Source: Nitrospinota bacterium
Lineage (GTDB): Bacteria > Nitrospinota > Nitrospinia > Nitrospinales > JACRGP01
Assembly (NCBI GenBank): GCA_016207065.1
Contig: JACQQK010000174.1
Location: forward strand, 1-41,703
Length of the DNA: 41,703 bases
Direction of reading: 5' to 3'
Shown: positions 1 to 41,703 of the stretch, in pieces
Layout of the letters: every line of letters starts with the position of its first letter
How positions within the stretch are numbered: the first letter of the stretch is position 1
The notes under the pieces: model-generated
What the model was told of the DNA's origin: nothing
Database searches by the model: none
Seen by the model: the letters and a program-made list of their open reading frames with translations, nothing else
Made by a program: the position numbers and the translations under genes

Positions 1-371
1 TACGCCCCCTGGCGGATTTCGCATTCCTCGCCGATGACGGCCGGCCCCTTGACGATGGCCGTGGGCTCCAATACCGTGCCCTTGCCTATGTAAATGCCCA
101 GCATCTCGAAATAGACCGGCGAACGGATCTCCATCCATTCCTTGACGACGATCCCGCGCACCCTCTTCCTCGGGTCGCTGGTCGCCAGCTCCTGGGAGGA
201 AATCCCCGCCAGGGAAGCCACCCATTTGGCCGCCGGGGTCGTCTTGTCGAGGACCCGCTCCATGATCTCGTGCAAGCGCCGGATGGGGTCCCAGACGAAC
301 TCGATGCCGTCAAAAATCTCCTTGTGGGCAAAGGCGTCCAGATGGTTGAAAAATTGGCTGAGGTCTTTCAT
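1..371 (-). CDS. Left-handed beta-helix (hexapeptide) sugar-nucleotide acyl/nucleotidyltransferase-like protein, C-terminus truncated by window edge
   Basis: Own translation of the reverse strand from ATG at 371: MKDLSQFFNHLDAFAHKEIFDGIEFVWDPIRRLHEIMERVLDKTTPAAKWVASLAGISSQELATSDPRKRVRGIVVKEWMEIRSPVYFEMLGIYIGKGTVLEPTAIVKGPAVIGEECEIRQGAY; hexapeptide-type end. Not in the ORF track because it is open at the edge. Confidence 0.75.
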   Translation of the reverse strand, partial: MKDLSQFFNHLDAFAHKEIFDGIEFVWDPIRRLHEIMERVLDKTTPAAKWVASLAGISSQELATSDPRKRVRGIVVKEWMEIRSPVYFEMLGIYIGKGTVLEPTAIVKGPAVIGEECEIRQGA

Positions 372-410
372 AAAGGACCGGCGAAAAGTTTAACGGGGCG
401 CTGAAAAAGT

Positions 411-463
411 GTGGTTGCCCAATTTATTGGGCTCTTGGAGCGCCTGATGAATCAGGCAACTAC
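411..463 (+). repeat. Double-hairpin interspersed repeat, copy 1 (GTGGTTGCCCAATTTATTGGGC...GCCTGATGAATCAGGCAACTAC)
   Basis: Outer inverted arms GTGGTTGCC/GGCAACTAC enclosing two small palindromes; also at 10630-10682 and 29285-29336. Confidence 0.9.
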
Positions 464-480
464 AATTCGTGGAGATACCC

Positions 481-2862
481 TTACGGTTTTTTGCCGTCAT
501 CCCGGCGCCTGCGCCGGAGCGGGAATCGCGTTTCGGCGATCGCGTCAGCGTCATCGCCGTGTTGGATCCAGCGTTCACGCTGGCGGGATTTCCCGGGCGG
601 CAGGGGGTTGCTCTCGATATACCACTTGCCCCTCGGGCTCAATCGGTAACCCTCCGGGAACAGGCGGATCAAGTCCTGTTTAGTCATCTCATTCAAAAGC
701 CGGGTCCGTTCCGCCGGGTTCAGGTCAATCTCCCCCTCGGACCGGGGCTTGCCCGCCACCTGGCTCAGGACTTCCAGTTCCAGCTTGTAAAAATGGTTCG
801 CCTCGTCTTTCAGGGAGGTCAGGAGGATGCGTACGGCCCGTTCGCCGACGGCCCGCAGTTTCGCGGCGTCCGTCCGGGCGCCGCGCAGGTTGATCCCGAT
901 CTTGTTCTCTGTCCCGGAGTTGCGGACGAATATTCCCGCCGGCGAGGACCGGGGCCTGCCTCTCCCGCGCCCCGGTTTCAGGGCCAGGTACAACATGTCC
1001 GGCTCCTCCGGAAACGCCAGCGTCTTCACATCATATCCCAGTTTCCTGCCTTCGTCGAGTAGGGTTCTCTTGACCCGGTTCCAGATTTTGGAGCCTTTGT
1101 GAAAAAGCGGTTTCTTCACATAATAGACGTATAAGGTCTGCTTGAACCCCGGCTTGAAGGGTTTCTCTAAAAAGGCAAAGCGGGCGCGCGGGGATTTTTT
1201 CGCCAACAGGAACTGGGAGGCGGCGAACGTGTTCAACGCGCTTTTCACGCCATTGCCGAAAAAAACGGGCGTCCCGCCGAGCCTGCCGAGAGTGATGTTA
1301 TGTCCCGTCTCCTCGCTCCCCACGGCGAAGGGTATCCGGTCGAGTTCCATTGCCGCCTTGCCCTTTTCCAGTTCCTCGAACCGGCGGACGTCGGAAATGC
1401 CCAACTGCCGCGTCCCGGCGATCAAGGAGGCGATGCGCGAGAGGATCCACTTGTCCCCGACGGGCGAAAGGACGAACTTGAATCCCAGTTCGGCGGCGGC
1501 CTTCCCCGCGTTGAGATCGCTCTCCACGGTGTTGATGTAGGCCGCGCCCCGGTAGCGTTTGGGGTCGCGTTCCATGAGGTATTTCCCCTGCAGGAACGCG
1601 GTCTCGTCGCCGCCGAGGACGATCAGCGCGTCGCGGAACGGGTCGTAGTCCAGGCGGTAAAAACGGTCGCCGTCCGCGTCGAATACGGCGCCGGACACGG
1701 TCCGCTTGCCGGCGAGGATTTCCATTTTGTATTTGCGCCCCAGTTCGAACAGTTTCACGATGGCCTTGTGGCGGCGGAACGGGCCGGAATCGCGCTCGAT
1801 CGCCTTGGCGGAAATCGTCTTGTGCCCTTCCAAATCGGCCACGCCGCTGTACAGGTTGACGTCGCCGTCCAATTTGGCGTTGACCTCGACCACTTCCTCG
1901 AACCCGGCGCGGCGAAATATGTCGGCGGCAATGCCGGACAACGACCCATTGGCCGGGTCGACGATCAGCGTAACGCCGCGGGCAAATCCCCCCACCCCCC
2001 CTTTATCAAAGGGGGGCGATGCGACGATGACGCGGAGCGATCGCCGAAATGCGAATCCCCCCGGCCCCCTTTGCAAGGGGGAGCCGCATCCCGCCTCGGC
2101 GTCAGCGCGAGGCGGCGTTGCCCCCGGGGGGAGCCAGGAGTTTGCCGGGTCCAGCGAGAACCGCGCGAACAAATCGAGCGCGTCGTCCCGGCAGTCCACG
2201 ACCTCCCCCGTTTCCGGCAAGTCCTTCAACGACCGGTAATCGAGGGCCAGGACCGCCCGGGTCAACTCGACGTCGTTTTGCGGCAGGAGCTTCATGCCGC
2301 GATAGGAGTGAAATATCTTGATGCCGTTCTGGTCGCGCGGGTTGTGCGACGCGGTGACCATGAAACCCGCGCGCGCGTTTTTATGCGTCATGTACAAGGG
2401 GACCAGCGGCGTGGGGACGACGCCGAGGCGGAGGACGTTCATCCCCGCCTTGCGCGCGCCGCGCACGACGGCGGAATTGAAAACGCCCCGCGTGTCCCGC
2501 GGGTCCCACCCCACCACGACCAAGCCAGGCTTGGAGCTAACGCCGCCTCCCGCTTGCGCGGAGGCGGATTCCTCGGCGGCCGCGTCAGCGTTGCCGCGGC
2601 GTTGCCCCCGGGCGCTTGCCCGGCCGGCGGCAAGCTGGCGGGAATAAGCGTAGGCGTAGAGTTCCATGAACTCTTCGGTGATGAAGCCCCGCTCCAGGAA
2701 CGCTTCCCGCGGCGAGAGGCCCGCCAGTTCCGGAGCGGACGCGGGTTTCACCTCGCGCCGGATGCCGTCCGTCCCCTGCAGGCGGAACCCGGGCGTCTCT
2801 GATATTTTCGAAGGATTGGGCATGTTCGCGGAAAACGTTTTGGGCGGGATTTTATCACACAA
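481..2862 (-). CDS. Phosphomannomutase/phosphoglucomutase family protein with two internal repeat-derived insertions and a repeat-derived C-terminus
   Basis: 793-aa ORF with mutase motifs (FMVTASHNPRDQNGIK, FDADGDRFYRLD, GSEETGHN, VRNSGTENK). Confidence 0.85.
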   Translation of the reverse strand: MCDKIPPKTFSANMPNPSKISETPGFRLQGTDGIRREVKPASAPELAGLSPREAFLERGFITEEFMELYAYAYSRQLAAGRASARGQRRGNADAAAEESASAQAGGGVSSKPGLVVVGWDPRDTRGVFNSAVVRGARKAGMNVLRLGVVPTPLVPLYMTHKNARAGFMVTASHNPRDQNGIKIFHSYRGMKLLPQNDVELTRAVLALDYRSLKDLPETGEVVDCRDDALDLFARFSLDPANSWLPPGATPPRADAEAGCGSPLQRGPGGFAFRRSLRVIVASPPFDKGGVGGFARGVTLIVDPANGSLSGIAADIFRRAGFEEVVEVNAKLDGDVNLYSGVADLEGHKTISAKAIERDSGPFRRHKAIVKLFELGRKYKMEILAGKRTVSGAVFDADGDRFYRLDYDPFRDALIVLGGDETAFLQGKYLMERDPKRYRGAAYINTVESDLNAGKAAAELGFKFVLSPVGDKWILSRIASLIAGTRQLGISDVRRFEELEKGKAAMELDRIPFAVGSEETGHNITLGRLGGTPVFFGNGVKSALNTFAASQFLLAKKSPRARFAFLEKPFKPGFKQTLYVYYVKKPLFHKGSKIWNRVKRTLLDEGRKLGYDVKTLAFPEEPDMLYLALKPGRGRGRPRSSPAGIFVRNSGTENKIGINLRGARTDAAKLRAVGERAVRILLTSLKDEANHFYKLELEVLSQVAGKPRSEGEIDLNPAERTRLLNEMTKQDLIRLFPEGYRLSPRGKWYIESNPLPPGKSRQRERWIQHGDDADAIAETRFPLRRRRRDDGKKP
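491..589. repeat. Palindromic mosaic element at the 3' end of the mutase ORF
   Basis: GTCATCCCGGCGCCTGCGCCGGAGCGGGAATCGCGTTTCGGCGATCGCGTCAGCGTCATCGCCG...TTGGATCCAGCGTTCACGCTGG; shares modules with 3262-3414 and 39373-39503. Confidence 0.75.
1980..2135. repeat. Palindromic mosaic element inside the mutase CDS (insertion A)
   Basis: AATCCCCCCACCCCCCCTTTATCAAAGGGGGG and GAATCCCCCCGGCCCCCTTTGCAAGGGGG followed by GCCTCGGCGTCAGCGCGAGGCGGCGTTGCCCCCGGGGGG; same modules as intergenic copies. Confidence 0.85.
2539..2632. repeat. Palindromic mosaic element inside the mutase CDS (insertion B)
   Basis: ACGCCGCCTCCCGCTTGCGCGGAGGCGG...GCGTTGCCCCCGGGCGCTTGCCCGGCC; same modules at 3290, 8465, 23161 and 41461. 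Confidence 0.85.
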
Positions 2863-2997
2863 AAGGGGGATTTGAAATCCGGCGGAAATCGAGGCCGCGC
2901 CGGTTTTTGTGGATTTTGCGCCGGAGGGTGGGGTAAACTTCTTGGCGGAATCGATTCAGGCCTGAATTGGCAGGCCCGCTTTTGGAGCTATCGCCGA

Positions 2998-3264
2998 ATG
3001 GCTTATGTTTCGCAAGTAAAAAAAGAATCGGTGGAAGTCATCATCCGGACTCCCATCGAAAAAATCGAGGGCGCCGTCTATAAACTGAAAAGCGAGCGGC
3101 TCCTGGATTTGTTGAACAAGCCGACCGAGGGCTTTCTCCCCGTGTCCAACGCCAAGGTGTTCAGCATCGAGTCGGGCAAACTGCTGTTCGAGGCGCGGTT
3201 CCTGGCGGTCAATAAAACCCATATCGTCCACCTCGTCGATAACTACACCCTTCCGGAAGTCTGA
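2998..3264 (+). CDS. Conserved hypothetical protein (88 aa)
   Basis: MAYVSQVKKESVEVIIRTPIEKIEGAVYKLKSERLLDLLNKPTEGFLPVSNAKVFSIESGKLLFEARFLAVNKTHIVHLVDNYTLPEV; internal start preferred over 2872. TGA stop lies in the terminal repeat of the 3262-3414 element. Confidence 0.65.
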   Translation: MAYVSQVKKESVEVIIRTPIEKIEGAVYKLKSERLLDLLNKPTEGFLPVSNAKVFSIESGKLLFEARFLAVNKTHIVHLVDNYTLPEV

Positions 3265-3414
3265 CCACTCGCCAGCGTGAACGCTGGATCCAACGCCGCC
3301 TCCCGCTTGCGCGGAGGCGGGATGCGGCCCCCCCTTGCAAAGGGGGCCGGGGGGATTCGCATTTCGGCGACCGCGCCAGCGTCATCGCCGCATTGCCCCC
3401 ACGGCGAGTGGTCA
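3262..3414. repeat. 153-bp MITE-like element with perfect 12-bp terminal inverted repeats
   Basis: TGACCACTCGCC (3262-3273) and GGCGAGTGGTCA (3403-3414); interior contains the CCAGCGTGAACGCTGG, GCCTCCCGCTTGCGCGGAGGC and CCCCCCTTGCAAAGGGGG palindromes. Confidence 0.85.
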
Positions 3415-3777
3415 AAAACGGATCCCCGCCTTTTTCATCCACTCCCGTTCGTCAAACCGGGCGCGCGCGTATTCCTCGAACCGGACTTGGTTCGGGGTCA
3501 TCGGTTTCCCGTCGATGCATTGTCTCTTCTCCGGCGGAGCGCCTTGGACGTTTTCCCGCGGGACCGGTCCCGCCGGGCCTTCGCGGCCCATCGCCATCAT
3601 GTCGATCAGCTTGTTCACGTCCAGGACCAAGCTGTATTCGGAAACTTCGTTCAGAAGGCCCAGTCCCTTGATATTCATGAGGGCGATTTTAACCCGGCTG
3701 GAATCAAGGATGGCCTTGTTGATCTCCGCCCACAAATGCTCCACCAACTTCCTCCTGACTTCTTCCTGGTTTTCCAT
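3412..3777 (-). CDS. Hypothetical protein (121 aa)
   Basis: MENQEEVRRKLVEHLWAEINKAILDSSRVKIALMNIKGLGLLNEVSEYSLVLDVNKLID...; coherent composition, convergent with the 2998-3264 gene. Confidence 0.6.
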   Translation of the reverse strand: MENQEEVRRKLVEHLWAEINKAILDSSRVKIALMNIKGLGLLNEVSEYSLVLDVNKLIDMMAMGREGPAGPVPRENVQGAPPEKRQCIDGKPMTPNQVRFEEYARARFDEREWMKKAGIRF

Positions 3778-3982
3778 GGTTCGACTCCCGGTCCGTTAGG
3801 TTGCGTCGCAACGCAACTTTCTTCCGCGCCGCGACCTCGCATGGGATCAGCATAAAAGATCAGGGTTGCGATCAAGTCAAGCTATTGTCACGATCGTGAA
3901 AATCATCTATAAGAAAAACACGGATGGGGAGCCCGTTTTACAGGACGGGAGGAGAGACTAGCGAGGAGGTTGCCGCAATGAA

Positions 3983-4210
3983 TCAATGAAACTGCTTTTT
4001 GAGGATGTCCACGGGACTCTTGTACTTGTCGCAGGCGATCACGGCGTTTTCCGGATCGAGCTTGACGTCATTGAGACCCGTGCCCTTGCTGAACAACGGC
4101 GTGGCCTTGCAAGCGGGATATTCGAGCGAACAGAAATCGCACATGTTCAAGGTGGTGTATTTTTTTTCTTTCACAGCCCGTTTCCCCGTTTTGGTTTTCT
4201 TTGTCGCCAT
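3983..4210 (-). CDS. Small cysteine-containing hypothetical protein (75 aa)
   Basis: MATKKTKTGKRAVKEKKYTTLNMCDFCSLEYPACKATPLFSKG...; CxxC-x5-C arrangement with a further Cys. Confidence 0.6.
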   Translation of the reverse strand: MATKKTKTGKRAVKEKKYTTLNMCDFCSLEYPACKATPLFSKGTGLNDVKLDPENAVIACDKYKSPVDILKKQFH

Positions 4211-4333
4211 CGCAACTGCTTGAAATCTCGCGGGTTCTTTCGTACGTCATGCTGATTTTAAGGACATTTTATCAATTTGCAACCAAAATCTTCACGCTTT
4301 ACCTAAAATCGAACTCAAGCAAGGGGCGGGCGT

Positions 4334-6415
4334 TTAGGGTTGCGGCGGCATCATCATGGGTAAAAACTGTTCCATGGGCCGCCCGTTCACCGCAACCTTG
4401 CCTTTTTTGACGAGCAGTTCGATTTTATACTGGTCCCCCTCTTTCAGGAGATAACCTTCGCGCGCCCATTGGTCGAGGAAGTCGTCCCCTTTCGCGCGGC
4501 CGCTTTTGGGCGCCGGGGATTTCGCCGGCGCTTCAAGGCCCATGCCGGCGGGGACCAGGTCGCGGAGGATCTGTCCCGGGACCGTAAAATTCGCCGACAG
4601 GTCCAGGGCCTCGAAAATCATGAGGGGATTTTTGCCCAGGTCGGCGGAACTCCCGTCGATCGCCGCCTTGGCATGGCCAACCAGTTCTCCTTTGGGAGTC
4701 TTCAAACTGAGTTGGACGATTTCAAGTTCCGGGACCTTTTTCGCCAACTCGCCAAACAGTTCCAGCGCTTGCTGGGACGGATCTCCCTGAGAGGCTGGAT
4801 CGTCCTGCCGGACTCCCTGGCCGAGTTTGCGGATTTTAAGGAGCGTGGCGGCGTCGAGGTTGCGGGCCGAGACCTTCACGATACCCGGCCCGAAGACGTC
4901 TTCCCCCGCCTTGATTTCCTCGGCCTGGAGGCTTGCCGAAACGTTGATATTGTCATTCGGCGCCGCATGGGTGGAGGTGAAGAATTTTATCTGCCGCAAC
5001 AGCGCTCCCGGCTGACCGGGGCCCTCGGCCTTGACCTGGTCCACGACCGCGGAAAAATCGCCCAGGGGTAACCGGGCGGGACCGCCGCCGCGCGAATTCA
5101 GGTTCACGGCGATTTTGTTCAAGGAGACCTTCTCTTCGCCGAAATGGACGACGAGCGGTTTCGAGTTGAACGTTCCGCGCAGTTCGCCGAGGTCTCCCGA
5201 AAACGTCGCGTTCCCCTCCATTCCCAGCCAGTTCACGCCGCTCAAGTCCCCGGACTGGCTTTGATAGGGTTTAACGGAAACCTGGATTTCCCCGTCGCCG
5301 GAGAGCGGGACGGTCTGCGTCGCCTCGGCGCGGAGAGGTTTTTCCGTCTTCAAATTTTGCAGGGTGAGATTGGCGGACGAAATAATCCGGGCCTGGAAAA
5401 ACTCGCCCCCCGCGTTTCCGGCGAGCCAGTCCTCCAGGGAAACCGGCCCGTGGACGATCCGGCTGGAAACGTCGAAGGCGGGCGAAAAAGGCAGGTCGGG
5501 AGCCCGGACGACGTACTCGGCGGTCGATTCCAACCAGCCGCGCGCGTAGTTTTTGACCGTCACCTGGACGTTTTTCCGCGACAACCCGGCGACGAAATCG
5601 TTGAATGTCGTCTCCGCCTGTCCGCCGAACCAGTAGGGAAGACCCGCCCCGGTCCCAAGCAAAAGGACCAGCAGGATCCCCAAGGCGAGGCCCGAAGCGC
5701 GGGGTTGGGTCTTGGCGGTCGGCGGGGAGACGGCGCGTTCGGCCGCGTATGAAGAGACGTAGTCCGTTTCTTCATACGGCGCCGTAGCTTCCTCTTCCGG
5801 TCCTTGTTCGGAAGTCTCTTTCCGCTTCTTTCCGAAACTGAAGAACGGTTTACGTTCGGAGGGTTCGGCGGGAGTTTCAGCCTCCTCCGGAGGCGGAGCC
5901 GGGGACCTTTTTAAAAAACCGAACAGCGGCTTTTTAGCCGGAGTTTCTGGAGCCGTCTCGCCAGGTCCTTCCTCGATTTCTTCCTTTTCTTCCCTCGGTT
6001 TCCGTCCAAAACTAAAGAACGGCTTGCGCCCGGCGGGTTCGGCGGGAGTTACCGCCTCTTCCGGTTGCGGAGTCAGGGGCCTCTTTAAAAAACCGAACAG
6101 CGATTTAGGGGCGGCGGGTCCGGCGGGCGGGGACAGTTCCTCTCTCGCGGGCCGCGGTTTCGCGGCCACCGCCTGCCCCGGCTCGACAAGGGCCAGTTCG
6201 ACGTCGAAGCCGAGAGTTTTCAGGTACTGGCGGGCCGGGTTTCCTTGCCGGTCCGGTATGGACCGCTCGAATTGCCAGGGGCGGCCTTCCTCGACTATGC
6301 CGTGCAGGACCGTCAGCGCGCGTTCGCGCCGCATGCGGAAAAGTTTGGCGAACCGGTCCGCGACCTCGGAAAGATTGTTTCCCGACCAACCATGGATTTT
6401 GACGCGATAGCTCAT
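4334..6415 (-). CDS. YdgA/DUF945-like membrane protein with N-terminal small domain and duplicated K-LFGFLKR linker
   Basis: 693 aa; LALGILLVLLLGTGAGLPYWFGGQAETTFNDFVAGL followed by a long DUF945-like ectodomain; linker contains two ~57-aa repeats. Confidence 0.65.
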   Translation of the reverse strand: MSYRVKIHGWSGNNLSEVADRFAKLFRMRRERALTVLHGIVEEGRPWQFERSIPDRQGNPARQYLKTLGFDVELALVEPGQAVAAKPRPAREELSPPAGPAAPKSLFGFLKRPLTPQPEEAVTPAEPAGRKPFFSFGRKPREEKEEIEEGPGETAPETPAKKPLFGFLKRSPAPPPEEAETPAEPSERKPFFSFGKKRKETSEQGPEEEATAPYEETDYVSSYAAERAVSPPTAKTQPRASGLALGILLVLLLGTGAGLPYWFGGQAETTFNDFVAGLSRKNVQVTVKNYARGWLESTAEYVVRAPDLPFSPAFDVSSRIVHGPVSLEDWLAGNAGGEFFQARIISSANLTLQNLKTEKPLRAEATQTVPLSGDGEIQVSVKPYQSQSGDLSGVNWLGMEGNATFSGDLGELRGTFNSKPLVVHFGEEKVSLNKIAVNLNSRGGGPARLPLGDFSAVVDQVKAEGPGQPGALLRQIKFFTSTHAAPNDNINVSASLQAEEIKAGEDVFGPGIVKVSARNLDAATLLKIRKLGQGVRQDDPASQGDPSQQALELFGELAKKVPELEIVQLSLKTPKGELVGHAKAAIDGSSADLGKNPLMIFEALDLSANFTVPGQILRDLVPAGMGLEAPAKSPAPKSGRAKGDDFLDQWAREGYLLKEGDQYKIELLVKKGKVAVNGRPMEQFLPMMMPPQP

Positions 6416-7293
6416 ACGGCCGCGCGCCGGGTTTGGGAGGGATGTCTGCTTTTCGTCAGCTCGAAATTCAAGGCATATTCCCTATCGATGACCGAAATTT
6501 TTCCATGCCCTGGCGGGTCGTCTTGCTCCCGGTACAGCCAGGCGTAGCGGGACTCGTCCAGGGGCATGGGGACAAGTTCCGCAAAGCGCGATTGTAATGG
6601 GTTTCGGCCCAAAAGCGCAAGGGCGGATTCGTCCACGCCGAATTCGCCCGCCACTTTTTCCAGGGCTTGCAGGGGCGGGTCGCCCTCGCCCATCCCTTCC
6701 CGGACGGCGAGTTCGATCCGCCGGTTCCGTTCCATCAGGCGCGCGTGGGGGTAATCGGGCCGGGACAACAGCATGAAGTCCAACGCCGGCCAGTAGTTGT
6801 TGATGAAGTCGTCGAAGTTCACCTCGACGCCTTTGCTCAGGTTGATGTCCCGGGCGCCTTGCGGGGAGGTCTTCAATAGTTCGTTGTAAACGGAAACGAT
6901 GTTGCGCGCCGCGTCGTAAAGGACCGTCCAGTGGCAGGCGTTCGGGGTTTCCTGGGTGCGGAAGGAATCCATGGCCTTGATCGAGACCACCAGCAGGCAG
7001 TGCATGTCTTCCATCCCGAGGAAGGACGCGGTCCAGGGAAACCGCCCGGCGTACCAGGCATCGACGTCCGCCGGGTAGTCCTGGCGGTTGGAGTCCGCCG
7101 GCGGCCGGAACCCGTTGTCCGCGTACCTCAATATGTCGTCCAGTTCCTTGTACGCCAGGTCGAGCCCCGCCCGCGCGATGGTGTACGGGAACAACCGGCG
7201 TTGATATTCCATGTATTCCTTCAGGCCGGGGTCGCGGTCCTCCCGCGAATGGACGTGGTCCCTTTTAGTTATATCTTTCGCGAACAGCAACAT
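6412..7293 (-). CDS. Hypothetical protein (start at 7293 preferred over 7422)
   Basis: MLLFAKDITKRDHVHSREDRDPGLKEYMEYQRRLFPYTIARAGLDLAYKELDDILRYAD...; the upstream extension MPSFRRTPESSGFN... is encoded by an interspersed repeat. Confidence 0.6.
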   Translation of the reverse strand: MLLFAKDITKRDHVHSREDRDPGLKEYMEYQRRLFPYTIARAGLDLAYKELDDILRYADNGFRPPADSNRQDYPADVDAWYAGRFPWTASFLGMEDMHCLLVVSIKAMDSFRTQETPNACHWTVLYDAARNIVSVYNELLKTSPQGARDINLSKGVEVNFDDFINNYWPALDFMLLSRPDYPHARLMERNRRIELAVREGMGEGDPPLQALEKVAGEFGVDESALALLGRNPLQSRFAELVPMPLDESRYAWLYREQDDPPGHGKISVIDREYALNFELTKSRHPSQTRRAAV

Positions 7294-7349
7294 TTCCGTG
7301 TCGTCCTTCCGTAGGATGCCGAAAAAGCCCCTTTTTGCCTCAAAAGGGT

Positions 7350-7421
7350 CATCCCGGCGCCCGCCGGGATCCAGAAAGCTATTGAAACCGCTGGATTCCG
7401 GCGTTCGCCGGAATGACGGCA
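7350..7421. repeat. Interspersed palindromic repeat (CCGTCATTCCGGCGAACGCCGGAATCCAG type), paired copies
   Basis: CATCCCGGCGCCCGCCGGGATCCAG...CTGGATTCCGGCGTTCGCCGGAATGACGG. Confidence 0.85.
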
Positions 7422-7456
7422 TAAAATATATCGTCCAGACCGCGGCGGTCCGCGGC

Positions 7457-7909
7457 TCAGGACGTTTTCGCGGTCTCCTTGTGGAGCTTGTCGACTTCCT
7501 CGGAAAGCCTGACGAAAGCGCGCAGGATATCGGTGGCGGTGATGATCCCGACGAGTTTCTCGGCGCTGACGACGGGGAGACAGCCGATCTTTTTCTTGGC
7601 CATGATCGCCGCCGCGTCCGCGGCCTTCTCCTCGGGACCGATGGTCGTCAACCCCCGCCGCATTAGGGTCTTCACCTTGCGCGACGGGAGCGTGAACGAC
7701 GATAGATCGTTCTTCCCCGGTTTTTTCGGCCGCCAGGGGCCCAGGACTTTTTTCAAGTCCCGGTCGGAAACGACCCCCACCACCTTGCCGTTTTCCACCA
7801 CGGGAAGATGGCGGATGGACTCGAAATTAAACAGGAAAAAAACCCGGTCCACCATGTCGTCGGGCGTAACGGTAAAAACCTTGACGCTCATCAGCTCCTT
7901 GACCCTCAT
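7457..7909 (-). CDS. CBS-domain protein
   Basis: 150 aa, paired CBS motifs: MRVKELMSVKVFTVTPDDMV...RHLPVVENGKVVGVVSDRDL...MAKKKIGCLPVVSAEKLVGIITATDIL. Confidence 0.9.
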   Translation of the reverse strand: MRVKELMSVKVFTVTPDDMVDRVFFLFNFESIRHLPVVENGKVVGVVSDRDLKKVLGPWRPKKPGKNDLSSFTLPSRKVKTLMRRGLTTIGPEEKAADAAAIMAKKKIGCLPVVSAEKLVGIITATDILRAFVRLSEEVDKLHKETAKTS

Positions 7910-7935
7910 GTCGCTCTCCCCCGCGTTAAGATCGG

Positions 7936-8370
7936 TTACAACGGTTTGAACTTTTGGGAAATCATGTTCAGGATATTTTTTTTGTCCTCGTCGCTCATGT
8001 TTTCCGCCAGTTTGCGGATTTCGGCGATCTGCTCGGGCGTCATTTTGGCCATCAGTTCGCCGACATGTCCCGGCAAGGCGTCCAAACCGGCGGCGCCCGG
8101 CTCCCCCGAAACGCTATCGGGGCCGGAGCTCTCGCTGACCGGCTCGGGTTTGTCCCCGGAACGGAACTCGATGAAATCCCCCTTGATCTTGCCGACGATG
8201 TCCTCGCGCGCCAAATTCTCCAGGACCTGGGACAGCGAAGCGTTGTTGCGTTTGCAACTGTCGTAGACGGGTCGGAACGGAAGCCTGACGATTTTGCCGG
8301 GAAACCCGTTTTTCAAAATGGAATGCTTGATGCTGTCCTCAACCTGCATGGAGCCCATGTGCCAATGCAA
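7936..8370 (-). CDS. Hypothetical protein (144 aa)
   Basis: ORF MHWHMGSMQVEDSIKHSILKNGFPGKIVRLPFRPVYDSCKRNNASLSQVLENLAREDIVGKIKGDFIEF... Confidence 0.55.
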   Translation of the reverse strand: MHWHMGSMQVEDSIKHSILKNGFPGKIVRLPFRPVYDSCKRNNASLSQVLENLAREDIVGKIKGDFIEFRSGDKPEPVSESSGPDSVSGEPGAAGLDALPGHVGELMAKMTPEQIAEIRKLAENMSDEDKKNILNMISQKFKPL

Positions 8371-8457
8371 TGCCGCGCATCGGGAAGGAAGAAAGTATTG
8401 ATTTTTATTCTATTACAATACGGCCAAAAGGCCATGAAAAAAATGCCCCGGAGCGGG

Positions 8458-8520
8458 ATGGCCCAGGCGGCGTTGCCTCCGGGCGCTTGCCCGGCGCCGC
8501 GCGCTGACGCCGAGGCGAAG
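8458..8520. repeat. Mosaic palindromic element (intergenic)
   Basis: GGCGGCGTTGCCTCCGGGCGCTTGCCCGGCGCCGCGCGCTGACGCCGAGGC; shares modules with 2539-2632 and 23161-23230. Confidence 0.75.
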
Positions 8521-8681
8521 GAAATAAGAATTGATTTTGGCCCGGTTGTGTTCTACGATTCATGGTTTTCCATGGAAGAGCTAATGTTTTCGTTTTTCCG
8601 CGAGACCGGCTTGCGGACATGGCTTTTGCCGGGCCTGTCTAATAGCGGGCGCTGAAAAAATCCCTTTTGTGCCCAAAAAAC

Positions 8682-8709
8682 GTCATGCCCGCGAAAGCGG
8701 GCATGACGA
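8682..8709. repeat. Interspersed hairpin CGTCATGCCCGCGAAAGCGGGCATGACG
   Basis: Near-perfect palindrome, intergenic upstream of oadA. Confidence 0.8.
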
Positions 8710-8786
8710 CAAAAGACTAAAAAGTGGTTTTTCGGCAACCTGCTGGCGTTACGATCAAAAACGGCAAATAAATTCAAAGGATTTGT

Positions 8787-10616
8787 GTGATGAATCAGTC
8801 ACGGAACCCCCTGAAAATAACCGATACCATCCTGCGGGACGCGCATCAATCCCTCCTGGCGACCCGCATGCGCACGGCGGACATGTTGCCCATCGCCGAA
8901 AAGCTCGACCGGGTGGGCTATTTTTCCCTGGAAATGTGGGGCGGAGCCACCTTCGACAGTTGTTTGCGGTTCCTGAACGAGAACCCCTGGGAGCGAAGCC
9001 GGCAGTTAAAAAAACGCATGTCGAAAACCCCGTTTCAAATGCTGTTGCGGGGACAAAACCTCGTCGGCTACCGGCATTACGCCGACGACGTGGTCGAACG
9101 CTTCGTGAAAATGTCCGCCGACGTCGGCATCGACATCTTCCGGATATTCGACGCGTTGAACGATTTCCGCAATATCCGCAAGGCCATGGACACCGCCAAG
9201 AAATGCGGCAAGACCGTGGAGGGGGCCATCAGTTACACCGTGAGCCCCGTCCACCACACCGGACTCTACGTCAAGCTGGCCAAGGAGCTCGAGGACATGG
9301 GCGCGGACATCATCTGCGTCAAGGACATGGCCGGGCTCCTCACCCCGCCAGTGACCCGCGAACTGACGTCCGAGATCAAGAAGACCGTCAAGCTCCCCGT
9401 CCACCTGCACACGCACGCCACCACCGGGCTGGCGGGGATGAACCTGCAGTGCGCCATCGACGCGGGGGTGGACATCGTCGATACCGCCATTTCCAGCCTG
9501 GCCATGGGCACCTCCCAATACGCCACGGAATGCGTGGTCGCGGCCCTGAAAGGGACGCCGAGGGACACCGGCCTGGACCTCGACCTGCTCCATGAAATCG
9601 CCGACTACTTCCGGGAGGTCAAAAAACATTACGCCGAATTCGAGAGCGACTTCAAAAGCGTGGACGTCAAGATCCTGGATTCGCAGATCCCCGGCGGGAT
9701 GATTTCCAACATGGAAAACCAGCTCAAGGAACAAAACGCCTCGGACAAGCTGGGCGAGGTGCTGAAGGAAGTGCCCAAGGTGAGGAAGGAAATGGGATAT
9801 CCCCCGCTGGTGACGCCCACCAGCCAGATCGTCGGATCGCAGGCCACGTTGAACGTCCTGACCGGCGAACGCTACAAAATCATCACCAAGGAAACGCGCG
9901 AATGCGTCCTGGGCAAGTACGGCAGGCTACCCGGGCCCATAGACCCGGAACTGCTGGCCAAGGCGACCGCCTCGGGCGGCGAAAAGACCATCGATTGCCG
10001 GCCCGCCGACCTGCTGGAGCCGGAATGGGACAAGGTCGTGAGGGAATGCGCGGAGTCCAAGATCGACCGCGAGGAAGACTTGTTGTCCTACGCCATGTTC
10101 CCCAAGGTGGCGCTGAAATTTTTCGAGAACCGGAGCAAGGGGACAACGGAACCGGCGCCGTCTCCCGCCAAGGCGAAGGCGCCCGAGACCCCGGCCCCCC
10201 AGCCTGTCGCGCAACCGGCGGCGACGCCAGCCCCGGCCCCGGCTCCCGTAATGGCGCCCGCCGGGTCGGCCGTTTACAACATCAAGGTCGAGGGCAAATC
10301 CTATTCGGTGGAAGTCGCCCTCGCGGGGTATATTTCTCCGCCGCCGGGCGTCCAGGCGGCCGTTCCGGCGCCCGTCGCCGTCGCCGCGACCCCGGCGCGG
10401 GCCAAGGAGATCCTGTTTTCCCCGCTCCCGGGCTCCGTCCTGGCCGTCAAGTGCCAGGTGGGCGACCACGTGCGCAACGGGGACACGCTGGTCGTGCTCG
10501 AATCCATGAAAATGGAGACCGACATCAAGTCCCATTGCGACGGGACCGTCCATTCCATCACGGTCAAGGAAGGCGCCTCGGTGCAAACGGGGGACGAACT
10601 GGTCGTTATTCAATGA
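8787..10616 (+). CDS. oadA: Oxaloacetate decarboxylase alpha subunit / pyruvate carboxylase subunit B with biotinyl domain
   Basis: 609 aa; ITDTILRDAHQSLLATRMRT, DIICVKDMAGLLTPP, Pro/Ala linker, biotin site VLESMKMETDI. Confidence 0.93.
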   Translation: MMNQSRNPLKITDTILRDAHQSLLATRMRTADMLPIAEKLDRVGYFSLEMWGGATFDSCLRFLNENPWERSRQLKKRMSKTPFQMLLRGQNLVGYRHYADDVVERFVKMSADVGIDIFRIFDALNDFRNIRKAMDTAKKCGKTVEGAISYTVSPVHHTGLYVKLAKELEDMGADIICVKDMAGLLTPPVTRELTSEIKKTVKLPVHLHTHATTGLAGMNLQCAIDAGVDIVDTAISSLAMGTSQYATECVVAALKGTPRDTGLDLDLLHEIADYFREVKKHYAEFESDFKSVDVKILDSQIPGGMISNMENQLKEQNASDKLGEVLKEVPKVRKEMGYPPLVTPTSQIVGSQATLNVLTGERYKIITKETRECVLGKYGRLPGPIDPELLAKATASGGEKTIDCRPADLLEPEWDKVVRECAESKIDREEDLLSYAMFPKVALKFFENRSKGTTEPAPSPAKAKAPETPAPQPVAQPAATPAPAPAPVMAPAGSAVYNIKVEGKSYSVEVALAGYISPPPGVQAAVPAPVAVAATPARAKEILFSPLPGSVLAVKCQVGDHVRNGDTLVVLESMKMETDIKSHCDGTVHSITVKEGASVQTGDELVVIQ

Positions 10617-10629
10617 AGGGCTAAAAATT

Positions 10630-10682
10630 GTAGTTGCCTGATTCATCAGGCGCTCCAACCGCCCAATAAATTGGGCAACTAC
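10630..10682 (-). repeat. Double-hairpin interspersed repeat, copy 2 (inverted relative to copies 1 and 3)
   Basis: GTAGTTGCCTGATTCATCAGGCGCTCCAACCGCCCAATAAATTGGGCAACTAC. Confidence 0.92.
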
Positions 10683-10810
10683 AACTTTTTATGGACGATT
10701 GGGTTTATGAAAAAGGCGATTTTTAAAGATGCTCTGAAGATGAATTTTAACTTTCAGGACCTCGCCGGCGAAATTCCGCAAATCGCCGGGGACCCGATGG
10801 ATTAAAAACC

Positions 10811-11104
10811 ATGTCCGATTTCTTTTCCTCGATCATCGTTTCCGTCCTGGCCTTGGGCGTCATTTTCGTGGCGCTCTCCACCCTCATCCTGTTGATCAAG
10901 GTCATGGTTTTCCTGGCGCCCTACAAGGCCCCCCAGAAACCGCAGAAAAAAAGCCCGCCCGCCAAAAGCGCGCCGGCGGCGCCCGCTCCAGCGGGAGCGG
11001 GGCCGGCCTCCCCGGAACAAACCGCCATCATCCAATCCGTTCTGGCGCACCACCTGGGCCGGCCGCCCGGCGACATCCACATAACCAACGTCAAGCCGCT
11101 CTAA
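10811..11104 (+). CDS. oadG: Oxaloacetate decarboxylase gamma (OadG)-like subunit
   Basis: 97 aa, N-terminal TM helix, Pro/Ala-rich linker, C-terminal AIIQSVLAHHLGRPPGDIHITNVKPL; between oadA and oadB. Confidence 0.75.
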   Translation: MSDFFSSIIVSVLALGVIFVALSTLILLIKVMVFLAPYKAPQKPQKKSPPAKSAPAAPAPAGAGPASPEQTAIIQSVLAHHLGRPPGDIHITNVKPL

Positions 11105-11122
11105 CGGGAGCCCAGACAACTT

Positions 11123-12262
11123 ATGCAATTCAATTTCCTGGACGCGATAATTAAAATTGTGAAATCCACGGCGTTTCCGGCGTTGACCACCGGCCATGCG
11201 GTGATGATCCTGGTGTCGTTCGTCCTTATTTACCTCGCCATCTGGAAAAAATTCGAACCGCTTCTCCTGCTCCCCATCGGGTTCGGTTGTTTCCTCGCCA
11301 ACATTCCCATGGGTTTGATGAGCAACGTGGACGAGGGCGGCCTGCTCCACTATTTCTACTTCGGAGTCCAGCACGAGATCCTGCCGCCGCTGATCTTTCT
11401 CGGCGTCGGGGCGCTCACGGACTTTGGGCCCCTGCTGGCCAACCCCGCGACCCTCCTGCTCGGCGCGGCGGCGCAGTTGGGCATCTACACCACCGTGATG
11501 GGGGCGACCCTCATGGGCTTTACCTTGAAAGAGGCCAGTTCCATCGGCATCATCGGCGGGGCGGACGGCCCCACCTCGATTTTCGTCGCCACCGCCCTGG
11601 CCCCGCACCTGCTCGGGCCGATCGCCGTGGCGGCCTATTCCTATATGTCGTTGGTGCCGCTCATCCAGCCGCCCATCATGCGCTGGCTGACCACGCCGGA
11701 GGAAAGAAAGATCAAGATGGAGCAGTTGAAGCCGATTTCGCCGACGGTGAAGATCCTGTTCCCGATCGTGTCCACGCTCGTGATCTGCCTGATGCTTCCG
11801 CCCATAACCCCGCTGGTCGGCATGCTGATGCTGGGCAACCTGTTCCGCGAGTGCGGGGTGACGGCGCGGTTACAAGAAACGTCGGAGACGCACCTGATCA
11901 ATATCGTCACCATCCTGCTGGCGCTGGCCGTCGGGTCTTCGATGACCGCCGAGACCTTTTTGACTTTCGAGACCATCAAGATCATCGTCCTTGGGCTCTT
12001 GGCGTTCGCCATGGCGACGGCGGGCGGCATCTGGTTCGGGAAGATCATGTGCAAGGCGACGGGGGGCAAGGTCAACCCGCTCATCGGGTCGGCGGGTGTT
12101 TCGGCGGTGCCCATGGCGGCGCGCGTCTCGCAAAAAGTGGGCGCCGAGGCCGACCACACCAACTATCTGCTGATGCACGCCATGGGGCCGAACGTCGCCG
12201 GCGTCATCGGCACCGCCGTGGCGGCGGGCGTCTTCCTTTCCCTGTTCGGGGACATGCCGTGA
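11123..12262 (+). CDS. oadB: Sodium-ion-translocating decarboxylase beta subunit
   Basis: 379 aa polytopic; GIIGGADGPTSIFVATALAPHLLGPIAVAAYSYMSLVPLIQPPIM and GSAGVSAVPMAARVSQKVG. Confidence 0.93.
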   Translation: MQFNFLDAIIKIVKSTAFPALTTGHAVMILVSFVLIYLAIWKKFEPLLLLPIGFGCFLANIPMGLMSNVDEGGLLHYFYFGVQHEILPPLIFLGVGALTDFGPLLANPATLLLGAAAQLGIYTTVMGATLMGFTLKEASSIGIIGGADGPTSIFVATALAPHLLGPIAVAAYSYMSLVPLIQPPIMRWLTTPEERKIKMEQLKPISPTVKILFPIVSTLVICLMLPPITPLVGMLMLGNLFRECGVTARLQETSETHLINIVTILLALAVGSSMTAETFLTFETIKIIVLGLLAFAMATAGGIWFGKIMCKATGGKVNPLIGSAGVSAVPMAARVSQKVGAEADHTNYLLMHAMGPNVAGVIGTAVAAGVFLSLFGDMP

Positions 12263-12314
12263 TTTGAAGAAGTAAGCGCTGTTGACTCTTTACAGCTTGG
12301 GGACGGCCGTTTGA

Positions 12315-12512
12315 CTATTTCGAAAGGAATTTATCTCTCACCTGTTTCAACCCGACGCTGGGCCGGTCGGCCTCTTTTTTCTTGGCGGCGCGCAGATCCA
12401 GAATGTCTTCCGCGTTAGCCAGGAGTTCCCGCAAGGCTACAAATTCCTCGTAAGGCAGAACGACAAACTCCTTCTTGCCGTTTTTAGTCAAAATTTCCGG
12501 GTGCAGTTTCAT
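12315..12512 (-). CDS. Phd/YefM-like antitoxin-type protein, no adjacent toxin
   Basis: MKLHPEILTKNGKKEFVVLPYEEFVALRELLANAEDILDLRAAKKKEADRPSVGLKQVRDKFLSK. Confidence 0.6.
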   Translation of the reverse strand: MKLHPEILTKNGKKEFVVLPYEEFVALRELLANAEDILDLRAAKKKEADRPSVGLKQVRDKFLSK

Positions 12513-12576
12513 GACGGCATCCGTTCATAGTTCAAAATACTTGGACAACTGGCTGAAAAACGGCGGTCGATAGCGC

Positions 12577-13476
12577 TTAGTCTCGAACCCAACTCAAATC
12601 GCGCCCGACAAGCAATTCGCGCATATGCGCGTGGTGGGTGTTTTTCATGGCGACGGTTTTTGTTTGAAAACCAAACTTTTTCGCGAGAGAGACGATTTCA
12701 TCATTGTTGTCGTAGGTCATCAAGAAATCCCCGGCAATCCGTTTGGTAACCGCAAATAGCTTCTCATGATCGAGAAGATGGTGAGTATAGAGCCGGGCGC
12801 CGGCTTTTTTACCGGCCACGGTATAGGGCGGGTCAATAAAAAACACGGCATGTTTGTTCCTGGCGTATTTCTGAATTACCGATATCCCATCGCCCTCGAT
12901 GATACTTATGCGGTCTCTGATTTGAGCGATTAAACGAATGCGGCGGGCGAGAGTTTCAGGGTACCAGCGAGATCGAATTCCCTTGCCGTTTTCTCCAACT
13001 TTAATAAATCCGCTACCAGGCGCCAGAATCCCTCCATGGCAGGTTCGGTTTTTAATGATCGTTCTAAAGGCATTGCGCTTTACCGACGATTCCTTTTCGG
13101 CTAATTCCTTGCGTATATTGTCTTCGGTTAGATCAAACGAAAGAATACGATGCGCAAGCCATTCGCTGTCGCCCTCAAGAATTGTTTTCCAGACAGCGGC
13201 AACTTCGGCGTCAAGCTCGACAAGAACCACCCGCTCGGCCAAATGCTCAAAAGCGGCGGTAAGACCAACTATAGCGCCACCCGCGAATGGTTCAATCAAG
13301 ATAGATGGCGATCTCTCGAAATTTTCCAGCCACCGCCGAATGCGTGGGATTAACCAAGTTTTCCCGCCTGGATAACGAAATGGACTCCGTTTGGGAACCG
13401 AGGCCACATTGACAATACCATCCGTTACCGGGGCATCGAATAATGTCATTTGTTGAGCGCTTCTAGAAGTTCGCAT
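12577..13476 (-). CDS. D12-class (Dam-like) DNA adenine N6-methyltransferase
   Basis: SPFRYPGGKTWLIPRIRRWL, LIEPFAGGAIVGL, FFIDPPYT. Start at 13476 or 13449 is likely, since the 13548 ORF start lies in the upstream gene. Confidence 0.88.
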   Translation of the reverse strand: MRTSRSAQQMTLFDAPVTDGIVNVASVPKRSPFRYPGGKTWLIPRIRRWLENFERSPSILIEPFAGGAIVGLTAAFEHLAERVVLVELDAEVAAVWKTILEGDSEWLAHRILSFDLTEDNIRKELAEKESSVKRNAFRTIIKNRTCHGGILAPGSGFIKVGENGKGIRSRWYPETLARRIRLIAQIRDRISIIEGDGISVIQKYARNKHAVFFIDPPYTVAGKKAGARLYTHHLLDHEKLFAVTKRIAGDFLMTYDNNDEIVSLAKKFGFQTKTVAMKNTHHAHMRELLVGRDLSWVRD

Positions 13477-14352
13477 CGATGGTCGCCGTGTCGGGTGGAT
13501 TGCCGTCGTTTTCAAGTTTTTCATCCACCTTTTCCTGTAATAACCCAAGGAAATCTTTCATATTCCCTGGCTCGGATCGCGTTATCTTTTCCAAACTCTC
13601 GTTGAATTTCGTGTAAACCGCCCTCTCCCTTTTCAGAGTATGGATTTTCTGGTTTTTATCGTAACCCAGATCATACACAAGCCAAGCGATATCCGCTTTT
13701 TCCCGAGAGACCTCCTCCAAAGACGGTAGGGTAGCAAAGAATCCTTTATTCAAAGCCACGGCTGTTTTCTTCCCCCATGCCTTTAGAATACCACCTTTAA
13801 AAATCAATTGAGGCGCAAGTCTTTTTCTCGAGGATGACAAGTAATCTGGACGGGGATAGTTCGGGCGACCCAGCCAATTCATCCCCTTTCCGGCACGAGG
13901 GTCTTTCATATAATATTCAAATAATATTCAAAGGGATTGCGGATGTTACCTGAAATATAAGCCGCCTGTACTTCCAGTGCGCCAAAATCGGTGACCTTAC
14001 CAGCCGCATCATAGGATACGATTACCACATCGATATTTCCGGCGGATTTATCGTGTTTATCCTTTAAACGGACCTCGGTCAACGTGGTCCACCGCGTTCC
14101 GGCAGGAAAGAAAAAGGTTGCCGCATCCTCGGCTATAAGCCATTTCTCGCGAAACCGTATTGGACAGGTGATTGCCAACTCGCCATCGGTTATGACGCTA
14201 CAAACTCCGAGAGGATCATTGGCTTTATCCTTCGTACAATTCGGAACTTTATTGTTAAATGGACAAAGCCGATTCTGGCGGCAACGGACCGCTTCACGGC
14301 TCATATTGTCAATGGGAAACCCGAAAACCTCGGCGAGTGGATGTTTGGACAT
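13463..14352 (-). pseudogene. NotI-family restriction endonuclease, split into two ORFs (14352-13906 and 13909-13463) by an 11-bp tandem duplication
   Basis: N-part MSKHPLAEVFGFPIDNMSREAVRCRQNRLCPFNNKVPNCTKDKANDPLGVCS... (Cys-rich NotI-type start); C-part ...YPRPDYLSSSRKRLAPQLIFKGGILKAWGKKTAVALNKGFF. Deleting one repeat unit reads NPFEYYMKDPRAGKG in frame. Confidence 0.8.
13910..13931. repeat. Perfect 11-bp tandem duplication ATAATATTCAA x2
   Basis: Read directly at the frameshift point of the NotI-like gene. Confidence 0.97.
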
Positions 14353-14607
14353 TTAAAGTTAATGCTCAGTGTGTAGATTTAAAAACGAGTTTCTAAATAT
14401 AGGGCGGTGTCCAGGAGAAGTCCGTAATTTAGCCCCTCAAAAACTGTTTTTGGTTCTGTAAACTCCTTGACGAGCATAAAAATAACTTAAAAGAACCAAA
14501 ATGACCATCATAATGTATGTGAACTGACTTGGCGCGGATGGTTGGGCAGTCGGCGCAAAAAAAAAAGCGGCCTCCGGAAAAAACGAGCATGGTTTATTGT
14601 AGGCCCG

Positions 14608-16446
14608 TCAAGGTCCGCGGGATTCGGCTTGCAGGTATTGGCCCAGCCTGAGCTCCGTCTCCGCTTGCCGGGCAAGGCCCCGTTTCCTGTACAGGTTCCC
14701 AAGGTTCAGATGGGCCAGCGGGAAATCGAAGTCGACGCTCAGGGCCGTTTTATATGCCTTTTCCGCGTCGTCCGGACGGCCCATGGCCTCGTAAACGAGG
14801 CCGAGGTCGTTATGCGCCTCCAGGTTGTCGGGCCGCAACCGCAAGGCGGACTGGAACTGCCGTTCCGCCTCCTCCAGCCGTCCCGTCAAGTAATAGGCCG
14901 TCCCCAGGTTGACGTGGACCGCGGCATCGGGCCGGATGGCCAGCGCCTTTTCGAACTCCGCCTCGGCGTCCGCGAATTTCTTTTGTTCCAGGTAAACCAA
15001 TCCCAGGCCGTTGATGGCGTAAACGAAGCGCGGGGCCAGTTTCAGCGCCGTTTTATACCGGGCCGCCGCCTCCCGCAACTGCCCTCTTTCGGCGTAGGCC
15101 TTGCCCAGGCTGAAGTAGGCCGCGGAGAAACGCCGCGGATGGCGCTCGACGACGTGTCCCCACAAGGACAGGGAATCTTTCCAAATCCGGTTCTGCTGGA
15201 CCGTCGCGTAACCGAGAACGGACGCGACGGCGAGACCTCCCAGCACGACCGCCGCCCGATAAGCCTGGATGTGCCTTGCCCGGCGGTCCCCCGTCCACAA
15301 AAAGGAAATCCCCCGCGCCGCGAGGAGATAGAACCCCAGCGTGGGAAGATAAGCGTAACGGTCCGCCGCGCCCTGCCTTCCAACCTGGACGATGCCGATC
15401 ACGGGAAGGAGGGTAATCAGATAATACGCCCAAATAGCCAGAAAAACTGGTTTCCCCCTTTTCCGCATCCAAACGGTCCAGCCGGTCAACGCCAGGAGAG
15501 TGACGACCGCGAGAAGGCAACGCGGGTTGCCCCAGGAGAGATCGTCCGGCAGGGGATACAGCGGGGACAGGCCGGAGGGCCATAACGTTTTTTCCATGTA
15601 GAACAGGAGGCCCGATGCGGCGTTCAAAATCCGTTTGTCCGCTCCGAGGTAATCGATGGGCACGACGGCGCCCATCCGGCTTTGCGCCGCCAGCGTGACG
15701 GTCCCGACGGCGAGGCTCAGGACGAAAAACGGCAGTTTTTCCCAAAGCAGGGGGAGGAGATCGGCCCGGCTCCGGTATCGGTCCAATACAAACGCGTCCA
15801 TCAGCAACAGCGTCAAGGGGACCGTAACGGCCATCGGTTTGGACAAGAGGGCGAGAGCGAACAGCGACAAAGCGGCAAACGGCCAGGACCTGTAACGCGC
15901 CCCCGCCTTCCTCGCCTCAGCGTAGGACAGATAGGCCAGATAGACGGCGAGGACGAAAAAGGCGCACAACACGTCCTTGCGTTCCGAGACCCAGGCGACG
16001 GACTCGACGCGCAGGGGATGGACGGCGAACCACAATGCGGCGGCCGCGCTTCCGACATGGTTGGAGGTCTCCGCTTGCGGCCCGGGCCGCGTTATCGCCA
16101 GGATCCTCGCGAACAGGAGGAAGACCATGACGGAGTTCAAAACGTGCAGGGCCACGCTGGTGAAGTGGTGTCCCCGGGGGTCCAGGCGGAACAACCGGTA
16201 GTCCAGGGCGTGGGAGATCCAGGTGAGGGGATGCCAGTTGGCGGTTTGGAAACTGACCGCCATCTTTTCCAGGTTCCGCCGGTCCAGGGAGTGGACCATG
16301 GGGTTGTCCTTGATAAACTCGGGGTCGTCCCAGTCCACGAAACCGTTGTCCAGGGCCCCCTTGAAAACGAAAAACGCCGCCAGCATGACCGTCGCTAGGG
16401 CGAGGAGGCGGGTCCGGTCCGCGCGGGGGTTGGCGGGACCGTTCAT
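14608..16446 (-). CDS. TMTC-like integral membrane protein with C-terminal TPR repeats
   Basis: 612 aa; FVDWDDPEFIKDNPMV, NWHPLTWISHALDYRLF, VAWVSERKDVLCAFF; C-terminal TPRs. Confidence 0.85.
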   Translation of the reverse strand: MNGPANPRADRTRLLALATVMLAAFFVFKGALDNGFVDWDDPEFIKDNPMVHSLDRRNLEKMAVSFQTANWHPLTWISHALDYRLFRLDPRGHHFTSVALHVLNSVMVFLLFARILAITRPGPQAETSNHVGSAAAALWFAVHPLRVESVAWVSERKDVLCAFFVLAVYLAYLSYAEARKAGARYRSWPFAALSLFALALLSKPMAVTVPLTLLLMDAFVLDRYRSRADLLPLLWEKLPFFVLSLAVGTVTLAAQSRMGAVVPIDYLGADKRILNAASGLLFYMEKTLWPSGLSPLYPLPDDLSWGNPRCLLAVVTLLALTGWTVWMRKRGKPVFLAIWAYYLITLLPVIGIVQVGRQGAADRYAYLPTLGFYLLAARGISFLWTGDRRARHIQAYRAAVVLGGLAVASVLGYATVQQNRIWKDSLSLWGHVVERHPRRFSAAYFSLGKAYAERGQLREAAARYKTALKLAPRFVYAINGLGLVYLEQKKFADAEAEFEKALAIRPDAAVHVNLGTAYYLTGRLEEAERQFQSALRLRPDNLEAHNDLGLVYEAMGRPDDAEKAYKTALSVDFDFPLAHLNLGNLYRKRGLARQAETELRLGQYLQAESRGP

Positions 16447-16460
16447 GGCGACGCCGCCCC

Positions 16461-16533
16461 GTCATCGCGAGCGAACGGAGTGAGCGCGGCGGTCCCGATA
16501 CTGGATTGCCTCGGCAGAGCCTCGCAATGACGC
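16461..16533. repeat. Interspersed inverted repeat (GTCATCGCGAGCG...CGCAATGAC type)
   Basis: CGTCATCGCGAGCGAACGGAGTGAGCGCGGCGGTCC...CCTCGCAATGACGC. Confidence 0.75.
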
Positions 16534-16548
16534 TTGTTCGTCGGCGTT

Positions 16549-19500
16549 TTATTTTTTCTCGGCATTGTCCCGCGCGGGGGCGAAGATTTCCTGCGGCGTC
16601 TGTAAAATTCCCTGGAATATGCCCACCACTTTTTTCTCCAGGGAGGTCAGCGGGATGGCGGTCGTTTTAGGGTTGTCGAACGGCCCCGTCACCGAATAAT
16701 AGGTTTTCACCAGGCTTTCCTCGTCGCCCGCGGTGATGATCCTGCCGACCACCGGTATTTTGGTAAGGAGCTTGTCCAGGGCGGGCAGGGGGGCGACGCC
16801 CACGACCGTGTCCATGACATTGCGGTGCAGGTCGAACTTGCCCACCAGCGAGGCGCTCCGCTGTTCCGTGACGTATAGGAAGCGCTCGGTCTCGGCGATC
16901 CCCTGACGCAGGGCGAAATCGCCCGCGATGCGCTCGTAGGCGACCGCCGCCGTTTCCTCGGGGGACGGTCCGCCGGGAAAATCGAATAATTCGGATACGC
17001 CCCGCCGTAGCCGGCCCGTGTCGATCTTCCCGGAGTCCAGGTCGAAAACGATCCTTCCGGCGAGCGTTTTCCCGATCTCGTTCCAGTTGTTTCCGCTACC
17101 CCGGACGTCGACCTCCAGCGTCTGGACCGCCCCCGAAAGGCTGTCGCCAAAAACATGTCCGAAAAGGCCCATAATATTTTCCGCCCGGACGTTTTTCGCG
17201 TGGATGCCCGTTTCGAACCGTAGGGTTCTTGGGTCGGCCAGGGAAAGGGTCCCGCGTCCCCGGACCGGGGCGCCGTCGGGAGAGACGACGTCGAGTTTTT
17301 CGAATTTGAGGTCTTTGTCCTTGAAAGAGAACTCTCCCGAGGCGCGTTTCAGCCGCCAGAACTTGTAGTTGACCTGGTCGAAATGGAAGGTCGCGCGGGA
17401 ACTGCCGCGCGACAAAAGCGGAGAGTTTTCCGTAACGGACCTCAGGCTGGAGGACAAGTCCCCGCCCCCCGGCAGGAAATCCTCCAGGACCAGGGACTGG
17501 CCGCGGAGATTTAAATTCAGGGCGGGTTGTTTTCCGGACTTGTACTCTCCGTTAACCTGAAAATAAGAGTCCCCGGCGGCCAATTCGCCGTTTTGGAGTT
17601 CGTACTGGTTGTTGACGAACTTGATCTTGCCTTTGAGCCTAAGGGGTTTGGCAAAGTTGTCCGGTTGAAGGGTCAGGTCCTTGAATTCGGCGTCGCCTTC
17701 GAACTCGGACGCGTCGAACCGGCGCAGGTTTCCTTTTCCGCCGATGTCGAAGCGGACAACGCCCTTGGGTTCCGCCTTGAAAGGTCCGAGAAACGGGCCC
17801 AACGAGTCCATCTTGACGTCCCTGGCGCTCAGGTTTACGGTGAACTCGGGGTCGTCGAAACTTTTCAGGAAAGCGCGCCCGGCCACCTTGTTGCCCCCCA
17901 GCTCGTAAGTCAACTGGTCAAAGGCGATCGATTTTCCGTCCACCCTCCTGCCCTTCGCCTGGAACTTGTTGGGGACGTCGCTCCCCTTGACGAGGATGTC
18001 CTTGTACCGGTAAGAGGCGCGGGTCAAGTCGATTTTATTTTCAAAGCGCAGGTCCCGCGACGGGCCGTTGAGGGCGAGCTCGATCTTGGCCGGCCCGTTG
18101 TATTCCAGTTTTTCCAGGAACGGGACGCCGCGGAAGTCCGCCGCGTAAAAACCGTTGGAGACGGCGCGGACGGACCATTGCGGGCCGGTGAGGTCCCCTT
18201 CCCGCGCCGCGCCTTCCGCCTTGAAAGAGGATTTTCCCAGGTAACCCGAGAGGTCCTTGGTTTTAAGATTTCCACCTGAATAGTCTATTGACCCGGAGAC
18301 GCTCGACAGGGGTTGCGCCGCGCCGTTCAACTTCAACGCCAGGTTGCGGAGTTCCACCGTCCCCCATTGTTTCAAGGACGGCGGACTGAGCGGGTCGCCC
18401 TGGGAATTGAAGCCGACGCGGACCTCTCCTCCCGAAAAGCTTGCGTCGCGGAGATAAGGTTCGCCCTCGGGAATGAAATGAGAGATCAGTTGCGCCGGGT
18501 TGTCCTCGGGCTTGAGGACTAATTCCCCGGACGTTTTCAAAACGGTTTTCCCGGCGGTCGCGGAGAGGTCCATTTTCAGGTTGGAGAACGAGTTCTTCCC
18601 GAAGTTTCCGGAAAATTTCTCGAAATCGATCAACCAGGGGCGGGGAGCGGGTTTCTTTCCCTTCGAGTCCATGACGGGATGGCTGAAGGCGACCTTGCCT
18701 TTCAAGCCGGCGATCGGGACGGGGGTCAGAATCTTTTCCCGGATTTCGGCCTTGTCCAGGGTCAAGGCGCCGTCGATGGCAAGGTTGTCCTCGCCTTCCA
18801 GAGGTCCCTTGATGTCGATACGGATCGTCCCGGTCCCCTGGATGCCCAGGTAACGCTTCAACAGAGGTTCGAACGTATTGTCCTCCACGATCTTGGGCAG
18901 GGCCTTGTGCAGTTGCGACAAATCCACGCCGCTGTCCACCCGCCAGTCCAGATAGGGGTTCCCCGCCAGGTCTCCAATCTTGCCGGCGAGTTTCGCGACG
19001 GGCAGACCCTGGTAATACGATTTGTCGACGAGCATCGTCATCTCTCCGGAATCGAACTTCAAGGACCCGGAGACCTTCTTGAAAGGCGGCAAGGGGGAAA
19101 TCCAATCCAGTTTGTTTACGGCCAGGTCGGCGCGAAGCAGGCTCAAATTCCTCGGGTCCGTCAGGTCCTGGAACTGTTCCAGCGCGCCCTTGAACGACAG
19201 TTCGTCGATCCGGATCGTGCCGTTTTTGAAAATTTTGTGGATCAGGTCGTGCGCTTTTTCCGGAAAGATCGCCAGCGGCGGGTATTGGTCGCTTTTGTCC
19301 ACCAGGAACTCGCCGCTCCGCGCGGAAAACGAGATTTCCGGCGGTCCCCCGGCAACGCGCGTAAAACTTCCGGAGGCCTCCATGCGGAATTGTTCGGAGG
19401 CGAAGTCCAACTGCTCCAGGGCGATCTTGTTCCTGTCGAGCGAGAACTTGTAAGTCACGGAACCCCGGGACGGTTTGCTGGCGTCCGTGAAGGCGGGGCC

Positions 19501-20403
19501 GTTTTCGGCCTGCCGCGAGGCCAGGACGGCCTTGCCGGAGGAACTGAACCGGCCGTCCAGGGCGCCGGAAAAACTGGAGTCCAGGGTCGCCCATGCGTCC
19601 GTCAAGCCGGCCCTCAGCGGCAGGTAGGGTTGAAACTGGGCCAGATACAAATCGCGGATTTTAATCGTGCCGTCCGCGGTCAGGTCCAGGATATTCTTGC
19701 CGCGCGACGGGCTCCGCAAGGCGCCCGAGATTTCGAAGCTCGCTTTGCGCTCCGCGTTGGGGACCTCGCCGCGCAAGGTGAAATTGAAAGGGGACTGGAC
19801 CAGGTTTTTCTGGATGAATAAATCCACCTTGACGATCCGGATGTCCGCGGGTTCCCCTTGCGGGCGGCCGAGGAAGTCCAGAAAACGGATTTCGCCGTTC
19901 CGCAATTCGAGCTTGTGCAGGAGGCTCTCGCGGAAGATGCCGAGCAGGGGACCGGAAGACCCCGCTCCGGCGTCATCGCCGCGTTGCCCCCCGCGGCGAG
20001 TGGGCGGCCGCAAATCGTCGAAATTGAACCGGCCTTCGGCGTCGCGGGAGACGTGGGTCAGGGAATCGTGGACGATGACTTTCTGGATCTCCACCTGCTT
20101 ATTCAGCAACGGCAGGATCTTGACCCGCATCTGGATTTCCCGGGAGGTGAATTCGGGCCGGCCCAGGGAAGGATGACGGAACGTCACGTCCTTGAGTTTG
20201 ACGCCGATGCCCCGCGAGAAGCTCAGCTCGGCGCTCCCGATCGAAACTTTCCTGCGAGTCAAGCCTTCAAGGTGCTCGGTCAGCGCCAGTTTGAAATTGT
20301 CCAGGTCGCTGAGCTGGTCGTAAACCAGATAGGCGACGGCTAGAATGGCGGTCGCGAAAACGGCCAGAGTATAGGCGACGACTCTCTTTATTGGGAAAGA
20401 CAT
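16549..20403 (-). CDS. Giant AsmA-like protein (AsmA/YhdP/TamB-type)
   Basis: 1284 aa; N-terminal TM anchor then a long beta-rich repetitive architecture; C-terminal VDVRGSGNNWNEIGKTLAGRIVFDLDSGKIDTGRL...VVGVAPLPALDKLLTKIPVVGRII. Confidence 0.8.
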   Translation of the reverse strand: MSFPIKRVVAYTLAVFATAILAVAYLVYDQLSDLDNFKLALTEHLEGLTRRKVSIGSAELSFSRGIGVKLKDVTFRHPSLGRPEFTSREIQMRVKILPLLNKQVEIQKVIVHDSLTHVSRDAEGRFNFDDLRPPTRRGGQRGDDAGAGSSGPLLGIFRESLLHKLELRNGEIRFLDFLGRPQGEPADIRIVKVDLFIQKNLVQSPFNFTLRGEVPNAERKASFEISGALRSPSRGKNILDLTADGTIKIRDLYLAQFQPYLPLRAGLTDAWATLDSSFSGALDGRFSSSGKAVLASRQAENGPAFTDASKPSRGSVTYKFSLDRNKIALEQLDFASEQFRMEASGSFTRVAGGPPEISFSARSGEFLVDKSDQYPPLAIFPEKAHDLIHKIFKNGTIRIDELSFKGALEQFQDLTDPRNLSLLRADLAVNKLDWISPLPPFKKVSGSLKFDSGEMTMLVDKSYYQGLPVAKLAGKIGDLAGNPYLDWRVDSGVDLSQLHKALPKIVEDNTFEPLLKRYLGIQGTGTIRIDIKGPLEGEDNLAIDGALTLDKAEIREKILTPVPIAGLKGKVAFSHPVMDSKGKKPAPRPWLIDFEKFSGNFGKNSFSNLKMDLSATAGKTVLKTSGELVLKPEDNPAQLISHFIPEGEPYLRDASFSGGEVRVGFNSQGDPLSPPSLKQWGTVELRNLALKLNGAAQPLSSVSGSIDYSGGNLKTKDLSGYLGKSSFKAEGAAREGDLTGPQWSVRAVSNGFYAADFRGVPFLEKLEYNGPAKIELALNGPSRDLRFENKIDLTRASYRYKDILVKGSDVPNKFQAKGRRVDGKSIAFDQLTYELGGNKVAGRAFLKSFDDPEFTVNLSARDVKMDSLGPFLGPFKAEPKGVVRFDIGGKGNLRRFDASEFEGDAEFKDLTLQPDNFAKPLRLKGKIKFVNNQYELQNGELAAGDSYFQVNGEYKSGKQPALNLNLRGQSLVLEDFLPGGGDLSSSLRSVTENSPLLSRGSSRATFHFDQVNYKFWRLKRASGEFSFKDKDLKFEKLDVVSPDGAPVRGRGTLSLADPRTLRFETGIHAKNVRAENIMGLFGHVFGDSLSGAVQTLEVDVRGSGNNWNEIGKTLAGRIVFDLDSGKIDTGRLRRGVSELFDFPGGPSPEETAAVAYERIAGDFALRQGIAETERFLYVTEQRSASLVGKFDLHRNVMDTVVGVAPLPALDKLLTKIPVVGRIITAGDEESLVKTYYSVTGPFDNPKTTAIPLTSLEKKVVGIFQGILQTPQEIFAPARDNAEKK
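19958..20007. repeat. Mosaic palindromic element fragment inside the AsmA-like CDS
   Basis: CGTCATCGCCGCGTTGCCCCCCGCGGCGAGTGGGCGG matches 3390-3411 CGTCATCGCCGCATTGCCCCCACGGCGAGTGG. Confidence 0.75.
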
Positions 20404-20562
20404 GGAAAAAGGATCCGGGAGGTTGGAAACCGGCTAAAGGGTCGATTCAAAAAACACTGTTCGATCGTGAGGGATGTGGTATGCTTCCTACCGCCGACCC
20501 ATCAACCCGGTTTCGGCAAACAAAACCATCTATATCATGAAGTTAGGGAATATTCAATCCCG

Positions 20563-20610
20563 GCCAGCGTGAACGCTGGCTACTCGCCGTAGGGGCGGAT
20601 GGCTTTGCCC
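20563..20610. repeat. Mosaic palindromic element (intergenic, upstream of rlmB)
   Basis: CCAGCGTGAACGCTGGCTACTCGCCGTAGGGGCGG; CTACTCGCCGTAGGGGCGG is the exact reverse complement of 23211-23229. Confidence 0.85.
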
Positions 20611-20648
20611 GGTCCCCGCAGGAATGGGAAAACGCTCTCCCGGTATAC

Positions 20649-21443
20649 ATGACTGAGAAAACGGAAAATTTTGTTTACGGTATCAATCCCGTCCATACCG
20701 CGTTAAAAGCCTCCAAGCGGAAGTGCTATAAGATCGTCGTGGAGGAGGGGAAAGATCACCCCCGCGTCCGGTCCGTCGTGGACCTGGCCCGCCGGATGGG
20801 GGTCAAGATCGAAGCTTTGCCCCGCCAGGCGTTCGGCCAGAAGTTCCGTTCGTTGCCGCATCAGGGGATCGTCGGTTACTTTGCCGTCAAGGAAACCCTG
20901 GAACTCCCCGAATTGATCGAACAGGCGTACCGGTCCGACCCGCAACCCACCCTGGTCCTGCTGGACGAAATTCAAGACCCGCACAACCTGGGGGCCATCA
21001 TCCGCTCGGCGGAGGTCCTGGGCGTCCAGGGGGTGATCATCCCCAAACACCGCTCCGTCCCGCTCAACGAGACCGTGGCCAAATGTTCCGCGGGGGCGGT
21101 GGAAACCGTTCCCATCGCCTGGACGACCAACCTGGCGCAGGCGGCGGAGACCTTGAAGAAGTCCCGCTTCTGGATCGTCGGGGTCGATATGCAGGGCGCG
21201 ACCAGTTGCCATCGGTTCGACTTCAACATGCCGGTGGCCCTGGTGATCGGCGGAGAACACAAGGGGATCCGCCAGGGATTGAAAAAGATTTGCGATTTCA
21301 CCGTTTCCATACCCATGGCGGGGACCCTGGGATCGTTGAACGCTTCGGCGGCGGGCGCCGTGGTTTTTTACGAAATCCTCAGGCAAAAAAGGGAGCGCGG
21401 ACAAATGCGATCGGAAACGGGAGCGGGGACGCCGGAAAAGTAA
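20649..21443 (+). CDS. rlmB: 23S rRNA (guanosine-2'-O-)-methyltransferase (SpoU/TrmH family)
   Basis: 264 aa; VYGINPVHTALKASKRKCYKI, LDEIQDPHNLGAIIRSAEVLGVQGVIIPKHRS, VALVIGGEHKGIR, LGSLNASAAGAVVFYEILRQ. Confidence 0.93.
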   Translation: MTEKTENFVYGINPVHTALKASKRKCYKIVVEEGKDHPRVRSVVDLARRMGVKIEALPRQAFGQKFRSLPHQGIVGYFAVKETLELPELIEQAYRSDPQPTLVLLDEIQDPHNLGAIIRSAEVLGVQGVIIPKHRSVPLNETVAKCSAGAVETVPIAWTTNLAQAAETLKKSRFWIVGVDMQGATSCHRFDFNMPVALVIGGEHKGIRQGLKKICDFTVSIPMAGTLGSLNASAAGAVVFYEILRQKRERGQMRSETGAGTPEK

Positions 21444-21474
21444 AACGGCCGGAGGTCGAAACCTCCGGCCGTTT
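21443..21474. terminator. Bidirectional stem-loop terminator between convergent rlmB and rpsU
   Basis: Perfect 14-bp stem AAACGGCCGGAGGT-CGAA-ACCTCCGGCCGTTT. Confidence 0.85.
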
Positions 21475-21504
21475 ACGGAAAAGACGAGGGCTCCGTATCA
21501 ATAA

Positions 21505-21705
21505 TCAATACGAATACGAGGACCCTTTTCGCATAGCGATTTTCTTTTTCTTTTTTGCTTCCTTCTGTTTTCGTTTTTTTCTGACGGAAGGCTTTTCGTA
21601 AAATCTTCGTCTCTTCAGCTCCTTGAGCAAGCCCTCTTTCGTCATCTGACGCTTGAGGACTTTAAGGGCTTTTTCAACTTGATTTTGATAAACCGTTACC
21701 TCCAA
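21505..21705 (-). CDS. rpsU: 30S ribosomal protein S21 (TTG start, AAAGGAGG Shine-Dalgarno)
   Basis: 66 aa MEVTVYQNQVEKALKVLKRQMTKEGLLKELKRRRFYEKPSVRKKRKQKEAKKKKK. Confidence 0.93.
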   Translation of the reverse strand: MEVTVYQNQVEKALKVLKRQMTKEGLLKELKRRRFYEKPSVRKKRKQKEAKKKKKIAMRKGSSYSY

Positions 21706-21848
21706 CTAATCCAACCTCCTTTGCGAACGGTATTTAACCGCCGGGATACGCCGTTAAACGGCTTTCATGGCCCCTGATCAGCCGGGACCATTTTATGAAT
21801 TGTTGTTTTACCGCCCCTTACAATTATTATGAGGGCTTAAAATTTTAC

Positions 21849-21877
21849 ATTATCTTTGTTATTTGCTAATTTGTCAA
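21849..21877 (-). promoter_or_regulatory. Sigma70-type promoter for rpsU
   Basis: Reverse strand TTGACA-17 nt-GATAAT (perfect -35, 5/6 -10). Confidence 0.75.
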
Positions 21878-21935
21878 GAGCTACCGGAAAACGTTTTAAA
21901 AATCCTTTCCAAGGCCGTCTGAAAGGAGGCCGCTC

Positions 21936-23138
21936 ATGAAACACTCTATCAAAGCATTCTTCCTGTTTACGGCGGTCTTCCTTTTAAATGGATTGCCGGG
22001 AGCCGGGGCGGAGGAATACGCCGTCCCCCATTCCGGTTCGCCCTATGTGGACCCGGCAGACCTTCGGGACGGCCAGATTGTCCATGTCCCCACCGGCGTT
22101 TTGGTCACGCCCGGCCAGCTTGCCGAGGCCGTCTCCGGCGCGCGCGTGGTGTATGTGGGCGAAACGCACGACAATATCGAGGCCCACCGCGTCCAGTTGG
22201 AGATCGTCCGGCGTCTGTACGCGAAATTCCCCGGGAAGGTGGCGGTGGGGATGGAAATGTTCCGCGGGTCGGCCCAGCCCGAACTGGACCTCTGGCGGCG
22301 GGGGGAATTGTCCGACACGCAATTCAGAAAACTTTTCGGGAAAAACTGGGGGTCGGGTTTCCGTCTTTACCGGTCCATCTTCGAGTTCTTGAAGGAAAAC
22401 CGGATACCCCTGCTGGGCCTTAAGTCGTCGAAAGAGACGGAGGACCGCTTGCGCGAACAAGGTCTGGAATCCCCCCTGCTTCCGGACATGGACCTGAATG
22501 ACCCGTACCACAAACGGCAGGCCATGGCGATCTTTGGCGGCCACGAACCCCGGCCGGGAGCCTCCAACCCGTATCACATGCTGACGTTATGGGAGGAATC
22601 GATGGCCCAGACGGTGGCGGAATTTCTGCAAAACGAGAATTACCGGGATTGGAAACTGGTGGTCCTCGCCGGGGGATATCACGTCCAATACGGGTTTGGC
22701 GTCCCCAAGCGCGCCTTCCGCCGGGCGCCGCATCCTTATTCCATCGTCCTTCCCACGATCGTCGAAATCCCCGAGGAGTTGAAGGACCGCGAAATGCGCG
22801 CGGAGCCCGTCTCCATCCCGCTGTACGAATCCGACTTCATCTGGAGGGTGTCCTACAAGGTCCCGCCGCAAAACCGCGTCAAGCTGGGGGTCATGCTCGA
22901 AGAGCTGGAACAGGGCCTGCTGGTCAAGTCCGTGTCCGGCAACTCCAACGCGCAGAGGGCGGGGATTCAAAAGGACGACGTGCTGGTGGCCATGGACGGC
23001 CGGGAGATCGACACGCTGGAGGGGTTTATCGACCGGTTGCAGGACAAATCGTTCGGGGATACCGTCCGGATCAAGGCCCTGCGCGGGGGCGCCGAATGGG
23101 AAGGGACCGTGACGATTCAAAAACCGGAAAACGAATAG
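21936..23138 (+). CDS. ChaN-family haem-binding-like lipoprotein fused to C-terminal PDZ domain
   Basis: 400 aa; ARVVYVGETHDNIEAHRVQLEIVRRL, KVAVGMEMFRGSAQP, VVLAGGYHVQYGFGVPKRA; PDZ GLLVKSVSGNSNAQRAGIQKDDVLVAMDGREI. Confidence 0.87.
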   Translation: MKHSIKAFFLFTAVFLLNGLPGAGAEEYAVPHSGSPYVDPADLRDGQIVHVPTGVLVTPGQLAEAVSGARVVYVGETHDNIEAHRVQLEIVRRLYAKFPGKVAVGMEMFRGSAQPELDLWRRGELSDTQFRKLFGKNWGSGFRLYRSIFEFLKENRIPLLGLKSSKETEDRLREQGLESPLLPDMDLNDPYHKRQAMAIFGGHEPRPGASNPYHMLTLWEESMAQTVAEFLQNENYRDWKLVVLAGGYHVQYGFGVPKRAFRRAPHPYSIVLPTIVEIPEELKDREMRAEPVSIPLYESDFIWRVSYKVPPQNRVKLGVMLEELEQGLLVKSVSGNSNAQRAGIQKDDVLVAMDGREIDTLEGFIDRLQDKSFGDTVRIKALRGGAEWEGTVTIQKPENE

Positions 23139-23160
23139 CGGCGTATCGCCGCGGATAGTC

Positions 23161-23230
23161 CCGCCTCGGCGCAAGCGCGAGGCGGCGTTGGCTCCGGGCG
23201 CTTGCCCGGGCCGCCCCTACGGCGAGTAGC
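23161..23230. repeat. Mosaic palindromic element (intergenic)
   Basis: CCGCCTCGGCGCAAGCGCGAGGCGGCGTTGGCTCCGGGCGCTTGCCCGGGCCGCCCCTACGGCGAGTAG. Confidence 0.85.
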
Positions 23231-23245
23231 GGCACGCCGGCGCGA

Positions 23246-23572
23246 TCAACCCCAAACGGCGTCCGGGATTTCCAACCGTTCCACTTTTTTCCCCCGCGCG
23301 ATATGCTGTTCCAGTATCTCGTTCACGTCCGCGGGTTTGACCCGGTTGTACCAGACGCCGTCGGGATAGACGATCACGACCGGCCCCATGGAGCAGGGAC
23401 CAAGACACGAGGAAGTCGAAACGATCGCCTTGCCAAACAACATTTTTTCCTCGATTCCCATGCCAAACTTCTCCAGCAACGCGGCGGCGGCGTTTTCTCC
23501 GCAAGACCCCCGCGGATGTCCCGGCGGACGCTGGTTGGTGCACACAAGAATGTGATAAGCTGGTTTCGGCAT
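23246..23572 (-). CDS. Thioredoxin-like [2Fe-2S] ferredoxin
   Basis: ILVCTNQRPPGHPRGSCGENAA...SSCLGPCSMGPVVIVYPDGVWY. Confidence 0.88.
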   Translation of the reverse strand: MPKPAYHILVCTNQRPPGHPRGSCGENAAAALLEKFGMGIEEKMLFGKAIVSTSSCLGPCSMGPVVIVYPDGVWYNRVKPADVNEILEQHIARGKKVERLEIPDAVWG

Positions 23573-23691
23573 TACAACTCCTCCAATGAGATTGAATTAG
23601 GACAAAAAAACCCAATTTAGATGACGAATCCTTGAAAAACGATTTATTTTTTGTTATTTCCTCCCGCGATAAACAGCGGCAAAACGTATAG

Positions 23692-24774
23692 ATGAATCCA
23701 TCGAACTCCAACCATGCCATAAGCCCCGTCCGGTTCGACGCCGGTTACCTGGCGGGGACCGCGGAAGCGATTTTCCGTTGCCCCGTCGCGGACGTGGCGT
23801 TCGCTCCTCTCCTGGGCGACGCTTCCACCCGCCAGTATTTTCGCGTTACGTTCAGGAAAACGGCCGGAAAAAACGGAAAGGAAACTCTCATTGTCATGCA
23901 ATTGGAGAAACCCGTCAAGGGGACCGAAACGGATTTCATCCTGACATTGAAATTTCTGGAGGGGCTGGATTTGCCGGTCCCCCGGCTGTTCCATTACGAC
24001 GCGGAAAACGGCCTGTTGTTCCTCGAGGACTGCGGCGACACGACGTTCGAGGAGAAAGTCCGCTCCGCCCAACCGGATGAAATCGGGGCGTATTACCGCC
24101 AGGCGGTGGCGCTTCTCGTCAAGCTCCAAAGCGAGGCCACGAAGCAAGTCGGCCCCCGGTGCCCGGCCTACCATTTGCGGTTCGACGTCGAGAAATTGAT
24201 GTGGGAGTTCGATTTCATGCTGGAGCATTACGCGGCCAGCCTCCATGGCGCGCGCTTGTCCGGGGAGGCCGCGCGCGAGGTCCGTCGCCATTTCCAACCC
24301 CTCTGCGAAACCCTGGCCGGACAGGAACTGTATTTCACGCACCGCGATTACCACAGCCGGAACCTCATGGTGCACAACGGACGCCTGGTCATGCTGGATT
24401 TTCAAGACGCCCGGATGGGTCCCTGCCAATACGACCTGGCTTCCCTGTTGCGGGATTCCTACGTCGGCCTCGAGGATTCCCTTGTCGAGGAAATGAAGGA
24501 ACTCTATATCGAGCTCAAGGAATCCGCGGAAAGCCGGCCGGTGGACCGCAAGAATTTTTACGAAATTTTCGACCTGATGTCCATTCAGAGAAACTTGAAA
24601 GCGGTGGGAACGTTCGCCCACCAGAGCGTCGCCAGAAAGAACGGGCGTTACCTGGAATACATCCCCAGGACCCTGGGGTACGTCCGGCGGACGTTGAACG
24701 GGAATCCCGGCCTGGCGCCTCTGCGCCTCTGCCTGGAGACCCACATCCCCGGACTGCGCGACAGCGGCCAGTGA
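23692..24774 (+). CDS. Aminoglycoside phosphotransferase-family sugar kinase (AmgK-like)
   Basis: 360 aa; LGDASTRQYFRVTF, LFLEDCGDTTFE, YFTHRDYHSRNLMVHNGRLVMLDFQDARMGPCQYDLASLLRDSYV. Confidence 0.87.
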   Translation: MNPSNSNHAISPVRFDAGYLAGTAEAIFRCPVADVAFAPLLGDASTRQYFRVTFRKTAGKNGKETLIVMQLEKPVKGTETDFILTLKFLEGLDLPVPRLFHYDAENGLLFLEDCGDTTFEEKVRSAQPDEIGAYYRQAVALLVKLQSEATKQVGPRCPAYHLRFDVEKLMWEFDFMLEHYAASLHGARLSGEAAREVRRHFQPLCETLAGQELYFTHRDYHSRNLMVHNGRLVMLDFQDARMGPCQYDLASLLRDSYVGLEDSLVEEMKELYIELKESAESRPVDRKNFYEIFDLMSIQRNLKAVGTFAHQSVARKNGRYLEYIPRTLGYVRRTLNGNPGLAPLRLCLETHIPGLRDSGQ

Positions 24775-24793
24775 GACGGAGGACGCCCCGGCC

Positions 24794-25897
24794 ATGATGA
24801 TGATATTGAAACGCTACGTGCTGAAAAAATTCGTCCAGGTGTACCTGCTGACGATCTCCGGGTTCGTCTGCATTTTCCTGCTCATCGACTTTTTCGAGCG
24901 GGCGGACGAGTTTGTCGTACGGAAAGCCCTCTGGGAGGATTGGGTGGGTTATTACCTGTACAAGGTCCCTCTGATTTTTTCCTACATGGCGCCGCAGGCG
25001 GTTTTGCTGGCCACGGTCGTCACCTTGACGGCCTTCGCCCGCAACAACGAGTTCACGGCGATGAAAGCCTGCGGCATCGGGGTGACGGGCATCACCATGC
25101 CCATCCTCGCGGCCGCGGTCGTCGTCGCCGGGATCGTGCTGGCGAGCAACGAGTACGTCATGCCCTCCGCGACGGAAAAGATGAACTATATTTTTCAGGT
25201 CAAGGTCCGCCATGCGCAGGACAAGGGCCCGGTCGAGCGCGACAAGCTCTGGTTCAGGTCCGCCAACGGCACGATATGGAACATCGACTATTTCGACCCG
25301 GAACGGGCGTTGATGAAGAAAGTCAGCGTGTTTCTCTACAACGGGCGCCGCGCCGTCGAGCAACGGATCGACGCGACGGCCGCGTTCTGGAACGGCAGGG
25401 AGTGGGAGTTCCTGGACGGCTACGTCCGCGATTTTTCGCCGACTGGGCTGTCCCGGACCGAATATTTCAAGAACCGCGTTTTCCCGGCGCCCGAATCCCC
25501 CGCCGACTTCAAGAAGGTCCAGAAGAAGCCGGAGGAAATGAGCGCGCGCGAAATGTACCGGGTCATCCAGGCCGAGTCCACGATGGGGAAGGACACGGAA
25601 AAGAAGTGGGTGGACCTGCACCGGAAGCTCTCCTATCCCTTCATGAGCGTCATCCTGGGCCTGATCGGCATCCCCCTGTCCCTGCGGACCAGCCGGACCG
25701 GCGGGGTGCTGTTTTGCGTGGCGGTCAGCCTGGCCGTCGGGCTGGCGTTTTCCTTTATATACGCCCTCGGCATTTCCCTGGGGCACGGGGGAACGTTCGG
25801 GCCCCTGCTGGCCGCCTGGGGCCCGCTCCTGCTCTTCGGTTCCCTGGGGTTTTACATGATCCTGACTCTCGACAGCGAAAAAATCCTGCCCCTATAA
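24794..25897 (+). CDS. LptF/LptG-family LPS export permease
   Basis: 367 aa; ILKRYVLKKFVQVYLLTISGFVCIFLLIDFFERADEF...SYPFMSVILGLIGIPLSLRTSRTGGVLF. Confidence 0.9.
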   Translation: MMMILKRYVLKKFVQVYLLTISGFVCIFLLIDFFERADEFVVRKALWEDWVGYYLYKVPLIFSYMAPQAVLLATVVTLTAFARNNEFTAMKACGIGVTGITMPILAAAVVVAGIVLASNEYVMPSATEKMNYIFQVKVRHAQDKGPVERDKLWFRSANGTIWNIDYFDPERALMKKVSVFLYNGRRAVEQRIDATAAFWNGREWEFLDGYVRDFSPTGLSRTEYFKNRVFPAPESPADFKKVQKKPEEMSAREMYRVIQAESTMGKDTEKKWVDLHRKLSYPFMSVILGLIGIPLSLRTSRTGGVLFCVAVSLAVGLAFSFIYALGISLGHGGTFGPLLAAWGPLLLFGSLGFYMILTLDSEKILPL

Positions 25898-25909
25898 CGC
25901 GGACGTGAA

Positions 25910-26935
25910 ATGAAAAGAATCGCCTCCATCGACGTGGGTTCCAACACCCTGCGCCTGCTCATCCTGGAAACCGACGGGGCGGGAAACTTCCGCGAACTCG
26001 ACGCCGACCGCGCCATCACCCGGCTCGGGGAAGGGATGGACTCCCACAAGCGGCTTCTCGACCGCCGGATCGACGCGACGCTGGAAGCCCTCGCCCGCTT
26101 CCGGGACAAGTGCCGGGCGTTCGGAGACATGCCGGTCCACGCCGTCGCCACCAGCGCCGTGCGCGAGGCGTCCAACCGGGAGGAGTTTCTCCGCAGGGTG
26201 TACGACAAGACCGGGATAACGCTCGACGTGATCCCCTGGGAGGAGGAGGCGCGCCTGACGCTCGACGGCGTTTTCTGGAAAATCCCCGACACCGGAGACG
26301 TCTCGTTGACGTTCGACATCGGCGGCGGGAGTACCGAGTTCATCCTGTCGAAGGGAAAAAAACTCCTGGCCTCGGCGGGAACGTCGCTAGGGATTGTCCG
26401 TTTGACCGAAAAATTCATCGCCCGCCATCCGGCGGCGACGGAGGAATACCGGGCGCTGGAGGAGTTCGTCCGCCGGGAACTCCAAGCCGTCCGGGAAAAG
26501 CTCGCGGGACCGGCGGCCGCGCCGGGGCGAACTGGCCAAACCCGGATCGCCCTCGACAACGCGCATTCGCCATCCGGGTCAAGCCCATTGGGCCCAGCGG
26601 CACGCTGGGAGCCGCGGCTCCTGATCGGGACCGCCGGTACCGTCACCACGCTGGCGGCGCTGGACAAGAACATCCATCCCTACGACCCGCTCAAAGTCCA
26701 CGGGAGCGTCCTGACTCGGCGCCGCATCCAGGAAATCCTGGACGACCTCAAGGCGAAGACCCTGGAGGAGAGACTGCTCTTGAAACCGTTGGAGCGCGGC
26801 CGGGAGGACGTGATCGTCGCGGGGACCTGCATTGTCCTGGAAACCATGGACGCGTTCGGGAGCGAAACGCTCACGGTGAGCGAATACAGCCTGCGCGAAG
26901 GGATCCTCCTGAAGGCCCTGGCGCGGGAGGGTTAG
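25910..26935 (+). CDS. Ppx/GppA phosphatase, with in-frame repeat-derived insertion
   Basis: 341 aa; IASIDVGSNTLRLLILE, ATSAVREASNREEFL, FDIGGGSTEFILSKG, LLIGTAGTVTTLAALD. Confidence 0.92.
   Translation: MKRIASIDVGSNTLRLLILETDGAGNFRELDADRAITRLGEGMDSHKRLLDRRIDATLEALARFRDKCRAFGDMPVHAVATSAVREASNREEFLRRVYDKTGITLDVIPWEEEARLTLDGVFWKIPDTGDVSLTFDIGGGSTEFILSKGKKLLASAGTSLGIVRLTEKFIARHPAATEEYRALEEFVRRELQAVREKLAGPAAAPGRTGQTRIALDNAHSPSGSSPLGPAARWEPRLLIGTAGTVTTLAALDKNIHPYDPLKVHGSVLTRRRIQEILDDLKAKTLEERLLLKPLERGREDVIVAGTCIVLETMDAFGSETLTVSEYSLREGILLKALAREG
26513..26609 (+). repeat. ~97-bp coding-compatible element, copy in Ppx/GppA CDS
   Basis: GCGGCCGCGCCGGGGCGAACTGGCCAAACCCGGATCGCCCTCGAC...CCCATTGGGCCCAGCGGCACGCTGGG; homologous to 38482-38580 (inverted) and 41096-41195. 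Confidence 0.88.
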
Positions 26936-26954
26936 CGATGAGATGCGCCTGTCG

Positions 26955-26991
26955 AAATGCAAATCCCCCCAGCCCCCTTTACAAGGGGGAG
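26955..26991. repeat. GAAATGCAAATCCCCCCAGCCCCCTTTACAAGGGGGAG palindromic repeat
   Basis: Same module as 2047-2082, 3321-3362 and 32697-32800. Confidence 0.85.
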
Positions 26992-27133
26992 CAATTCTAT
27001 TCTTTCCTCACGCCATATACGGGTCGGCGGGACCGCCGTTATTTGCGTCCGGGACGGGGTTTGGATTTGACATGGATTTCTCTTTAAGCTATCGTTTTAA
27101 AACCGAATTTGGAACGTCATCACCGGCAAACAC

Positions 27134-28915
27134 TTGTCCCAGAAAAAGATCGTAGACATCCACAAGCGCCCCGTTTCGGGCCATCCCATGAAGGGCAGGG
27201 ACATCCTCGTCAAGTGCCTTGAGAACGAAGGCGTGGATGTCGTGTTCGGCTACCCCGGCGGGGCCTCGATGGAAATCCATCAAGGGCTGACCTTGAGCCA
27301 GAAGATCCGGATGGTCCTGCCCCGTCACGAGCAGGGCGGCGCCTTCGCGGCCGGCGGCTACGCGCGGGCCACGGGCCGGGTGGGGGTCTGCCTCGCCACG
27401 TCCGGTCCCGGCGCGCTCAACCTGTTGACGGGCATCATGGACGCCAAGATGGACTCCATACCCCTCGTCGCCGTCACCGGCCAGGTCCCCTCCACCGTTC
27501 TGGGGAGCGACGCCTTTCAAGAAACCGACATTCTCGGCGCGACCTTCCCGCTGGTCAAACACAGCTATCTCGTCCAGAACATCGACGACATCCCGCAGGT
27601 GGTGCACGAGGCGTTTCACATCGCCAGGACCGGCCGGCCAGGGCCGGTGTTGGTCGATCTGCCGAAGAATATCCAGCAACAGGAGGCGATCCCCAACTTC
27701 AACGTGAGGTTCGACGTCCCCGGCTTCAAGCCCAACCTGAAACCTTCGCCGTTGCAGATCAAGAAGGCCGTCCACGCCATCATGGAGTCCCGGCGGCCGG
27801 TCGTTTACGCCGGCGGCGGCATCGTCAGCGCGGAGGCCTCCGCGGAGTTGGTCCAGTTCGTCCGGAAGACGGGCATCCCCGTCGCCAACACCGTCATGGG
27901 TCTCGGCTCATACCCCATGGACGATCCGCTGTCCCTCCAGATGCTGGGCATGCACGGCGCCGTCTACGCGAACATCGCCATAAACCACGCCGACCTGGTG
28001 ATCGCCCTCGGCGTGCGCTTCGACGACCGGGTGACCGGCAAACTGTCCGAGTTCTGCAAGAACGCCCGCTTCATTCACGTCGATATCGACCCGACGGAGA
28101 TCAATAAAAATATCATCGTGGACATCCCCATCCAGGGCGACGTCAAACTCGCCTTGCAGATGATGAACGAAAGCGTGGCCCCGAAAAAGGACATCGGCCC
28201 GTGGCTCGCGGAAATCGAGGGATGGAGGAAAGAGTTCCCCTTCCATTACGATCTGCACGAGACGCACATCGTCCCGCAACACGTCATCCGCGAGCTTCAA
28301 AAGCTGGCCGACGAGGACGCCATCGTTTCCGTGGGGGTGGGACAGCACCAGATGTGGACGTCCCAGTTCTGGCGGTTCCAGCGGCCCCGTTGCTGGCTGT
28401 GCTCCTCCGGCTTGGGGGCCATGGGGTTCGGTCTGCCCGCCGCGATGGGGGCGCAGGTAGCCTATCCCGGCCGGCAGGTCATTAATATCGACGGCGACGG
28501 CAGTTTCCTCATGAACATCCAGGAACTGCAAACCCTGAAAATCGAGAACATCCCCGTCAAGAGCGTCGTCCTCAACAACGCCCACCTGGGCATGGTGGCC
28601 CAGTGGGAGGACCGGTTCTACAAGTCCATCCGCGCCCACACCTACATCGGCGACGCCAATTTCGCCGAGATCGCCCACGCCTTCGGGGTGAAGTCCGAAT
28701 GCGTCAGCAAGCCCGAGGAGGTGGTCCCCGCCTTGAAACGGATGCTGAAACACAAAGGCCCCTACGTCCTCGACGTCAAGTACCCCTACGACGACAAGAG
28801 CCGGGGGCACGTCATGCCCATGATCCCCGCCAACCACACCTACCTGGACACCCTGCTCGACCAGGAACACTCCCTGCGCGCCTACTGGAAAAAGAAGGGC
28901 ATCCTCAAGGACTAG
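27134..28915 (+). CDS. ilvB: Acetolactate synthase large subunit (TTG start at 27134 or ATG at 27188)
   Basis: 593 aa; VDVVFGYPGGASMEIHQGL, GPGALNLLTGIMDAKMDSIPLVAVTGQVP, TPP motif INIDGDGSFLMNIQELQTLKIENIPVKSVVLNN. Confidence 0.93.
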   Translation: MSQKKIVDIHKRPVSGHPMKGRDILVKCLENEGVDVVFGYPGGASMEIHQGLTLSQKIRMVLPRHEQGGAFAAGGYARATGRVGVCLATSGPGALNLLTGIMDAKMDSIPLVAVTGQVPSTVLGSDAFQETDILGATFPLVKHSYLVQNIDDIPQVVHEAFHIARTGRPGPVLVDLPKNIQQQEAIPNFNVRFDVPGFKPNLKPSPLQIKKAVHAIMESRRPVVYAGGGIVSAEASAELVQFVRKTGIPVANTVMGLGSYPMDDPLSLQMLGMHGAVYANIAINHADLVIALGVRFDDRVTGKLSEFCKNARFIHVDIDPTEINKNIIVDIPIQGDVKLALQMMNESVAPKKDIGPWLAEIEGWRKEFPFHYDLHETHIVPQHVIRELQKLADEDAIVSVGVGQHQMWTSQFWRFQRPRCWLCSSGLGAMGFGLPAAMGAQVAYPGRQVINIDGDGSFLMNIQELQTLKIENIPVKSVVLNNAHLGMVAQWEDRFYKSIRAHTYIGDANFAEIAHAFGVKSECVSKPEEVVPALKRMLKHKGPYVLDVKYPYDDKSRGHVMPMIPANHTYLDTLLDQEHSLRAYWKKKGILKD

Positions 28916-29127
28916 CGCTTGGTTGTATAAATTTGCGTTCCGAAAACGCCGCCCTTCGACAGGCTCAGGGCGACAAAATGGCGGTCATGCCGAGCGGGTC
29001 GAAGCATGACCCGTAGCGAGCGAATAAACGCTATAACGGGTCGCCGGGAAAATCCCCTCTCCGCCAGCGAACCAAGCCTCTGGCAGTTCCGTGATTGGAA
29101 TAAATATCGACTGTCGGAAAAATATTA

Positions 29128-29156
29128 TTGTCCCATTTGGATTTTGTCCGTATAAT
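29128..29156 (+). promoter_or_regulatory. Sigma70-like promoter TTGTCC-17 nt-TATAAT
   Basis: Read directly; perfect -10, 4/6 -35, 17-nt spacer; no ORF immediately downstream. Confidence 0.55.
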
Positions 29157-29162
29157 ACACGC

Positions 29163-29265
29163 CACTCAAGGAAAAGTGGGACGGGGTACCCCAAAGGCAT
29201 TTCGGGCCAGGACGTCCCAGGGCATGACAAAAGGGCGTCTCTAAAAATCGCCTTTTTCTTGAGTG
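29163..29265 (+). ncRNA. Candidate structured small RNA (~103 nt) closed by a 13-bp stem
   Basis: CACTCAAGGAAAA (29163-29175) pairs with TTTTTCTTGAGTG (29253-29265); internal GGGAC/GTCCC; overlapping terminator-like AAAAGGGCG...CGCCTTTTT. Confidence 0.35.
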
Positions 29266-29284
29266 CGACCGGCGCTAAAAAATT

Positions 29285-29336
29285 GTGGTTGCCAATTTAT
29301 TGGGCGTTTGGAGCGCCTGATGAATCAGGCAACTAC
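29285..29336 (+). repeat. Double-hairpin interspersed repeat, copy 3
   Basis: GTGGTTGCCAATTTATTGGGCGTTTGGAGCGCCTGATGAATCAGGCAACTAC. Confidence 0.92.
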
Positions 29337-29646
29337 AATTTTTCGAGATGCCCAAAAGGGTCCCGGAATTTTTTCCTCTTTGGATTTTACTCATGCGATA
29401 ACCGGGTTGACCGCCCAAACCCTGTTTTTTTCATGTAATGCGCCAAAAACGAATCCGCGTAACAACAATATATTCAATGTCGTTTTCTTGGCGATGAGTT
29501 CGCCGTTCGGGCAGGCCGAATTGCCGTCTTGATTTTATTGCGCCATTATATGATCATGTAGTGGTGGTTTTACCGTTTGGTTTTATAACCGTGTCTCCTT
29601 ATTAATCAAGCGCCATCGGCTATAACCGCGGGCGTGGGATGTTGGC

Positions 29647-30843
29647 ATGAGCGCGATCATACAGACCGATCAACCGTTAAAAAACTTTGTTCTCCAGTGT
29701 CTGAACCAGCACCCGCGCGACGACGGCGCTTTTCTGCGCGACTTGAATTGTCTTGTGGAAAAAGAAGGGGACGAGGTTTATCCGGTCTTGCTGAAACTGC
29801 TCACGCACTTGGACTTTGAACAAGGCGAGGCGAAAAAAAAATGGCAGGACATCGTCGCCCATCATGAAAAACTGAACACCTGCCTTGGCCGTCCGGTGAG
29901 TCTGCAGACGGCGGTCTGCGACTATTTTTCCTCCGTCATCAGGACCTTTCAAATCCCCAAGGTGGTCGAGATGGAGGTCTTCGAACAGACGGCGCGTTCC
30001 TCGCACAGCGACCCCCTGACGGACCTTTTCAACCGCGGCTATTTCGACGAGGCGCTGGCCGGCGAGATCAACCGGTGCCGGAGATACGGCGGCGAGTTCT
30101 CCCTGCTCTTCCTGGACATTGACAACTTCAAGAAGCTGAACGATTCCCTGGGCCATCAGGCGGGAGACCTGGCGTTGAAGCGCTTGGCCAGGGCGATCGT
30201 CTCCCTGAAGCGGATCGAGGACATCGCGTGCCGGTACGGCGGCGAGGAGATCGTCCTCATCCTGCCGCAGACGAGCAAGATCAAGGGCCTCATCATCGCC
30301 GAAAGGATCCGGCAAAAGATAGAAGAGATGCAAATGGAGTTCGAAGGCAGGACGTTTAGCATCACGCTCAGCGGCGGGTTGTCCTCGTTTCCCCTGGACG
30401 CCAGGGAAGCCAAGGACCTGGTCGGCAACGCCGACAAGGCCATGTACAGCGCCAAGGCCAAGGGGAAGAACAACATCTCCGTGTTCTACCCGGACAAAAG
30501 ACAGTTTCTGCGCGTGGACTTTTTCAGCGAGATCCGCGTGAAGAATTTGACCCCGAAACGGAAGATCGAACTCTCCACCAAGACCAAGAATTTGAGTTAC
30601 GGAGGGATCCTCTTCGAAAGCAAGGACCCTTTCAATATCGGCGACGACCTCAGCCTGCATATCACGCTTTCTCCCGGGAAAACCATGGACCTCGCGGGCC
30701 TGGTGGTGCGGGTGGAGGCGTTCAACTCGACCTACGACATCGGCGTCTCCTTCCTGGAACTCATCGGCGAGGTGAGCCACGAGATCTCCCGGTACATCGC
30801 CGATTTCCTGACCTCCCACTCCCAGCAAAATCCCGCTCCATAA
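29647..30843 (+). CDS. Diguanylate cyclase (GGDEF) with C-terminal PilZ-like domain
   Basis: 398 aa; DPLTDLFNRGYFDEAL, LFLDIDNFKKLNDSLGHQAGD, RIEDIACRYGGEEIVLILP; C-terminal LSYGGILFESKDPFNIGDDLSLHITL. Confidence 0.85.
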   Translation: MSAIIQTDQPLKNFVLQCLNQHPRDDGAFLRDLNCLVEKEGDEVYPVLLKLLTHLDFEQGEAKKKWQDIVAHHEKLNTCLGRPVSLQTAVCDYFSSVIRTFQIPKVVEMEVFEQTARSSHSDPLTDLFNRGYFDEALAGEINRCRRYGGEFSLLFLDIDNFKKLNDSLGHQAGDLALKRLARAIVSLKRIEDIACRYGGEEIVLILPQTSKIKGLIIAERIRQKIEEMQMEFEGRTFSITLSGGLSSFPLDAREAKDLVGNADKAMYSAKAKGKNNISVFYPDKRQFLRVDFFSEIRVKNLTPKRKIELSTKTKNLSYGGILFESKDPFNIGDDLSLHITLSPGKTMDLAGLVVRVEAFNSTYDIGVSFLELIGEVSHEISRYIADFLTSHSQQNPAP

Positions 30844-30879
30844 ATAAGCCCGCCGGGATTGCGTTTTCCGATTCAAACT

Positions 30880-31668
30880 TTAATGTTCGATTCGATTGCC
30901 GCAATGGGGGCAATTTTTTTGTGCATTTTTAGTTTTTAAAACTTCGCCAAATCCCGAAGCCAGAATACCGGCGGGAATTGCAAACATCCCGATGCCTAAA
31001 ACAGATATGCAAGCGGCTATTATCTTTCCCAAAACCGTTATCGGATATACATCTCCATAACCAACCGTCGTTAACGTCATTACCCCCCACCACATGGCAT
31101 CTGGAATACTTGAAAAAATCTCTGGCTGGGATTCGTTTTCCACAAAATACATCAGGCTGGAGGAAAGCGCTAACAAGACCAACACAAGCATGGTAGAAAT
31201 AACCAACTCCTCTTTTTTCCGGGTCAAAACTTCCGAGAAGACTTTAATCGCTACCGAGTATCTCGCTAACTTTATCAAGCGAACCAACCTAAACAACCTC
31301 AGAATCCGTATGAACCTGAGATCGAATGGAAAAAAGTTTGCTAAATAAAATGGCAAGATTGCCAGCAAATCCACGATCGCCAGAGGCGTAAAAACATACC
31401 GGATTCTTCCAATCAACAAAGAACCAAATCGTGTGCTCAGATTGCAAACCCATAATCTGAGAATATATTCCGCTGTAAATATCATGACCGAAAAGGTTTC
31501 AAAAAGATCGAGCAAGACGGCGTATTCCTTTGAAAACGATTTAACCGTTTCCAATGCCACCGCCAATGCGTTTAATACTATCAAGGCAATTATGAATAAA
31601 TTTGTTCCCCGCTTGACAAGGCTGTCGGACTTTTCGTCCGTTAATATGGAATATATTTTTTCTTTCAT
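30880..31668 (-). CDS. Voltage-gated potassium channel (6-TM)
   Basis: 262 aa; S4-like RFIRILRLFRLVRLIKLAR; filter TLTTVGYGDVYP. Confidence 0.92.
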   Translation of the reverse strand: MKEKIYSILTDEKSDSLVKRGTNLFIIALIVLNALAVALETVKSFSKEYAVLLDLFETFSVMIFTAEYILRLWVCNLSTRFGSLLIGRIRYVFTPLAIVDLLAILPFYLANFFPFDLRFIRILRLFRLVRLIKLARYSVAIKVFSEVLTRKKEELVISTMLVLVLLALSSSLMYFVENESQPEIFSSIPDAMWWGVMTLTTVGYGDVYPITVLGKIIAACISVLGIGMFAIPAGILASGFGEVLKTKNAQKNCPHCGNRIEH

Positions 31669-31704
31669 AAAAATCGACCCGAAAAAAACTTTTTCAAAGC
31701 CACG

Positions 31705-32523
31705 CTAAGACTGGCGAATATCTTTTTCTGGGGTTTCCATGGGAATGCTTGGCGTATTTTGAATCTTTTCTTGAGCCGCCGTTTTGCCTGGCTGTTCCGT
31801 TGGACCGATTTGTTTAGACGCTTTTTTCTTCTTTCTTTTGACTCTTATATCCCCAATGGATTCCCAAGTTTCGGACGATATCATCTTTTTTATACTATCT
31901 ACCAAATCTTGCTCTTCCACTGCTATTCCTGAGGTTTTCTTGAGAGAAAGACGTATCAGCTTCAATACGTTTTCTTGAAGGATGGCTTGAACAACGCTCT
32001 TTGGAGAGAGAGTCTTGACTTTTTCGTAATACTCATTGTGTTCGTACTTGAGTATGCTTTTTTTGTGCAAGTGCGCTAGTTTATAAGAAGCGTCTTTTAT
32101 ATCGTCCTCAAAAAGATTGGCCGAAAAGACAAGGCTACTTTGAATCCCATCTTCAAATGTGAGATGGTACAAATGCCAATGTCCGCCATTGGTAAGTACT
32201 AGCCACTCGACACCGGCGTTTGCGGCGTAGTTTTCGGCTTGTTCGATATGCTTCTCTCTTAATGTTATTCCGGCCTGCTTAACCTCGATAAAAAAAGCTA
32301 CCTTGCCATTTACTTTGATTGCGTAGTCAACATAACGGTCTTTGACGGTGAATTCTTTGGTGATGTCCTGGAAAACATCGTAATCCAGAACCTCTTCCAG
32401 AAACTTGCCAATCCGTAGCGAAGTTTCAGCCTCATTAATTTTTTGCTCGTTAGCTTGTTGAAATAAAGGAATATATTTCTTGAGGTTTTTTGTAATGTCG
32501 ATTGCCACAGCCCGTCCTCCCAT
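31705..32523 (-). CDS. Orphan HsdR_N-type (type I restriction subunit R N-terminal-like) nuclease-fold protein
   Basis: 272 aa; YDVFQDITKEFTVKDRYVDYAIKVNGKVAFFIEVKQAGITLREKHIEQAENYAANAGVEWLVLTNGGHWHLYHL. Confidence 0.8.
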   Translation of the reverse strand: MGGRAVAIDITKNLKKYIPLFQQANEQKINEAETSLRIGKFLEEVLDYDVFQDITKEFTVKDRYVDYAIKVNGKVAFFIEVKQAGITLREKHIEQAENYAANAGVEWLVLTNGGHWHLYHLTFEDGIQSSLVFSANLFEDDIKDASYKLAHLHKKSILKYEHNEYYEKVKTLSPKSVVQAILQENVLKLIRLSLKKTSGIAVEEQDLVDSIKKMISSETWESIGDIRVKRKKKKASKQIGPTEQPGKTAAQEKIQNTPSIPMETPEKDIRQS

Positions 32524-32696
32524 GGATTAGGGTTTAAGGAGAGAAGTTTCTTATGGGTTTCCTCAATTCTAATTTGGCTTGTCCAAAATAACGAACCTCC
32601 CGACTTAAACTTTCCGCGCTCTTAAAAAATGCCCCGTTGTAAGAAGACTAGCCAACAATCTTTGTTCAGCCCGGATATTACATGAACAAAGGAGTG

Positions 32697-32800
32697 GAAT
32701 CGCTCCCCCTTGCAAAGGGGGTTAGGGGGATTTGAACCTTCTGTTCGCGGTCATGGCGTGAATCCCCCCGGCCCCCTTTACAAGGGGGACAAAACCAAGG
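32697..32800. repeat. Inverted pair of CCCCCTTGCAAAGGGGG-type repeats
   Basis: TCCCCCTTGCAAAGGGGGTTAGGGGGATT vs reverse complement of AATCCCCCCGGCCCCCTTTACAAGGGGGA. Confidence 0.85.
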
Positions 32801-33070
32801 CACTTTTTGCGCCTGGCATTTTCCGTCTCCAGGAGACCGGCAAGCCCCGTTCCCAAAACGCGAAGCGCCGCCATGGGTCATTCGCTCGTGCGATATCCGG
32901 GTCAGGATATTGGAAAGAAACCAGAACATTTTCCAGGGGGAACGGCACGCGCTTTGGATATCCGAAAAATAGCATAATGGCCCCCAAAGATCACCCTATT
33001 TATATCAGCATTGCCTTTTAAGGCAAATAACGGAGAACTTTTATGGCGGGAGGGGGGTATGGATTTTTCG

Positions 33071-34540
33071 CTAAAACCCCTTGTGGTTTTCGAGGATCTT
33101 CTCGACGGTGCTGGTGGTGGAGAGTCCCTTGACGATGGGGATCAGCGCGACGCGCGCGCCGTAGCCCTCGACGATCTCCCGGCCGACGACCTCGTCGATC
33201 TTGTAGTCGTCGCCCTTGACGAGGATGTCGGGCCGCACCTCGCGGATGAGGCGCTCGGGGGTGTCCTCCTCGAAGATGGCGAGGTAATCGACGTACTTGA
33301 GGGCGGCGAGGATGTTGGCGCGTTCGCCCTGGCTTTTGATGGGCCGGCCCGCGCCTTTCAGTCTACGCACGGAGGCGTCGCTGTTGAGGCCGACGACCAG
33401 CACCTCGCCCAGCGCCTTGGCGCGTTGCAAAAACTCGATGTGCCCGCCGTGGATGAGGTCGAAACAGCCGTTGGTGAACACCACTTTCTTCCCCGCGCTC
33501 TTGGCCAGGCTCACGACTTGTTTCAGCTCCCCCACTTCCAGGATGGAATGGGTGGCGCGGAGCATCTCCTCCTCCAAAAAAGCGTTGATCTCCTTCAGCG
33601 TCACGACGGCGGTGCCGACCTTGCCGACGACGATGCCGGCGGCCATGTTGGCGAGCGCCGCGGCTTCCTGAAAGTCGAACCCGCTGAACACGGCCATGCC
33701 GAAAACGCTGGTGGCGGTGTCGCCCGCCCCGGTGACGTCGTACACTTCCCGCGCCATGGTGGGAATCTCCACGGGCTCGGCCTTGGGTTGATACAGGATC
33801 ATCCCGTCCTTGCCGCGCGTGATCAGCAAGGCCTGCGCCTTGCTCAGGTTCAACAGGTATTCCGCGGCGCGCTCCAGGTCGTCCTTGGCGTTGATCTTGA
33901 TGGGCGCCGCCTGCTCGACCTCCTTCTGGTTCGGGGTGATGACGGTGGCGCCCTGGTACAGGGAGAAATCCGCGCTTTTCGGGTCGACGATCACGAGCTT
34001 TTTGGAATTCTGCGCCCGGTGCATGACGGCGTTGACGACTTTCGGCGTCAGGACGCCCTTCTGGTAGTCGGAACAGATGACCCCGTCGACGGCCGGCAGG
34101 GTCTTGTTGATATAAGCGATGAGTTTGGCCTCGGTCTCGGCGGCGATGGGGCGGCTGTCTTCCTTGTCGATCCGGAGCACTTGCTGGTCGTGGGCGATGA
34201 CGCGGATCTTGGACGTGGTGGGCCGATGGAAGAACCGGCTGACGCCCTCGGCATGGATCGAGCGGTCCCGGATGAGGTTCAGGAACCGGTCGCCTTTTTC
34301 GTCCTGGCCGATGGCGCCGCACAGATGGACCTCGCACCCCAGGGCCACGAGGTTGTTGGCGACGTTCGCGGCCCCGCCCAGCGTCTGGTTCTCCGAGCGG
34401 CACTCGAGGATGGGTACCGGCGCCTCCGGCGATATGCGGTTGACCGCCCCCCAGATGTACTCGTCCAGGATGAGGTCGCCGACCACGAGGACCTTCGGGC
34501 GTTTTTCGTTTTCGAGAAAAAATTTGAATTTGGATTTCAT
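33071..34540 (-). CDS. hldE: Bifunctional heptose-7-phosphate kinase / heptose-1-phosphate adenylyltransferase
   Basis: 489 aa; kinase VTGAGDTATSVFGMAVFSG; nucleotidyltransferase VVFTNGCFDLIHGGHIEFLQRAKALG. Confidence 0.95.
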   Translation of the reverse strand: MKSKFKFFLENEKRPKVLVVGDLILDEYIWGAVNRISPEAPVPILECRSENQTLGGAANVANNLVALGCEVHLCGAIGQDEKGDRFLNLIRDRSIHAEGVSRFFHRPTTSKIRVIAHDQQVLRIDKEDSRPIAAETEAKLIAYINKTLPAVDGVICSDYQKGVLTPKVVNAVMHRAQNSKKLVIVDPKSADFSLYQGATVITPNQKEVEQAAPIKINAKDDLERAAEYLLNLSKAQALLITRGKDGMILYQPKAEPVEIPTMAREVYDVTGAGDTATSVFGMAVFSGFDFQEAAALANMAAGIVVGKVGTAVVTLKEINAFLEEEMLRATHSILEVGELKQVVSLAKSAGKKVVFTNGCFDLIHGGHIEFLQRAKALGEVLVVGLNSDASVRRLKGAGRPIKSQGERANILAALKYVDYLAIFEEDTPERLIREVRPDILVKGDDYKIDEVVGREIVEGYGARVALIPIVKGLSTTSTVEKILENHKGF

Positions 34541-34714
34541 CCTTGGCCTCTGTTGCGGGGACTGGGCGCATTATACAGCGGCCCGGCCCGCCGTTCCACG
34601 GTCTTGTTGTTCGATGCAGGGGAAAACTTGCCAGCGCGGTATTCTCTCAAATCTCCTTCCTAACATACAAGGGGGAAGGGATTATAGGGCCGTTTTCCCC
34701 GGACACCGCCGACG

Positions 34715-35413
34715 TCAGATCAACCCTTCGTCCGCGAAACTGTAGTAGGCGTTCCCGCCGACGATGATGTGGTCGATCAATTTGATGCCGACAATGTCCC
34801 CGGTTTTCGCGACGCGGTGCGTGATCTCGATGTCCGCCTGGCTGGGCGCCGGGTCGCCGCTCGGATGGTTGTGGATGAGGACGATGGAGGCGGCCGATTC
34901 CTTGATCGCCGGGACCATGACCTCGCGCGGGTGGACGATGCTGGCGTTGAGACTGCCTTCGGAAATGGGGATGTCCTTGATGACCCTCAGTTTGGGGTTG
35001 AGCAGGACGACCTTGACGACTTCCTTTTTCAGGTTGCGGAGAAACGGCCCGTAACATTCGACGAAATCCCGGCTCGACGTCATCGCCCGCTGGGAGCCGC
35101 CCCCCTGCGCGGAGAGCCGCTTGCCGATCTCCAGCGCGGCCTTGATCTGCGCCGCCTTGGCGGAGCCGATGCCCTTCACGGCGCGCAACTCGCCGACGGA
35201 CGCGGAATCCAACTGCCGGAACCCGCCGAAATGCTGGAGCAGGTCCCGGCCCAGGTCGACGGCGTTCTTCTTGCTCTGGGGGTCTCCCGACCCGATGACG
35301 ATGCCCAACAGGTGGGCGTCGGAAAGTTTGTCCCCGCCGAATTTGATCAGCCTTTCCCGGGGGCGTTCGTCCTCCGGCCAGTGTTTGATCGAGGAGCCGC
35401 TTTCGGCGCTCAT
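34715..35413 (-). CDS. radC: RadC (JAB/MPN-domain) DNA repair-like protein
   Basis: Start [26 protein letters not shown] at 35413; C-terminal [24 protein letters not shown]. Confidence 0.93.
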
Positions 35414-36366
35414 GGACGGGTCCAGGTCTTTTGCAGTTCCAGGGTTTTCTTGAAGTAGGCGATGGTCTCGCGCAATCCCTCCTCCAGCCCCACCCTGGGT
35501 TCCCATCCCAGATAGCTCCTGGCGTTGGCGATGTCCGGCTGGCGCACCTTGGGGTCGTCCTGGGGAAGCGGGAGGTAGTCGATTCTACTCCGGCTCCCGG
35601 TCAGTTGCAAAATTTTCCGCGCCATTTCCTCGATGGTCATCTCGTTGGGGTTGCCGAGGTTGACCGGCTCGTTACAGCCGGAAAGCAGGAGGCGGTAAAG
35701 GCCCTCGACAAGGTCGGCGACGTAGCAAAAACTGCGCGTTTGGTTGCCGTCGCCGTAGACCGTGAGGTTTTCCCCCTCCAGCGCCTGGCGCAGGAAGTTG
35801 GGGATGGCCCTGCCGTCCTTGAGCCGCATCCGCGGACCATAGGTGTTGAAAATCCGGACGATCTTCGTGTCCACGCCATGCGCGCGATGGTACGCCATGG
35901 TCAGGGCCTCGGCAAAACGCTTGGCCTCGTCGTAAACGCCGCGCGGGCCGACGGGGTTGACGTTGCCCCAGTAGCTCTCCTTCTGCGGATGCACCAGCGG
36001 GTCGCCGTACACCTCCGACGTGGAGGCCAGCAGGAACGCGGCTTTCTTCGCCTTCGCGAGACCCAGCGCCTTGTGCGTGCCCAGGGAACCGACCTTGAGC
36101 GTCTGGATCGGAAACTGGAGGTAGTCGTCGGGACTGGCGGGCGACGCGAAGTGCAGGATGTAGTCGAGCCTGCCGTCCACCTCGATGTAGTTGGTCACGT
36201 CGTGCTTGACGAACGCAAACTTATCGCTCCGGATATGGGCGATGTTGTTTTCGTTGCCGGTCAACAGGTTGTCCATGCAGATCACTTCGTGGCCCTTGGT
36301 CAGAAGGTGGTCGCACAAGTGCGACCCGAGAAATCCCGCGCCTCCCGTAATCAATGTCCTGGGCAT
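35410..36366 (-). CDS. UDP-glucuronate decarboxylase (NAD-dependent epimerase family)
   Basis: 318 aa; [60 protein letters not shown]. Confidence 0.9.
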
Positions 36367-36429
36367 AAACTCCTTTTGGTTGGATTAATGAGTCCCATCG
36401 CTCGACAGCGCCCGGCAAAATGAGGCCCA

Positions 36430-36530
36430 CGAAACCCCTCCCCCTTTCAGGGAGAGGTTGGGTGGGGGTAAACGCACTGAGCTTACACCCCCATCCTGGC
36501 CTTCCCCCTACAGGAAGGAAATGCGCCGTC
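36430..36530. repeat. Interspersed inverted repeat
   Basis: CCCCTCCCCCTTTCAGGGAGAGGTTGGGTGGGGGT...ACACCCCCATCCTGGCCTTCCCCCTACAGGAAGG. Confidence 0.8.
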
Positions 36531-36540
36531 TCCGGTATCT

Positions 36541-37497
36541 TTATTTCGTGGACGGTTGACCCGAATGGGACTCGAACCGGTCCCCTTTGCGAAGGGGATG
36601 GCCCTGCAGAAAACTTTTGGCCGGCATGGGCTTTTTGCTTTCCGGCTGAAGGCGGGTAATGACCGCCCGGCCCTGCCCCGTCCCCACTTCGATGCCGTAA
36701 TCGGAAACGCGGACGACGGACCCCGGTTCGTCGCCGGGGTCGCCGGGCGCCGTCTCCGCCTCGCAGATCCGAATGCGCAGGGATTTATAAAAAGCGTAGG
36801 CGCCGGGCCAGGGCTCCAGCCCGCGGACCAGGTCCCTGATTTGTCTGGCGCTTTTCTCCCAACAGATCAGTCCGTCTTCTTTTTTCAGTTTTGCCGCGTA
36901 AGTGGCCTGCGCGGGGTCCTGCGGCGTGGACGCGAGCGTCCCGCGTTCCAACCGGCGGACGGTCTCCAGGACCAGGTCCGCCCCGGCGGCGGACAGCGTG
37001 TCGTGCAGGGTCTGGGCGTTGTCGGAATCCTTGATGGGGACAACTTGCGTCAATAGGATGTCCCCGGTATCCATCGCCGCGTCCATTTTCATGGTTGTCG
37101 CCCCGGTTTCCCGCTCGCCGTTGACGATGGCCCGGTTGATCGGAGCGGCGCCGCGGTACTTGGGCAATAGGGACGCATGAAGATTGAGGCAAAAATGGCG
37201 GGGGACCGCTAACACCCTGGGGTTGAGAATCTGGCCAAAGGCGACGACGACGACCAGGTCCGGGGCCAGTCCGCGCAGGACTTCGATAAAATCCGGGGCG
37301 TTGACCTTTTCGGGTTGCAAAACGGGAATGCCACGCTCCAGCGCGAACTGCTTTACCGGCGGGAACCGCACGGCCTGCCCGCGTCCCTTGGGACGGTCCG
37401 GCTGGGTGACGACGCAGGCGACCTGAAACTCGGAACGGGACAGCGCGTCCAGGGTGGGGACGGCGAAATCGGGCGTTCCCATGAACACGATCTTCAT
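36541..37497 (-). CDS. fmt: Methionyl-tRNA formyltransferase
   Basis: Start MKIVFMGTPDFAVPTLDAL at 37497; NLHASLLPKYRGAAPINRAIVNGERETGATTMKMDAAMDTGDIL. Confidence 0.95.
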   Translation of the reverse strand: MKIVFMGTPDFAVPTLDALSRSEFQVACVVTQPDRPKGRGQAVRFPPVKQFALERGIPVLQPEKVNAPDFIEVLRGLAPDLVVVVAFGQILNPRVLAVPRHFCLNLHASLLPKYRGAAPINRAIVNGERETGATTMKMDAAMDTGDILLTQVVPIKDSDNAQTLHDTLSAAGADLVLETVRRLERGTLASTPQDPAQATYAAKLKKEDGLICWEKSARQIRDLVRGLEPWPGAYAFYKSLRIRICEAETAPGDPGDEPGSVVRVSDYGIEVGTGQGRAVITRLQPESKKPMPAKSFLQGHPLRKGDRFESHSGQPSTK

Positions 37498-38006
37498 GGG
37501 GATTTCTCTTTGAGCTTTTTCTTGAACTTGCGTTTCAGCAGGTCGCGCTTGATCTTTCCGAGCTTGTCCCAGAACAAAATGCCATTGAGGTGGTCCAGCT
37601 CGTGCTGGAACGCCCGGGCCAGGTGGTCCTCGGCTTCGTAGCGCACCGCGTTGCCGTCGAGGTCGTACCCCTTCAGTTCGACGCGTTTGGCCCGCTTGAC
37701 CTCGGCGAACAAGTCGGGGATGCTCAGGCATCCCTCCTCGCCGGTCATCTCCTCCTCAAAGGCGGCGATCTCGGGGTTGACGATGGCGACGGGGTTGATC
37801 TTGTCCGTGCCTATCCCCAGGTCGACGACGATGATCCGCTGGGCGATTCCCACCTGGTTGGCGGCCAGGCCCGCGCCGGGGGCGTCGAACATGGTCTCGA
37901 TCATGTCCTGGGACAACGCGACCAGATTGCCGTCGATGTTCTCGATCGGGCCGCATTTCTGGCGGAGGATGGGGTCCAGGCAATTTCGTATGGTCAATAT
38001 AGACAT
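37494..38006 (-). CDS. def: Peptide deformylase
   Basis: 170 aa; GAGLAANQVGIAQR, EEGCLSIPD, AFQHELDHLNGILFWDKL. Confidence 0.95.
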   Translation of the reverse strand: MSILTIRNCLDPILRQKCGPIENIDGNLVALSQDMIETMFDAPGAGLAANQVGIAQRIIVVDLGIGTDKINPVAIVNPEIAAFEEEMTGEEGCLSIPDLFAEVKRAKRVELKGYDLDGNAVRYEAEDHLARAFQHELDHLNGILFWDKLGKIKRDLLKRKFKKKLKEKSP

Positions 38007-38151
38007 GAATTTTCAGCCGGGGGACTGGCGGTCAGATGGAGGCTCCAACGAGCTCAATTTAAAGTTTAATACATTGAAGGAAAAAAGCAAGCGCGGAGGA
38101 TCCCGGTTCCCGGACAACTTCGCGTCCGCTCCGCGACTTTATCCCTCGCCG

Positions 38152-39138
38152 TCACCGGCCCGCCTTGCGCCATCCGGCTCGCGCCGCCTCTTCCTCGCTA
38201 CAGAACCACCGTTCGCCCTGGGATTCGTCGATCTGGGTTTTGCCGTACCATTGCCCGCCGGGGACGTGGTAGATTTTTTCCTTTTTGCGGTTGATGTTCC
38301 CCTTGATCCGGCAATCGTCCTGCCGTTGCCGTTCGGCGCCCTTTTCTTCCTTCCTGTCCGCGACTTTGGGATTGGAATCGGCTTCGGGCTTGACCTCCGC
38401 CGCTTTCTCCTCCGCAACCGCCATGTCCTTTACGGGCTCCGTTTCCAATTTTTCAGGAACAGGAACCGGCGTGGACGGCGGCCGGCGTGACGCTGGACCC
38501 AGCGGGCTCGACTCGGATGGCGAGCGATGACCATCGGGGGCGCTCAAAGTCTGGCCGGTTCGCCCCGGCGCGGGCGGCGGCTCCCTTTGCCAGAGCCCCC
38601 GCCCCTGGATCCGGGCCTCGTCCTCATAACGTTTGAACTCCTTCATATACTTGAAGGGGAAACGGGTGTAGGCGAACCCGTAGCCTTGCTTGATAATCTC
38701 CGCGTTCAGAAAAAAATCGTCCGGCTGACGGTAAACGTAGGCCAGCAGGCGCCCGTATTTGTCGCGCGGCGTAACGTCGTAGTCCATGGCGACGAAGCGG
38801 CCTTCCGCGGCGCGACGGGTGAACTCGGACGCCTCCTTGCCGAAATACTGCACGGGCTTCGTGGGGTGTTTTGTCTCGGGGGTGTCGACGCCGAGCAGTC
38901 TCACCTTCTCCCCGTCGCTCAACCGCAAGGTGTCCCCGTCGATGACGCGTTTGACGAAAAATTGCCCGCCGTCTCGCCTGGCGGACGAAGCTTCCGAGCG
39001 GCCCATGGCATAGTCCGTCCGGTAACCCTTCCCCCGTCCGGTTGACGGACGGGCGGGTTCGCCCTTGCTTTCGAGGGGAACGCCGCTCAAGGCCAACGTT
39101 AAAATCGCCAGGGCCACGAGGACTGAAAGCAGTCTCAC
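38152..39138 (-). CDS. Thermonuclease-family (SNase) secreted nuclease with repeat-derived linker
   Basis: GTG start at 39138 (VRLLSVLVALAILTLALSG signal); VKRVIDGDTLRLSDGEKVRLLGVDTPETKHP; C-terminal tail after an in-frame repeat. Confidence 0.88.
   Translation of the reverse strand: MRLLSVLVALAILTLALSGVPLESKGEPARPSTGRGKGYRTDYAMGRSEASSARRDGGQFFVKRVIDGDTLRLSDGEKVRLLGVDTPETKHPTKPVQYFGKEASEFTRRAAEGRFVAMDYDVTPRDKYGRLLAYVYRQPDDFFLNAEIIKQGYGFAYTRFPFKYMKEFKRYEDEARIQGRGLWQREPPPAPGRTGQTLSAPDGHRSPSESSPLGPASRRPPSTPVPVPEKLETEPVKDMAVAEEKAAEVKPEADSNPKVADRKEEKGAERQRQDDCRIKGNINRKKEKIYHVPGGQWYGKTQIDESQGERWFCSEEEAARAGWRKAGR
38482..38580 (-). repeat. ~97-bp coding-compatible element, copy in SNase CDS
   Basis: Reverse strand GCCGGGGCGAACCGGCCAGACTTTGAGCGCC...TCGCCATCCGAGTCGAGCCCGCTGGGTCCAGCGTCACGCC. 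Confidence 0.88.
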
Positions 39139-39356
39139 GGTCTTATGGCGCTCCCGACGACGATGCCGCTGGCAATGACGACCGACGCGAGGACGATAGC
39201 CATGGGGACGCTTCCCTCCTTGATCAGCGCCCATTCGTCCACGCCCTTGTTGAGCAAGTTGAAGATGTAAAGCGAGATAAACAGCCCGGCGCCCATGCTT
39301 GCCGAGCCGACGATGGCCCAGCCAAAAGTGATCAAATACGCGGTGGCAATTTCCAT
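39135..39356 (-). CDS. Small membrane protein, DUF350-like
   Basis: MEIATAYLITFGWAIVGSASMGAGLFISLYIFNLLNKGVDEWALIKEGSVPMAIVLASVVIASGIVVGSAIRP; ORF-track start at 39479 is repeat-derived. Confidence 0.65.
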   Translation of the reverse strand: MEIATAYLITFGWAIVGSASMGAGLFISLYIFNLLNKGVDEWALIKEGSVPMAIVLASVVIASGIVVGSAIRP

Positions 39357-39372
39357 GGTTCCTCCTCGAAAA

Positions 39373-39503
39373 ATGCGGCGTAGCGCCGCGTGGCTTCCGG
39401 GCGTTTGCCCGTTAGTGAATCCGGTGTCGCGCCGGCCGCCTCGGCGTTGGCCTGAGGCGGCGTTGGATCCAGCGTTCACGCTGGCCGGGGGCGTCCCCGG
39501 CTA
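39373..39503. repeat. Mosaic palindromic element (intergenic)
   Basis: GCGGCGTAGCGCCGCGTGGCTTCCGGGCGTTTGCCCG...GCCTCGGCGTTGGCCTGAGGCGGCGTTGGATCCAGCGTTCACGCTGGCCGG. Confidence 0.85.
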
Positions 39504-40583
39504 GGGAGCCTGCTGGGTGCGGTGGAAAGCGGTCCAGACGTCGCAATGGCCCCGGGCGAACGCCTCGAAGCCCATCAACCGCTGTTTCCAGCTTTTCTTT
39601 AAAATGCCGTAACACTCCTCCGCGACGGCTTCGTAATATTCGCCGATGATCCTTTCGATGTCCCTGGATTTGGTTGCGGACATGACCTCGGCGAACCGGA
39701 CGCGTTTCATGGCTTCATGGTCCGCCTTTTTCGAGTCCAGGTAATATTCCAGGACTTCCTCCATCTCCTTCCGCGTTCCCGGCCGGTGCAGGTGGCCGGC
39801 CACGTAGGCGTCGAAATCCAGTTTCAAGGCGCTACGGATGCCCTGGACCTGGCCGTAAATATCGACCGTTCCGAAATTCTTGAATGGCACGGACTTGGGC
39901 GTCGCCGCGTCGACGTACATCAACACCTTGCGGGCGGGCACGTAGATCATGATGTTCCCCTTCCCATGGCCTTCGCCGGGATAGAGCAGTTCGACGCGAA
40001 TCCCGCCGAAATCGAGGTAATACACGCTTCCAAAGGAAATGTTAGGGACCGGCCGCCGGGAGTCCCCATACCGTTCCAGAAGCTTTTTGGTTTCGATATG
40101 GCCTATGATCTGGGCGTTTTCGGCGAACAAATGGGCGTCCCCGATATGGTCCAGATGGGAATGGGAATACAGGATGAACTTGACCGGAAGCGGCGTGACC
40201 TCGGCGATCGCTTTCTTGAGCAATGCGCCCTTGTCCGCTATGGGGTCGGTCAGGATGACGCCTTCCGGAGTCGCGATGAACATGTTGTTGTAAATGCCGG
40301 TCGAAAAGAAATAAACGTCCGGCGCGAGCTTCGACAACAGATAACCCTTCGGGGCAAGCGAGGGGATGGGTTCGATATATCCGTCGGGCTCGAAATCGCG
40401 GACGCTTTCAATCGTCGCTTGCGGGGCCTTTGCGGACGCGTTCTCCCCTGGAACGGGCAGGGGGGCGCATCCCGAAACCCATGCCGCCAAGGCCAGGCCC
40501 AGGCAAAAAAACCTTCCCGGATTATGGTAAAATGACGCACCCAAGGACAAAACGAACGCTTTTTTTTGCATATCGACTCGCAC
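39501..40583 (-). CDS. Metallo-beta-lactamase-fold lipoprotein hydrolase
   Basis: 360 aa; lipobox-like LAAWVSGCAP; FILYSHSHLDHIGDAHLF, VAGHLHRPGTRKE. Confidence 0.87.
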   Translation of the reverse strand: MRVDMQKKAFVLSLGASFYHNPGRFFCLGLALAAWVSGCAPLPVPGENASAKAPQATIESVRDFEPDGYIEPIPSLAPKGYLLSKLAPDVYFFSTGIYNNMFIATPEGVILTDPIADKGALLKKAIAEVTPLPVKFILYSHSHLDHIGDAHLFAENAQIIGHIETKKLLERYGDSRRPVPNISFGSVYYLDFGGIRVELLYPGEGHGKGNIMIYVPARKVLMYVDAATPKSVPFKNFGTVDIYGQVQGIRSALKLDFDAYVAGHLHRPGTRKEMEEVLEYYLDSKKADHEAMKRVRFAEVMSATKSRDIERIIGEYYEAVAEECYGILKKSWKQRLMGFEAFARGHCDVWTAFHRTQQAP

Positions 40584-40788
40584 GATGAGGTTGGGGGTCC
40601 GGAGAAACGGCCGCCCCGGTTTCCGGATAGCGGTTAGATTATACTTTTTCCGGCGGTTTTGGTAAACTGTGGGTATCCGCGCGAGGTTTTTTATTAAGAT
40701 CCTTACAACCCAAAATCATGAATGATCCTTGGCTTGGCCGTTCCCGGAGCCTTATAAAATACCAACCCCAATAATAATGGAGAAGAAC

Positions 40789-41091
40789 ATGAGACGCGCC
40801 CTACTTTCCCTCGTTGCAGTTCTAGCGTTTTCCCTCGCGGTCGGATGTGGCTCGGTCGGAAAAAATTTCGATAGCGGCAAGGTCCAAAACATAAAGAACC
40901 ATTCCACCACGAAAAACGAGATATTGGATTGGTTCGGCCTGCCTTTCAAGGAAGGCATGGAAAACGGAAGCGCGATGTGGACGTATCAGTTCGACAAATA
41001 CGTCGCCGGGAGCGCCAAGTCCAAGGACCTGGTGATCTTGTTCGACAACAACAACGTCGTCAAGGCTTACCGCTACACCTCCAACGAGTAA
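40789..41091 (+). CDS. Small lipoprotein, SmpA/OmlA (BamE)-like
   Basis: MRRALLSLVAVLAFSLAVGCGSVGKNFDSGKVQNIKNHSTTKNEILDWFGLPFKEGMENGSAMWTYQF. Confidence 0.75.
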   Translation: MRRALLSLVAVLAFSLAVGCGSVGKNFDSGKVQNIKNHSTTKNEILDWFGLPFKEGMENGSAMWTYQFDKYVAGSAKSKDLVILFDNNNVVKAYRYTSNE

Positions 41092-41095
41092 ACCG

Positions 41096-41195
41096 GCGGC
41101 CGCGCCGGAGCGGACGGGCCATGCTTGGATTGCCCTCGACGATGCCCGTTTGCCATCGGAGCCGAGCCCATTGGATCCAGCGGCATGCTGGCCGG
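41096..41195 (+). repeat. ~97-bp element, intergenic copy
   Basis: GGCGGCCGCGCCGGAGCGGACGGGCCATGCTTGGATTGCCCTCGACGATGCCCG...CCCATTGGATCCAGCGGCATGCTGGCC. Confidence 0.88.
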
Positions 41196-41237
41196 CGAAC
41201 GCGGAACTCCCTCGGCGTCCCGTCTCTAGATTCTTGC

Positions 41238-41703
41238 ATGAAAAAGGTCCGTTTGTTTGTTTACGATTTCGACGGGACGCTGGTGGATTCCAAGCTGGAC
41301 ATCGCCGACTCCGTCAATTGCGCCCTCAGGGAGCTTGGCTTCCGCGAACTGCCTCGGGAAACTATTTTCGGTTACATCGGCGACGGCGTGGAAGCCCTGA
41401 TGTCGCGCGCGCTGTCCGGCGTGACGCCGGCCGGGCCAACGCCCGCCAGCGTGCCGCTGGATCCAACGCCGCCTCCCGCTTGCGCGGAGGCAGAGACCGG
41501 GTTCCGGCGCTCGCGAAGCGCCATCGCCGCGTGGCCCCCGGGCGTTTGCCTGGACAGCGGACCGCTGGCGGGCGTTGGCCCGGCGGTCGAGGCGTTCAAG
41601 AGACATTATGGCGTCCGCTATTTGGACCAAACCCGGTTTTACCCCCATTGCCGCGAAACCATCGATTCTTTTTCCGACAAAAAACACGCCATTTTTTCCA
41701 ACA
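41238..41703 (+). CDS. HAD-superfamily phosphoglycolate phosphatase-like protein (truncated by window edge) with ~155-bp in-frame element
   Basis: Own translation: MKKVRLFVYDFDGTLVDSKLDIADSVNCALRELGF...FYPHCRETIDSFSDKKHAIFSN, no stop; DxDGTLVDS motif. Not in the ORF track because it is open at the edge. Confidence 0.88.
   Translation, partial: MKKVRLFVYDFDGTLVDSKLDIADSVNCALRELGFRELPRETIFGYIGDGVEALMSRALSGVTPAGPTPASVPLDPTPPPACAEAETGFRRSRSAIAAWPPGVCLDSGPLAGVGPAVEAFKRHYGVRYLDQTRFYPHCRETIDSFSDKKHAIFSN
41430..41584. repeat. 155-bp MITE-like element with perfect 22-bp terminal inverted repeats, inside CDS
   Basis: GCCGGGCCAACGCCCGCCAGCG (41430-41451) and its exact reverse complement CGCTGGCGGGCGTTGGCCCGGC (41563-41584). 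Confidence 0.9.

What the first reader, a model, noticed from the sequence alone, without database searches (positions are those of the whole stretch)
26513..26609. A ~97-bp mobile-like element occurs three times and is read in the same frame inside two unrelated proteins
Seen: the Ppx/GppA insertion reads APGRTGQTRIALDNAHSPSGSSPLGPAARW. The SNase insertion (38482-38580, minus) reads APGRTGQTLSAPDGHRSPSESSPLGPASR. An intergenic copy (41096-41195) has the same frame open: APERTGHAWIALDDARLPSEPSPLDPAACW. By eye, 19 of 26 residues match between the two genic copies from PGRTGQT to SSPLGPA. The Ppx copy falls between the helical region and the conserved LLIGTAGT motif. Inference: the element keeps a translatable frame and inserts into linkers or loops, as Rickettsia palindromic elements do. 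It could be an undescribed coding-compatible element family.
Basis: partly seen in the sequence, partly recalled or inferred. Interest (0 to 1): 0.85.

Follow-up and report, generated by a model that had tools for sequence, protein, structure and literature searches.

The report
Palindrome-ended repeat inserted in bacterial genes
A 99-letter repeated DNA element has spread to more than a hundred places in each of two related groundwater bacteria (Nitrospinota) and, in about thirty places, sits inside a working gene without breaking it, adding a floppy 33-amino-acid loop to the protein, much as 'Rickettsia palindromic elements' do in an unrelated group of bacteria.

Summary
Elsewhere in the class there are only weak or isolated matches. 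36 of 202 inspected copies lie in open frames at 29 independent gene sites (Ppx, SNase, NifU, DnaX, Lnt, prephenate dehydrogenase and others). Outgroup genes lack the insert. The sister species gives exact 99-nt empty sites, a tandem duplication, in-frame partial deletions and an inverted remnant at orthologous positions. AlphaFold puts the Ppx insert in a disordered loop. pN/pS is 0.74 in the element against 0.21 in flanking codons, so it looks tolerated, not selected. Best reading: a non-autonomous, hairpin-ended selfish repeat, compatible with coding, working like RPEs but not an RPE. No mobilising enzyme was found. It is a new family of a known kind, in a new phylum, with unusually clear evolutionary intermediates.

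The parts
26510..26608 (+). 99-nt element copy inside the Ppx/GppA gene, read as residues ~201-233 (..PAAAPGRTGQTRIALDNAHSPSGSSPLGPAARW..), frame '+ phase 0'
   Evidence: missing from relatives; disordered loop
26510..26525 (+). 5' terminal hairpin CCGGCG-GCCG-CGCCGG
26594..26608 (+). 3' terminal hairpin CCAGCG-GCA-CGCTGG
25910..26935 (+). host gene: Ppx/GppA exopolyphosphatase family (PF02541 split in two by the insert)
38482..38580 (-). element copy in the SNase-domain gene, immediately after the SNase domain (residues ~218-251), frame '+ phase 0'
38152..39234 (-). host gene: staphylococcal-nuclease-like protein with a separate C-terminal segment (residues 307-358)
41093..41191 (+). intergenic element copy, starting 1 nt after the stop codon of ORF 40729-41091

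Best explanation
The segment is a copy of a non-autonomous, selfish, palindrome-ended repeat (unit exactly 99 nt, a 6-bp hairpin at each end) that multiplies in one Nitrospinota genus. Shown: it inserts as a precise 99-nt (in one case 96-nt) unit, and occurs in intergenic DNA, inside other palindromic repeats, and in genes on either strand. Shown: because 99 is divisible by three and several of its six frames lack stops, many genic insertions add about 33 hydrophilic residues and leave the gene readable. Shown: genic copies are found only in frames without stops, drift with relaxed constraint and decay by in-frame deletion, tandem duplication or rearrangement. Inferred: the insert is translated into a tolerated surface loop or linker; insertions that broke frames or folded cores were removed by selection; the conserved ends are the sites recognised by an unidentified enzyme acting in trans.
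For: Copy number 125 and at least 150 in two congeners. Of 78 genomes of the class searched at E<=1e-6, the only others with matches had three, two, one and one. 36 of 202 copies lie in spanning, coding-like ORFs at 29 independent sites, most in proteins with recognised Pfam domains and usually between or beside them. Outgroup homologs lack the insert in Ppx and in M20, NifU, DsbH-like, RluA, prephenate dehydrogenase, Dus, histidine kinase, ParB and TPR genes. The sister genome has precise empty sites for NifU (99 nt, flanks 98% identical), M20 (99 nt), Slp (96 nt) and the Wzy gene. In-frame remnants occur in DnaX and RluA, an inverted shortened remnant in Lnt, and a 33-codon tandem duplication in the DsbH-like gene. 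Length is a multiple of three in 30/36 genic against 86/166 other copies (p=6.5e-4). Of 18 copies with strong coding signal on both sides, 17 are in frame; the exception lies at the very C terminus of ParA, where it is in frame with ParA. pN/pS is 0.74 in the element, 0.21 in flanks. The Ppx insert has pLDDT about 30 between a helix and a strand. Both terminal hairpins keep pairing better than every shuffle. More distant matches in other Nitrospinota keep the ends but not the middle.
Against: No transposase is linked to it: no Y1/HUH (PF01797) match in this genome and one weak match in the sister; only that family was searched. No clear target-site duplication or long terminal inverted repeats. 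Translation is inferred; there are no proteomic data. Both genomes are incomplete MAGs (80% and 71%). No empty site is available for the SNase copy, because close relatives lack the gene. The pN/pS value rests on 15 substitutions.
Confidence: 0.9

Rival explanations
1. The segment is ancestral protein sequence, a shared domain or linker motif of unrelated proteins, and the DNA similarity is a by-product.
For: The Ppx and SNase copies share a frame and 19 of 26 residues.
Against: Ppx homologs throughout the order lack it, as do outgroup homologs of nine other genes. It is read on both strands and in five frames, giving unrelated peptides, and it is mostly outside coding frames.
Confidence: 0.01
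2. The element has been co-opted: its peptide in the preferred frames (PGRTGQTRIALDDAHSPSESSPLGPAARW or its antisense partner) has a selected function in the host proteins.
For: Two frames make up 20 of 29 independent sites; six insertions are shared by both species and kept open.
Against: Frame usage fits the stop filter (p=0.14). pN/pS is 0.74 inside against 0.21 outside. The orthologous DnaX and RluA copies are partly deleted in the sister species.
Confidence: 0.04
3. The insert is not translated as part of the protein but is removed at RNA level or bypassed by the ribosome, which is why genes tolerate it.
For: Strong terminal hairpins; tolerated in apparently important genes such as dnaX, lnt and nifU-like.
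Against: The used frame is always free of stops and the length is held to multiples of three, which neither removal nor bypass would require. Remnants decay in frame.
Confidence: 0.04
4. Assembly or binning artefact: repeats wrongly joined into genes.
For: Both genomes are fragmented MAGs and some sister-genome contigs end inside or next to copies, as in Ppx.
Against: Six genic insertions occur at the same site in two separate genomes; clean empty sites with 94-98% identical flanks; most copies are contig-internal.
Confidence: 0.01

Closest known systems
Rickettsia / Wolbachia palindromic elements (RPE, WPE)
   Same: Small (105-146 bp) repeats found both between genes and in frame inside conserved genes; encoded peptide on solvent-exposed surface; no known transposase (PMC2229807, PMC3767692, PMC10969869).
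   Different: Different phylum, and no match in the window to any Rfam family at gathering threshold. Exactly 99 nt. Two separate terminal hairpins instead of one long stem-loop. Five of six frames used. Empty, duplicated and in-frame-deleted states seen between sister species, whereas RPE sites are reported as conserved among orthologs (PMC3767692).
ERIC/RU-1, RU-2, RU-3 and the 107-bp Correia (NEMIS) elements
   Same: About 100-170 bp, mainly intergenic, sometimes fused in frame to genes, with open frames (PMC2759123, PMC2229807).
   Different: Those have terminal inverted repeats, several with TA target duplication (PMC2229807); neither was found here. Sequences were not compared directly.
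GTAG/CGTC REPs and REPINs (RAYT-associated)
   Same: Short GC-rich hairpins in many copies, some intragenic; CGTC REPs lack a dedicated transposase (PMC3733652).
   Different: REPs are 20-40 bp units. Here the unit is a 99-nt body with a hairpin at each end, and no RAYT-type transposase was found in this genome.
IS200/IS605-derived hairpin-ended miniature elements
   Same: Subterminal hairpins and no target duplication (general knowledge).
   Different: No Y1 transposase in this genome, one weak match in the sister; target tetranucleotide not demonstrated.

Membership tests
Coding-compatible small mobile repeats (the general kind) | Many dispersed copies both between genes and in frame inside unrelated genes | tested here: met
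Coding-compatible small mobile repeats (the general kind) | Insert absent from homologous genes of relatives | tested here: met
Rickettsia palindromic elements | Found in Rickettsiales; sequence family RPE-1 to RPE-10 | tested here: not met
   Host is Nitrospinota; no Rfam match in the window at gathering threshold. RPE sequences themselves were not compared
Rickettsia palindromic elements | Whole element folds as one long stem-loop | tested here: not met
   Two short terminal hairpins and a weakly folding middle, z about -1.1 to -1.9
Rickettsia palindromic elements | Insert lies in loops or at the surface | tested here: met
   Ppx model, pLDDT about 30 at residues 201-231; the other genes only by Pfam boundaries
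Rickettsia palindromic elements | Insert translated and protein still active | not testable with these tools
   Needs proteomics and enzyme assays
TIR-type MITE | Terminal inverted repeats and target-site duplication | tested here: not met
   Ends share only CC..GG; flanking direct matches arise mainly from tandem or nested contexts; NifU site shows a bare 99-nt insertion
REP/REPIN with RAYT | Associated Y1 tyrosine transposase | tested here: not met
   0 matches in G000, one weak in G001; genomes 80% and 71% complete
IS200/IS605-type miniature element | Hairpin ends and insertion 3' of a fixed tetranucleotide without duplication | tested here: inconclusive
   Hairpins met. Targets are GC-rich and often resemble CTGG/CCGG, but only four empty sites are available

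The most novel reading that the evidence does not exclude
The family is one branch of a Nitrospinota-wide set of modular elements that share end modules (5' CCGG hairpin; 3' GCCCATTGGGTCCAGCGNCACGCTGG) but have different interiors, moved in trans by an undescribed enzyme that recognises the ends. In this genus the interior has been shaped to a stop-poor 33-codon length, so genes serve as habitat.
Probability: 0.3. Interest if true: 0.8.

Novelty: new member of a known kind. Interest (0 to 1): 0.62.

Why it matters
In-frame insertion of selfish repeats was described in Rickettsia and Wolbachia, with scattered cases elsewhere. This is a high-copy family in a distant phylum, in a groundwater lineage with a 3-Mb genome. 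Two sister species show empty, filled, duplicated, shortened and inverted states at gene sites they share, so the rate and route by which a selfish element becomes, or fails to become, protein sequence can be measured directly. It also warns annotators: about 33 residues of some thirty proteins in this genus, including widely conserved ones, are repeat-derived.

Tried and rejected
Rfam scan of the window: no match. Plasmid and phage collections: no match to the element. Target-site duplication: slight excess of flanking matches, explained mainly by tandem and nested contexts, so rejected. One-frame hypothesis: rejected. The apparent frame-breaking copy at C185:12800 turned out to be an in-frame C-terminal extension of ParA overlapping the ParB start. 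Weak matches in other genera are mostly end-module similarity, not full copies. The joined-flank search worked for some loci; others could not be scored because their flanks are themselves repeats. Ogata et al. 2002 was not held, so RPE frame usage could not be compared.

Full report
The observation. The unit is 99 nt, canonically CCGG...CGCTGG. BLAST of the Ppx copy finds 44 places in the genome, from 111 candidates of which 40 were scored.

Where it lives. The window is contig C133 of a 2.96-Mb, about 80% complete MAG. Ppx relatives by name are all Nitrospinota; contig lengths show that the sister genome G001 is isolate NC_groundwater_1754_Pr3. Searching 78 genomes of the class at E<=1e-6, only these two congeners have the family in numbers. 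Four other genomes have one to three matches; one of these is a single strong copy in a distant family, G062.

Anatomy. Each end is a 6-bp hairpin: 5' CCGGGG-AACG-CCCCGG, also CCGGCG..CGCCGG and CCGGGC..GCCCGG; 3' CCAGCG-NCA-CGCTGG, also CCAACG..CGTTGG and CCGGCG..CGCCGG. These are compensatory changes; pairing exceeds all 500 shuffles for both hairpins, with the caution that related copies inflate such counts. The middle has no strong fold. About half of the non-genic copies sit inside other palindromic repeats: 44 between CCCTCCCTTGA and GGAGGGGGC (7 more with one half of it), 24 between GTCATCGCGAG and GTGGCGATCC, 6 in a CCGCCTC/GAGGCGG palindrome. Only one genic copy does. Host palindromes without the element also occur.

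Genes. 202 copies with flanks were scanned, 95 here and 107 in the sister. 36 lie in stop-free ORFs with coding-like codon usage on both sides, at 29 independent sites once orthologs and one tandem pair are merged; a ParA C-terminal case makes 30. Pfam places them in Ppx, SNase, a ParB-like protein, Wzy, DsbH-like, Dus, prephenate dehydrogenase (between its two domains), GT9, RluA, NifU-like (between domains), DnaX, Lnt (between domains), M20 peptidase, Slp, sensor kinases and TPR proteins.

Frames. In the consensus, + phase 0 (the Ppx/SNase frame), + phase 1 and - phase 1 are open; the other three have one stop each. Independent genic sites use +0 ten times, -1 ten, -2 six, +2 two, -0 once and +1 never. 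Expectation from how often each frame is open in non-genic copies is 7.7, 6.4, 6.2, 1.9, 2.3 and 4.6; overall p=0.14, with +1 lower than expected (p=0.007). Length is under the same filter: 30/36 genic copies are a multiple of three, against 86/166 others (p=6.5e-4).

Insertion, not ancestry. Ppx homologs in the order align through residue ~202 and resume at ~233; three named homologs show a 32-residue gap there. A chimeric query of 15 genes shows flanks that adjoin without the insert in one or both outgroup genomes G002 and G003 for M20, NifU, DsbH-like, RluA, PDH, Dus, histidine kinase, ParB and TPR genes. Between sister species, NifU, M20 and Slp are filled in G001 and empty in G000; Wzy is the reverse. 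In NifU the difference is a bare 99 nt in otherwise 98% identical DNA.

Decay. At orthologous sites DnaX (in G000) and RluA (in G001) keep only part of the element and stay in frame; Lnt in G000 keeps a shortened, inverted piece. The DsbH-like gene has one copy in G001 and two head-to-tail copies (33 codons each) in G000. Between orthologous genic copies pN/pS is 0.74 in the element and 0.21 in adjacent codons (only 15 substitutions in the element). The peptide is tolerated, not conserved.

Structure. AlphaFold2 on Ppx (4-sequence alignment, mean pLDDT 80) gives pLDDT about 30 for residues 201-231, an unstructured excursion between helix 177-199 and strand 237-240. Solved homologs 2j4r and 1t6c align on both sides with only a few residues between.

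Mechanism. Mobility is shown by presence/absence between sisters. How it moves is not known. No Y1 transposase was found in this genome and only one weak match in the sister; no target duplication is evident. Targets at empty sites are GC-rich and often resemble the element's own ends. Distant matches in other Nitrospinota genera keep the 3' module GCCCATTGGGTCCAGCGNCACGCTGG, and in some the 5' hairpin, while the middle differs. That is what one expects if the ends are the recognised parts, but this is inference.

Comparison. It works like RPEs (PMC2229807, PMC3767692, PMC10969869) and like intragenic ERIC/RU elements (PMC2759123) and intragenic REPs (PMC3733652), but it fails tested defining features of each (host group and long stem-loop for RPEs; terminal inverted repeats and target duplication for TIR-type MITEs; associated transposase for RAYT-type REPs). 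No paper found describes it. I therefore call it a new member of a known kind.

Noticed in passing
window 2034-2120 and 2529-2642, inside ORF 481-2862 (-): Other palindromic repeat families also lie in frame inside a gene: the phosphohexomutase has a CCCCCTTTGCAAGGGGG/CCGCCTC composite between domains I and II (aa ~247-276) and another repeat before aa 109.
   Followed up: partly
window 404-480, 10623-10699, 29277-29353: A 77-nt AT-richer inverted-repeat family (TTGTAGTTGCCTGATTCATCAGGCGCTCCAA...), copies up to 98% complementary, between genes; possibly another mobile palindrome or terminator-like element.
   Followed up: no
window 3282-3318, 23159-23198, 39434-39473, 41455-41491: CCGCCTCxCGCxxGCGGAGGCGG palindrome family, often joined to CCAGCGTTCACGCTGG and CCGGGCGCTTGCCCGG hairpins; this genome has several interlocking palindrome families.
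   Followed up: no
L073 (G000:C74:19501-19603) and sister contig G001:C135 (L280): A histidine kinase gene has the 99-nt element in G000 and a longer composite of several other palindromic repeats at the same site in the sister, with the ORF still open.
   Followed up: partly
L253 (G000:C140) vs L220 (G001:C78): Apolipoprotein N-acyltransferase: element in G001, shortened copy in inverted orientation at the same site in G000, suggesting inversion or gene conversion between hairpins.
   Followed up: partly
L119 1201-1303 (G000:C185:12800): Element at the very C terminus of ParA, overlapping the start of parB; a separate ParB-like gene (C129) also carries a copy.
   Followed up: yes
L349 (G062:C217:1935-2038): One 98-bit copy, nested in the CCCTCCC host palindrome, in a MAG of another family; horizontal transfer or bin contamination.
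   Followed up: partly
window 38152-39234 (-): SNase-domain protein whose C-terminal segment (307-358) matches other, mostly SNase-less matches in relatives, so it looks like a domain fusion.
   Followed up: no
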